A DNA stretch of 48,907 nucleotides from an uncultured Myxococcales bacterium (GTDB lineage Bacteria; Myxococcota_A; UBA9042), in the NCBI GenBank assembly GCA_903955385.1, contig CAJBNH010000105.1:1-48907 (forward strand). The letters are read 5' to 3'. How positions within the stretch are numbered: position 1 is the stretch's first letter; each line of letters starts with the position of its first letter. Under the pieces are notes generated by a model. That model saw only the letters and a list, made by a program, of their open reading frames with translations, was not told the DNA's origin and made no database searches. The translations under genes were made by a program, and so were the position numbers. Below are positions 1-48,907 of the stretch, piece after piece.

Positions 1-2
1 CG

Positions 3-1229
3 ACGGCCGATGATGCGGTGGACGATGCCGCGGGTGCAGAGGATGTGTCCGCGGACGCCACGGAGACGGCCGACACCACGGTCTCCTCGCCGGCGCCGAC
101 CCAGCTTGCGGTGGTGGGTTCGGACTACCTGTCGGTGTCGATCTCCGCACTGGATCTGGAGAAACGCGTGGTCTCGGCCCCGGGCTTTCTCGACTCGGGT
201 TCGGCCGTTACCCCGGGTGGCGCTGCGCTGAGCGGCGATGTCGTGGTGGCGCAGACGCCGACGCCGGACGGCCGTCTGGTGCTGATCGACCGCGGCACAG
301 GTGTGCTCAGCTTCGTGGACGCGGTGACGCGCAAGGTCGGCGAGCAGCTGTCGGTGGCCACCGGCTTCTATGCCAACCCGCAAGATTTCCTGCAGGTTTC
401 TTCCACACGTGCGGTGGTGTCGCGGATGTCTGCCAACGCCTCGCCCACGCCTACGCCGGACGATCTGGATGAGGGCGACGATCTGGTCCTGATCGACCTG
501 AACCCGGCCAAGCTCGCCGCGCGGGTGGCCTTGGGACCCTACGCCTCGCTGCCGGGGACAGTTGCTGCGCCGGGACGGCTTGCCTTTGACGGCAAGCTCG
601 TGTGGGTGCCGCTGGCCTCGATGAGCACCGACTTCCAGACGGCAGGCAAGGGCCGGGTGGTCGCCATCGATCCGCAGACGGGCAAGGTCGTCCACGTGGT
701 CGAGGCCCCCGAGTCCAAGAACTGCGTGCAGGCCAGGCGGTTGGGCACGTCCACGAAGATCGCGGTGCTGTGTTCGGGCTTCTTCGGCGAGCCCGACGGC
801 AAGCAGCACGCGTACTCGAACATTCTGGTCATCGACACCGCGGCCAGTCCTCCGGTCGCCGATGTCGAGGCCTCGGCCACCGTCCTGGCCATGGCGCCGT
901 TCGGCAAGGATCTGGCGGCTTTGGACGAACGGTATCTGGTGACCACGACGACGGGCGATTTCGCAAAGGAAACCCCCGATACCCTGTGGCTGCTCGACAT
1001 GGCGTCGTGGGGCGGATTTCCGCTGGCCAAGGCCGGCAAGCCGTTCGGGTTCAGCGGCCTGTTCGCCGACGGCGCCCGCCGCATCGTGTGGGCTGGCGAG
1101 GCGTCGCACGCCACCGGCGATCTCCGCGTGTTTGACGTGAAGGACGCTGAGCATCCGTACGAGCTGCCCGCCGTGACGTCGAACCCCGGCGGTCTGGCGG
1201 CCGTCGACCTGGGAGCGTTTGGATGGTGA
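3..1229 (+). CDS. Partial beta-propeller (YncE-like) protein, 5' end outside window
   Basis: The frame is open to the window edge, so the true start and any signal peptide lie upstream; a GTG at 18 is available but has no convincing ribosome binding site. The first visible ~35 residues are an Ala/Asp/Thr-rich linker (VSADATETADTTVSSP), typical of surface lipoproteins. The rest is built of strand-rich units of the kind LVLIDRGTGVLSFVD, DLVLIDLNPAKLAARVAL, GRVVAIDPQTGKVVHVV and DLRVFDVKDAEHPYELP, which is the blade pattern of YncE/lactonase-type propellers. No catalytic motif is apparent. Its last 7 bases overlap the start of the BtuF-like gene, so it belongs to the uptake operon. Known: Bacteroidetes BtuG is a propeller lipoprotein that binds cobalamin at the surface. 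Inferred: this could play an analogous capture role. It could also be an unrelated propeller that is simply co-transcribed. Confidence 0.8.
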   Translation, partial: TADDAVDDAAGAEDVSADATETADTTVSSPAPTQLAVVGSDYLSVSISALDLEKRVVSAPGFLDSGSAVTPGGAALSGDVVVAQTPTPDGRLVLIDRGTGVLSFVDAVTRKVGEQLSVATGFYANPQDFLQVSSTRAVVSRMSANASPTPTPDDLDEGDDLVLIDLNPAKLAARVALGPYASLPGTVAAPGRLAFDGKLVWVPLASMSTDFQTAGKGRVVAIDPQTGKVVHVVEAPESKNCVQARRLGTSTKIAVLCSGFFGEPDGKQHAYSNILVIDTAASPPVADVEASATVLAMAPFGKDLAALDERYLVTTTTGDFAKETPDTLWLLDMASWGGFPLAKAGKPFGFSGLFADGARRIVWAGEASHATGDLRVFDVKDAEHPYELPAVTSNPGGLAAVDLGAFGW

Positions 1230-2215
1230 CGTCGAGGTCAAGCGCGTCCGGAAGGCTCGTACTCGCGGCGGTGGTCTGCCTGGTAGCGTGCTCACGCCCG
1301 ACGGCCACACCGTCGCTTGCGCCTGCTGCTACAACCCACGCGCAAGTCGCTGCGACACCTGCGTCTTCTGCCGCCGTGACGTTGACGGACCACCAGGGCC
1401 GCACGATTCAGCTCGCCTCTCCCGCACGCCGCATCGTCTCGCTGTCGCCGGCCCTGACCGAGATCCTGTTTGCGGTGGGCTGCGGCGACGCTGTCGTCCT
1501 GCGCGACGGCTGGAGCGACTACCCGCCACAGGCCCGCGCCATCCCCGCCGCGCACGGGTTCGTGCCCAACGCCGAGGCGATTCTGGCCACCCATCCCGAC
1601 CTCGTCCTGACCCACTTTCCACCCGCCGCACTGCGGACCGCGCTGGACGCCGCAAAGGTGCCGTACTTGGGCTACTCCCCCAAGGATCTTCAGCAAGTGC
1701 AAGAGACGCTGGGTGACGTGGCGCGGGCTTGCGGTCAACCTGAGGCCGGGCAGGTGCTCCAGCAGGCGTTTGCCCGTCAGCTCGAGGACATCCGGCGGCG
1801 AGTGGCGGGACTGCCCAGGCCGCGGGTGTTCTACGAAATGGACGCGGGGGACGGGGCACGGCCCTTCACGGTGTCGCGCGAGGCGTTCGGCCACGCGGTG
1901 CTGGAGGCCGCGGGTGGACAGAACCTGTTCGCCGACGCAGCGTTGCCGTGGTTCCAGGTCTCGACCGAGGCGGTGCTTGTGGGCGACCCCGACGCGATTC
2001 TGCTGGCCGACGCCGACGCCATCGAAGCACCACAGTCGCTCGCATCGGTGCGCGCCCGACCGGGATGGCAAGCGCTGCGTGCGGTGCGCCAGGGTCGCGT
2101 GCATCCGCTGCGGTCCGATTGGGTCAGCCGCCCAGGTCCGCGTCTGGTGCTGGGGGTCGAGCAGATCGCGCAAGCCCTGCACCCCGAAGCATTTCCATCA
2201 AGGGAGGCGAAGTGA
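1223..2215 (+). CDS. btuF: BtuF-type ABC substrate-binding lipoprotein
   Basis: A 330-residue periplasmic-binding protein of the helical-backbone class III family (BtuF/FhuD/FecB, Peripla_BP_2). Residues 12-23 form a lipoprotein signal ending LVAC, with Cys23 as the predicted lipidated residue. The mature domain opens with the characteristic segment RRIVSLSPALTEILFAVGCG (about residues 69-88), followed by the second-strand element HPDLVLTH. The C-terminal lobe has DPDAILLADAD and a final W-x-A-L-x-A-V-R-x-G-R-V element. The ATG at 1223 is preceded by GGGAG at 1211-1215 and overlaps the end of the propeller gene; the stop overlaps the GTG of the permease-ATPase gene by 4 bases. It should deliver ligand to that transporter. 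The SLSPALTEILFAVG segment is closest in style to BtuF (cobalamin), but an iron-siderophore ligand cannot be excluded. Confidence 0.85.
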   Translation: MVTSRSSASGRLVLAAVVCLVACSRPTATPSLAPAATTHAQVAATPASSAAVTLTDHQGRTIQLASPARRIVSLSPALTEILFAVGCGDAVVLRDGWSDYPPQARAIPAAHGFVPNAEAILATHPDLVLTHFPPAALRTALDAAKVPYLGYSPKDLQQVQETLGDVARACGQPEAGQVLQQAFARQLEDIRRRVAGLPRPRVFYEMDAGDGARPFTVSREAFGHAVLEAAGGQNLFADAALPWFQVSTEAVLVGDPDAILLADADAIEAPQSLASVRARPGWQALRAVRQGRVHPLRSDWVSRPGPRLVLGVEQIAQALHPEAFPSREAK

Positions 2216-4122
2216 CCCTGCACGCGCCACGCCTGACGACCCGCACCGCGCTGATGCTCGCGTGGACGGGCGGACTTGCGCTCGCTCTGTTCTCGATTCT
2301 GGGCGCGCTTGCGGTCGGGCCCTCGGCGCAGGGACCGCTGCAGCTGGCAGCCGACGCCCTTGGCCCGGACGGTCCGACGGCGACCTTGGCGCGAGCGATC
2401 CTGTGGGATGTGCGCTGGCCCAGGGTGCTGGGATCGTTTCTGGTGGGCTCGACCCTGTCGCTGTCCGGCGTGCTGCTGCAGGCCGCCACGCGCAACCCGA
2501 TTGCGGACCCCTATCTGGTCGGCACGAGCTCGGGCGCGACGCTGGCGGCGGTGCTGGCGGCGCCGCTGGGCCTGACGGTGGGCGCGTGGGTCGGCGCGGA
2601 CCCGCAGAGGATCCTGCCGTTTCTGCAGCCGGCCGCCGCTCTGATCGGCGCGCTGCTGGCCGTGTCGCTGACGTTCGCCATCGCCCGCGCGGGCGGTCCG
2701 CTGCGGCCAGAGCGGGTGCTGTTGGCGGGCCTTGTCCTGACCGCATTCGGCGGCGCGGCGACGTCGTTCGCGCTGTACCGCTTGAGCGACGTGCGGTTGC
2801 GTGCGGCCACGTCCTGGTTGATGGGCGGCGTCTCGGTGCCGTCGCTGTGGGCGCTGGTGCCGGGCGCGGTCGTGCTGGTCGTCGCGACCGGTTTCGCGGT
2901 GGCACAGGCGCCGCGGCTCAACGCACTGGCCTTGGGTGCCGACGCGGCGCAGGGCGTGGGTGTGGACGAGCGACGGTTGGGCCGCAGCGCCGTGTGGTGG
3001 TCCAGCGCGCTTGCCGCGGTCGCCGTGTCGCTGGCGGGCATCATCGGTTTCGTGGGGCTGCTGGTTCCGCATGGGCTGCGGGCAGTTCTGGGTCGCGACC
3101 ACCGCGCCCTTGTGCCCGCCGCGGTGCTGGCGGGCGGTGCTTTTCTGGCGTGGATGGACGCCCTGGCGCGCGTGGTCGTGTCGCCCGCCGAGCTGCCGGT
3201 GGGCATCCTGACGGCCCTTGCGGGTGCTCCGGTGCTGGTTGCGCTGCTTGGCTTGGGCCCGAAGCGGCGGCACAAACCGGCCGTGAACGCCCCTTGCGCG
3301 CCCGTCGTTGCCGGCTTTGCGGCCGGACCTGCCCTGGACCTTGCCGCCGCCCCCTCGCCGCGACCGGCGCTGTCTTGCCGGGCGCTGACGCTGCAGCACC
3401 CAGACACCCCGCAACCCGCTGTCTCTTCGATGGATCTGTCCTGGCCTCTCGGTCGACTGGTCGCCGTCGTCGGCCCCAACGGCGCGGGAAAAACGACGCT
3501 GCTGCGCGCATTGGCAGGCCTGATGCCGACGTCCTCGGGCGCGATCTTCGACGACGACCGCGTTCGCCGCGGCCGCCCCGACGCCCGCCGCATCGCGTTC
3601 CTGCCCCAGCAGGCCACCACGGAACCCGGCATTCGTACGAAAGATCTGGTCGCTCTGGGCCGCACGGCCCACCTGCAAGGCAATCTGGCGCTGCGGCTGT
3701 GGGGACGTCTGGACGCGCGCGACCGCAAGGCCGTCGACGGCGCGCTGCACCGCATGGACCTGGCAGAGCTTCGGCACGCCTCCATCGAGACATTGTCCGG
3801 CGGGCAACGGCAGCGCGCCTTCCTATCCATGGTGCTGGCGCAGGAGGCTCCGGTGCTGCTGCTGGACGAGCCGACCGCCTCGCTGGACCTGCCACAGGCC
3901 GACCGTCTGCTGCGTCAGTTGGGCGATCTGGCCCACCGCGACGAAGCGCTGGTGGTGCTGGCGATCCACGACCTGCGACTGGCGCTGGCCCATGCTGACG
4001 AGGTCTGGGTGTTGGCTGAGGGGCGGTTGGTGGGCCACGGCGGTGCGCGGGACGAACAGGTGAACGCAGCGCTGGCCCATGCCTTCGGTCCCGAGGTCCG
4101 CGAGCTGCTGGCCAGGCGGTGA
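2212..4122 (+). CDS. Fused BtuC-type permease and BtuD-type ATPase
   Basis: One 636-residue chain combines the membrane and nucleotide-binding halves of a vitamin B12/iron-chelate importer. Residues ~1-340 are a FecCD/BtuC permease with many hydrophobic helices, the family segment RNPIADPYLVGTSSGA and the late segment IGFVGLLVPHGLRAVLGRD. After an Ala/Pro-rich linker (~345-385) comes an ABC ATPase with Walker A GPNGAGKT at 421-428, signature LSGGQRQR at 528-535 and Walker B VLLLDEP at 548-554, then the H-loop AIHDLRLAL. The GTG start at 2212 has AGGGAGG at 2200-2206 and overlaps the btuF stop (GTGA); an in-frame ATG at 1948 lies deep inside btuF and is rejected. The usual arrangement is two separate genes. 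A fused dimer would give the normal two-plus-two stoichiometry. Confidence 0.93.
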   Translation: MTLHAPRLTTRTALMLAWTGGLALALFSILGALAVGPSAQGPLQLAADALGPDGPTATLARAILWDVRWPRVLGSFLVGSTLSLSGVLLQAATRNPIADPYLVGTSSGATLAAVLAAPLGLTVGAWVGADPQRILPFLQPAAALIGALLAVSLTFAIARAGGPLRPERVLLAGLVLTAFGGAATSFALYRLSDVRLRAATSWLMGGVSVPSLWALVPGAVVLVVATGFAVAQAPRLNALALGADAAQGVGVDERRLGRSAVWWSSALAAVAVSLAGIIGFVGLLVPHGLRAVLGRDHRALVPAAVLAGGAFLAWMDALARVVVSPAELPVGILTALAGAPVLVALLGLGPKRRHKPAVNAPCAPVVAGFAAGPALDLAAAPSPRPALSCRALTLQHPDTPQPAVSSMDLSWPLGRLVAVVGPNGAGKTTLLRALAGLMPTSSGAIFDDDRVRRGRPDARRIAFLPQQATTEPGIRTKDLVALGRTAHLQGNLALRLWGRLDARDRKAVDGALHRMDLAELRHASIETLSGGQRQRAFLSMVLAQEAPVLLLDEPTASLDLPQADRLLRQLGDLAHRDEALVVLAIHDLRLALAHADEVWVLAEGRLVGHGGARDEQVNAALAHAFGPEVRELLARR

Positions 4123-4237
4123 CCGCGGCCACGTAGGCGAACCCGCAACGGATCGTCATCCCGTCTGGCGCGAAACCAGGCGTGATGCTATCGTCCGGCT
4201 GGGCGTTTTGCCCCCGTTTCGCGTCGGAGCCCCGTCC

Positions 4238-6295
4238 ATGATCCAGCCCGCCCGCCTGCTTGTGGTCAGCCTGGTGCTGCTTCCCCTGCTCGCGACCTGC
4301 AACACCTATCCCGTTCACAGCCTGCTCGACAATTTCGAGGTGCGGGTCACCAGCAAGCTGTCGCACAAGGAGGCGGTGAAGCTCGACTTCCTATGGGTGA
4401 TCGACCACTCGTCGTCGATGTGTCAGGAGCAGCGCGAGCTCGCCAAGGGTTTCGACAAGTTCATCACCAACCTGCAGGCCTTGGGCACGATCGACGCGCA
4501 GATGGCCGTCGTCACGGTGCAGCAGATCTCCGACTTGGGTGGCACGACCGTCGAGACCAATCAGGTCAAGCAGGTCGGCCAGTTCATGCACTCCGCCGCG
4601 ACCGCATTTCCGCCCAACTGCATGGAGCGCGTCCGCCTGCCCTGCTTGACCGACCTGCAGTGCACCAAGGCCGTGGTCGAGTACCAGTTCACCTCGGTCG
4701 GTCCGTCGTCCATGTGCCCGGTCGGCGGCACCGGGACCTACGAGAATCCCGTGGGCGGCAACACGAAGTGGAAGTGCGACAAGCCGGGCACGGACCAGCT
4801 GCTGACCAACCTGAACTGCTCGATCAACTCCTACTGCGAAAAACGCTGCACAAGCGACAAGGAATGTCAGGAACTGTACGAATCCAACGTGCCCCTCAAC
4901 GAGCGACGGTCGGTCTGCTACATCCCCGGCGGCACCACACCTGAGAACGCCGGCTGCATGTTCCCGCCCGACACCAAGACCTGCCCGACGTCTGACAAGC
5001 TGCCGCCGGTGCTGAAGTCCCACCCGCTGGACGCCAAGGGCAACCCGACCAACAAGCCCACGCTGGACCTGTTCAAGTGCATCGCCACGGTGGGCGCCGG
5101 CACCAGCACCGAGTCGAAGTTCGAGGGTGGCTTCCGCTCAGCCTGGTACGCACTCGACCCGAACGGCATCAACTGCATCAAGGACAAGACAGGCAAGATC
5201 GACCCGACCAAGTGCCAGTACAAGCAATTGGTGCGCGACGACGCCTACTTGGTCATCGTGTTCGTCAGCGACGACGACGACTGTTCGGTCAATCTGGACA
5301 TCTCGCTGTCGAATCTGAACGCCGAGGAGAAGAAGGTCATCGTGGGCGATCCCAAGACCGGCAAGGCGGGCATTCTGCCCTCTGAAGTCCAGGACCGCTG
5401 CCAGTCGCTGGGCGATGCGGTGGCCGGCAACAAGGGCCTGAACGAGGGCAGCTGCGAGATCCGCAAGGTGTCGAACCCGAGTCTGGTGTGCCTGTCCGAC
5501 TGCGTGAAGTTCAAGGTCGGCTCGGACGACTACACCAAGTGCGTAGCGTCCGCGGACAAGGGCATCCTCGAGAGCATCAAGTTCGACACCCGCTTCGCAA
5601 CGGTCAACGATTTCGTCAATCGATTCAGATCATTGAAGTCGGACCCCAGCCGCGTCATGGTGGCGGCCATCACCGGCGACACGTTGTACGACTCTGGAGC
5701 CAGCGCCTTGGCGACCGATTTCCAGCGGCGCATCGACGTATCGCAGTACTACCGTTCGGTGCTGAAGAACACCGCCCCCAAGCAGGTGCCGTATGTGTGC
5801 CAAGGCGCGCGGGGCGAGTCGGGCTACGGCTCGCGGTACATCGCGCTGACCAAGGCCTTCGGCGAGAACGGCATCTTCTACAACATCTGCGAGGGAGAGG
5901 ACTTTGGCCCCGCGCTGACAGAGGTCGCCAACCTGATCCTCGGCCGCGTGATCAAGGTCTGCCTGCCGCACCCGCCCAACTGGGAAGACGGCAAGCCGCT
6001 GGTCAAGGTCCTGCGCAAGCGCGGCGGGAAGACCAAGCAGATGGAGTACGTCCAGCACGCGGAGTCGACCAAGCCCGACAGCTTCTACCTCAAGGCCGCC
6101 CCCGACTGCCGCACCAGCGACAGCGGAACCCTGCCCGGCGAGTCGCAGGCCTGCAAGTCGACGCGTGACTGTGCGGCCGGTCTGGTGTGCAACGAGAAAC
6201 TCTGCAAGCAATACGCAGAGGCGATCTTCTTCTCGGCCGTACCTGAGCCGACCGACGAGATCGAGGTCAACTACGCCGCCGACGTCGGTCTGTAG
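4238..6295 (+). CDS. VWA-domain cysteine-rich lipoprotein
   Basis: A 685-residue exported protein. The chosen ATG at 4238 begins a hydrophobic signal (RLLVVSLVLLPLLATC) ending at a Cys; Thr at -1 is not ideal for a lipobox, so lipidation is probable rather than certain. Soon after comes a von Willebrand A-type start, LDFLWVIDHSSSM, with the metal-ion-dependent adhesion residues Asp56, Ser58 and Ser60. A long Cys-rich insert (~130-260) interrupts the VWA fold, followed by AYLVIVFVSDDDDCSV and, near the C-terminus, a Cys-rich CKSTRDCAAGLVCNEKLC element. VWA domains bind protein partners through a divalent cation; the partner here is unknown. No neighbour is co-transcribed with certainty: 115 bases separate it from the transporter gene and 193 bases from the next gene. 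A surface adhesion or cell-envelope role is inference only. Confidence 0.85.
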   Translation: MIQPARLLVVSLVLLPLLATCNTYPVHSLLDNFEVRVTSKLSHKEAVKLDFLWVIDHSSSMCQEQRELAKGFDKFITNLQALGTIDAQMAVVTVQQISDLGGTTVETNQVKQVGQFMHSAATAFPPNCMERVRLPCLTDLQCTKAVVEYQFTSVGPSSMCPVGGTGTYENPVGGNTKWKCDKPGTDQLLTNLNCSINSYCEKRCTSDKECQELYESNVPLNERRSVCYIPGGTTPENAGCMFPPDTKTCPTSDKLPPVLKSHPLDAKGNPTNKPTLDLFKCIATVGAGTSTESKFEGGFRSAWYALDPNGINCIKDKTGKIDPTKCQYKQLVRDDAYLVIVFVSDDDDCSVNLDISLSNLNAEEKKVIVGDPKTGKAGILPSEVQDRCQSLGDAVAGNKGLNEGSCEIRKVSNPSLVCLSDCVKFKVGSDDYTKCVASADKGILESIKFDTRFATVNDFVNRFRSLKSDPSRVMVAAITGDTLYDSGASALATDFQRRIDVSQYYRSVLKNTAPKQVPYVCQGARGESGYGSRYIALTKAFGENGIFYNICEGEDFGPALTEVANLILGRVIKVCLPHPPNWEDGKPLVKVLRKRGGKTKQMEYVQHAESTKPDSFYLKAAPDCRTSDSGTLPGESQACKSTRDCAAGLVCNEKLCKQYAEAIFFSAVPEPTDEIEVNYAADVGL

Positions 6296-6371
6296 TCTCT
6301 CGACCTCTCCCCCGCAATCGCGTGTGGCGTAGCCCGGTCTGCATCTGGTAACCTATTGGTCGCCCGGCGCG

Positions 6372-6398
6372 AGGCTGTTTTTGCGTAGACGCAAGCCT
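6372..6398. repeat. Inverted repeat upstream of the Cys-repeat protein gene
   Basis: TTGCG at 6381-6385 and CGCAA at 6390-6394 are perfect arms around TAGA. An outer pair AGGCT (6372-6376) and AGCCT (6394-6398, sharing one base) can extend it with a 4-base bulge. It sits in the 193-base gap between the VWA gene and the Cys-repeat gene. No T-run follows, so a simple intrinsic terminator is unlikely; it may be an operator or leader hairpin. Confidence 0.3.
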
Positions 6399-6488
6399 TC
6401 GAACCGTCGCTTGATTCGATGGCGGCTGCCTGACCGCGCCGCCCCTCAACCCGACGCCCGCCCCCGCAGAGGCGAACGGGAGGATGAC

Positions 6489-9400
6489 ATGTCTACCTTG
6501 CGTCTTCGACTCGGACTCGTCTTGCTTGCTGTTGCCGCCCTTGCCTCGGCTTGCGGCGACGGCGCCACCTTGCAGGGTCCCGAGTACGGCAACCCCGGCG
6601 ACACCGCGTCGGACGCTCAGGACGTGCATCTCGACACCACCGACATCGTAGACCCCGACATCCCGCCACCGTACTGCGGTGACGGTGTATGCATGGCCAA
6701 CGAGGACTGCGGCTCGTGCGCGACGGACTGCGGTGCCTGCCCCGCGCCGTGCGGCAACGGCAAGTGCGAGACCACCGAGTCGTGTACGGACTGCCCACAG
6801 GACTGCGGGGCGTGCGGCGACACCAAGGGTTGCCAGCCTACCGGCCAAGCGGGTTGCCAGGGCTGCAGCTGTCAGGACTGCGTGTGCAACGTCGACCCGT
6901 CGTGCTGTTCGTCGGCGTGGGATGCGGTATGCGCGGAATTGTGCGGCAAGTGTGGTGCGCCGTGTCAGTCCGCCTGCGGCGACGGCAAGTGCGCGCCCCA
7001 AGCGGGCGAGAGCTGCACCAGCTGCGCGGACGACTGCGGCGCGTGCCCGTCGGTCTGTGGCGATGGCGTCTGCGACCCCGCTGCGGGCGAGACCTGCAGC
7101 ACCTGCGCTGCCGACTGCGGTGCGTGCAAGACCTGCGGCGATGGCGTGTGTTCTGCGTCGACAGGTGAAGACTGCACGACCTGCAAGGAAGACTGCGGCG
7201 CGTGCCAGGCGTGCGGCGATGGCACCTGTCAGCCCCAAGCCGGCGAGAACTGTACGTATTGCCCCGCCGACTGCGGCGAGTGCTCGGCCGTTTGCGGCGA
7301 CATGAAGTGCGAGCCCGGCAAGAAGGAAACGTGCCTGAGCTGTGCCAAGGATTGCGGCGCGTGCCAGAAGTGTGGCGACGGCGTGTGCGAACCCAGCTCT
7401 GCAGAGACCTGCGCCGTATGTCCCTTGGACTGCGGCAAGTGCCCGTCGTGCGGCAACGGAACCTGCGAGCCCGCGCAGGGCGAGACCTGCAACACCTGCG
7501 TCAACGACTGCGGCACGTGTCCCAAGCCCTACTGCGGCGACGGGGTCTGTCTGGCGTCCGCAGGTGAGAACTGCTCGAGTTGCAAGAAGGACTGCGGCAC
7601 TTGCCCGTCTGACTGCGGTAACGGCATCTGCGAGCTGTCGAAAGCCGAAAACTGCCAGACCTGCGGGACCGACTGCGGCCCCTGTCCCCCCGCATGTGGC
7701 AACGGCGTATGCGAGGCGGCGCTGGGCGAGCAATGCACAACCTGCCCCAACGACTGCGGAAAGTGCCCACCGAATTGCGGCAACGGCATGTGCGACGTGT
7801 TCGCTGGCGAGACGTGCCTGACCTGCTCGGTCGACTGCGGCCAGTGCCCCAACTTCTGCGGCAACAAGCAGTGCGAAATCGGCTTTGGCGAGACCTGCAG
7901 CTCGTGCGCGCTCGACTGCGGCGTCTGCCCTCCGACCTGCGGCGACGGTCAGTGCAGCGACGGCGAGTCCTGCGGAACCTGTCCCAACGACTGCGGTTCC
8001 TGCCCTGCCGGATCCTGCAAGGGCAAGTGCGGCGGGTCGGACCTGAACTGCTACTGCGACGACGTCTGCACCCAATACGGCGACTGCTGCCCCGACTACC
8101 AACAGTGGTGCCAGCAACCCGTCAAGTGCGGCGACGGCGTCTGCACGGCCGGCAAGGAAAGCTGCGCAACCTGCCCCATGGACTGCGGGATCTGCCCCAC
8201 CGTGTGCGGCGACGGCGTCTGCACGGCGAACGCAGAGAGTTGTTCGACCTGTCCGATGGACTGCGGTCCCTGTCAGCCCACCTGCGGCGACGGCATCTGC
8301 GTGGCAGGGCTGGAGAACTGCTCGAGCTGCCCGACCGACTGCGGCAGCTGCCCGCCCAAGTGCGGCGACAAGGTGTGCGAGCCGGCCAAGGGCGAGACGT
8401 GCTCAACCTGCCAGCCTGACTGCGGCATTTGCCCGACACCTTGCGGTGACGGCGTTTGCACCGCGGGCAAGGAGAGCTGCTCGACGTGTCCAAAGGACTG
8501 CGGCTCCTGCCCGACCACCTGCGGCGACGGCGTCTGCACAGCAGGCAAGGAGAGCTGCTCGACCTGCGCGAAGGACTGCGGCACGTGCCCGACGGCGTGC
8601 GGCGACGGCGTCTGCTCCGCGGGCAAAGAAACCTGTTTGACCTGTTCCCAAGACTGCGGAATCTGCAAGCCCGTATGCGGCGACGGCATCTGCGAGACGC
8701 CCAAGGGTGAGACCTGCAAGACCTGCCAAAATGACTGCGGTGCGTGCGCGACTGGGTGCGAGGCGACCGGCAAGCAGGGCTGCGACGGGTGTTCTTGCGA
8801 GCAGTGCGTCTGCTCGACGGACGACTACTGCTGCTCGACGGCGTGGGACGACATCTGCGTCGGCGAGTGCAAGAACCAGTGCGGCGGCAAGTGCCCGACC
8901 GCGTGCGGCGACGGCCAGTGCGACGCGGGTGAGAGCTGCTCCAGCTGCGCCCAGGACTGCGGTGCGTGCCAGCCGGTGTGCGGTAACGGCGCCTGCGACG
9001 CTGCTTTGGGCGAGAGTTGCACCACCTGCGCCAACGACTGCGGCGTTTGTCCGCCCGTGTGCGGCAACGGCAATTGCGAGGCCAAGGAAGACTGCAAGAC
9101 CTGCAACAAGGACTGCGGCGTCTGCCCGCCCGTGTGCGGTGACGGCACCTGCGACTCACCCCACGGCGAGGACTGCGCCAACTGCAAGATCGACTGCGCT
9201 GGGGTCATGTTTTGCCCGCCGACCTGCGGCAACGGCAAGTGCGAGGCCGGTGAGAACTGCAAGGACTGCGCGACCGATTGCGGTCCGTGCTTCCCCGTGT
9301 GCGGCGACGGCCAGTGCGAAGCGTCCAGCTATGACCCCAACCTCAGCGAGACCTGCAAGAACTGCTCGAAGGACTGCGGCACCTGCGGCCCCGTTTGCGG

Positions 9401-10559
9401 CGACGGCATCTGCGCGGACTCCCAAGGCGAGACCTGCACCAACTGCAACATGGACTGCGGCGAGTGCCCGCCCAACGACGGCTGCACCATCACGCCCAAC
9501 CCCGGCTGCGGCGGCTGCGGCTGTGAAGCCTGCGTCTGTGAACAGGATCCGTTCTGCTGCCAGGCCGGCTGGGACGCCCCTTGCGTCGACTTGTGCCAGA
9601 CCAAGCTGTGCGGCGGCTGCGGGGGAACCTGCATTCCCCAGTGCGCGCCCAACACTTGCGGTTCCGACGGTTGCGGCGGCCAGTGCCAGTGCGACGCCGC
9701 CAGCGTGTGCAGCGCGAACGGCGTGTGCGTCCCTGCTCCGTGCAAGTCGGACTTCCAGTGCGCTGACAACGACAAGTGCACCGTCGACTATTGTGCGTCG
9801 GGCACCTGCTTCCACCAGCCGTCGACCTCGCCCGAGTGCTGCCCGGACCAGGACGGCGACACCAAGTGCGACAACGTGGACAACTGCGTCACCACGGTCA
9901 ACCCGGACCAGCTGAACACGGACGGCGACAAGCAGGGCGACGCGTGCGACCTGGACGACGACAACGACGGGGTCCCCGACAAGGCGGACAACTGCCCGTT
10001 GATCGTCAACCCGGATCAGAAGGACTCGAACGGTAACGGCATGGGCGACGCCTGCGACGCGAGCAAGTTGCCGTGGACCGAGCTGTTCGACCAGTACCTG
10101 AAGACCTTTGCGGAGGGCGGCTGGTCGGGGCAAGCGGCGCCCGGCTTCAGCCCCGCCAACTGGCAGCTGATCCAGAACAACAAGAGCAACAAGCTCGCTC
10201 AGTTGAGTGCGTCGGCGCAGCTGCCCAACTTCGTATCGGTCAGCGCCTTCCTGACCAGCCCCGTCATCGAGACCGGCGCCGATCAGGCCGCCACGCTGAA
10301 GTTTGCGTTGACCTATGCGAACAACGGAGCGCCCTTCCCGCTCCCCAGCAATTCGACGCTCTCGGTGCGGCTGTCAGGCGATGGCGGCTCGACCTGGAAC
10401 GAGGTCCAACTGCTCAACGTCACCACCGGCACGCAGAACGTCGCGATCAAGGTGCCGCTCGGAGGCAAGGGGGCGATCCAGCTCGGGTTCCAGCTGACCT
10501 CCACCGCGATGATCGGCACGCCGACGTGGCAGATCGACAACCTGACGCTTGGGTATTAG
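6489..10559 (+). CDS. Giant secreted cysteine-repeat protein with SMB-like and TSP3 modules
   Basis: A 1356-residue exported protein. The ATG at 6489 follows GGGAGG (6478-6483) and starts a lipoprotein signal (LVLLAVAALASAC); the upstream in-frame extension to 6381 has no such signal. From residue 63 to about 993 there are 30 copies of a 24-30-residue unit of form CGDGxC-x4-6-E-x-C-x2-C-x2-DCGxC. Three copies of a different module (GC-x-GC-x-C-x2-CVC, then CC-x4-WD-x2-C) occur near 6820-6960, 8750-8890 and 9480-9610. One somatomedin-B-like module lies at residues ~509-541 (CxCDDVCTQYGDCCPDYQQWC). Calcium-binding thrombospondin type 3 repeats follow at ~1118-1191 (DQDGDTKCDNVDNC, DLDDDNDGVPDKADNC). 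The last ~165 residues look like a beta-sandwich. The protein must be heavily disulfide-bonded outside the cytoplasm, and it is probably a long rod-like surface or secreted structure. Function is unknown. Confidence 0.9.
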   Translation: MSTLRLRLGLVLLAVAALASACGDGATLQGPEYGNPGDTASDAQDVHLDTTDIVDPDIPPPYCGDGVCMANEDCGSCATDCGACPAPCGNGKCETTESCTDCPQDCGACGDTKGCQPTGQAGCQGCSCQDCVCNVDPSCCSSAWDAVCAELCGKCGAPCQSACGDGKCAPQAGESCTSCADDCGACPSVCGDGVCDPAAGETCSTCAADCGACKTCGDGVCSASTGEDCTTCKEDCGACQACGDGTCQPQAGENCTYCPADCGECSAVCGDMKCEPGKKETCLSCAKDCGACQKCGDGVCEPSSAETCAVCPLDCGKCPSCGNGTCEPAQGETCNTCVNDCGTCPKPYCGDGVCLASAGENCSSCKKDCGTCPSDCGNGICELSKAENCQTCGTDCGPCPPACGNGVCEAALGEQCTTCPNDCGKCPPNCGNGMCDVFAGETCLTCSVDCGQCPNFCGNKQCEIGFGETCSSCALDCGVCPPTCGDGQCSDGESCGTCPNDCGSCPAGSCKGKCGGSDLNCYCDDVCTQYGDCCPDYQQWCQQPVKCGDGVCTAGKESCATCPMDCGICPTVCGDGVCTANAESCSTCPMDCGPCQPTCGDGICVAGLENCSSCPTDCGSCPPKCGDKVCEPAKGETCSTCQPDCGICPTPCGDGVCTAGKESCSTCPKDCGSCPTTCGDGVCTAGKESCSTCAKDCGTCPTACGDGVCSAGKETCLTCSQDCGICKPVCGDGICETPKGETCKTCQNDCGACATGCEATGKQGCDGCSCEQCVCSTDDYCCSTAWDDICVGECKNQCGGKCPTACGDGQCDAGESCSSCAQDCGACQPVCGNGACDAALGESCTTCANDCGVCPPVCGNGNCEAKEDCKTCNKDCGVCPPVCGDGTCDSPHGEDCANCKIDCAGVMFCPPTCGNGKCEAGENCKDCATDCGPCFPVCGDGQCEASSYDPNLSETCKNCSKDCGTCGPVCGDGICADSQGETCTNCNMDCGECPPNDGCTITPNPGCGGCGCEACVCEQDPFCCQAGWDAPCVDLCQTKLCGGCGGTCIPQCAPNTCGSDGCGGQCQCDAASVCSANGVCVPAPCKSDFQCADNDKCTVDYCASGTCFHQPSTSPECCPDQDGDTKCDNVDNCVTTVNPDQLNTDGDKQGDACDLDDDNDGVPDKADNCPLIVNPDQKDSNGNGMGDACDASKLPWTELFDQYLKTFAEGGWSGQAAPGFSPANWQLIQNNKSNKLAQLSASAQLPNFVSVSAFLTSPVIETGADQAATLKFALTYANNGAPFPLPSNSTLSVRLSGDGGSTWNEVQLLNVTTGTQNVAIKVPLGGKGAIQLGFQLTSTAMIGTPTWQIDNLTLGY
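6675..9470 (+). repeat. Thirty tandem Cys-rich coding repeats
   Basis: The tandem array encodes 30 units beginning CGDG or CGNG, spaced mostly 72-84 bases apart. It is interrupted by two Trp-Asp modules and one SMB-like module. Units 16-22 (about 8129-8670) are the most alike at DNA level; two consecutive ones share CTAGKESCSTC at the protein level, pointing to recent unit duplication. The array is in frame throughout. Confidence 0.9.
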
Positions 10560-10571
10560 CCTCCGCGCGCG

Positions 10572-11738
10572 ATGCGCTGCCGTCCCCTCCTTCACGCCCT
10601 GCCCTTGCTGCTTGCCGCCTGCGCCCAAAGCCCGCAGCTGGTGCGTTGGGAAGCTGAGTTTTACGCCACCGAACACCTGTACTTGGACGGTGGGCAGACC
10701 GAAGCTGCCGCCCGCTATGCGGAATTGCGTCACACGGCCACCGACCCACGCGACGCCGACGACGCGGCGCTGATGGCCTGCGAGACCCCTTCTCGACACG
10801 GGCAGTTCCTGCAAGCCGCTGTCTGCTACGACGCACTGGCCATCGACGCCGAAACGCGGGCCACGCGAGCGCGAGCTCTGCTGCACGCGGCTGAGCTGCG
10901 GCTGGACGAGCTCGGCCGGACGCCCGACGCCGTGCGGATGCTGGAGACGCTGGTCACGCGCGCCCCAGAAGAGGCCGCCTCGGCCAGAGCGGTGGACGTT
11001 CTGGTTCGCTACGCCCGGCGCGGGCCAGTTCAACGCGACGAGATGATTCAGCGTTTCAGGGAGTTGGAGGTGGCCGCCCCTGACTCCGATCTGGCCGACA
11101 ACCTGCTGCTGCGCGCCGCCGAGCTGATGGCCGAGACGGACCGTCCACGGGCCCGCGAGTCTGCCCTGGCGTTGCTGCAACGCCTGCAGGACCGCCATGG
11201 ACAGGACCCGACCGCCATGGACGCCCTGATGTTGCAAGCGCGGCTGCAGCGGGCGCTGGCGAGGCCACGCAACGAGACCCGGACGTTGGAACAGGTGGTG
11301 GCAACCTGGGAGACCAGCCTGGTCTTCGGCACCTATACGACGACGGCGCATCTGGACGCCACGCGGCGACTGGTCGAGCTGTATCGCTATGAACTCAAGG
11401 ATCTGGAGCGGGCCGAGCGGCACATGCGCGAGCTGCCGAAGATGATGATGCACGCCACGGAGCTGCCGGCCCTGCTGGTCACGCTGGCAGAGATTCAGGA
11501 GGAGCGAGGCCACCTTGGCGACGCGCTGAGCACCTATCGCGAGGTCCTCAGCGTCGTTGAAGCGCGTCGCCGCGAGGAAGTCGCCAACGACCGCCGCATC
11601 TGCTCTGAGGAACCCGACCCCACCGCGCGGGACCGCTGCTTTGCCGACATCGCGACCCTGACGCCCATCGAGCCCCGCGAGACTGCCGTCGCCCGCCAAG
11701 CCATCGCCCGCCTGCAACACAGCGAGGCGCCGCGATGA
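10572..11738 (+). CDS. TPR-like lipoprotein coupled to an MlaFE transporter
   Basis: A 388-residue protein with a short lipoprotein signal (LLHALPLLLAAC, lipidated Cys at residue 17). The mature part is almost entirely alpha-helical, with helix-turn-helix units rich in Ala, Leu and Arg (for example ALLHAAELRLDELG, RTLEQVVATWETS and GDALSTYREVLSVVE), which read as degenerate tetratricopeptide repeats. It begins 12 bases after the Cys-repeat gene, and its stop overlaps the ATG of the MlaF-like gene (ATGA), so it is translated with the ABC transporter. An outer-membrane-anchored scaffold for the transporter is a reasonable inference. No recognisable enzymatic motif is present. Confidence 0.8.
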   Translation: MRCRPLLHALPLLLAACAQSPQLVRWEAEFYATEHLYLDGGQTEAAARYAELRHTATDPRDADDAALMACETPSRHGQFLQAAVCYDALAIDAETRATRARALLHAAELRLDELGRTPDAVRMLETLVTRAPEEAASARAVDVLVRYARRGPVQRDEMIQRFRELEVAAPDSDLADNLLLRAAELMAETDRPRARESALALLQRLQDRHGQDPTAMDALMLQARLQRALARPRNETRTLEQVVATWETSLVFGTYTTTAHLDATRRLVELYRYELKDLERAERHMRELPKMMMHATELPALLVTLAEIQEERGHLGDALSTYREVLSVVEARRREEVANDRRICSEEPDPTARDRCFADIATLTPIEPRETAVARQAIARLQHSEAPR

Positions 11739-12514
11739 GCCAAGAGGTCGTGCTGCGCGTCAAGGGTCTGGGCAAGCGCTTCGAAGGCGTCTGCGTGCTG
11801 GACGGTATCGACTTCGAGCTGCGTGCGGGAGAGATCGTCGGGTTGATCGGACCCGGCGGCTGCGGCAAGTCCGTCTTCGTCAAGCTGTGTTGTGGGCTGC
11901 TGACGCCAGACCGTGGCGAGATCGAGGTCTTGGGCCAGAGCTTGCGGCAGTTGGCCGAGAAGGACCGGCAGAAGCTGCGCACCCGAATCGGACTTTCCTT
12001 CCAAAATTACGCGCTGTTCGACTTCATGACCGTGGGCGAGAACGTCGCCTTTCCGCTGGCGCAGGACGGAGCGGTGGCGGCGCCCGAGATCGCCAACAGG
12101 GTACAGCAGCGCCTCAACGAGGTCGGTCTGCCGCTGGTCGCCGGCCTGATGCCGAACGAGCTGTCGGGCGGCATGCGCAAACGCGTCGGACTGGCGCGGG
12201 CGACCATCGCGAACGCCGAGCTTGTGTTCTACGACGACCCCACGGCGGGTCTGGACCCCGTGACCTCGTCGAAGATCTTCAACCTGATTCGGGACCTGCA
12301 GATCGCGCATCGGTCGTCGTCGATCATCGTCAGCCACGACGTCGACCGGATGCGTGCGGTGTGCGACCGCTACGTGCTGCTGTACGACTGTCAGGTTCGC
12401 TTCTCGGGAACCGCGGACGACGCCCTGCTCAGCAGCGACCCGATTGTCCACGAGTTCTTCCAGCGCGATGTCGGCGTCGACCTCTCGTTCCGTCACGACG
12501 GAGGCCCGGCATGA
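11735..12514 (+). CDS. MlaF-type ABC transporter ATPase (lipid transport family)
   Basis: A 259-residue ATPase of the Mla/MCE-associated ABC family, which powers phospholipid or hydrophobic-compound movement across the envelope. Walker A is GPGGCGKS at residues 39-46, the Q-loop is FQNYALFD, and the family-typical signature is LSGGMRKRVGLARA. Walker B is LVFYDDPTAGLDP with Asp167 and Asp168: the second acidic residue, normally the catalytic Glu, is Asp here. The H-loop is IIVSHDVDRM. ATGA overlaps join it to the upstream TPR lipoprotein and to the downstream MlaE gene. The Asp in place of Glu may slow hydrolysis or may be a feature of this subfamily; the sequence alone cannot decide. Confidence 0.9.
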   Translation: MSQEVVLRVKGLGKRFEGVCVLDGIDFELRAGEIVGLIGPGGCGKSVFVKLCCGLLTPDRGEIEVLGQSLRQLAEKDRQKLRTRIGLSFQNYALFDFMTVGENVAFPLAQDGAVAAPEIANRVQQRLNEVGLPLVAGLMPNELSGGMRKRVGLARATIANAELVFYDDPTAGLDPVTSSKIFNLIRDLQIAHRSSSIIVSHDVDRMRAVCDRYVLLYDCQVRFSGTADDALLSSDPIVHEFFQRDVGVDLSFRHDGGPA

Positions 12515-13299
12515 TCCGTCGCGGCCTCGCCCTGTTGGGCAGCAACTTCCTGCAGGCGTCCGAGATTCTGGGCGGCGTGCTGCTGACGCTCTGGCGCATC
12601 CTGCGGGCGATGGTGCCGCCGCGGTTCGACGGGCCTGAAACGTGGATGAATTTCTACAAGGTCGGCGTCAAGAGCTATCCCATCGTCATCCTGACGGCAC
12701 TGTTCACCGGCGCCATCATGGTGATCCAGACAGGGGCGTATGTGCGGCAGACGGGCGCGACGGGGCTGCTGGGCTGGGGTGCAGGCTATGCGGTGCTGGC
12801 GGAGATCGGCCCCGTGCTGATTGGCCTGATGTTCTCGGGGCGGGTGGGCGCCAACAACACGGCTGAGCTCGGCACCATGAAGGTCACTGAGCAGATCGAC
12901 GCGTTGCGGGCGCTCGCCATCGATCCGATGCACCACCTGGTCGTGCCTCGCTTTCTCGCGATGGTGGTGATGCTGGTGCTGCTGACGGCGCTGGGCGACC
13001 TGTTCGCACTGATCGGAGGCGCGCTGACCAGCGAGCTGCTGCTCGACGTCGACTACCGTGTCTTCTTCCGCGGCGTGTTCGAGAGTCAGCTGTTGGGCGA
13101 GTACTACACCGGACTGGCCAAGGCCGCGTGCTTCGGCGGCTCGATCAGTGTCGTGTCCTGCTACTACGGCCTGTCGGTGGAAGGGGGCGCGACCGGTGTG
13201 GGACGAGCCGTCAACGGCAGCGTGGTCACCAGCGCGATCGGCATCTTCGTGTTCGACTACTTGATCACGTATCTGGTCAACACCCGTATTACCGGTTGA
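12511..13299 (+). CDS. MlaE-type ABC permease
   Basis: A 262-residue membrane protein of the MlaE/YrbE permease family. The ATG at 12511 overlaps the MlaF stop; the longer frame back to 11887 lies inside the ATPase gene and is a shadow. Conserved family segments are visible: FTGAIMVIQTGAYVRQ, EIGPVLIGLMFSGRVGANN and AELGTMKVTEQIDALRALAI. About five or six hydrophobic helices are expected. With the ATPase it should form the inner-membrane core of a lipid transporter. The usual third component, an MCE-domain protein (MlaD), is absent: the next gene runs on the other strand and encodes an unrelated peptidase. The MCE partner must be elsewhere or replaced. Confidence 0.93.
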   Translation: MIRRGLALLGSNFLQASEILGGVLLTLWRILRAMVPPRFDGPETWMNFYKVGVKSYPIVILTALFTGAIMVIQTGAYVRQTGATGLLGWGAGYAVLAEIGPVLIGLMFSGRVGANNTAELGTMKVTEQIDALRALAIDPMHHLVVPRFLAMVVMLVLLTALGDLFALIGGALTSELLLDVDYRVFFRGVFESQLLGEYYTGLAKAACFGGSISVVSCYYGLSVEGGATGVGRAVNGSVVTSAIGIFVFDYLITYLVNTRITG

Positions 13300-13361
13300 T
13301 ATTCATCCAGTAATGATATGTCAACTCCACAGGGAGACGGCGCCGACTCAGGTCGCCGACG

Positions 13362-15101
13362 CTACTCCTGCGCTGCCGGGGTCCGCAGCGACGCACCCGC
13401 CGCATCAAACTGCGCGGTGATGGCGGCGTGGTCGATGTCCGCGATGCCAAAGCGGTGCTGGTTCAGGTCCCACCAGCGCTTCCACGCGCGCACGCGACGC
13501 ACGGGCGTGAGGTCCATCTCTCCCGGCCCCCCCAAGCGCGTGCGAAGCAAGGCCTCGGCATTGGCAGCCAGCGTCGGGTCGCGGTTGCCGACCAGCGCGA
13601 TCAGCTCAGGGGACGACAGGCCCTGCGGCAAGCCGCGCGCGACAAAGCCCTCGGCGAGCCAGTCTTCACGGTCCTGCCCCTCGGCCTGCCAGCGCCACGT
13701 CAACGCGTCGGATGTGCTGGCAAACCGTCGGTTCGCCAAGTGCTCCAGGGTCCGCAGCGCGGCCCGCCGGGTCGTCACGTCAGGGTCGTTCAACACCAGC
13801 AGAACCGGAGCCACCGTCGACTCGAGCAGCCACGGCCGCACGGCGCGCACGACCACTTGCCGCAGGACCGACCGCTGCTGGACGTCCAGCCGCCCCGAGA
13901 ACCCGCCCGCGTCGTCCCGCAACAGCGCGTAGAGGTCGCTCGCGTTCGCCGGCCGCGCCAGACGAATCGCCGCCGCCAACAGCTCTTGGGTGACGGCACC
14001 ATCGGGCTCACGCCTGGCGGCCGCCATCAGCGGCGCAAACGCCTCAGCACGGCGGAAGCGGGCGAGCCCGTCCAAGGCGGTCCAGCGCAGCTCCGGCACG
14101 CCACTCGATGCGGCCCAGACCAGCGCATCGACCACCCGCTGGTCGCGCTGAAAGACGGCCAGACGGCGGACGGCCTCGACGCGGCGGTGCAAGTCGGGCT
14201 CTCCCAATTCTGCCATCAAATCGCTGACGTGCCGCTTGAGCTCGGGCTCGAACGTCGTCACCCACGACCACCGAGGGCCCTCGTCGATGCAGCCCGCCAA
14301 CCGGTCGTCGCGGTTGCAATACAGGCGGATGTGCAGGTGGTCGTCGTGGCGTCCAGAGTACGCCGGCTCGCTGAGGACCAGAGACGCACGCTCTACCAGC
14401 CACTCCGGCTCGCCCTGAGCGCGCGCATGGCTGAGCAGAAGCTGCCGCAGCGGCACGGCGATAAACAGATGCTGCACTTGGACTTGCGAGTCGACCAACA
14501 GCGCCCGCACCGCGTTCCAGTTGCGCGAGATGTCGAAGCTCACCGGCTTGTGGCGGACCTTGCCCTGCCCCAGTCCGTCCAAGGCGACATAGCCATCGGG
14601 CATCGTCGGCTCGCCATCGGCATTGAGCAGGTAGAACGCGAAGTCGGCGTCGCGCCCTGAGGCGTGCGAGTGGCTCCACCGCAAGTCGCCACCCTGACGG
14701 CGAGACAGGTTGCCGACGCGCAGCGGCACGGTCTGGTGGTCGGGCAGCCGCGCCAGCTCGTCGGCCACGCGCACAATCAGCGAGACCAGATCGCGAGTTC
14801 CCCAGCCCGTGCCACGCCGCGCAACCACCGACAAGCGTTGGAGTCCTGGCTGGATCGTGGGCACTTCGACGCCGCCGCGCAGCTCACCACGAGAGGTGTC
14901 GCCGGTCGAGAGCGAGGCCTCGACAACCTCGTCCACCTGCAGCTCTGGGGGCTCGTCTGCGGCAGCTTCGGCACGCTCTGGGGGGTCAGGCGGAAGGCTC
15001 AGGGCCACCACAGTGCCGGGGACCAAGACCACCATGGTAGTCAGCAGCGCCGCGGTCCATCGACCGCCACTGCCTGTCCTCTGGAGCCTGTGCCGGATCA
15101 T
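13362..15101 (-). CDS. MepA-type (M74) murein endopeptidase fused to HEAT repeats
   Basis: A 579-residue exported protein. The ATG at 15101 has a GGAGGG-type site just upstream; the longer frame to 15185 is less likely. Residues ~15-35 form a signal or anchor helix (AALLTTMVVLVPGTVVAL). The catalytic domain carries both M74 zinc-ligand motifs: SHSHASGRDAD, with His146 and Asp153 in the H-x6-D spacing of MepA, and HDDHLHIRLYC, with His255 and His257. MepA-type enzymes cleave D-Ala-meso-DAP cross-links in peptidoglycan. From about residue 285 to the end there are helical HEAT-like repeats (LHRRVEAVRRLAVF, LRWTALDGLARF, VTTRRAALRTLEHLA) that classical MepA lacks. It is convergent with mlaE and divergent from the next gene. 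Confidence 0.85.
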   Translation of the reverse strand: MIRHRLQRTGSGGRWTAALLTTMVVLVPGTVVALSLPPDPPERAEAAADEPPELQVDEVVEASLSTGDTSRGELRGGVEVPTIQPGLQRLSVVARRGTGWGTRDLVSLIVRVADELARLPDHQTVPLRVGNLSRRQGGDLRWSHSHASGRDADFAFYLLNADGEPTMPDGYVALDGLGQGKVRHKPVSFDISRNWNAVRALLVDSQVQVQHLFIAVPLRQLLLSHARAQGEPEWLVERASLVLSEPAYSGRHDDHLHIRLYCNRDDRLAGCIDEGPRWSWVTTFEPELKRHVSDLMAELGEPDLHRRVEAVRRLAVFQRDQRVVDALVWAASSGVPELRWTALDGLARFRRAEAFAPLMAAARREPDGAVTQELLAAAIRLARPANASDLYALLRDDAGGFSGRLDVQQRSVLRQVVVRAVRPWLLESTVAPVLLVLNDPDVTTRRAALRTLEHLANRRFASTSDALTWRWQAEGQDREDWLAEGFVARGLPQGLSSPELIALVGNRDPTLAANAEALLRTRLGGPGEMDLTPVRRVRAWKRWWDLNQHRFGIADIDHAAITAQFDAAGASLRTPAAQE

Positions 15102-15240
15102 GTACAAGCCAGCCCTCCCGCAGCCTCGGAACATGCCTGTGGAGGTTCGGGTTGGCAAGAAACGGGTTGATCTTGATGGGAACAAAGCGAAGCTCTTGAG
15201 GTTTTCTGATCAGGGCGAGGTCGGAAGCTGCAAAGGCGAC

Positions 15241-15269
15241 TTGCGCGCCCTGCCTTGGATCCCTAGGGT
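15241..15269 (+). promoter_or_regulatory. Candidate sigma70-type promoter for the 15307 gene
   Basis: TTGCGC at 15241-15246 and TAGGGT at 15264-15269 are separated by 17 bases, inside the 205-base divergent gap between the MepA-like gene and the 15307 gene. The match to consensus is moderate. Confidence 0.35.
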
Positions 15270-15306
15270 GAAGGTTGGAGGCGTCGAACAGCTCAGGGGA
15301 GGATGC

Positions 15307-16044
15307 ATGGCGATGTTGATCCGCATGCTCAAGCCGGCAGGGGCGTGGCTCGTGGTGGCCGCGCTGGTGGGCTGGGCTGCGATCTGGTTCGCCGGTGACC
15401 TTGAGCGCGAGACCCCGAAGCCGCCCCCCGTTGCCGCCAAGGTCGAGGTTCCCATTCGGCCGGTCGGTGCTGCCTTGGCCGATGCTCGGCGCGTCACAGT
15501 CACGGTGCGATGGGGCTTTCCGGCCTCAGACGGTGCCGACCGCGGCCAAACCAGCCCGCTGCAGTGGGATGGCTACCTCTCGCTGGACTGCGGCGAAATC
15601 GAACGCATCGAGCCGCTTGGTCTGGAGATCCACGGCGCAGCCACCGACGATCGGATCGGCCCCGTGGTGCGCGGCATCGCGGGCGACCAGCGGGTGTACT
15701 GGCGGTCAAGCACGGGCGCAGACTGGGACGGCGTCCGCACCCAAGTGGCCATCTGCACACAGGAAGACGGCAGTCGTAGCGCAAGCCGAGTGCGCATCGT
15801 CACGTCGCAACGCACCTACGTCGCGCGCCTGGACTGGAGCGTGGACGACTTCGTCTCGATGAAGGTCGATGCAAACGGCCACACGATGGACGTGCACATC
15901 GCGGCGATCAACGGCAACCGGGCCCTGCAGGGCGCGCGCATCACCGCCGCCATTCCGGAAGCGCCCGACGCCGGCAAGCCTGAGGCCCAGCTGCTGTCCG
16001 AAGTGCCTGAAACGCCTGAGGCCGACCCGGAACGGCCGCTGTAG
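15307..16044 (+). CDS. Membrane-anchored protein of unknown function
   Basis: A 245-residue protein, not recognised as a known family. The start could be the ATG at 15307 or the one at 15313; GGGGAGG at 15296-15302 is better spaced for 15313. One N-terminal hydrophobic helix (GAWLVVAALVGWAAIWFAG) acts as an uncleaved anchor or signal. The body is beta-rich, with elements such as VTVTVRWGFP, WDGYLSLDCGEIERI and ASRVRIVTSQRTYVARLDW. The C-terminus is an acidic Pro/Glu-rich tail (VPETPEADPERPL). It ends 3 bases before the stop of the convergent flotillin gene. It is probably periplasmic; no function can be assigned. Confidence 0.75.
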   Translation: MAMLIRMLKPAGAWLVVAALVGWAAIWFAGDLERETPKPPPVAAKVEVPIRPVGAALADARRVTVTVRWGFPASDGADRGQTSPLQWDGYLSLDCGEIERIEPLGLEIHGAATDDRIGPVVRGIAGDQRVYWRSSTGADWDGVRTQVAICTQEDGSRSASRVRIVTSQRTYVARLDWSVDDFVSMKVDANGHTMDVHIAAINGNRALQGARITAAIPEAPDAGKPEAQLLSEVPETPEADPERPL

Positions 16045-16047
16045 GAC

Positions 16048-17595
16048 CTAGACGGTCGGCTTCTCTTCAGCGTCCTTCTTTTCTTCCTTGGGATCCGAGA
16101 GCTTGCCCAGATACTCGGGCATCTCGACGCCGCCGATGTCGCGCATCATCGTCAGCACCGGGGGCAGCGTAGACGCCATCGACTTCAGGAAGTTGGCGGT
16201 CGCGGACTTGCCGTCGCCCTTGTCGCTGTCCCAGACCACCACCTTGTCGAACTTGATGTTCTGGATGGCTTCCGAGGCCTTGTCGGCCAAGTGGTCCATG
16301 TGCTCGAGCATCAGCAGCTGGAAGGCCTGACTGGAACCGCCGGTCGCTTGGATGATCTCGCGCAGACCCTCGCCCTTGCGGCGCAGCGTCTCGTAATTAC
16401 CGCGGGCCTCGGCATCCAGCTTGGCGAAGATGGCGGCGGCCTGCGCCAAAGCTGCGATCTTGACGCGCTCTGCATCGGCTTCGGCGTCGACCACGATCTT
16501 GGCCTTTTCGGCCTTCGCGACAGCCTCGACCTCTGCGCGCTTCTCGGCCTCGATCTTCTTGGCAAGCTCAGTGGCGGCCGCGGTCTGTGCGACGTATTGC
16601 GCTTGCAGCACGGCCGCTTCCGCCTCACGACGGCGGGTCTCTGCGCGCTGCATCGCCTCGGCCTGCCGCACCTGCAGGTCGGCGTTGACGGCAGCGATCC
16701 GGCCCTGGGCCTTGTTCTCGCCCTCGACAGCCTGTGCGTCGGCATCGGCCACACGTACGCGCTTCTGCTGCTCGGCTTCCTTGACCGACGATTCCCGCTC
16801 CAACGACGCCCGCTGCTCACCGATGACGCGGTCGCGCTCCAGATTGGCGACCTCGATCGCCTGCTCCTGCTGGGCCTTGGTCACGCCGATCTGCCGATCG
16901 CGCTCAGCGTCTGCCACCGAAACCGCGCGCTCTCGCTCAGCGTTGGCCACGCCGATGGCACCGCGCTTCTGCTGCTCGGCGACGTCGATCACGGCCTGCT
17001 GGATGGCCTCGGACGCAGCCTTGCGGCCAATCGCCTCGATGTACCCGGATTCATCCGTGATGTCGGTGATGTTCACGTTGATCAGCACCAAGCCGATCTT
17101 GCGAAGCTCGGGCTCCAGACCCTCCTTGATCGACTCGCGGAAGGTGTCTCGGTCGCGGTTGATGTTCTCGATCTTCAGCCCTGCAATCACCTGACGCAGC
17201 TGGCCAAAGATGATGTCGCGCGCCTGGTCGATGATCTGCTGGCGGGTCAGCCCCAGCAGACGGACGGCCGCGGCATTCATCAGCTCGTTCTCGGTGCCGA
17301 TGGCGACGGTGAACACGGACGGGACGTTGACGCGGATGTTCTCGGCAGAGAGTGCACCCGACAGGGGGATCTCGATCTGCAGCGGGTCGAGCGCCAAGTA
17401 TGCGTAATTCTGAATCAACGGCCAGATGAATGCGCCGCCGCCGTGCAGGCACCGGGCCGACTGACCGCCGCCCACCTTGCCGTACACCACCAGAATCTGG
17501 TTCGAAGGGCAGCGGCGGTACCGCGTCATCAGCAGCAACAGGAAGCTGAACAGCAGCAGGGTCGCGAAGACGACGATCAGGACAAGAATGCTCAT
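16048..17595 (-). CDS. Flotillin-family (SPFH/Band 7) membrane protein
   Basis: A 515-residue flotillin-like protein of the FloT/YqiK type. The N-terminal helix (LVLIVVFATLLLFSFLLLLM) is followed by a short basic segment and YRRCPSNQILVVYGKV, the usual flotillin entry into the SPFH domain (~30-200). Residues ~200-430 are a long coiled coil rich in Ala-Glu and Glu-Arg steps (VANAERERAVSVADAERDR, RRREAEAAVLQAQ). A C-terminal segment, LPPVLTMMRDIGGVEMPEYL, precedes a Lys/Glu-rich tail. Flotillins scaffold ordered membrane domains. It lies 36 bases downstream of an NfeD-like gene on the same strand, a partnership seen widely (YuaF-FloT, YqiJ-YqiK). Confidence 0.93.
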   Translation of the reverse strand: MSILVLIVVFATLLLFSFLLLLMTRYRRCPSNQILVVYGKVGGGQSARCLHGGGAFIWPLIQNYAYLALDPLQIEIPLSGALSAENIRVNVPSVFTVAIGTENELMNAAAVRLLGLTRQQIIDQARDIIFGQLRQVIAGLKIENINRDRDTFRESIKEGLEPELRKIGLVLINVNITDITDESGYIEAIGRKAASEAIQQAVIDVAEQQKRGAIGVANAERERAVSVADAERDRQIGVTKAQQEQAIEVANLERDRVIGEQRASLERESSVKEAEQQKRVRVADADAQAVEGENKAQGRIAAVNADLQVRQAEAMQRAETRRREAEAAVLQAQYVAQTAAATELAKKIEAEKRAEVEAVAKAEKAKIVVDAEADAERVKIAALAQAAAIFAKLDAEARGNYETLRRKGEGLREIIQATGGSSQAFQLLMLEHMDHLADKASEAIQNIKFDKVVVWDSDKGDGKSATANFLKSMASTLPPVLTMMRDIGGVEMPEYLGKLSDPKEEKKDAEEKPTV

Positions 17596-17631
17596 CTGAA
17601 CGCTCCAGAAAAGTACTTGCGCCGCAATAGG

Positions 17632-18189
17632 TTATCGAACGCGCGTGACCTCGAATGTCTGCACGTCGATTTGCCGAACCACCTCGACCATGGCACCGGT
17701 CGGGATGGTAGGACCGGGGGTCATCGCCTGCAACTCGACTTCGCGCTGGTCGACCTGCACGGTGATCTTGCCGGTGCCCGCGTTCTGTCCCGGGATGCGC
17801 AGGTAGACGCGCGCGGTCTGGCCCACGGCCTTCTCGATCCGCAGCGTCCCCGACGACTGCAAGGCCACCATGCCTCGCATCATCAGCACCACGATGGCCA
17901 TCGCCGCCACGCCGGCCAGCGTTGCGATCACCAGCTTCAGCGGCCCGCCCTGAACGCCCAGCTCGTCGGCCGCCAGTCCGGCTAGACCAAAGAAGGCCAG
18001 GAAGGCCGTCAGGCTCTTCAGCGACAGCAAGCCGAAGAAGAAGCTGGAGTCGTGACCGCCGTCGCCGGCGTGCGCGTCGACATGCAGGTCGCCAGCGAAA
18101 TCGTGGTCCAAGCCCAGAATCTGCAACAGGATCTGGATGGCTAGCAGTGTGCAGCCCACAGCGGCCGTGATCAGGAACAGCAGGTGCAT
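17632..18189 (-). CDS. NfeD-like membrane protein, flotillin partner
   Basis: A 185-residue protein starting at ATG 18189 with GGAGGG upstream; the longer frame to 18420 is rejected. It opens with a hydrophobic helix (LLFLITAAVGCTLLAIQILL), then a His/Asp-rich loop (DHDFAGDLHVDAHAGDGGHD), two or more further helices, and a C-terminal OB-fold-like segment (SGTLRIEKAVGQTARVYL to VRQIDVQTFEVTRVR). This is the short NfeD1b/YqiJ-type layout without the protease domain. It is immediately upstream of, and probably co-transcribed with, the flotillin gene. Its likely role is in flotillin assembly or membrane-domain organisation. Confidence 0.85.
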   Translation of the reverse strand: MHLLFLITAAVGCTLLAIQILLQILGLDHDFAGDLHVDAHAGDGGHDSSFFFGLLSLKSLTAFLAFFGLAGLAADELGVQGGPLKLVIATLAGVAAMAIVVLMMRGMVALQSSGTLRIEKAVGQTARVYLRIPGQNAGTGKITVQVDQREVELQAMTPGPTIPTGAMVEVVRQIDVQTFEVTRVR

Positions 18190-18299
18190 CGGGAAAGCCC
18201 TCCGTCGCGGCCGACTTTGGCGGCGGGTTTGGTCCGTGACCGGTGGCAGAGCATAGGCAAGCGGGAACGCTGCGGCAATCGTCCTTTGCGGCAGAGCGC

Positions 18300-18593
18300 T
18301 CAGCGCAGCTTTCGGCCCGGCGGACCCGACAGCCAACCGCCTTGCATGCCAAGGGCTTCTGCCATGTGGGCGTCGCACAGGGCGTCGTCTCTCCCCTCGG
18401 CAACCCGCGCCGCTGCGCACTCACCGCAAATTTGCGCCTCGTCGTACACACGGTCGGCACGCAGGGCAGAGAACCCTTGCATCACGCGCAGATCCCCGCG
18501 CTCATCGGCACGTTCGTCGACCCAGGACGGGCCACGGCGCGCGGGGGCGGCGGGGGACGCTTCTCGGGGCGGACGACCGCCATCCTTCGCCAT
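18300..18593 (-). CDS. Small Cys-rich protein, possible zinc-binding
   Basis: A 97-residue protein. The ATG at 18593 lies 8 bases after the stop of the upstream SRPBCC gene, and GAGG (in TGAGGCCTCCG) precedes it. The first ~30 residues are basic and Pro/Ala-rich. The C-terminal part looks folded: VMQGFSALRADRVYDEAQIC, then C-x2-C-x12-C-x2-H (ICGECAAARVAEGRDDALCD, then AH), a plausible zinc knuckle. The longer frame back to 18992 is a shadow of the SRPBCC gene. No family is recognised. It is probably cytoplasmic and co-expressed with the SRPBCC gene. Confidence 0.6.
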   Translation of the reverse strand: MAKDGGRPPREASPAAPARRGPSWVDERADERGDLRVMQGFSALRADRVYDEAQICGECAAARVAEGRDDALCDAHMAEALGMQGGWLSGPPGRKLR

Positions 18594-18601
18594 CGGAGGC
18601 C

Positions 18602-19054
18602 TCACGTGGGCAACGGTCGACGTGCCTGGGTCTCGGCCCGCGCCTGGACCTGACGCAGCATCGTCGGCAGGTTGAACTCCGCCAGCCGCCTGAGGATCAC
18701 ATCCGGGATCGGCACCGTCACGTCCAGCTGCAGCTGGTACGCCAAGTGGCAGCGGGCGCCCGAATCGAGCGGCGAGAGGTCCCACGCGCCATCGTTGACG
18801 GCCAGGTTCTCTCCCTCCACCAGCTTCCAGGCGATGCGACTGTAGGGCGTGGCGTGCATCCTGACGCGGTAGTGGCGGGTGCGGATGAAGGTGACGAACT
18901 GGGTCAGCTCTTGCGTCCAGGGTTCGCTGTCGGCGTGCACCTCGACGTCGATGACGTCGGTCATGAAGTCGGGATAGTGTTCCGCATCCCACAGCACACC
19001 GAACACGACCTCAGGCGGCGCGGCGACGTCGATCTCGCAGTGGCACTGGAACAT
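18602..19054 (-). CDS. SRPBCC/START-like (polyketide cyclase, ribosome-associated toxin RatA type) protein
   Basis: A 150-residue protein starting at ATG 19054 with AGAGGA upstream; the frame extension to 19267 runs into the divergent promoter region and is rejected. The opening CHCEIDVAAPPEVVFGVLWD, then AEHYPDFMTDVIDVEV, is the usual first strand and helix of the SRPBCC ligand-binding fold (COQ10/RatA/aromatase group). It ends in a helix (IPDVILRRLAEFNLPTMLRQ) that closes the hydrophobic cavity in this fold. A lipid or quinone ligand is typical; none can be named here. It is divergent from the CRP/FNR gene and upstream of the small Cys-rich gene. Confidence 0.85.
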   Translation of the reverse strand: MFQCHCEIDVAAPPEVVFGVLWDAEHYPDFMTDVIDVEVHADSEPWTQELTQFVTFIRTRHYRVRMHATPYSRIAWKLVEGENLAVNDGAWDLSPLDSGARCHLAYQLQLDVTVPIPDVILRRLAEFNLPTMLRQVQARAETQARRPLPT

Positions 19055-19174
19055 CGCGAATCCTCTTGCCCTCGGGGCGAGTCGCGGGCAGGGTCGGATC
19101 GTGCCGTGGGCGGACGGCAGGCGCAACACCGTCGACGATTCCCCTGCCAACTCCCACCAGCTTCCGAACGTGCG

Positions 19175-19203
19175 TTGTCGCCTTGATCCGGGTTGCGTAG
19201 AGT
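19175..19203 (+). promoter_or_regulatory. Candidate promoter of the CRP/FNR-type gene
   Basis: TTGTCG at 19175-19180 and TAGAGT at 19198-19203 are 17 bases apart, about 43 bases before the preferred ATG at 19246, in the divergent gap. The match to a sigma70 consensus is moderate. Confidence 0.4.
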
Positions 19204-19245
19204 AGCGGCGGTTGCCGATGGGGCGGATTGCCCTCGGAGATGTCC

Positions 19246-19971
19246 ATGGATGAGCGCCCCGGGCCACCCCGAGCGACAGGCTGCTTGACTTGCCGAAACT
19301 GCGGCGAGACCGAGTGGTCCTCGCTGGACAGGGAGGGCCTTGACCTGCTCAACCAGGTCAAGGTCTCGAACACCTATCAACCGGGCCAAGTCATCTTCTA
19401 CCAAGGCAATCCGTGCTTGGGCCTGTACTGCATCGAGTCCGGCGCCGTCGCCGTGCGCATGACGGATCCACACGGCAACTCCGCGATCGTGCGAATGGCC
19501 TGCAGCGGCGAGACCTTGGGCTACCGGGCGTACTTTGCCGGCCAACCGTACCACGCGAGCGCCGATGCCCTGACAGCGACGCGGGTCTGCTTCATCGACA
19601 GGAGTGCGGTGCGACACCTGCTCGACCACAACCCCATGGTCGGCATGGCTTTCTTGAAGCGCATGGCTGAGGATCTGGAGGACGCAGAGGAAGCCAAGCT
19701 CCACTCGATGTCGCTGTCAGTGCGCGCGCGGGTGGCGCACCTGCTGCTGGTGCTGAAGGAGCGTTTCGGTACGGTGGGCGCCGACGGCAGGCTGGTGATC
19801 GAATTGCCGTTGTCACGTCAGGACATGGCCGCAATGGTCGGCACGCGCCCAGAGACGATCGCCCGGGCCGTCCGCAGCCTTGAGGCGCAGAACGTCGCGC
19901 ACTTCACGGGTCGACAGGTCGTGGTGCCAGATCTGGACGCACTGCTGGATTTGATCGAGGTGCAAGTGTAG
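19246..19971 (+). CDS. CRP/FNR-family transcription regulator with N-terminal Cys cluster
   Basis: A 241-residue regulator. The ATG at 19246 has GGAG six bases upstream; in-frame TTG 19228 and ATG 19240 are alternatives. The N-terminus holds C-x2-C-x2-C (CLTCRNC), followed by a cyclic-nucleotide-like beta-roll (YQPGQVIFYQGNPCLGLYCI, then ACSGETLGYRAYFAG), the long dimerisation helix and a winged helix-turn-helix (SRQDMAAMVGTRPETIARAV) whose recognition helix has E-x2-x-R spacing as in FNR. The cysteines (three at the N-terminus, several in the roll) are consistent with a [4Fe-4S] oxygen or redox sensor, but spacing differs from E. coli FNR. A link to the cbb3 oxidase locus further right is plausible but unproven. 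Confidence 0.88.
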   Translation: MDERPGPPRATGCLTCRNCGETEWSSLDREGLDLLNQVKVSNTYQPGQVIFYQGNPCLGLYCIESGAVAVRMTDPHGNSAIVRMACSGETLGYRAYFAGQPYHASADALTATRVCFIDRSAVRHLLDHNPMVGMAFLKRMAEDLEDAEEAKLHSMSLSVRARVAHLLLVLKERFGTVGADGRLVIELPLSRQDMAAMVGTRPETIARAVRSLEAQNVAHFTGRQVVVPDLDALLDLIEVQV

Positions 19972-19982
19972 CGGTTTGGGTG

Positions 19983-20126
19983 TCAGGACACCGCGTCGGC
20001 GGCGGCGACCGGGTCCATCCACATGACCTCCCAGATGTGGCCGTCGGGATCGGCGTAGTTGCGTCCGTACATGAAGCCGTGCTCCTGCGTCGCGTAGAGG
20101 TCCGCCAAGTATTCACCGTGAACCAT
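19983..20126 (-). pseudogene. C-terminal remnant of a VOC/glyoxalase-family gene
   Basis: On the minus strand this stretch translates to about 47 residues ending at a TGA (19983-19985). It contains LADLYATQEHGFMYGRNYAD followed by PDGHIWEVMWMDP. The motif F-M-Y-G-R-x-Y-x-D-P-D-G-H-I-W-E-V is the closing strand region of VOC (vicinal oxygen chelate) proteins, where the Glu is a metal ligand. Complete members have about 120-140 residues. The first half is missing: an in-frame stop lies at 20169-20171, and the sequence beyond is the promoter region of the next + strand operon. It is most simply a gene truncated by deletion or rearrangement. Confidence 0.8.
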
Positions 20127-20191
20127 TTCCGGTGACGCGGAAAATCGAAAAGAAACAATTCCCGTCCCTCACCGCGGGTCATCATTTCCTG

Positions 20192-20220
20192 TTGACCCGA
20201 AGCCGCACGGCCCCTACCGT
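20192..20220 (+). promoter_or_regulatory. Candidate promoter for the 20239-23629 operon
   Basis: TTGACC at 20192-20197 and TACCGT at 20215-20220 are separated by 17 bases, 19 bases before the first possible start codon. It lies next to an A-rich stretch (20139-20160) that is unusual in this GC-rich window. Confidence 0.5.
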
Positions 20221-20238
20221 GGCGGTCAAGTTTGGCGT

Positions 20239-21240
20239 TTGAGGGTGGACAGGCGCCGAGCGGACCGAGATGGCTTTGTGACTCGCGGGGGAACGCAACT
20301 GGCGACTTCAATTCCAGCGCTTTGGGGACTCCCCAAGCGTGCACGACCGTTTGTGACTCTCGTCACGGCGGCGCTGCTGCTTGCGACGTCGAGTGCTGCT
20401 CGCGCAGAGGACAACTACTTCACCGAAACCCATTACGACCTCGGCATCCAGTCGGTGCAGAGCTTGTCGTTCGGTGGCGTCTCTGCGTCGGGAACGGCGG
20501 TGCATCTGACCGAGCACAACGGCCTGATCTCGCGTGTGCCCTACCTCCTGGTGTACATCTTCGGGGTGGCGCAAGCAGGCGGCGATGTCCGGATGGTCAG
20601 CGGCTACAGCGAGAGCTCCAGCGAAAGCCAACTGGACTTCGTGACGGGCAACGGCAAGGTCGTCGACTCCAAGCGCATCATCTCGACCAGCAGGAACCTG
20701 ACCGTCGGGTTCATCCCCCTGACCGAGGAAGAGAAGGCCAGGCGCGATGAGGGCCTGGAGCGGCTCGGCGGGACGATGACCGTGCTCGCCATGCTGACGT
20801 CGCACTTTGACCTGGTGTACCTGCCGAACCGCGACGACGGTCACCTGCGGGGATTTCGGGCGTCGCTGTACCCCCTTGCGATTGGGATCACGCGGTACGC
20901 CGAGATCGCCGTCGGCTACGCGGACACGCGCTTGAAGGTGACGGCCACGGATCCGGCCACCGGCCAGCGACGCAACGTGCAGCATCAAGCGCGGGCCATT
21001 GCGGCGCGTGTGGGTCTGGCCCCGGTGCGCTCGCTCGTGTTGGTCGGGGAGTACGAGGCCAACCTGCAGCGGGCCGACGGCGCAAGCTTCGGCTTCACGG
21101 CCGATTCGACGATCCGGGCCTCAGCTGCGCTGTCGATCCCGTATGTGGAAAGGCTGTTCTGCAAGCTCGCCGCCGAACGTATCGGCCTGGCGAGCAGCGA
21201 CCCGTGGGGCACTTCACTCGAATTCGGGATGCGGTTCTGA
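20239..21240 (+). CDS. Predicted outer-membrane/periplasmic beta-rich protein
   Basis: Up to 333 residues. The start is uncertain: TTG 20239 is the longest, with GTG 20245 and GTG 20278 as alternatives; any of them leads into a signal peptide (FVTLVTAALLLATSSAARA, cleavage predicted after ARA). The mature protein has alternating hydrophobic strands (YAEIAVGYADTRLKVTAT, ARAIAARVGLAPVRSLVLVG, STIRASAALSIPYVERLF) and ends LEFGMRF, with a terminal Phe as in outer-membrane barrels. No family was recognised. It is the first gene of a coupled operon: its TGA overlaps the next ATG by one base. Confidence 0.75.
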   Translation: MRVDRRRADRDGFVTRGGTQLATSIPALWGLPKRARPFVTLVTAALLLATSSAARAEDNYFTETHYDLGIQSVQSLSFGGVSASGTAVHLTEHNGLISRVPYLLVYIFGVAQAGGDVRMVSGYSESSSESQLDFVTGNGKVVDSKRIISTSRNLTVGFIPLTEEEKARRDEGLERLGGTMTVLAMLTSHFDLVYLPNRDDGHLRGFRASLYPLAIGITRYAEIAVGYADTRLKVTATDPATGQRRNVQHQARAIAARVGLAPVRSLVLVGEYEANLQRADGASFGFTADSTIRASAALSIPYVERLFCKLAAERIGLASSDPWGTSLEFGMRF

Positions 21241-21962
21241 TGCGCACTCGTCTTGCCACCCTCGCGGGGATCCTCTGCCTTCTCGGGGCCGAGATCCCCC
21301 ACGCCGCCGCAGAGCCGACAGCGATGCTGCCCGGCGTGATCGAGACGGATCGGCAGTCCAACGTGTACCTGGCGGTCGCCCTCAGCAAGATCGCCTCGGA
21401 CACCCTGGGCGACAACCACGGCAGCCCGCCCGCGAAGTACGACGGCTGGGGCTACGGCATGACCGTGCGCGGCGAGGCCGTCAGCCTGGCCACCCGCTAC
21501 GGCGGCACGTTCGGCGCTACGTTCGACTTCGACTTCTTCCTCGTCACACCTGGTGCGATTGCCGGTCCCGAGGAGCCGGCCGTCTCGTACGTCTTCTTGG
21601 GGTTCACCCCGGCGCTCGCCCTGGGCGTGTTCAAGACCGCGTCCTACTCGCTTGCCTTGGAGCTGGGCGCGCCCCTCAACACCGACTTCTACGGCTTGTC
21701 GGCCGGCGGATTTGGACAAATCGGCTGGATGTACCTGGGGTACCGGATGCGCACCGGCACGGGCTGGCGCGGGCAAGAGGTCCTCGACGAGCGGGTGCGG
21801 TTCGGCCTCGCAGGATTCGACACCGACTACGCCGACAAGACGTTCTTCGGCCTCGAGATCATCGACGGCTACAGCGAAGACGACAAAGGCAATGCCAATC
21901 TCGGGTCGCTGTTCAGGGGAAGCTACACCATGGTCTCCCTGGTTGTGAGCGTCGGCCGATGA
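21240..21962 (+). CDS. Exported beta-rich protein of unknown function
   Basis: A 240-residue protein starting at ATG 21240, sharing one base with the upstream stop. A clear signal peptide (RLATLAGILCLLGAEIPHAAA, about 25 residues with the Met, cleavage after AAA) precedes a Gly/aromatic-rich, strand-like body (TRYGGTFGATFDFDFFLVTP, YVFLGFTPALALGVFKTASY, GQIGWMYLGYRMRTG). It resembles an outer-membrane barrel or a periplasmic beta protein, but no family is recognised. Its stop overlaps the ATG of the FGE-RCC1 gene, so all three genes are translationally coupled and their products probably act together at the cell surface. Confidence 0.75.
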   Translation: MRTRLATLAGILCLLGAEIPHAAAEPTAMLPGVIETDRQSNVYLAVALSKIASDTLGDNHGSPPAKYDGWGYGMTVRGEAVSLATRYGGTFGATFDFDFFLVTPGAIAGPEEPAVSYVFLGFTPALALGVFKTASYSLALELGAPLNTDFYGLSAGGFGQIGWMYLGYRMRTGTGWRGQEVLDERVRFGLAGFDTDYADKTFFGLEIIDGYSEDDKGNANLGSLFRGSYTMVSLVVSVGR

Positions 21963-23629
21963 AGCACCTCGTCTGGCCGCTCCTCATCGTCCTCAGTTCC
22001 TGCATCGTGCCGCAGCATCGGTTCGACCGCGCCGAGGAGTTCGTCGCGCCGCCCCCAGCCGAGCTGGTGGCCTCGGTGAAGATGACGCCGATTCCGGCAG
22101 GCGTGTCGATCCAGGGGAGCAGCCAGGGCCTTGCCAAGCCGCCCCTCTACGAGCCGGGCTACGACAGCCAGCCCGTTCACCGGGTCTACACCTCGGGCTA
22201 CGAAATCTCGACCGAGTGCGTCGCCGACGCGAGCTACGGCGCGTGCGTCATGGCGAATGCCTGCCCGGCCCTGGCATGGGGCGGCAAGGTCGCCGGTGCC
22301 GGGGCAGCGGCCTTCTGCAAGTGGATCGGCATGCGACTGCCGACCGAGGCCGAGCTCGAGCGGGCAGTCCGCGGCGACGCTGGCGCGCCCACCGTGTCGG
22401 TTCCCAGCCCGTGGGGTTTGGCGACGTGCGGCAACGGCACGACGGCGCAGTGGGTGATGGACGACTACCAGTGCGACGCGTACGTCGGGCGCGCCTGGGC
22501 CAACCCGTTGGCAAAAGGGTCCTCGCCCTTGTATCGCCTGTTCTCCTCCGCGTTGGCGGAAAGGTTGCAGCCTGCCGAGGCCTTCAGCTTCCGCTGCGCC
22601 CGAAACGTCGATGCGACGCCCCCGCCGCAACCGCCCAAACTGCCCGTCTGCCAAGGCAATTGCAGCGTCGTCGGCCTGGCGCTGGGCGAGCGCTTCGGCT
22701 GCGCCCTGCGCGGCGACGCCAGCGTGTGGTGTTGGGGCAGCAACGACCGCGGGCAGCTCGGGACCGGTCAGGTCTTCGATGCGATGCCCGCTTCTGCGGC
22801 CCTGCCGGTGGCCGTGACCGACACGGCCGAGATCGGCGTCGGCCTTGCGTTTGCGTGTGCGCGCGGCAACTCCTTCGACGTGCGCTGCTGGGGAGACAAC
22901 CGCGGCGGCCAGATCGGCGGTTCTACCAATCCAAGAGAAGACAAGCCGTTTACCGTGGTCGGCGGCGCGACGCACCTGGCGGTTGCCGGCAACCACGGGT
23001 GCGTCATTCTGCAGAATCAATCGGTGTCGTGTTGGGGCCATGGCGGCGCGGACTCGGGCGGCTTGGGGCCGACCACGGCGACGCCGATCGGGCTCACCGG
23101 CGCCACCGCTCTTGCGGCCAGCGAAACCAGCGACTGCGCGATCGTCGGCTCCACGGTTCGCTGCTGGGGTATGCTGATCGACGACGCCGGACAACTCGCC
23201 TACACCACGGCCGCCGCCGCGCGTGTGTACAACATCGAGGCAAGCGCGATCGCGATCGGCGAGGGCCACTGGTGCGCCGTCGTCGGCAAGCAGGTGCACT
23301 GCTGGGGCAACCGCGGCCATTGGGGTGGTGCCGGGCTGGCGACAACCCCTGAAGTCGTCACGACCGCAACCGTGGTGCCGAGGTTGTTCGCGTCGGGGAC
23401 CAACACCTTGGTGATCGACCCCAGCAATCTGATCCTCGAGGTCAATACGGTGTTCCCCAAGGGCTGGTTCTCAGACGCCCTGGTCGCCGGTCTGGCTCCG
23501 GCAACCGAGGGAGGCGGCTGCACTTCCAGGGATGCCGAAATCCGCTGCTTTGGCATGGAGCGCGGTCAGCTCGGTCGCGGCAACGGCTGCAACCTGGAAC
23601 AAGTGGCCAGTCCTCTGTTGCTGCCGTAG
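21959..23629 (+). CDS. Lipoprotein with a formylglycine-generating-enzyme-like domain and RCC1 repeats
   Basis: A 556-residue protein starting at ATG 21959. The signal LVWPLLIVLSSC ends at a lipobox Cys. Residues ~41-213 resemble the FGE-sulfatase/SUMF1 fold: it opens MTPIPAGVSIQGSS, continues YEISTECVADASYG, has FCKWIGMRLPTEAELERAVR and WVMDDYQCDAY, and ends EAFSFRCARN, the usual closing FRCA. The middle is shorter than in active enzymes, and the copper-binding Cys pair cannot be identified with certainty, so it may be a binding rather than catalytic version. Residues ~225-550 are RCC1-type propeller repeats marked by VWCWGSNDRGQLG, VRCWGDNRGGQIG, VSCWGHGG and VHCWGNRG, with an unusually Cys-rich blade motif. 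It is the last gene of the three-gene operon. Confidence 0.85.
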   Translation: MKHLVWPLLIVLSSCIVPQHRFDRAEEFVAPPPAELVASVKMTPIPAGVSIQGSSQGLAKPPLYEPGYDSQPVHRVYTSGYEISTECVADASYGACVMANACPALAWGGKVAGAGAAAFCKWIGMRLPTEAELERAVRGDAGAPTVSVPSPWGLATCGNGTTAQWVMDDYQCDAYVGRAWANPLAKGSSPLYRLFSSALAERLQPAEAFSFRCARNVDATPPPQPPKLPVCQGNCSVVGLALGERFGCALRGDASVWCWGSNDRGQLGTGQVFDAMPASAALPVAVTDTAEIGVGLAFACARGNSFDVRCWGDNRGGQIGGSTNPREDKPFTVVGGATHLAVAGNHGCVILQNQSVSCWGHGGADSGGLGPTTATPIGLTGATALAASETSDCAIVGSTVRCWGMLIDDAGQLAYTTAAAARVYNIEASAIAIGEGHWCAVVGKQVHCWGNRGHWGGAGLATTPEVVTTATVVPRLFASGTNTLVIDPSNLILEVNTVFPKGWFSDALVAGLAPATEGGGCTSRDAEIRCFGMERGQLGRGNGCNLEQVASPLLLP

Positions 23630-23907
23630 CCCGTGCGGCGGTTCCCGAGCTCGACCCGGGTTCTCGAACGCCAGACGCCGAGACCGGGGCCTGGCACCCC
23701 TCGCAAAGAACACGCTGCCCCTACGCCGACATGCGAGCGTCGCAACCCGGACCGAACTTGAGGTTTGGCGTGCCAGTACCCATGACGGTCAGCCGGGCCG
23801 CAACTGGTCTCCGCGACGGCGCATCTTTCCGGAATGTTGCCAAGCAGGTTCTGAGCAGTTCGGACGTCCAACCTGCTGAGACGCTCGCACCGCAGCCCCA
23901 CCGCCAC
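23630..23907. other. Intergenic stretch without a recognisable gene
   Basis: This 278-base gap separates the convergent FGE-RCC1 gene and ccoS. Overlapping open frames exist on both strands but have no ribosome binding site, no family motif and a composition like a shadow. No clear terminator hairpin with a T-run was found. Confidence 0.6.
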
Positions 23908-24117
23908 CTACCCCTCCCCTGCCCCCGACTCCGGCTTCGCAAGCGCCGCCACGTCCTCCGGTGGCCGCGCCTTGGTCTCTGTGTCATCCAGCAGCATCCG
24001 CAACCCTGGCGTCTTCAAGTCGTCGAACTGCCCATGCCGCACCGACCACAGAAACGCGCCCACCGCCGCAGACACGATCAACAACGCCAGCGGAATCACC
24101 AGGAAGAGCACAGACAT
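23908..24117 (-). CDS. ccoS: cbb3 oxidase maturation protein CcoS
   Basis: A 69-residue membrane protein. The N-terminal helix (SVLFLVIPLALLIVSAAVGAF) is followed by the CcoS hallmark LWSVRHGQFDDLKTPG and the LLDD segment, then a short variable tail. CcoS is needed for cofactor insertion into cbb3 oxidases. Its ATG directly follows the TAG of ccoI with no gap, so it is the last gene of the cbb3 operon. Confidence 0.95.
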   Translation of the reverse strand: MSVLFLVIPLALLIVSAAVGAFLWSVRHGQFDDLKTPGLRMLLDDTETKARPPEDVAALAKPESGAGEG

Positions 24118-26631
24118 CTATCGCCCCCTGCGCGCCGCCCAGACCGACGGCTCGGTGCCGCTGGGCTTGGGGAAGGTCCTGGACCGGTACGAGCTCGTCA
24201 CCACCGTCAACGACGCAAACGGCATCAGGATGGACCCGATCAGCGGCGTCAGCAGTCCCGACATCGCCAGCGTCACACCGACCGTATTGTACCCCAGTGA
24301 GAACAGGATGTTGCGCTTGACCACCCGCACCGCCCGCCGCGCGCCTCGCAGCAGCTCGACCACCGGCTGGATGCCCGGGCGCGTCAGGAACACATCGGCC
24401 GCCGCCAGACTCGCCTCAGCGCCGCCGTGCACGCTGATGCCGACCGTCGCTGCCGCCAGGGCCGCCGCGTCGTTCACGCCGTCGCCGACCATGAAGACGA
24501 AGCCGTGCTTCAGCGCCTCTTCGACTGCTGCGAGCTTGTCTTCGGGCGTCGCACCGCCACGGCACGCCGCTTCCGGCAACCCCAAACGCCGCCCGACCTC
24601 AGCCACCACCGCCGGGTGATCCCCAGACAGGATGCGAACTTCGCAGCCCAGGGCCTGCAGCTCGCGCACGCTCTGCTCGGCGTCGTCGCGCAGCGGATCG
24701 CCAAACCCTGCCGCCGACGTCACCTGCCCGTCCACCGCGATCAGCACCGGCGTCAGGGCCTGCGCCACCAGCTCTTGCACGAACGGGTGCGTCGCCAGCT
24801 CGGGGACCTGCAGCCGTTGGGCTACGTAAACCGGCGACCCGACCAGCACTTTGCGCCCGTCGACGTCGGCCTCGACCCCACCGCCGGTCGTCTGGCTGAC
24901 GCGCTGCGCCGTTGCGACCGGTGCCTCGCCAGCCACCGCCCCGCCCAGCGCCGCCACGAATGCCTGGGCAATTGGGTGGGCCGACGACCGCTCGGCCGCC
25001 AGCACCAGCGCCTTGGCCTCGTCTGCCCCCAGCCACTGCAACAGCTCGGTGCGCCCTTGCGTCAGCGTGCCGGTCTTGTCGAACAGCACGACGGCCGGGT
25101 GCGACAACCGCTCCAGCGCATCGCCGCCCTTGACCAGGATGCCCCGCCCCGCCGCCCGCCCAATGGCCGCGTGGATGGCCAGCGGCGTCGCCAACCCCAA
25201 CGCGCACGGACACGTGACGATCAGCAGCGCAAACGCGTGGTCCAGACCGGCCCAGACGTCGACGAACGCCCAGCCGATCGCCGTCGCCAGCGCCAACACC
25301 AGCACCACCGCCACGAATTTGGGCACGATGCGGTCGGCCAACGCCACCACCGGGGCGCGCCGCCGCGACGCCTCTTCGACCGCCTGCATCAGCCGCCCGA
25401 CGCGCGTGGCAGTGCCGGTGGCTTCGGCGCGAATCCGCAACATCGAGGCCAAGTTGACCGTGCCGGCGTGCACCGGGTCGCCGGGGCCCGCCTCGATGGG
25501 CCGCGACTCGCCCGTCAGCAGCGACGTATCGAGCGCCGACTCACCCGTCTCGATCACACCGTCGGCCGGAATCGACTCGCCCGCGCGGACTTCCAGTACG
25601 TCGCCCGGCTTGACGCGCTCGACCGGCACCTCGCGAACCTCGCCGTCCTCTTGCCGCACCAGCCGCGCGGTGCTGGGGGCCAGCGAAAACAGCAGCTCGG
25701 CCGCATCGTTGGCCGCCCGGCGCTGCCGCTGCTGCACCCACCGGCCGATCAGCAGCAGGAACACCAGCGTCGCGACCGTGTCGAACCAGATCTCGCCGCG
25801 CGCCATCACCGTGTTGACGGTGCCCCAGACGAATCCGGCGGTCAGCCCGATCGCGATGGGCAGGTCCATGTGCAGCGCGCCCGACCGCAGCGACGCCAGC
25901 GCGCCGCGAAAGAACACGCGCCCGCACCACGCGATCGACGGGATGGTCAGGACCAGACTGCCCCAACGGAAAAACGCCTCGAATTCCGGCTCCATCCGCC
26001 CGCTGTACAGCGCCAGCGCCATCAGCATCACGTTGGCCATGATGGCGCCGGCGACACCGATGCGGGCGATCAGGGCGCGCTCTTCCTTGCGGCGCAGGTC
26101 GCGGGCCTCGGCGCCGCGGAACGGGTGCGCCGGATAGCCCAGCGCGTCCAGCTGCCTGGCGATGGTCGAGAGCTGGATCTTGGCGGGATCCCAAGTCAAT
26201 TCCGCCGTCTGCTTGCCGATGTCCAGACGCGCGTCGACCACACCATCGACCTCGCGGCCCATGCGCTCGACCAGCCAGATGCACGCGGCGCAGTGCACGC
26301 CTTCGAGGTACAGCTCGGTCGACCACTGCCCGTCGGGGCGCGGCTTTGCGTACAGCTGGAGAAACGCGGCGTCGTCCAGCTCCTCGTAGGTCTTGCCGGT
26401 GGTGCGCGCCCGTCGCCCCTTGGCGCCCTCCAGCTGGATCAGGTCGTAATACTGAGTAAGACCGTGCTCATGCAGGACCGCGTGCACCGTACGACAGCCG
26501 TTGCAGCAGAATTGGTGCGGGGCGTCAGGCTCGATCAGTGCTGGTGGCACTGGCAGCGTGCAGTGGCTGCAAGCGACCGGCCCTGAGGCGGCAGGGGTAT
26601 GGCGAGGCAAGTCTTTGTCAGTACTCGTCAT
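24118..26631 (-). CDS. ccoI: Copper-exporting P-type ATPase CcoI (FixI)
   Basis: An 837-residue P1B-type ATPase that delivers copper for cbb3 oxidase assembly. The ATG at 26631 is chosen because the protein then begins just before the Cys-rich N-terminal segment CSHCTLPVPPALIE and FCCNGC; the upstream extension to 26718 overlaps the TauE-like gene more deeply. A heavy-metal-associated domain follows with CAAC (EGVHCAACIWLVERMG). The core has the TGES actuator loop (LLTGESRPIEAG), the CPC membrane motif (VTCPCALGLATPLA), the phosphorylation motif DKTGTLTQG and the hinge GDGVNDAAAL. The start overlaps the end of the upstream gene by 14 bases. The ribosome binding site is weak, so coupling is likely. 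Confidence 0.96.
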   Translation of the reverse strand: MTSTDKDLPRHTPAASGPVACSHCTLPVPPALIEPDAPHQFCCNGCRTVHAVLHEHGLTQYYDLIQLEGAKGRRARTTGKTYEELDDAAFLQLYAKPRPDGQWSTELYLEGVHCAACIWLVERMGREVDGVVDARLDIGKQTAELTWDPAKIQLSTIARQLDALGYPAHPFRGAEARDLRRKEERALIARIGVAGAIMANVMLMALALYSGRMEPEFEAFFRWGSLVLTIPSIAWCGRVFFRGALASLRSGALHMDLPIAIGLTAGFVWGTVNTVMARGEIWFDTVATLVFLLLIGRWVQQRQRRAANDAAELLFSLAPSTARLVRQEDGEVREVPVERVKPGDVLEVRAGESIPADGVIETGESALDTSLLTGESRPIEAGPGDPVHAGTVNLASMLRIRAEATGTATRVGRLMQAVEEASRRRAPVVALADRIVPKFVAVVLVLALATAIGWAFVDVWAGLDHAFALLIVTCPCALGLATPLAIHAAIGRAAGRGILVKGGDALERLSHPAVVLFDKTGTLTQGRTELLQWLGADEAKALVLAAERSSAHPIAQAFVAALGGAVAGEAPVATAQRVSQTTGGGVEADVDGRKVLVGSPVYVAQRLQVPELATHPFVQELVAQALTPVLIAVDGQVTSAAGFGDPLRDDAEQSVRELQALGCEVRILSGDHPAVVAEVGRRLGLPEAACRGGATPEDKLAAVEEALKHGFVFMVGDGVNDAAALAAATVGISVHGGAEASLAAADVFLTRPGIQPVVELLRGARRAVRVVKRNILFSLGYNTVGVTLAMSGLLTPLIGSILMPFASLTVVTSSYRSRTFPKPSGTEPSVWAARRGR

Positions 26632-27403
26632 TGCAGCACGGCGCTTTGCCCGACTTGAGGCCCTTGACGCGATCAACGGCACCCTTGGCATCGGCGGGGG
26701 CCATCGCCGCAGCCGCACCCGCCCTCGGCACCGCCCGCATCGTCACCCGCGTGCCGACCGACACCAGACCCACGACCATCAGCACCACCGCCGAGATCGC
26801 GGGCAGGTGACGCCGCAGCGGTCCCGCCAGCGCCTGAATGCCCACCGCCAGACCGACCAGCACCGGAACCGTGCCGACCCAGAATGCCGCCATCACCAGC
26901 GCGCCCCACCCCGCGTGTCCCGTGCCAGCGGCCGTGATCGCGAACATGTAAAGCCACCCGCACGGCAGCAGCGTCGACGCCAGCCCCAGCAGCAGCGCCC
27001 GACCGACCGGCGTGCGTCCCCGCAGCTTGCTGAGCACGCCCGAGTACGCTCGCTGCAGCAGCGAACCGTGCGGCAGCTGCGGCAACCGCAGGCCCAGCAC
27101 GCGCGCCAGCTGCACGGCGCCCCAGCCGAACATCGCCAGCCCCGCCACAATCGCCGCCGTGTTCTGCAACCCCGCGGCCGAACCCGCGAGATCGACCGCG
27201 TGCCCAACGGTGCCTGCCACCGCACCCAGCACGGCATAGGTTGTCAGACGGCCACCGTGGTAGGCCAGATGCCCCTGAACGCGCATCCAACCGGTCGAGG
27301 CGTCCGTTCCGGCATAGAACGCGACAAAGCCGCCGCACATCCCGGCGCAGTGCAGGCTTCCCAACAGGCTTGCGCCCAGAACGGTCAGGAACAGGGTCAG
27401 CAT
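26618..27403 (-). CDS. TauE/SafE-like (UreH domain) membrane protein in the cbb3 operon
   Basis: A 261-residue integral membrane protein with about six helices. The N-terminal motif LGSLHCAGMCGGFVAFY is typical of the sulfite-exporter/UreH-type (DsbD-related) family often found beside ccoGHIS. LPCGWLYMFAIT in the middle holds the second conserved Pro-Cys, giving a possible metal or thiol pair. The C-terminus ends with a vicinal Cys pair (KAPCCNDEY) suited to binding copper. It lies between ccoH and ccoI on the same strand. A role in copper handling or thiol chemistry for oxidase maturation is inferred from position. Confidence 0.85.
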   Translation of the reverse strand: MLTLFLTVLGASLLGSLHCAGMCGGFVAFYAGTDASTGWMRVQGHLAYHGGRLTTYAVLGAVAGTVGHAVDLAGSAAGLQNTAAIVAGLAMFGWGAVQLARVLGLRLPQLPHGSLLQRAYSGVLSKLRGRTPVGRALLLGLASTLLPCGWLYMFAITAAGTGHAGWGALVMAAFWVGTVPVLVGLAVGIQALAGPLRRHLPAISAVVLMVVGLVSVGTRVTMRAVPRAGAAAAMAPADAKGAVDRVKGLKSGKAPCCNDEY

Positions 27404-27427
27404 GGTTTGTCTCGTGCGGAAACGGCG

Positions 27428-27892
27428 TCAGGGCACGTCGACGCGCAGCACCCGGGTGAAGACCTGCGCGCCGCGCTGTGCAGTCAACCGGACTTCGTGA
27501 AGCCCCGGCTGGTCGAGCTTCAGGTCGGCACGATACCCCGTCCCGTCGGCAATCGCCGCGACCTGGTCTCGCAACCCTGCACGCGCATTGTGGAACGCCA
27601 GCACGTTGACTTGCGCTCCGGTCACCGGACGACCCGCCGTGTCCGTCAAGACAAACTGCAGTCGAATGCCCTGCCCCGGCGCGCGCGTGGCCGTTGCCGC
27701 CGCCGTCCAGCCCAAATGCGTGTTGCGGCCGGCCTGGGCCATGTGGTCGTCCCAGGTCACGGCCTTGCGGTAGTAGTCGTCCTCGACGGCGAAGGTCGAG
27801 TCATTGGACAGCTTCGCCAACACCCAGCCGTTCATCGCGACGGGGCCCAGCAGCAACAGACCCAAGAACCAAGGCCATGCGCGTCCTTTCAT
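27428..27892 (-). CDS. ccoH: cbb3 oxidase assembly protein CcoH (FixH)
   Basis: A 154-residue protein with an N-terminal membrane helix (WPWFLGLLLLGPVAMNGWVL), the FixH hallmark VEDDYYRKAVTWDDHMAQ, and a periplasmic immunoglobulin-like domain (VTGAQVNVLAFHNARAG, GLHEVRLTAQRG). FixH stabilises early cbb3 assembly intermediates with CcoI. Its ATG overlaps the ccoG stop by 4 bases, and a 24-base gap separates it from the TauE-like gene. Confidence 0.93.
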   Translation of the reverse strand: MKGRAWPWFLGLLLLGPVAMNGWVLAKLSNDSTFAVEDDYYRKAVTWDDHMAQAGRNTHLGWTAAATATRAPGQGIRLQFVLTDTAGRPVTGAQVNVLAFHNARAGLRDQVAAIADGTGYRADLKLDQPGLHEVRLTAQRGAQVFTRVLRVDVP

Positions 27893-29298
27893 GGTGCCGC
27901 GCCTCCCGCGGGTCCGAACAGGGAGAAGGGCAGCTTGCTCGTCTGCTTCTCGCCGTCCGACACCTTCACCACGACCCGCCGGACGCCCCCGTGGAACGAG
28001 CTGGCGGGAGCAAGGACGAATGCGATGGTGGTGACGGACTGGCCGCCGCGGACGTGCAACGGGTTCTCGGGGACGACCAGCGTCACATCCGGTAGCTGCT
28101 TGCCCGCCGCATCCTCCAGTGCAATCGTGTACTTGCCATCCTCGTCACCGTGCTGATCCACCCGCACCCGCACCTGATTCGCCACCTGACCGTCGGGCTG
28201 CATCGAAAACGGGTCGCCCAGTCCGCGCAGGACCGTGACCTCGGCCTCACCACGACGCGCCACCGCAAACGCGAACAGACCGGCAATCACCAACAGCAGC
28301 AGCGGATACAGCACGACCCGAGGACGCAGGATCCGCGGGCGCTTGCCCGTCTCCATCTCCTCCTGCGACGTATAGCGAATCAGTCCGCGTGGGCGCTTGA
28401 TGCGGTCCATCACGGTGTCGCACGCATCGATGCACTGGGTGCAGCCCACGCACTCGAGCTGCAGGCCCTTGCGGATGTCGATGCCGGTGGGGCACGTGGT
28501 CACGCACGCGCCGCAATCCACGCAGTCGCCGGCCTTGCGCTCCAGCGTCGTCTTCTCCAGCTTGCCGCGAGGCTCACCCCGGCGAGAGTCGTAGGCGACG
28601 ATCAGCGACTTGCGGTCGATGAGCACCGATTGCAGGCGCGCGTAGGGGCAGGCCACCACGCACATCTGATCGCGAAACCAAGCGAAATCCAAGAACATCA
28701 GCACGCTGGTGGCGGCGATGACCGCGAAGCCGGCCGGATGGTCGTGGGGCGGCCCCTTGATCCAGTGCATCAGATCGTCGACGCCCACGAAGTACGCCAG
28801 GAAGACGTTGGCGACGACGACGGCAAGGACCGCGTAAACCGCGAACTTGAGCCAGCGGCGCAGCGGAAAGCGCTGTTTGTCCAGGCGTTCCTGACTCTTG
28901 CGGTTGCCCTCGATCAGGCGCTCGATCGGCCGAAACACGAACTCGAGGTACACCGTTTGCGGGCAACCCCAGCCGCACCACACCCGACCGTACAGCGCCG
29001 TCAGCAAGAAGATGCTGACGAAGATGGCGAGCATCAGGAGCATCAGCAGCACGCTGTCGGTAGGCAGCAGCGTGACGCCGAAGAAGGTGAACTCTCGACT
29101 GGGAAGATCCAGCAAAATCGACGGCTTACCGCCAATATGAAGGAACGGCAACCCCACGAACAGCGCAATCAGTCCCCACGCCGTCAGCAGGCGCCGACGC
29201 CAGAACTGGCCCGGCTGCAGCACCGGCCGCATCCAACGTCGCGTGCCATCGAGGTTCAGGGTCGACAGGACGGGTTCGTCGGGAGCGCGGAACGTCAT
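27889..29298 (-). CDS. ccoG: Polyferredoxin CcoG (FixG/RdxA)
   Basis: A 469-residue membrane protein that reduces copper in the cbb3 maturation pathway. It has several hydrophobic helices, the family motif CGWGCPQTVYLEFVFRPIE, and a cytoplasmic ferredoxin segment with two clusters: CVDCGACVTTCPTGIDI and CVGCTQCIDACDTVMDRI. The C-terminal third is an Ig-like domain (GKYTIALEDAAGKQLPDV). Length matches the family. It starts 2 bases after the ccoP stop and overlaps ccoH by 4. Confidence 0.95.
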   Translation of the reverse strand: MTFRAPDEPVLSTLNLDGTRRWMRPVLQPGQFWRRRLLTAWGLIALFVGLPFLHIGGKPSILLDLPSREFTFFGVTLLPTDSVLLMLLMLAIFVSIFLLTALYGRVWCGWGCPQTVYLEFVFRPIERLIEGNRKSQERLDKQRFPLRRWLKFAVYAVLAVVVANVFLAYFVGVDDLMHWIKGPPHDHPAGFAVIAATSVLMFLDFAWFRDQMCVVACPYARLQSVLIDRKSLIVAYDSRRGEPRGKLEKTTLERKAGDCVDCGACVTTCPTGIDIRKGLQLECVGCTQCIDACDTVMDRIKRPRGLIRYTSQEEMETGKRPRILRPRVVLYPLLLLVIAGLFAFAVARRGEAEVTVLRGLGDPFSMQPDGQVANQVRVRVDQHGDEDGKYTIALEDAAGKQLPDVTLVVPENPLHVRGGQSVTTIAFVLAPASSFHGGVRRVVVKVSDGEKQTSKLPFSLFGPAGGAAP

Positions 29299-29300
29299 GG

Positions 29301-29894
29301 CTACTTCCCAGCCGCCAGCGGCTTCCAGGGGTCACCCTGCGGAGGCTTTCCGGCAACGTTGGTGTTGCGCAGCGAGTTGACGTATAGCACGACGCCGTTC
29401 AACTCGTCGGGGGGCAGGATCTTGCCCCACGCCTGCATGCCCTTGGCTTCTACACCCTTGGTGACGGTGGTGTAGATGTCGATGAGATTGCCGCCGTGGA
29501 TCCAAGCGTTGTCGGTCAGGTTGGGGCCGAGTCCGGGGGCCGCGTCGGTCACCATGCCGTTGGCCTTGAGGCCGTGGCAGGCGAAGCAAACGGTCTTGAA
29601 CTTGGTCTCGCCCTTGGCCAGCAGGTCCTTGTCGCCCACCAGCGCCTGCAGCTTCTCTTCGGTCATCTGCAAGGCGGCAAGCTTGGCGTTGGCCTCGTCC
29701 TGAATCTTCATTTCGGCCGCGTAGACGTCGAGGCGGTTGGCCTGCGTCTCGATGAAGCCGTAATAGACCCAATAGCCGATGGCAAACGCCATCGTTCCAA
29801 GGAAGGCGAACTTCCACCACCCCGGCATGGGGTTGTCGTACTCGCGGATCCCATCGTAGTCGTGTTCCATCAAGTTTTCGTCGTGCTGGCTCAT
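29301..29894 (-). CDS. ccoP: cbb3 oxidase subunit CcoP, single-haem form
   Basis: A 197-residue subunit with an N-terminal CcoP signature (YDNPMPGWWKFAFLG), one membrane helix (FAFLGTMAFAIGYWVYYGF) and one cytochrome c domain. The only haem-binding motif is CFACH (Cys103, Cys106, His107); the probable distal ligand is the Met of KGMQAWGKIL. Most CcoP proteins are about 300 residues long and carry two haems, so this is a short, mono-haem version with the second domain absent rather than mutated. The start overlaps the end of ccoQ by 4 bases. Confidence 0.93.
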   Translation of the reverse strand: MSQHDENLMEHDYDGIREYDNPMPGWWKFAFLGTMAFAIGYWVYYGFIETQANRLDVYAAEMKIQDEANAKLAALQMTEEKLQALVGDKDLLAKGETKFKTVCFACHGLKANGMVTDAAPGLGPNLTDNAWIHGGNLIDIYTTVTKGVEAKGMQAWGKILPPDELNGVVLYVNSLRNTNVAGKPPQGDPWKPLAAGK

Positions 29895-30118
29895 GCGTCA
29901 CCTCGGCGGTTCGTCGGGGTTCTATCGGTTTCTGTACCAGAAGGCGGCGGCGGGTCGTCGTCCAGAAGCGGCAACTGCCCGGCGTCCTTCCACTTGGGAT
30001 GGTTGCGCGGCAAGAAGGTCCAGACCACCTGGGCAAGGAAGACGATCAGAAAGAGCACGAGCGCCGCTTGGGCCCAGACCGAAAGGTCCATGTTTCCCAT
30101 GATATCGCTCAGGCTCAC
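29891..30118 (-). CDS. ccoQ: cbb3 oxidase small subunit CcoQ
   Basis: A 75-residue single-helix protein (AALVLFLIVFLAQVVWTFLP) preceded by DLSVWAQ and followed by a polar tail rich in Asp and Pro. Size and position between ccoNO and ccoP match CcoQ, which stabilises the core complex. It overlaps ccoP by 4 bases. Confidence 0.9.
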   Translation of the reverse strand: MSLSDIMGNMDLSVWAQAALVLFLIVFLAQVVWTFLPRNHPKWKDAGQLPLLDDDPPPPSGTETDRTPTNRRGDA

Positions 30119-30155
30119 GTCTTCCTCCCCAAGTTCGGTCTGGCCCTGACGGACG

Positions 30156-32549
30156 CTAAGGTTGCGCGGGTGGCACGACTGCGGGAGCCGGAGCAGCCCC
30201 CGCCTCGGCAGCCGTCGGTGTCACGGCAGCGGCGGCTTCAGGGGCCGCAACCGGCGTGGCATCGGCGGCCGGAGCCACGGCAGGCGCAGCGGCAGCAGCG
30301 GCGTCGGCAGCGGCCTTCTTGGCAGCAGCCTCAGCAGCGGCGGCCTCAGCAGCCGGACGACCGATGTCGACGCCAAGACGCTGCAAGTACGCAACCAGCG
30401 CCACGATCTTCTTGGTCTCCAGTCCCGGCTGGCCGCCTTCGGCCACGATGCTGTCGGCAATCGCCTTGGCCTGCGCGCGCGCAAGCTCTTCGGCGTTGTT
30501 CATGTCCTTGTTCAGGATTCCGCCGTAGGGAACGCCCAGCATGACCATCGCGTTGACGCGCGACTGGATGCCGGCGAAGTCGAGGTCCTCGGTCAGCAGC
30601 CACGGGAACGGCGGCATGATCGACCGCGGCGTCATGGCCGACGGCTCGTTCATGTGCTTGACATGCCACAGGTCTGAACGCCGGGTACGGTACGGGGTGC
30701 TGGTGCCTTCGCGGGCGAGATCCGGTCCGATGCGGCGCGAGCCCCACTGGAACGGATGGTCGTACACGAACTCGCCGGGCTTGCTGTACTCGCCAAAGCG
30801 CTCGGTCTCGGCGCGAATCGGGCGGACCATCTGCGAGTGGCAGTTGTAGCAGCCCTCGGCCAGGTAGATGTCGCGACCAGCAAGTTCAAGGGGCGTGTAC
30901 GGCTGGACGGCGGCGATGGTGGGGATGTTGGCCTTGACCAGGAAGGTCGGAACGATCTCGAACAGCGACGCAATCAGGACGGCGATGGTCGTCAGGACCG
31001 TGAACTTGAACGCCTTTCCCTCCCACGCGCGGTGGAAGTCCATGCGAACGAAGCTGGACCAAGCGGACTGGCCGGCGGTGCCGTGCGAGTCGTGCGAGTC
31101 GGTCTTGGCAAGGGCAGGAGCCTCAGCCGCCGAGTCGGCGTACTGCGCGGGACGGGCCTTCCACGTCATGTAGAAGTTCACGCAGGCGAGGATGACGCCC
31201 GTCAGGTACAGCGTGCCGCCGACGACGCGCACGATGTACATGGGCATCAGACGCATGACGGTCTCGACGAAGTCGGGATACGCAAGGCGCCCCGTCGAGT
31301 CGAATGCGCGCCACATCAGGCCCTGGGTGATGCCGGCGGTGTAGATCGAGACGATGTACAGCAGGATGCCGATGGTGCCGATCCAGAAGTGGACTTCCGC
31401 CAGCTTGCGGCTCCACAGCGGGGTCTGGAACAGGCGGGGCAGCAGCCAGTACAGCATGCCGAACGCCATGAAGCCGTTCCATCCAAGGGTGCCGGAGTGG
31501 ACGTGGGCGATGGTCCAGTCGGTGTAGTGCGACAGCGAGTTGATGCTCTTGATCGAGAGCATCGGGCCCTCGAACGTCGACATGCCGTAGAAGGTGATGG
31601 CGACGACGAAGAACTTCAGTACCGGATCTTCCGCGACCTTGTTCCACGCGCCACGCAGGGTCAGCAGGCCGTTGATCATGCCGCCCCACGAGGGCATCCA
31701 CAGCATGACGGAGAACAGCATGCCCAGCGTCGAGGCCCACTCGGGCAGCGCGGTGTAGTGCAGGTGGTGGGGGCCGGCCCAGATGTACATGAACACAAGC
31801 GACCAGAAGTGCAGGATCGACAGCCGGTAGGAAAACACCGGTCGATTCGCGGCCTTGGGCAGGAAGTAGTACATCATGCCCAGGAACGGCGTCGTCAGCA
31901 CGAAGGCCACGGCGTTGTGTCCGTACCACCACTGCATGAACGCGTCCTGCACGCCCGCGTACAGCGAATAGCTGCGCAGGAACGTCGCAGGAACCGACAA
32001 GTTGTTGAAGATGTGCAGGATCGCCACCGTCACGACGCTGGCCACGTAGAACCAGATGGCAACGTAGAGGTGACGCTCTCGGCGCTTGGCGATGGTGCCG
32101 AAGAAGTTGATGGCGAAAACCACCCACACCAAGGCGATCAGGATGTCGATCGGCCACTCGAGCTCTGCGTATTCCTTGCCCTGCGTGATGCCCAACGGCA
32201 GCGTGACCGCGGCGGCGACGATGATCAGCTGCCAACCCCAGAAGTGGATGGCGCTGAGCGTGTCGCTGAACATGCGGGCCTTCAACAGCCGCTGCGACGA
32301 GTAATAGACGCCTGCGAACACGGCGTTGCAGGCGAACGCAAAGATCACCGCGTTCGTGTGCAGCGGGCGCAGTCGGCCAAAGTGGAACCAGCCGATGTTC
32401 AGCTGGGGCCAGGCAAGCTGGGCCGCGATCCAGACGCCGACCAACATGCCCACGACCGCCCATAGCACCATGGCGAACGTGAACTTGCGGACGATGGCGT
32501 CGTCATAGACGAACTTCTCGATGGGACTACCCGTCGTGGACGTGGTCAC
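30156..32549 (-). CDS. ccoNO: Fused cbb3 oxidase catalytic subunits CcoN-CcoO
   Basis: A 797-residue chain. Residues 1-~465 are CcoN, the haem-copper catalytic subunit: it shows RPLHTNAVIFAF (low-spin haem ligand), WWYGHNAVAF and GPHHLHYTALP (CuB ligands), and TDWTIAHVHSGTLGW (haem ligands). A ~45-residue His/Ser/Asp-rich linker leads to a membrane helix and CcoO (~510-725), with haem c motif CYNCH at 567-571 and the following SQMVRPIRAETERFGEYS. The last ~70 residues are Ala/Pro low-complexity (AAAEAAAKKAAADAAAAAAP) of unknown use. The start is GTG 32549 with AGGAG eight bases upstream. ccoN and ccoO are normally separate genes; this fusion fixes their ratio. Confidence 0.96.
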   Translation of the reverse strand: MTTSTTGSPIEKFVYDDAIVRKFTFAMVLWAVVGMLVGVWIAAQLAWPQLNIGWFHFGRLRPLHTNAVIFAFACNAVFAGVYYSSQRLLKARMFSDTLSAIHFWGWQLIIVAAAVTLPLGITQGKEYAELEWPIDILIALVWVVFAINFFGTIAKRRERHLYVAIWFYVASVVTVAILHIFNNLSVPATFLRSYSLYAGVQDAFMQWWYGHNAVAFVLTTPFLGMMYYFLPKAANRPVFSYRLSILHFWSLVFMYIWAGPHHLHYTALPEWASTLGMLFSVMLWMPSWGGMINGLLTLRGAWNKVAEDPVLKFFVVAITFYGMSTFEGPMLSIKSINSLSHYTDWTIAHVHSGTLGWNGFMAFGMLYWLLPRLFQTPLWSRKLAEVHFWIGTIGILLYIVSIYTAGITQGLMWRAFDSTGRLAYPDFVETVMRLMPMYIVRVVGGTLYLTGVILACVNFYMTWKARPAQYADSAAEAPALAKTDSHDSHGTAGQSAWSSFVRMDFHRAWEGKAFKFTVLTTIAVLIASLFEIVPTFLVKANIPTIAAVQPYTPLELAGRDIYLAEGCYNCHSQMVRPIRAETERFGEYSKPGEFVYDHPFQWGSRRIGPDLAREGTSTPYRTRRSDLWHVKHMNEPSAMTPRSIMPPFPWLLTEDLDFAGIQSRVNAMVMLGVPYGGILNKDMNNAEELARAQAKAIADSIVAEGGQPGLETKKIVALVAYLQRLGVDIGRPAAEAAAAEAAAKKAAADAAAAAAPAVAPAADATPVAAPEAAAAVTPTAAEAGAAPAPAVVPPAQP

Positions 32550-32847
32550 GGCTGGACTCCTGGAGTGAGGGGTTCAGGGCGAAAGGAAACGGCAAATACG
32601 CCAAACAACTTGAAGCAGGGCAGGAACTTGGTGTGGCGGGCCACAAACGTTCAGGGGCCGGAGTATGCCCGGACACGCTCACAGTGGGAATCCCCCACGC
32701 CCCGCAACCCGCTGTTGAACAGGGGGAACATTCCCGTGGGTGCGGCCCGGCGTCGCCGTTCGCACTTCCCCGGCGGTCTGGTAGACTGCGTTCAATGGCG
32801 AAGGTCGCGGGCGTCTGGCGCACGACCAGCCATCAGGGAGGCGGGCC
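32550..32847. promoter_or_regulatory. Divergent intergenic region between ccoNO and the zinc-ribbon gene
   Basis: This 298-base region must hold the promoter of the cbb3 operon (-) and of the 32848 gene (+). Two short palindromes are visible: GTGGG-aatcc-CCCAC at 32684-32698 and GGGAA-ca-TTCCC at 32724-32735. No TTGAT-N4-ATCAA (FNR/ANR) box and no clear -35/-10 pair was found. Confidence 0.45.
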
Positions 32848-33252
32848 ATGCCCATGCTGCGCGGCATCGAAACCACGGCGATCGGCAGGACCAAGACGGT
32901 CGAAGTCACCTACGAGAACCGGGCGTACATCGACCGCAACGGCAAGCCCGTCGCGCTGATCGACATGACCTGCTACGCCTGCAGCAACAGCTACTTCGTC
33001 CTCGACAGCGACCCCATCGACTTCTGCCCCCACTGCGGCCGCCGCGAGGGACCGCCGTGGGCCTCGCACGACGAGGGCGTCGCCTGGGCGCGCCTGCATG
33101 ATTTCAAGTGGTTGCGAAAGCTCGGGCTGGACGTCTACGGCCTGCGTCGCGGCGACGGTGCCTGGATGCTGGGCTTCGGCCGCAGTTCTGAGGCGTTGAT
33201 CGGTACCGGGCGCTATGTCGAGGTGCGGTCGCTGCTGCCCGGCGGCGGGTGA
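32848..33252 (+). CDS. Small zinc-ribbon protein of unknown function
   Basis: A 134-residue protein with AGGGAGG seven bases before the ATG. The central C-x2-C-x14-C-x2-C (CYACSNSYFVLDSDPIDF, then CPHC) is a zinc-ribbon pattern. The flanks are strand-rich (VEVTYENRAYIDRNGKPVAL; LDVYGLRRGDGAWMLGFGRS). No family is recognised. It probably forms an operon with the CinA-like gene, whose preferred ATG is 11 bases after this stop. Confidence 0.75.
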   Translation: MPMLRGIETTAIGRTKTVEVTYENRAYIDRNGKPVALIDMTCYACSNSYFVLDSDPIDFCPHCGRREGPPWASHDEGVAWARLHDFKWLRKLGLDVYGLRRGDGAWMLGFGRSSEALIGTGRYVEVRSLLPGGG

Positions 33253-33263
33253 CGGAGGTGGCC

Positions 33264-34082
33264 ATGGTCGACCGCGACGTTCAAGCGAACCGGCAGCGGA
33301 CGCTCGGCGTGGTCGTGATTGGCAACGAGGTCCTGTCCGCCAAGTTTCGAGACGAGAACACGCCGCAACTGCTGCACAGGTTGGCCGAGGCGGGCGTTCG
33401 GGTCGGTGAGGTGGCGATCCTGCCCGACGACGTGCAGCGGATCGCCGCGGTGGTGCGAGACTTCTCCCAGCGCTTTGACTTTGTGTTGACGACAGGCGGA
33501 GTTGGGCCGACCCACGACGACCGCACCTGGGAGGGGGTCGCCCTTGCGCTGGGCCGGGATCTGGCGGTGCACGGGGCGATGGTCGAGCGGATCGCGGCGC
33601 GCACCGGCCAGCCGCTGACCGACGAACAGCTGCGAATGACGCGCCTGCCACCGGATACCGAGCTGCTGGGGCCCACGGACCGCTGGCCTCTGCTGCAGTG
33701 CGGCAACGTCTTCGTGCTGCCCGGTGTACCGTCGATGGTGGCGCTGCGGTTGGACCTGATCTGCCGCCTGCTGGCCAGCCCCCGACCGCATCTGGCCACG
33801 GTTTTCCTGAGCATCGACGAGTGGTTGTGCGTGCCCGCCATCGACGCAACGGTGGCGGCGTTTCCGCAGCTCGACATCGGCAGCTATCCGATCTTCGACC
33901 ACGGCGACCACCGGCTGAGGGTGACGTTCGAGGGCTTCGACGCGCCGCCGCTGGTCGATGCCGTCGGCGACCTGCTGCACCGCGTCGGGTTGGCGCAGCT
34001 GGTGCGCATCGAGTGGCGCGGGCTACCGGACGACATGCCGCCCCCTGAGTGGGCGAGAGCGGGGGGAGCATGGCCACGTTGA
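33264..34082 (+). CDS. CinA/MoaB-like molybdopterin-binding-fold protein
   Basis: A 272-residue protein. The ATG at 33264 has GGAGG five bases upstream and is preferred over GTG 33249. The first ~170 residues are a MoCF (MogA/CinA N-terminal) domain: VVVIGNEVLSAKFRDENT, then VLTTGGVGPTHDDRTWEG and VFVLPGVPSMVALRLDLI, all standard for this fold. The C-terminal ~100 residues match the CinA/FLAD1-type extension (IFDHGDHRLRVTFEGFD); the nicotinamide-nucleotide amidase domain of full CinA is absent. Such proteins hydrolyse nucleotide cofactors or bind molybdopterin; which one is not clear here. It overlaps the next gene by 13 bases. Confidence 0.88.
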   Translation: MVDRDVQANRQRTLGVVVIGNEVLSAKFRDENTPQLLHRLAEAGVRVGEVAILPDDVQRIAAVVRDFSQRFDFVLTTGGVGPTHDDRTWEGVALALGRDLAVHGAMVERIAARTGQPLTDEQLRMTRLPPDTELLGPTDRWPLLQCGNVFVLPGVPSMVALRLDLICRLLASPRPHLATVFLSIDEWLCVPAIDATVAAFPQLDIGSYPIFDHGDHRLRVTFEGFDAPPLVDAVGDLLHRVGLAQLVRIEWRGLPDDMPPPEWARAGGAWPR

Positions 34083-34576
34083 CCTCGCTCGATCTGCGCG
34101 TCCGGATGACCCTGCTGCCGACCAGCTACCAGTTTGAGGTGGCGGACAACCTGTTCGATCTGAACTGGATTTGGGTCAAGGTTCGCGTCTCGGCCAGCGG
34201 ACTGCCCGGCCACTTCGTCCACACGCGTCTGGCCACCTGGGAGCTCGCCAGCCTTGCCGAGCACAGCGACCAGCTCGCCGACGGCCAGCGCGCGATGTGG
34301 CACCCCCGGTTCTTCGACTCCGGCTTGCACCTGTGGGTCCGTCGATCCGCAGAGCGCAACGACACTTGCATCGTGACCTTGGTGCTGTCGCCCGTGACGG
34401 GGCCGCTGCCGGCCGACGCCCTGCCCTCGTGGCACGCCGACCGCTTCCGCCACCCGGGAGGCCAGCTGGAGGGCGCGCGTTTCCAGTGTTCCCGCGCGGC
34501 ATTGGCCCTGTTCGCCGAGGAGCTGCGCGAGGCCATGACCGCCTTTCCCGTGAGACCTCTGCAAAGGGCCGGCTGA
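34070..34576 (+). CDS. Hypothetical protein downstream of the CinA-like gene
   Basis: A 168-residue protein. The ATG at 34070 directly follows a GGGGGGAG site and overlaps the CinA-like gene by 13 bases, so translation is coupled. The sequence is mixed strand and helix with several Trp and His residues (LFDLNWIWVKVRVSASG, ADGQRAMWHPRFFDSGLHLW) and no signal peptide or membrane helix. No family is recognised. Confidence 0.7.
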   Translation: MATLTSLDLRVRMTLLPTSYQFEVADNLFDLNWIWVKVRVSASGLPGHFVHTRLATWELASLAEHSDQLADGQRAMWHPRFFDSGLHLWVRRSAERNDTCIVTLVLSPVTGPLPADALPSWHADRFRHPGGQLEGARFQCSRAALALFAEELREAMTAFPVRPLQRAG

Positions 34577-34587
34577 GACGACGATGC

Positions 34588-34617
34588 TTGCGGCATGACA
34601 GGACTTTGGCGTATCGT
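34588..34617 (+). promoter_or_regulatory. Candidate promoter for the Cys-repeat lipoprotein gene
   Basis: TTGCGG at 34588-34593 and TATCGT at 34612-34617 are 18 bases apart, upstream of the 34741 lipoprotein gene. A second TATCGT lies at 4189-4194, at a similar position before the VWA lipoprotein gene. Confidence 0.35.
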
Positions 34618-34740
34618 GCCGCGGCTCGGTCCCAGGCGGATCGGCTTTGCGTCCCCCCAAGAAGCAGGCGATGCGCCCCGCGACACGCTGACTCCAGCCC
34701 GGTCGCAGCCCTCGCGGACATCACCAAGGAGTCCTGGAAC

Positions 34741-35859
34741 ATGAAGCGTATTCTCGTGATCGGTCTCGTCCTGACCGCCGCGGCGGCCACCGGTTGCAGC
34801 TCTTCTTCGAACGGCGGTGGCGGTGCGGGTGTTGTGACCCTGGCGGCTGGCAGCGCCTGTAACGCCGCGTCCAAGCAGGTCACCTGTTCGACGAGCAAGT
34901 CCGTGATTCTGACGTGCAACGTCGCCGCCTCTGCGTATCAGGTCGCCACGACCTGCGCGGCCGGCACGCTCTGCGACAGCGCCACCTCGACCTGCAAGGC
35001 GACCAGCATGGACGGCAACGACACCACTTCCGACACCACGTCCCCCGACGTCTCGGTGGTCGACACCACCGTCGACACCACGACGCCTGACGTCGCGGTG
35101 GACACCCCCAAGCCCGACACGACCACGCCGCTTGGCGGCGACTGCGCTGCGACCGACGAGGCTTGCATCTCCACCTGCCAGGAAGACAAGTGCTCCGATG
35201 AGATCGTGGCCTGCACCGACGACCCGGACTGCACCGGCCTGATGCAATGCCTGGGCGCGTGCTCGGACGCCGCTTGCCAGGACTCCTGCTCCAAGGAAGC
35301 TCAGGGCAACGCGATTTCCCTTGCCAACGCGTTCGGCCTCTGCGTGCAGCTCAAGTGCATCGTGGCCCCCAAGATGCCCTGCGATCAGGCCGCCCCTGAC
35401 TTTCAGGACTGCCTGAACAGCTGCGCCCTCTACATGTGCATGAACGAGATCGACACCTGCGATGCCGATCCCACGTGCGCCACCGCCAAGGAATGCATCT
35501 TCGCCTGCGACACCGGCGCCTGCCAGCAGAAGTGCGCAAAGGACGGCGGCGCGGGCGGCAAGAAGGCGTGGGACGAGCTGATTTGCCTCAACGACAAGTG
35601 CGTGGCCGATACCACCACCACCAATCCCGGCAAGTGCGCACCCGACGACAACGCCTGCCTGCAAGAGTGCAACGACGCCAGCTGCGCCGACTCGTACGGC
35701 GCGTGCACGGGCGACACGGACTGCATGGGCATCCTGCAGTGCGCTCAGGCCTGCGGCAACGACAACGCTTGCGTTCAGAAGTGCGTGACCGACGCCGGCG
35801 CCGGCGCGGCCACCCTGCTGGACACGTGGCAGACCTGCCTGTCGGACAACTGCCTGTAG
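34741..35859 (+). CDS. Lipoprotein with three Cys-rich repeats
   Basis: A 372-residue lipoprotein: the signal KRILVIGLVLTAAAATGC ends at a lipobox Cys, and AAGGAG precedes the ATG. The mature N-terminus has a small Cys domain, then an Asp/Thr/Pro linker (DTTSDTTSPDVSVVDTT). Three repeats of about 70-75 residues follow. Each has an early C-x3-C or C-x4-C pair, then a C-x6-C segment (ACTDDPDC, TCDADPTC, ACTGDTDC) and a closing pair near its end (LCVQLKC, ICLNDKC, TCLSDNC). Surface display is likely; function is unknown. Confidence 0.85.
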   Translation: MKRILVIGLVLTAAAATGCSSSSNGGGGAGVVTLAAGSACNAASKQVTCSTSKSVILTCNVAASAYQVATTCAAGTLCDSATSTCKATSMDGNDTTSDTTSPDVSVVDTTVDTTTPDVAVDTPKPDTTTPLGGDCAATDEACISTCQEDKCSDEIVACTDDPDCTGLMQCLGACSDAACQDSCSKEAQGNAISLANAFGLCVQLKCIVAPKMPCDQAAPDFQDCLNSCALYMCMNEIDTCDADPTCATAKECIFACDTGACQQKCAKDGGAGGKKAWDELICLNDKCVADTTTTNPGKCAPDDNACLQECNDASCADSYGACTGDTDCMGILQCAQACGNDNACVQKCVTDAGAGAATLLDTWQTCLSDNCL

Positions 35860-35925
35860 GCTGCGGTTTCGATTCCTTTCATGGACACCCCGCCCGCCCG
35901 CGCGCCCGCACCAGGAGGCGTCGCC

Positions 35926-37254
35926 ATGTCGTCACAGCTCGTCGAGCAGGTCCGCCATGCCGGCGTCGTGGGCGCGGGCGGTGCGGGGTTTCCCACCCAT
36001 GCCAAGATCGGGGCCAAGGCCGACGTCGTTCTCGCGAACGGCGCCGAGTGCGAGCCCCTGCTGCATACCGATCAGGTCATTCTCGAGCGTCACCCGCGCG
36101 AGGTGCTGGAAGGCTTGCGGCTGGTCGTGCAGGCCACCGGGGCCTCGCACGGCATCCTCGTGACCAAGAAAGTCTACGCGCACACCGTTGCCGTGCTGCA
36201 GCAGCATCTGCCTGCCTTCCCCGAAATCCGTTTGGAATTGCTTGACAATTTCTACCCGGCCGGGGACGAGCAGGTGCTGCTGTATGAGGCGACCGGGCGC
36301 ATCACGCCTGAGGGCGGCATTCCGATTCAGGTCGGCGCCGTCGTCAGCAACGTCGGTACCTTGGCCAACGTCGCGGCTGCGGCGCAGGGCGAGCCGGTGG
36401 TGCGGCGGTACGTGACGATGGTCGGCGAGGTGGCGCGACCGGGCGTGTACGAGGTTCCCGTCGGCACGCAGTTCCGTGATTTGCTTGCCTTTGCTGGCGG
36501 CACGTCGCTGCCCGAGTTCGCGATTCTTGCGGGTGGCCCGATGATGGGTTCGCTGGCCGCGGACGAGGACGAACCCGTCACCAAGACGTCGGGCGGCTTC
36601 TTCGTGCTGCGCAAGGACCACCCCCTCATCGCGTCGCGACAGGTCAAGGCTGAGACGGACATCAAGCGTTCCATGTCGGCGTGCTGCCAGTGCCGCATGT
36701 GCACCGACTTGTGCCCGCGCAACAACCTGGGCCACCGCATCGAGCCGCACCTGTGGATGCGGGCGGTCAAGTACGGTCAGGACCTCGCGGCGGAGCAGAT
36801 CACCCAGGCCCATCTGTGCTGCCTGTGCGGCGTGTGCGAGGTCTACTCGTGCCCGCAGGGTCTGTCGCCGCGCCGGGTCGCCGCCGAGCTGAAGTCACGG
36901 ATGTGGAAGGCCAAGATCGCCAACCCGTTCCGCAATCGCCCGGACGCCGTCAACCCTGAGCGCGGCTATCGCAAGGTCGCCAAGCACCGCCTGCTGCACC
37001 GGCTGGGTCTGGTGCCGTACGACGTCGAGATGCCGTTTCGCGGCACGTTCGACGACGTGGACCGGGTGGTGCTCAAGCTCAAGCAACACGTTGGAGCCCC
37101 TGCCAGTGCGCTCGTGGCCGTCGGCGACAACGTCACGGTCGGACAGCGCATCGCCGACATGCGCGACGGCGCGCTGGGCGCCCCCATTCACGCGTCGATC
37201 TCCGGACGGGTGGCCAAGGTCGACGACCGCGCCATCGTGATCCGCCGGGTCTGA
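35926..37254 (+). CDS. PduS/RnfC-like SLBB flavo-iron-sulfur protein
   Basis: A 442-residue protein starting at ATG 35926 with AGGAGG upstream; the extension to 35881 lacks such a site. The N-terminus GVVGAGGAGFPTHAKIG and the following ANGAECEPLLHTDQ are the flavin/NADH-binding entry shared by RnfC, NuoF and PduS. An SLBB domain follows (ARPGVYEVPVGTQFRDLLAF), then two cluster motifs: C-x2-C-x2-C-x3-C-P (CCQCRMCTDLCP) and C-x2-C-x2-C-x4-C-P (CCLCGVCEVYSCP). The C-terminal part resembles a biotinyl-like barrel (DNVTVGQRIADMRDGALGAP). PduS reduces cobalamin inside propanediol microcompartments; length and layout fit PduS better than the longer RnfC. The next gene is a PduT-like shell protein. 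Confidence 0.9.
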   Translation: MSSQLVEQVRHAGVVGAGGAGFPTHAKIGAKADVVLANGAECEPLLHTDQVILERHPREVLEGLRLVVQATGASHGILVTKKVYAHTVAVLQQHLPAFPEIRLELLDNFYPAGDEQVLLYEATGRITPEGGIPIQVGAVVSNVGTLANVAAAAQGEPVVRRYVTMVGEVARPGVYEVPVGTQFRDLLAFAGGTSLPEFAILAGGPMMGSLAADEDEPVTKTSGGFFVLRKDHPLIASRQVKAETDIKRSMSACCQCRMCTDLCPRNNLGHRIEPHLWMRAVKYGQDLAAEQITQAHLCCLCGVCEVYSCPQGLSPRRVAAELKSRMWKAKIANPFRNRPDAVNPERGYRKVAKHRLLHRLGLVPYDVEMPFRGTFDDVDRVVLKLKQHVGAPASALVAVGDNVTVGQRIADMRDGALGAPIHASISGRVAKVDDRAIVIRRV

Positions 37255-37264
37255 GGTTTCTGCC

Positions 37265-37837
37265 ATGCATTCCGACAGCTACCCTGAGCCCCAGGTCCCC
37301 GCCATCGGCCTGCTCGAGATGTCCAGCATCGCCCGCGGCGTGATTGCGTGCGACGCGATGGTCAAGCGGGCCGCTGTGACGGTCGTCATCGCGGCACCGG
37401 TTTGCCCTGGCAAGTTCGTGATCCTGGTCGAAGGCGTCGTGGCCGACGTCGAGCAGGCGATGCAGGCGGGCCTTTACTATACGGGTCCGTCGCACGTGGA
37501 CGACCTGCTGCTGACGCAGGTGCACCCGCAGGTGCTGCCGGCCGTGCGAGGGACCACCAAAGTCGAGTCGCTCAAGGCGATTGGCATCGTCGAGACGTTC
37601 ACGGTCGCCGCCACGGTGCTGGGCGCGGACGCGGCGTGCAAGGCGGCCGAGATCGAGCTGGTCGAGATGCGGCTGGCGGTGGGTCTGGGCGGCAAGGCGT
37701 ACTTCACGATGACGGGCGAGCAGCACATGGTCGAGGCGGCGATCGCAGCCGCGGTCGAGAAGCTGGACGGCGGCTTGATCATTCGCACAGAGATCATCCC
37801 CGCGCCGCACAGCGACATGGGCGACGTCGTCCTGTAG
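37265..37837 (+). CDS. PduT-like tandem BMC-domain shell protein (BMC-T)
   Basis: A 190-residue bacterial-microcompartment shell protein with two BMC domains: AIGLLEMSSIARGVIACDAM (domain 1, from about residue 13) and AIGIVETFTVAATVLGADAA (domain 2). In domain 1 the pore-lining segment AAPVCPGKFVILVEG places Cys47 where PduT has the Cys ligating a central [4Fe-4S] cluster in the trimer pore. It starts 10 bases after the PduS-like gene, with GAGG upstream. PduT is thought to pass electrons through the shell to PduS. No hexamer (BMC-H) or pentamer (BMC-P) gene is present in the window. Confidence 0.93.
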   Translation: MHSDSYPEPQVPAIGLLEMSSIARGVIACDAMVKRAAVTVVIAAPVCPGKFVILVEGVVADVEQAMQAGLYYTGPSHVDDLLLTQVHPQVLPAVRGTTKVESLKAIGIVETFTVAATVLGADAACKAAEIELVEMRLAVGLGGKAYFTMTGEQHMVEAAIAAAVEKLDGGLIIRTEIIPAPHSDMGDVVL

Positions 37838-37874
37838 CGCGCGGGCCGACGACCTCTCTAGAAGAGGCCAAGGC

Positions 37875-37903
37875 TTCACTCTTTCACCGACCCGGAGTAT
37901 CCT
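37875..37903 (+). promoter_or_regulatory. Candidate promoter for pta-ackA
   Basis: TTCACT at 37875-37880 and TATCCT at 37898-37903 are 17 bases apart in the 218-base gap before pta, suggesting pta-ackA may be transcribed separately from the PduS-PduT pair. A small inverted repeat (CCTCT-ctaga-AGAGG) lies just upstream at 37853-37867. Confidence 0.4.
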
Positions 37904-38055
37904 GCCGGGCAGCTGCCTTGGTGCCCCCCAACCAAGACCAGCGGATGCCGCAAGCGTCGCAGTTCCGGATCCGGTGTCCGGCGAAGCTCATGGCTGCCTC
38001 TCCCCCCTGTCTCGCTCGAGCACGCCCCTCCCCCCCGGCGCGCAAGGAGCTTCCC

Positions 38056-40158
38056 ATGGCACAGTCCCTGATGGTCCTGACCGCCGACGCCAGCATCGGC
38101 AAGAGCGTGATCTCGCTCGGTCTTGCCGACCAGTTCGAGCGGCACGGCGCCCGCACGTCCTACTTCAAGCCCGTCGGCACGTCAGTGACCGGCGAGCTCG
38201 ACTCCGACGTCATGTTCGTCCACAAGGTCATGTCATCGAAGCTGCGGCCGCAGGATCTGGTGGCCGTCAGCACCACCGACGTCTGCCGCGCCATTGCCGC
38301 GCACCACTACGACGAAGTGCTGGACCGCATTCTGGAGGCCCACAACCGCCTCGCGCAGTCGTGCGATGTCATCATCTGCGAGGGCGTCGACAGCCTGCGC
38401 AACTTCCCGTCGCTCGAGTCCGACTTCAACCTCGACATCGCCCGTAACATCGATGCGTCGATCCTGCTGGTTGCCAATGGCCACAAGCTGGGCGTCGAGG
38501 AAGTGGTCTCGAGCATCAGCCTGACGAACAGCCAGCTGAAGGAAAAGGGCGCTCAGGTCTGCGGCGTCATCATCAACCGCGTGGATGAGAAGCTGCGCGG
38601 TGACTTTGCCGAGGAAGCCCGCCGCCAGCTGCGCGCAGAGGGCATTCCGCTGTACGGCGTGCTGCCGCACTTGAACGTCCTGTCCAGCCCCCGCATCCGC
38701 GATGTCGTGCGCACGCTGAAGGCCGAAATGCTGGTCGGCGACGAGCAGCTGGCCACCCGCGTCGGCAAGGTTCTGGTCGCGGCGATGGGGTTGGAGAACG
38801 CCCTGCACTACTTCGAGGACGGCAGCCTGCTGATCACTCCCGGCGACCGCGAGGAGATCCTGCTGGCCGCCGCTGCCGCCTATGGCTGCGAACACTGCCC
38901 GCGCCCCGCCGGTGTGGTGCTGACGGGCGGTTTCGAGCCGCGTCGCAAGGTGATGCAGCTGGTGCGGTCGCTGTCGAAGGGCAAGCTGCCGATCATGCGC
39001 GTGTCGCAGAACACCTACGAGACCGCGATTGCCGTCAACGCCATCCAGCCCTTGTTGGACGCGGAGCAGGAAGACAAGGCCTTGGCGATTCGGGCGGCGA
39101 TGGAAGAGTTCATCGACGTCGACCGTCTGGTCGAGCAGCGGTTCGAGACGACCAAGCGAGTCGTGTCGCCGCAGCGCTTCATGCGCACGATTCGCGACAT
39201 GGCCAAGGGGCAGAAGAAGAAGATCGTGCTGCCCGAGGCCAATGTTGACCGCATCCTGAAGGCCGCCGAGGCCCTGCGGCGCCAGGACATCGTCGACGTG
39301 GTGCTGATCGGTGACGAGCTGGAGATCCGCAAGTACGCCAAGCAGTTGGACGTGACCTTGGACGAGCACGTCGAGATCGTGAACCCCAAGACCGACCCGC
39401 GCTTCGAGCTGTACGTCCAGACCCTGCTGGAGGCCCGCAAGCACAAGGCGATGCACGAGGATGTCGCGCGCGACCTGATGGCCGACCGCAACTACTTCGG
39501 CACGATGATGGTCCACCTGGGCCACGCCGACGGTCTGGTGTCCGGCTCGACGACGACCACCCAGGCGACGCTGCGGCCGGCGTTCGAGTTCGTGCGCACC
39601 CGACCCGGCATCCAACACGTGTCCAGCGTCTTCTTCATGTGCCTGCCCGATAAGGTGCTGGTCTATGGCGACTGCGCGGTGATCCCCAACCCCACCGCCG
39701 AGCAGCTGGCCGACATCGCGGTCGCCAGTGCCGAGACCGCCGCTGCGTTCGGCATCGAGCCGCGGGTCGCGATGCTGTCGTACTCGACGGGCGACTCGGG
39801 CAAGGGAGCAGACGTGGATCTGGTGCGCGAGGCCACCCAGTTGGTCCTGAGCCGTCACCCCGACATGCTGATCGAGGGCCCGATCCAGTACGACGCCGCC
39901 ATCGACCCCGATGTCGCCCGCACCAAGCTGCCGAACAGCAAGGTGGCCGGCCGCGCAACCGTGTTCATCTTCCCGGACCTGAACACCGGCAACAACACGT
40001 ACAAGGCCGTGCAGCGGTCCGCCGGCGCCATCGCGATCGGCCCCGTGCTCCAGGGCCTGCGCAAGCCCGTCAATGACCTGAGCCGCGGCGCGACGATCAC
40101 CGACATCGTCAACACCGTGATCGTTACGGCGATCCAGGCCACGACCAACCCGGACTGA
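38056..40158 (+). CDS. pta: Phosphate acetyltransferase, long form
   Basis: A 700-residue Pta converting acetyl-CoA and phosphate to acetyl phosphate and CoA. The ATG at 38056 has AAGGAG upstream. The N-terminal ~220 residues are a P-loop-like dethiobiotin-synthetase-type domain (DASIGKSVISLGLADQF), followed by a DRTGG regulatory domain (~220-340), then the catalytic PTA domain from about residue 385 (KIVLPEANVDRILKAAEA) with SGSTTTTQATLRPAFEFV and MLSYSTGDSGKG. Length equals that of E. coli-type long Pta, which is allosterically regulated. It is followed after 117 bases by ackA. Confidence 0.97.
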   Translation: MAQSLMVLTADASIGKSVISLGLADQFERHGARTSYFKPVGTSVTGELDSDVMFVHKVMSSKLRPQDLVAVSTTDVCRAIAAHHYDEVLDRILEAHNRLAQSCDVIICEGVDSLRNFPSLESDFNLDIARNIDASILLVANGHKLGVEEVVSSISLTNSQLKEKGAQVCGVIINRVDEKLRGDFAEEARRQLRAEGIPLYGVLPHLNVLSSPRIRDVVRTLKAEMLVGDEQLATRVGKVLVAAMGLENALHYFEDGSLLITPGDREEILLAAAAAYGCEHCPRPAGVVLTGGFEPRRKVMQLVRSLSKGKLPIMRVSQNTYETAIAVNAIQPLLDAEQEDKALAIRAAMEEFIDVDRLVEQRFETTKRVVSPQRFMRTIRDMAKGQKKKIVLPEANVDRILKAAEALRRQDIVDVVLIGDELEIRKYAKQLDVTLDEHVEIVNPKTDPRFELYVQTLLEARKHKAMHEDVARDLMADRNYFGTMMVHLGHADGLVSGSTTTTQATLRPAFEFVRTRPGIQHVSSVFFMCLPDKVLVYGDCAVIPNPTAEQLADIAVASAETAAAFGIEPRVAMLSYSTGDSGKGADVDLVREATQLVLSRHPDMLIEGPIQYDAAIDPDVARTKLPNSKVAGRATVFIFPDLNTGNNTYKAVQRSAGAIAIGPVLQGLRKPVNDLSRGATITDIVNTVIVTAIQATTNPD

Positions 40159-40275
40159 CCCTCCCCGTCTGGATTTCGACCGCCAAGGGCACGACCCAGT
40201 CCTTCGTCGCTGCCTGCCTTCCCCCTCTCCGACGGCGTGCCGGGCGTGACGCCCCCGCCAGAGGTGCACCCGACC

Positions 40276-41484
40276 ATGAAGATCCTTGTCCTGAACTGCG
40301 GCAGTTCCTCCATCAAATACCAGCTGTTCCGTATGCCTGAGGCCGACGTTCTGGCGCGCGGTCTGGTGCAGCGCATCGGCGAACCGATGGGCCAGATCGA
40401 CCAGCAGAGCCCCGCAGGCAACTTCCGACTGTCAGAGCCCGTGCCCGACCACGGCGTGGGTCTGAAGCGCGTGATCGAGATGATGACCGAAGGCGACGGC
40501 GCCCCGCTGCGCTCTGTCGACGAGATCGCCGCCGTGGGCCACCGCGTCGTGCATGGCGGCGAACGCTTCACCCAGACCGTCCTCATCGACGACGAAGTGA
40601 TTGCTGCAGTCGAGGAAAACGTCGAGCTCGCGCCCCTGCACAACCCCCCGAACCTGCAGGGCATCCGCGTCGCCCGGTCCGTCATGCCGCACACGCCGCA
40701 AGTGGGCGTCTTCGACACCGCTTTCCACCAGACCATGCCGCCGCGTGCTTACCTGTACGCCCTGCCGATGTCGCTGTACCGCGAGGGTCGCATCCGCCGC
40801 TACGGCTTCCACGGCACGTCGCACCGCTATGTGTCGGCGCGGGCTGCGGAGTACATGGGCCGGTCGATCGAGCACCTCAAGCTGATCACCTGCCACTTGG
40901 GCAATGGCGCCAGTATCGCCGCCATCGAGAACGGCCAGTCCATCGACACGACCATGGGTCTGACGCCGCTGGAAGGGTTGGTGATGGGCACCCGGTCGGG
41001 CGACGTGGACCCCGGCATCCTGCTCTACCTTGCGCGCAGCCGCGGCCTGTCGATCGATGCCCTGGACAAGCTGCTGAACAAGCAAAGCGGTCTGCTGGGA
41101 TTGTCAGGCAAAAGCAACGATATGCGCGAGCTGGAGAAACTGGCGGCCGATGGCGACCAGGACGCCGGCCTTGCGCTCGACGTGTTCTGCTACCGGATCC
41201 GCAAGTACATCGGCGCCTACATGGCGGCGCTGGGCGGACTCGACGCCCTCATCTTCACCGGTGGCATTGGCGAGAATTCGCCGTACATTCGGGAGCATGT
41301 CTGCAAAGGTCTGGACGGTCTGGGCGTCTGCCTCGACGTCGGCCTCAATGCGACCGCTCCCCGCGGGTCGGAGTGCGACGTCAGCGCGTACGGCAGCCGC
41401 AGCCGCGTGCTCGTGGTGCCCACCGATGAAGAGAAGCTGATTGCGATGGACACCTACGCGCTCGCCACCGCTTCCACCAAGTAG
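40276..41484 (+). CDS. ackA: Acetate kinase
   Basis: A 402-residue acetate kinase making ATP and acetate from acetyl phosphate. The ATG at 40276 begins MKILVLNCGSSSIKYQLF, the ATPase phosphate-binding motif. HRVVHGGERF, RYGFHGTSHRYVS, HLGNGASIAAIENG and IFTGGIGENSPYIREHV are all intact, including the catalytic His, Arg and Glu regions. Length is usual. With pta it forms the acetate overflow/ATP-yielding pathway; both follow the PduS-PduT pair. Confidence 0.97.
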   Translation: MKILVLNCGSSSIKYQLFRMPEADVLARGLVQRIGEPMGQIDQQSPAGNFRLSEPVPDHGVGLKRVIEMMTEGDGAPLRSVDEIAAVGHRVVHGGERFTQTVLIDDEVIAAVEENVELAPLHNPPNLQGIRVARSVMPHTPQVGVFDTAFHQTMPPRAYLYALPMSLYREGRIRRYGFHGTSHRYVSARAAEYMGRSIEHLKLITCHLGNGASIAAIENGQSIDTTMGLTPLEGLVMGTRSGDVDPGILLYLARSRGLSIDALDKLLNKQSGLLGLSGKSNDMRELEKLAADGDQDAGLALDVFCYRIRKYIGAYMAALGGLDALIFTGGIGENSPYIREHVCKGLDGLGVCLDVGLNATAPRGSECDVSAYGSRSRVLVVPTDEEKLIAMDTYALATASTK

Positions 41485-41519
41485 ACAGCGGTCGCCTGAG
41501 GTTGCGCAGGTCTACTTGG
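41477..41519. terminator. Perfect inverted repeat across the ackA and lipoprotein stop codons
   Basis: CCAAGTAGAC (41477-41486) and GTCTACTTGG (41510-41519) are perfect 10-base arms with a 23-base loop. The TAG of both convergent genes lies within the arms. It could form a bidirectional terminator, though there is no T-run. Part of the match arises because both proteins end in Lys-stop. Confidence 0.35.
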
Positions 41520-42543
41520 CCGACTCGACGGTCAGCGCAGCCTCGACCGCCTTGGCCAATTCGATCGAAGCAGCCTTGTCGCCGGCCATGTTCATCACGG
41601 CGACCAGGCAGCCCGTCTCGGCGTCGATGAAGCTGACGCTGTGCGTGCCCATCATCGACACGTACAGGCCGCCCTTGCCGATGGCGACGTCGGACGGCGG
41701 CTCGGCCTTGAAGCGCGCGCCCTGCTTGACCATTTGCTCCTTCATCTGCGGGATGAACTTGTCGTCGAAGGTCCCACCGCACGTGTAGTTGACCGACGCC
41801 GACTTGAACTCCGGCAGCTCGAACTTGCACGTCATCTGGTCGACCATGATCGCGTCGGCGTTGGCCTTGCCGTCCTTCAGGAACTTGTCCCGCAGGTCGG
41901 CAGGCAACAGCTTGTCGCAGTCGAGGGCGTACTTGCCCGTCTCGAGCGGCGGCAGCATCGCAGGCTTCAGCGCTGCGACGATGTCCTTGGCCAGGTCGGT
42001 GACCTTGTCGCCCTCTCGGTAGGCCGAGACCGTCACGTGGCAGTCCGCGTCGTCGTCGTAGAACTCCAGCTGGGTGTCAGACCCGAACGCGGCGCGTCCC
42101 AAGCCCTCGATCGCAGGCTTCTCTTTCTCGACAGCCTTCTGCTGGAACTGCTTGAGCGTCGTGGTGCGCCGACAGTCGTACGTGATGTGCCAGGCAAGCC
42201 CGCCGTCCTTGTTCACGGAGCACATCAGCGTGCGGTCGACCATCGACCCAGCCTGCAGCTCGGCACCGCCCATGTACTTGGTTCGCAGCGCCGCCGGCAC
42301 CAGCTTGTCGCAGGTCAGGTCGCCGCCACCCGTTGTCGCGGTCGCCAGCGCAGTCGGGTCGCCCGCCGCAAGGGCCTCTCCCACCTTCTTGGCCGCCGCC
42401 TCCGGATCCTTGGCCACTTCTTCAGCCGTCAGACCGCCCGCCTTGGGTACCGGGGGCTTGTCTGCCGCCGCGTCCTTCTTGCCACAGGCCGCCGCCGCCA
42501 ACGCAAGGGCCATCGCCACCGCTACCCAACGCATGCTTGTCAT
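41512..42543 (-). CDS. Lipoprotein with an internally duplicated domain
   Basis: A 343-residue lipoprotein (signal MRWVAVAMALALAAAAC; ATG at 42543, or 42534 for Met4). After a Lys/Pro linker, two related domains appear. The first begins LTCDKLVPAALRTKYMGG and the second LDCDKLLPADLRDKFLKDG; each contains a Cys further on (TLMCSVN, MTCKFEL) and a Y-x-C (ITYDCRR, VNYTCGG), so each domain probably has two disulfides. The motif resembles Cys-containing lipoproteins of uncharacterised Myxococcota families. It is convergent with ackA, and its upstream region borders the tmRNA terminator. Function is unknown. Confidence 0.85.
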   Translation of the reverse strand: MTSMRWVAVAMALALAAAACGKKDAAADKPPVPKAGGLTAEEVAKDPEAAAKKVGEALAAGDPTALATATTGGGDLTCDKLVPAALRTKYMGGAELQAGSMVDRTLMCSVNKDGGLAWHITYDCRRTTTLKQFQQKAVEKEKPAIEGLGRAAFGSDTQLEFYDDDADCHVTVSAYREGDKVTDLAKDIVAALKPAMLPPLETGKYALDCDKLLPADLRDKFLKDGKANADAIMVDQMTCKFELPEFKSASVNYTCGGTFDDKFIPQMKEQMVKQGARFKAEPPSDVAIGKGGLYVSMMGTHSVSFIDAETGCLVAVMNMAGDKAASIELAKAVEAALTVESAK

Positions 42544-42710
42544 GAAATTCGCGCCTCGTTACGGGCCAAGCTGGTGTCTTTTCGCCCGAGTAGGGGCCCG
42601 TAATGGTCCACTCAGGAGTAGGGCGAATGGTGTGCTGGACGAAGTTCGGCGTCAATGGAGCGGAAGCGAGTTGCGCGGACCGCGCGGGATTCCGACGAAC
42701 GGTAGGCCAA

Positions 42711-42744
42711 GAACAACAAAAGCCCGCGTTTTCACGCGAGCTTT
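42711..42744 (-). terminator. Intrinsic terminator of the tmRNA gene
   Basis: Read on the minus strand, a 10-base stem AAAGCTCGCG / CGCGGGCTTT (one G-U pair, loop TGAAAA) is followed by TTTGTTGTT. It starts 3 bases beyond the tmRNA 3' end. Confidence 0.8.
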
Positions 42745-42746
42745 CT

Positions 42747-43110
42747 TGGTGGAGGCGCCGGGAGTCGAACCCGGGTCCGGAAACGTTCTACGGTACCCTC
42801 TACGTGCGTAGTCGTCGGATTTGTACCGGATGGAGTCCCCCCGTCGACCGGGTACTTCCACCAGGGTCCAGAAAAATCTCGCCCTCACGCGCCTGGACAT
42901 CGCGCTCGGACCAGCCCACTGAAAAGGCGACGACCGAACCCAGTGGGCACGGTTCGGTCGTCGTCGCCGGAAGGGTTTTTAAGCCTTACGCAGCGAGAGC
43001 AAGTTCAACGTTGTCGTTGGCACTTGTGAGTTGCCCCTTTTTGACGCGGCCTGAGGCACCGCGGCACGCCAGCACAGCTTCACTGTCCCCGTCGAAGCCG
43101 TTACGCCCCC
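42747..43110 (-). ncRNA. ssrA: Transfer-messenger RNA (tmRNA)
   Basis: A 364-base tmRNA that rescues stalled ribosomes. The 5' end (43110 down) reads GGGGGCGTAACGGCTTCGAC and the 3' end is CGCCTCCACCA, with the CCA encoded. The 5' GGGGGCG and 3' CGCCTCC form a 7-base acceptor stem with one G-U pair, and the T-arm GGGTTCGACTCCC is intact. The tag reading frame occupies 43021 down to 42986, starting with GCC and ending TAA, and encodes ANDNVELALAA. It is a one-piece tmRNA, not permuted. An intrinsic terminator follows at once. Confidence 0.97.
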
Positions 43111-43194
43111 AGTTTTCACAGAACGCCCCGTCTGATGCCGCTTGCGCGCTCTTTCGGGGATGCGAGCGACAGCATAGGCCGCCCCGGGGGAGAG

Positions 43195-44145
43195 TCAACC
43201 GACGTCGGGTCCGGCGAGGTCCGGCGGAGCCTCTGGTCCGCTCGTTCCGGGCAGCCCGACGACACGCAACAGCTGCATGTCCAGCCGCGGCAAATCGGCC
43301 AACAGCGCCTGCAACTGCCTGATCGCCAAACCGTTGGACCGCTGGACCTTGCGGGCGAGGATGAGCTCGTTCTTCAGCGAGTGCTCCCACCCGGCCAATT
43401 CGGTCACGGTCACTTGATAACCGTGCGCCTCGAGCAGCAACGCGCGGACCACGTTGGTCAGGTGCGCGCCGAACTCTCGCCGATGCCAAGGGTGGCGCCA
43501 CAGCGGTCCCAGCCCGGCACGAACGCCCGTTCCGCCGCCCAGCAGTCGCGCGACCTCGGCCTGACAACACGGAACCACAGCAATCAGTGGCGCTTGCGCG
43601 CGAATGCCCAAGGCCAGCGCGTCGTCGGTCGCGGTGTCGCACGCGTGCAGGGCGACGACGGCGTCGATACGGGTGGCGCCGTCCTGCACCTCGGCCGCCC
43701 AGTCCGCCACGGTTCTTTCTGCAAACAGCATCCGGTCGTAGCCGAGCCGATGCGCCCGTTCCTTGCCCCTGGCCACAAGGTCGGGCCTCACCTCTACGGA
43801 CCACAGCTGTCCCCTGCCCCGCGGCCCGAAGAACAGCTCGTACAGCACGAAGCCCAGATAGGCGTTGCCCGCGCCTGCATCGACCAGCACCGGCTCTGGC
43901 TGCCGCGCGAAGGCGTCGTCGATGCCGGGTCGCAGCAGGTTAGCCAAGTGGTTGATCTGCTTGAGCTTGCGTCGCGTGTCTGCATTCAGATCGCCGGTGC
44001 GGGTCAGCAAGTGCAGCTCTTGCAGCAGGGCGGCGGACTGATCGGGCAGCAGCTCGCGGTGCACGTCGGACGCGACGACGGCGGCACGCGCAGGGGTGGG
44101 CGCGGCCGCGGCATTCGGCGCTCGGTGTGACTTGCGGGAGGCCAT
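43195..44145 (-). CDS. SAM-dependent methyltransferase (Methyltransf_32-like)
   Basis: A 316-residue cytoplasmic protein. A helical N-terminal part (KQINHLANLLRPGIDDAFAR) precedes the Rossmann fold with AdoMet motif I LVDAGAGNAYLGFVLYELF, the acidic loop VEVRPDLVARGKERA, and the family-typical VALHACDTATDDALALGI and VVPCCQAEV. This arrangement is that of the GSTCD/METTL25-type methyltransferase group, whose substrates are mostly unknown (RNA in some members). It starts 30 bases after the stop of the Npt-HEAT-cNMP gene and may share its transcript. Confidence 0.88.
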   Translation of the reverse strand: MASRKSHRAPNAAAAPTPARAAVVASDVHRELLPDQSAALLQELHLLTRTGDLNADTRRKLKQINHLANLLRPGIDDAFARQPEPVLVDAGAGNAYLGFVLYELFFGPRGRGQLWSVEVRPDLVARGKERAHRLGYDRMLFAERTVADWAAEVQDGATRIDAVVALHACDTATDDALALGIRAQAPLIAVVPCCQAEVARLLGGGTGVRAGLGPLWRHPWHRREFGAHLTNVVRALLLEAHGYQVTVTELAGWEHSLKNELILARKVQRSNGLAIRQLQALLADLPRLDMQLLRVVGLPGTSGPEAPPDLAGPDVG

Positions 44146-44175
44146 GGAGAGGTCCTGATGCGGCCGGGCTGAAGG

Positions 44176-47100
44176 TCAGCGGTGGAGCTCGGCCGACACG
44201 GTCTCGTTTGCCATGCGCAACCGCTTGGTCAGCACGCGAATGACGCCGCGGGCCAGCGTGGGGTGCAGGTCGAGCAGGTCCTGAAAGTCGTCTCGGGCAA
44301 TCGCCAGCAAGTCTGCATCCTTGCGCACACGAATCGAGGCACTTCGCAAGGATTGGTCCAGCAGCGCCATCTCGCCGAAGCACTCCTTGGACCCCAGCGT
44401 CGCGACGACCTCGCCACCGTGGAGCACCTCGACCTCGCCTTCCAGCAGGACGTAGAGGTGGTGGGCGGGCTGACCCTCCGTGAACACCAGGTCGCCGGCT
44501 TCAACGTGCGCGTGCTGGACGATCTCGGTCAGCGGCAACAGCTGCTCGCCACTCAAGTCGCTGAACAGGGACACGCCCTTCAGCAAGAACACGAGATCCA
44601 TCGCATCGCGGCCCACCTTCGCCTCCTGCGGTCGCTGCGCCCACTCCCACACGCGCTCGAGCCATGGCTCGACGGTGGCGAGGATAGGCGGCATCTGCTG
44701 GGGCGTCGAGTGGATGCCGGGCAGCGGAGTGTAGGCCGGGTCCTGCTGGCCGGAAGCGCGGTCGCCTGCCTCGACCAAGGCCACGAACGGGCGCAGCACC
44801 GGGTCGCTGACGTGCTGGTCCAGCAGCTCGATGGCGGTCGAGCGCGCGCGCGCGTCCTTGCTGCGGTAGTGCAGCCACGCCCGGTGCATCGCTGCACGCG
44901 AGCCGACGAGACCCAGCAACCGGAAGCCGCGCAGGTCGGCGCGCAGTCGCGAGGCGTGCAGCTCAGACAGGAAGTGCAGGTGCGGAACAGTCGTGGCGGC
45001 GGCCAATGCCTCGATCTGGTCGTAGGCAAGCAGCAACTCAATCTCGTGCGTCATCCGCATCCGCAGCCATTCGAGCGGCGGGTGCGGGCGATCGGGCTCG
45101 CGGGCGATGCGCCACAGCACCAGCAGGGCGTGGTCGCGCACGAAGTCCGAGTGGGCATCGGCCTGTCGCATCAGCAAGTCGACAGCCTTGGCGTTGCCGA
45201 AACGCTCGATGACGCGCATCACCCGCAGTCGCAAGGCGGGAGGCAGCGTGGGGTCGGCAAGCTGTTCGTCCAGCAAATTCAGCACCGTGTGGCCATAGCG
45301 GAACAGCGCGTCAGAGGCGGCCTGCACCAGCTCGCCCCTGCCCAAGCTGCGGACCAGCGGCCCAACGAACTCGGAAGACCCCACCTGCCCCATCGAAAGT
45401 ACCGCATTCAAGCGGACTTGCGACGACGGATCTTCCAGCATGTGAACCAGATCCGGCCCACCGTCCGCCGAGAAGACGCCGGAAATGTATGCCGCTCGGG
45501 CCCGGCGCGGAATGCTGTCGCTGCGCAGGTCCGCAGCCAGATCGGCGCCAACGTTGCGAGGCTCGTCGACGCCTGCCGCCTTCATCCACATCAACGCCAA
45601 ACGGGCCACGCCAGCGTCGGAATTCTGCACCAGCGGCGTGATCTTCGGCGCCAGCGCGGGGTCCTTGACGCGCAGCAGCAACCGCAGCACCTCGCGAAGA
45701 ACAGGCGGGGCGGGGTCGGTCGCCAGCAGCGACTCGAGCAAGTCGCGGCTCGGGGTCAAGCCCAGGTCGTTCAGCAGCTCGAGACCCAAACGGGCCACCT
45801 CGGGGTCGGCATGACGGGCGGCGGGTTCGAGGTCGGCGATGGTCAAGGGAAGGCGCGAGTCGCGAGCGATCTTCAGCGCTTGCAGGATCTCGGCGACACC
45901 GCCCCGGGCGCAGCGCTGCCGCACTTCGATCAGGGCCGAACGCTCCAGCAGGGCCTTGGTCTGCGGGTCCACGTCGGCGTCGACTCGGCGAGCGCGCAGG
46001 CCGGCCAGCAGAGCACGTCGATAGTGGGGGCCGATGCTCCACCCCAGACCGATGACCCCCAGACACGCCAGGATCGCCGCAGGTGCCAGTAGGCCCAAGT
46101 GCTGTGCAGACGGCGCGAGCAGCAGCAGGACGCCGGAGACCACGGCCGTTGCAATGCGATAGACCACGCCGTCGATCAGAGTCTTGGCGCGTTCACCTTT
46201 GCGCATCTCCAACGGCATCACCAGTAATTGCATGGCGTTTTTGGTCAGAGCGAACTGCGTCACCCGCTCTGCGAACGACGTCGCCGCAATCGCCCAGAAA
46301 CCAAAACCCAGCCCCATCACGGCCGTCAGGAAGTAGGCAGAGCTGCCCAACGCCAGCAACACCGCACTTGCCGAGATCGCCATGCCGATGCCGACGACAC
46401 GGACGATTCGGCCGGTCGCCAGCAGCGCGACGAAGAACGCGACGAGGTTCGAGAGGCCGTAGTAGATACCAAGGAATCCGGCGAGTTCGTCGCGGTCGTA
46501 GCGCAGTTTCAGCTCTGTGCTGAACTGAAAGTCGATGATGAGCGAAGCCGCCTGCAGCAGAAATACGAGTCCAGCCAGCCGTCCCAGCAAGGGAGAACGC
46601 CAGATGCTCGCCACGCCGCGGGTGACCTCCGGAAACCAGGCACCACCAGTGGGGGGCGACGGACGGACTGGCCGACCGGAGACTTCGGGCACCTCGATCG
46701 GCGACGAGTTGTCGGCCGCCGCCCGCGACAACGCCTTGACGATCCTTTCGACGCGAATCAACGGGAAGACCAGCATCAGCAGCGCGGGCACCATGAGGTT
46801 GCGCGCACCCGATACCGGCAGCAGCGCATGGACCAAACCGCCGCCCAGCGCCGCGCCAAGCGTCGACACCGCGGCCAGCACAGGAAACAGCCGCTTGCCT
46901 TGCCTGGCCGGCACCAGCGCCGACATCATGTTCCAGGACTGGATCAGCAACAGGTGGGCAATGCCGGTGCACCATACCAGCTGGATCAGCGCAACCCAGT
47001 GCGGTGACAGGGGATAGGCCGCCTGCAGCGCGGCGAACGACAGCACCGCAAGCAGCAGCAGACCGACGAACCGCGGAACCAGCGCCACCCGCTCGATGAT

Positions 47101-47388
47101 GGCCACGTACCCCAACGACGCTAGCGCGGTGAACAGCGCCGAGCCCAGAAACATCAGCGGCAGCATCGCCACGCTGTATTCGGTCAGGAACACGGCACGG
47201 GTCGATGTGGCGACGATGACGCTGGCGGCGGTCACTACCGTGAACAGCGGCGTCACCAGCATCAGGACGGGTCGGTCGGAGCGTCGCAGGGCGAACAGAC
47301 GGTTGAGCGACCACCGCTCCATTCGGGCGGGCATCGACCCGGAATCGCTCGCGTTGGCGGCGGGAATGTTGGAGCGGGAGCCGGCCAT
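44176..47388 (-). CDS. Npt-type nucleotide-transporter-like protein fused to HEAT repeats and a cyclic-nucleotide domain
   Basis: About 1070 residues from ATG 47388 (an ATG at 47334 is an alternative). Residues ~40-450 hold a 12-helix MFS-like transporter resembling the ATP/ADP-translocase (Npt1/Npt2) family, with LLIQSWNMMSALVPARQGKR and FPVLAAVSTLGAALGGGLVH. A long helical region (~470-900) has HEAT-type repeats (ADPEVARLGLELLNDLG, SSQVRLNAVLSMGQVG, HSDFVRDHALLVLWRIA). The C-terminus (~930-1065) is a CRP-like cyclic-nucleotide-binding domain: LFSDLSGEQLLPLTEIVQ, GDLVFTEGQPAHHLYVLLEG and the phosphate-binding loop FGEMALLDQSLRSASIRV with its Arg. The cNMP domain suggests gating of the transporter or scaffold by a second messenger. 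Substrate is unknown. Confidence 0.88.
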   Translation of the reverse strand: MAGSRSNIPAANASDSGSMPARMERWSLNRLFALRRSDRPVLMLVTPLFTVVTAASVIVATSTRAVFLTEYSVAMLPLMFLGSALFTALASLGYVAIIERVALVPRFVGLLLLAVLSFAALQAAYPLSPHWVALIQLVWCTGIAHLLLIQSWNMMSALVPARQGKRLFPVLAAVSTLGAALGGGLVHALLPVSGARNLMVPALLMLVFPLIRVERIVKALSRAAADNSSPIEVPEVSGRPVRPSPPTGGAWFPEVTRGVASIWRSPLLGRLAGLVFLLQAASLIIDFQFSTELKLRYDRDELAGFLGIYYGLSNLVAFFVALLATGRIVRVVGIGMAISASAVLLALGSSAYFLTAVMGLGFGFWAIAATSFAERVTQFALTKNAMQLLVMPLEMRKGERAKTLIDGVVYRIATAVVSGVLLLLAPSAQHLGLLAPAAILACLGVIGLGWSIGPHYRRALLAGLRARRVDADVDPQTKALLERSALIEVRQRCARGGVAEILQALKIARDSRLPLTIADLEPAARHADPEVARLGLELLNDLGLTPSRDLLESLLATDPAPPVLREVLRLLLRVKDPALAPKITPLVQNSDAGVARLALMWMKAAGVDEPRNVGADLAADLRSDSIPRRARAAYISGVFSADGGPDLVHMLEDPSSQVRLNAVLSMGQVGSSEFVGPLVRSLGRGELVQAASDALFRYGHTVLNLLDEQLADPTLPPALRLRVMRVIERFGNAKAVDLLMRQADAHSDFVRDHALLVLWRIAREPDRPHPPLEWLRMRMTHEIELLLAYDQIEALAAATTVPHLHFLSELHASRLRADLRGFRLLGLVGSRAAMHRAWLHYRSKDARARSTAIELLDQHVSDPVLRPFVALVEAGDRASGQQDPAYTPLPGIHSTPQQMPPILATVEPWLERVWEWAQRPQEAKVGRDAMDLVFLLKGVSLFSDLSGEQLLPLTEIVQHAHVEAGDLVFTEGQPAHHLYVLLEGEVEVLHGGEVVATLGSKECFGEMALLDQSLRSASIRVRKDADLLAIARDDFQDLLDLHPTLARGVIRVLTKRLRMANETVSAELHR

Positions 47389-47533
47389 CCGTCCTCGAGA
47401 AGCGCAAGTGCCGAGCGCTGTCGTCCGGCACGCGCAACCGTACTTCACCATGCGAAAGGGAGCTTGACCAGAGCCTTCACGCCGCTGGGATTCTGCGCGG
47501 GCGCCGTCGGCGGTTTCGGTCCTTGCAGGTCGG

Positions 47534-48907
47534 TCAAGCGCAGTAGAGGACGATGGCCGAAGTCGGCTGGACCCGCACCGTCACGCCGCCATCAATGGGG
47601 ACGACCTCTGCGTTTTCAGCGCCGAACAGCAGCCACCACGCGCCACCAGGCAGGTTGAACCAGGCTTCGCACTCGGATTCGCCGTTCAGCAGAACTGCCA
47701 ACCGTCCCCGCGAACCGTCGATGCCGTAGCCCAGCGCCCAAGTGCAGCTGCCGGCCAGAAAGTGCATCGCCTCGCCGGTGGAAAACGCAGGCAGCAACCA
47801 GTCTTTCCGCAAGGTGATCAGGCGCCTGTACTCGTCAACCAAATCCGGATTGCGCGTTCGCTCGGTCCAGTCCAGGTGGTTGGTCGCGTCGTCGCGGTTG
47901 TAGCTGTTGCCGTCCAGATACCCGCGCATCGACCCGGCCTGGACCTTGGATCGTGCCCACTCCTGCCCTTGCGCCATCATCACCGAGCCGCGCGACAGCA
48001 GCAGCAAGGCGGCCGCCAGCTTGTGTACGCGCAGCGCTTGGGGCGTGAGCTCGGCGACCTGCTGACGCTCGACCTGTTCGTCGAAACGAACCTCGCCCAG
48101 CGCAAGGCGCACGAAGTCGCCCAGGGTGTAGTTGTCGTGTGACTCCAAGTAGTTCAGGGACAGCTTCGGCGTCTCGAAGTGCCCGCCAATCACGCGCTCC
48201 CAGCCGCCCAACAGCGCCGCGATCTCGCTGCGGGGGGCACCGCCGTCGCCCCTGCCGAACAGGAAGCCTCGGCCGGTCTGCGGGTGGTTGCCCTTCAGAC
48301 CGTTGCGAAACCGGTCATTCCAGACGGTGTGGCCGAACTCAGCCAGGTCGCCCGGCCGGTAGCCGGCCATGCTCCACGGCTCGGAAATGAGGATGGCGTG
48401 AGGGTATTCCTCCCGAGTCGCGGTGCGGACGTCGCGCAGCGTGCGGTCGTCCAGGATGGTGGCGAGGTCCAGCCGGAACCCGTCGACGTGATACTCCCGC
48501 ATCCAGTGCCGCACGGCGTCCAGCACCAACCGATGCATCGCGGGGTCGGAGGTGTTCAGGTCGTTGCCGCAGCCGCTGTGGGACCGCAGGGTGACGCCAT
48601 CGGACTCCCGGTGCAGCCAACTACCCGGATCTAAACGGATCAACGGATTGTCGTCGTGCGTGGAGACGTGGTTGAACACGACGTCGATGATGACGGCGAT
48701 ACCGGCGCGATGCAGGGCTCGCACCATCCGCTTCAGCTCGACGCCCGGGTCGTGGAAGGTCCCGTCGGCGTCGACGCCCACCCACTCGTCCTGCGCGGCG
48801 TTGGCCCCCCGGACCGAGTAACGCTCGCTGGGCACCAGCAGGAAGCTGGGCATGTAACCCCAGTGATTCATGCCTGTTGGATTGCCCCAGTGGGCGGGCT
48901 GCCCGGC
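47534..48907 (-). CDS. Partial GH13 glycogen-debranching enzyme (GlgX/isoamylase type), 5' end outside window
   Basis: The last 457 residues of an alpha-1,6-glucosidase of family GH13; the frame stays open to the window's right edge, so the N-terminus lies beyond it. The visible (beta/alpha)8 core has VIIDVVFNHVS (conserved region I), VDGFRLDLATI (region II, nucleophile Asp in RLD), AILISEPWSMAG (region III, acid-base Glu) and YLESHDNYTLG (region IV, transition-state Asp). The late GMNHWGYMPSFL region and a C-terminal beta domain (LAVLLNGESECEAWFNLPG) fit GlgX/isoamylase-type enzymes that remove glycogen branches. It is divergent from nothing in view; a 145-base gap precedes the Npt-HEAT gene downstream. 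Confidence 0.93.
   Translation of the reverse strand, partial: AGQPAHWGNPTGMNHWGYMPSFLLVPSERYSVRGANAAQDEWVGVDADGTFHDPGVELKRMVRALHRAGIAVIIDVVFNHVSTHDDNPLIRLDPGSWLHRESDGVTLRSHSGCGNDLNTSDPAMHRLVLDAVRHWMREYHVDGFRLDLATILDDRTLRDVRTATREEYPHAILISEPWSMAGYRPGDLAEFGHTVWNDRFRNGLKGNHPQTGRGFLFGRGDGGAPRSEIAALLGGWERVIGGHFETPKLSLNYLESHDNYTLGDFVRLALGEVRFDEQVERQQVAELTPQALRVHKLAAALLLLSRGSVMMAQGQEWARSKVQAGSMRGYLDGNSYNRDDATNHLDWTERTRNPDLVDEYRRLITLRKDWLLPAFSTGEAMHFLAGSCTWALGYGIDGSRGRLAVLLNGESECEAWFNLPGGAWWLLFGAENAEVVPIDGGVTVRVQPTSAIVLYCA

Follow-up and report, generated by a model that had tools for sequence, protein, structure and literature searches.

A set of three overlapping genes in an uncultured Myxococcales bacterium raises the question of whether a predicted lipoprotein, in which a domain resembling the formylglycine-generating enzyme (FGE) is joined to RCC1 repeats, acts together with the products of the two genes translated ahead of it, and how these genes came to their present position. 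The window analysed here is the whole stretch of 48,907 nucleotides corresponding to contig C105 of a 5.3 Mb genome comprising 201 contigs. The genes, referred to as genes 1–3, and the features flanking them are listed in Table 1.

Table 1. Features of the three-gene locus and its surroundings (positions in the window)
Feature	Position	Strand	Evidence
Crp/Fnr-family regulator, upstream neighbour, N-terminal Cys cluster CxxCxxC	19228..19971	+	Pfam cNMP_binding and HTH_Crp_2
About 3.94 kb segment (VOC fragment and three-gene operon)	19972..23907		Missing from the fnr–ccoS junction of a related genus
Disrupted VOC-family (glyoxalase-like) gene, C-terminal fragment	19983..20168	-	61 open codons; tblastn matches to 'VOC family protein', best E 3e-9
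Gene 1, orphan with export-like N-terminus, probable outer-membrane beta protein	20278..21240	+	Coding score; signal-like N-terminus; C-terminal GTSLEFGMRF
Gene 2, orphan with export-like N-terminus, putative periplasmic or outer-membrane beta protein	21240..21962	+	Coding score; signal-like N-terminus; TGATG overlap with gene 1
Gene 3, predicted lipoprotein with reduced FGE-like domain and Cys-paired RCC1 repeats	21959..23629	+	Lipobox VLSSC; PF03781, PF13540, PF00415
ccoS (cbb3 oxidase assembly), downstream neighbour, convergent with the operon	23908..24117	-	69-aa ORF, with a similar ORF at this place in a related genome, next to ccoI

Operon layout and the two orphan genes

The preliminary description of this locus proposed that the three consecutive genes overlap at TGATG and ATGA junctions. 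Both overlaps were confirmed, the first at 21238–21242 between genes 1 and 2, and the second at 21959–21962 between genes 2 and 3. All three frames are also backed by codon statistics: with the neighbouring genes as a training set, the codon-usage score of the annotated frame was 0.23, 0.18, and 0.14 for genes 1, 2, and 3, respectively, and did not exceed 0.075 in other frames. The GC content of third codon positions (GC3) is 0.85–0.88, and the operon resembles the host in both its composition and its codon usage. A sigma-70 scan, which covers one promoter type, revealed no promoter-like site for the operon, and the FNR-type site TTGA-N6-TCAA is absent from the window. An exact CRP-like palindrome, TGTGACTCTCGTCACG, is present at 20352–20367, but it was dropped as a candidate regulatory site, since 0.37 exact matches are expected by chance in the window and the palindrome also overlaps one of the candidate starts of gene 1.

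Three start codons can be considered for gene 1, TTG at 20239, GTG at 20278, and GTG at 20353; the region 20278–20349 has a non-coding appearance (GC3 of 0.50), which makes the GTG at 20353 a possible start. By inspection, and allowing for this uncertainty, the N-terminus of gene 1 is signal-like, with ALLLATSSAARA preceding EDN. Its C-terminus, GTSLEFGMRF, is an alternating hydrophobic stretch with a terminal Phe, a pattern which we take to be similar to the outer-membrane beta-signal, and the sequence suggests that the product is probably an outer-membrane barrel. Gene 2 encodes a Gly- and aromatic-rich protein, the mature part of which contains no Cys; its N-terminus is likewise signal-like by inspection (LLGAEIPHAAA preceding EPT), while its C-terminus, VSLVVSVGR, lacks a terminal aromatic residue, unlike the beta-signal-like end of gene 1.

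For neither gene was a homologue found in Pfam above cutoff, NCBIfam, PDB sequences, or plasmids, and no convincing one was found among 379 genomes of the phylum. A weak match of gene 1 in genome G171 (E 2e-4) was rejected, as it falls in a protein read as radical-SAM-like, and so were weak matches of gene 2 (E 0.002–0.007), which involved short and varying parts of the query, with stop codons in some. The amphipathic-strand index, a weak statistic, gave z values of 1.2 for gene 1 and 2.1 for gene 2 relative to shuffled sequences, and AlphaFold2 single-sequence models were unusable (pLDDT of 34 and 31, respectively). The two proteins had been described as outer-membrane or periplasmic beta proteins of no recognised family; their export-like N-termini and the lack of a family match agree with this, whereas their beta-rich nature is presumed.

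Domain structure of gene 3

The N-terminus of gene 3, MKHLVWPLLIVLSSC, fits a lipobox by inspection and is followed by an FGE-like domain at approximately residues 40–216 and an RCC1 domain at approximately residues 232–556. The PF03781 match scores 34.7 bits against a cutoff of 23.3, with only profile positions 98–126 of 255 (29 positions) being aligned, and the RCC1 repeats match PF13540 (38.9 bits, cutoff 22) and PF00415 (27.3 bits, cutoff 21.7). These matches bear out the original view of gene 3 as a lipoprotein combining an FGE-like domain with Cys-containing RCC1 repeats.

A paralogue encoded on another contig of the same genome, C197 (L044, G000:C197, 21-3368), provides a reference for the FGE-like domain. 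It is a lipoprotein with a Cys-rich N-terminus, a full-length FGE-like domain (PF03781, 176 bits) in which the Cys pair is absent, and RCC1 repeats with seven PF13540 stretches. Alignment to this paralogue indicates that gene 3 has kept the core FGE motifs RLPTEAE and FRCA(R) and has lost about 60 residues around the mid-domain and the RGGS region. The segment aligned with the copper-Cys/RGGS region reads AKGSSPLYRLFSSALAER and contains no Cys, so the copper-binding pair is absent. The domain is thus indeed shortened, as had been supposed, and without the Cys pair and about 60 residues it is no canonical FGE enzyme. An RGGS-type anchor, which allows scoring, is present in 16 of the 41 distinct FGE-like segments gathered from this genome and its relatives, the other 25 not being scorable in this way; none of the 16 has two Cys in the stretch after the anchor. 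Judging from these sequences, it seems common in this class for FGE-like domains to be non-catalytic, and if so, automatic annotations as 'formylglycine-generating enzyme' would be misleading there.

By inspection, the RCC1 domain comprises about seven blades, spanning residues 237–556, and its relatives among solved structures include HERC2, UVR8, and RCC1. A pair of Cys residues 9–10 residues apart occurs in six of the seven blades, and the degenerate sixth blade has lost both. This joint retention or loss in each blade would be predicted if the Cys pairs of an exported protein formed disulfides within the blades.

Distribution and insertion site

The three-gene order was found in this genome only among the 379 phylum genomes searched, and the conservation in other genomes that would speak for a joint system was not observed. 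No full-length relative of gene 3 was found in these genomes, where all of the matches listed, apart from gene 3 itself, fell on the RCC1 part, and a scan of the species genomes with peptide patterns from the FGE part identified no relative. At the same time, both FGE-like and RCC1 proteins are plentiful in the class, the latter throughout the phylum as well, and the order of an FGE-like domain followed by RCC1 repeats also occurs in the C197 protein and in a protein of another genus (G020:C325, L154), with the two partner genes absent in both cases; no OMP-like gene pair was seen beside the fusion gene on the short contig C197. According to the preliminary description, orthologues occurring without the partners would make a joint surface system unlikely. 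These fusions come close to that situation, but they are paralogues or architectural homologues rather than orthologues of gene 3.

The operon lies between an fnr-like gene and ccoS. The best NCBIfam match of the former is FnrL, below its cutoff; its orthologues within the family are at most 70% identical, and the closest ones among named genomes belong to MAGs labelled as uncultured Myxococcales, Deltaproteobacteria, Proteobacteria, Acidobacteria, and Myxococcota. In a genome of a related genus (G016, L131; L143, a contig of a named MAG, has the same layout), the TAA stop codon of fnr directly abuts the stop of ccoS, end to end; the other relatives checked do not show such a junction of fnr with the cco genes. 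The VOC-family fragment at the left edge of the intervening segment has no Pfam match, and an intact copy was not found in this genome. The stop-to-stop arrangement in G016 and the broken VOC gene at the edge fit an insertion at this site. Acquisition of the segment by insertion would be the simpler reading of this comparison with one related genome carrying an empty site, the other reading being a loss in the relative. A search for direct and inverted repeats revealed no clear mobile-element ends in the insert. Farther along the window, an ORF of 797 aa on the minus strand (30156–32549) matches both COX1 (CcoN) and FixO (CcoO), and ccoN and ccoO appear to be fused in it.

Possible roles and comparison with known systems

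The explanation that we consider best, although its chances of being correct are about even, is that genes 1–3 form a lineage-specific outer-membrane module, in which gene 3 would supply a lipoprotein for docking or ligand binding and genes 1 and 2 its envelope partners. The operon would probably have been acquired through an insertion that separated fnr from ccoS, and translational coupling through the TGATG and ATGA overlaps would ensure matched synthesis of the three products. Genes 1 and 2 would encode exported beta-rich proteins, the former probably a barrel in the outer membrane, in which or at which the products of all three genes are presumed to reside. In gene 3, the degenerate FGE fold could serve as a docking module and the predicted RCC1 propeller, presumably stabilised by disulfides, could offer a binding face, with a presumed ligand-binding or adhesive role. 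It is the translational coupling that suggests a physical partnership of the three proteins, and a docking or binding lipoprotein facing the surface or the periplasm is proposed by analogy with PorK and BLIP-II. The failure to find orthologues of genes 1 and 2, the weak strand statistic, the absence of a C-terminal aromatic residue in gene 2, and the partnerless FGE-RCC1 fusions count against such a module. The preliminary description did not recognise the combination as a described system, and no match to one was found here. One could go further and envisage an undescribed envelope complex in which two orphan outer-membrane proteins display or translocate the lipoprotein, the pseudo-FGE domain docks to them, and the propeller binds an external ligand; we regard this as unlikely.

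The partnerless fusions, together with the abundance of FGE-like and RCC1 proteins in the class and phylum, respectively, speak instead for three exported proteins, each useful on its own, that share no more than a transcript; gene 3 would be one of many modular FGE/RCC1 lipoproteins of the class, acting alone, and genes 1 and 2 would be fast-evolving envelope proteins. This is a possibility to be taken seriously, albeit a somewhat doubtful one, as two successive start/stop overlaps favour selection for matched synthesis. It is improbable that the locus is a decaying mobile insertion with genes 1–3 as unexpressed remnants: the truncated VOC gene and the lack of a promoter-like site would be in line with decay, but the three coupled frames are intact, with host-like GC3 and codon scores, and the promoter scan covers the sigma-70 type only. 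Least credible of all is a catalytic FGE-like domain in gene 3, performing formylglycine generation or a sulfoxide-synthase-like reaction and acting on, or together with, the products of genes 1 and 2. Besides the PF03781 match, it could be based on weak NCBIfam matches to SenA and EgtB, but these reach 25–26 bits against cutoffs of 360–420, the copper-Cys region has no Cys, the RGGS segment and the mid-domain are missing, and the Pfam alignment is confined to 29 positions.

Returning to the module reading, its components can be compared with several known proteins. Gene 3 shares its core motifs with FGE (SUMF1 and bacterial FGE) and differs from it in the missing copper-Cys pair and residues. 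The fusions on C197 and G020:C325 share with gene 3 the order of the domains, the FGE-like one first and the Cys-containing RCC1 repeats second, although the C197 protein is distinguished by its Cys-rich N-terminal region and full-length FGE-like domain. An RCC1 repeat protein is present in outer-membrane vesicles of M. xanthus (PMC4158809), and BLIP-II is a secreted binding protein with an RCC1-fold propeller (PMC9218822); however, BLIP-II is a free inhibitor, whereas gene 3 has a predicted membrane anchor and combines its RCC1 repeats with an FGE-like domain. As regards the type IX secretion system (T9SS), genes 1 and 2 match no family, including its core partners PorL, PorM, and PorN, and PorK matched the C197 paralogue and was not among the matches of gene 3. 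RCC1 repeats are not described for PorK in the available text of the source (PMC12421860), the FGE-like domain of gene 3 is shorter, and the two proteins come from different phyla. PorK, according to the same text, is an FGE-like lipoprotein without the two catalytic cysteines that acts as an assembly hub in the T9SS, and gene 3 is similar to PorK/GldK, at the sequence level, as a predicted lipoprotein having an FGE-like fold devoid of catalytic cysteines. Gene 3 would represent a further case of this fold without its catalytic cysteines, fused here to a predicted RCC1 propeller on a predicted lipoprotein and coupled to orphan, putatively envelope proteins.
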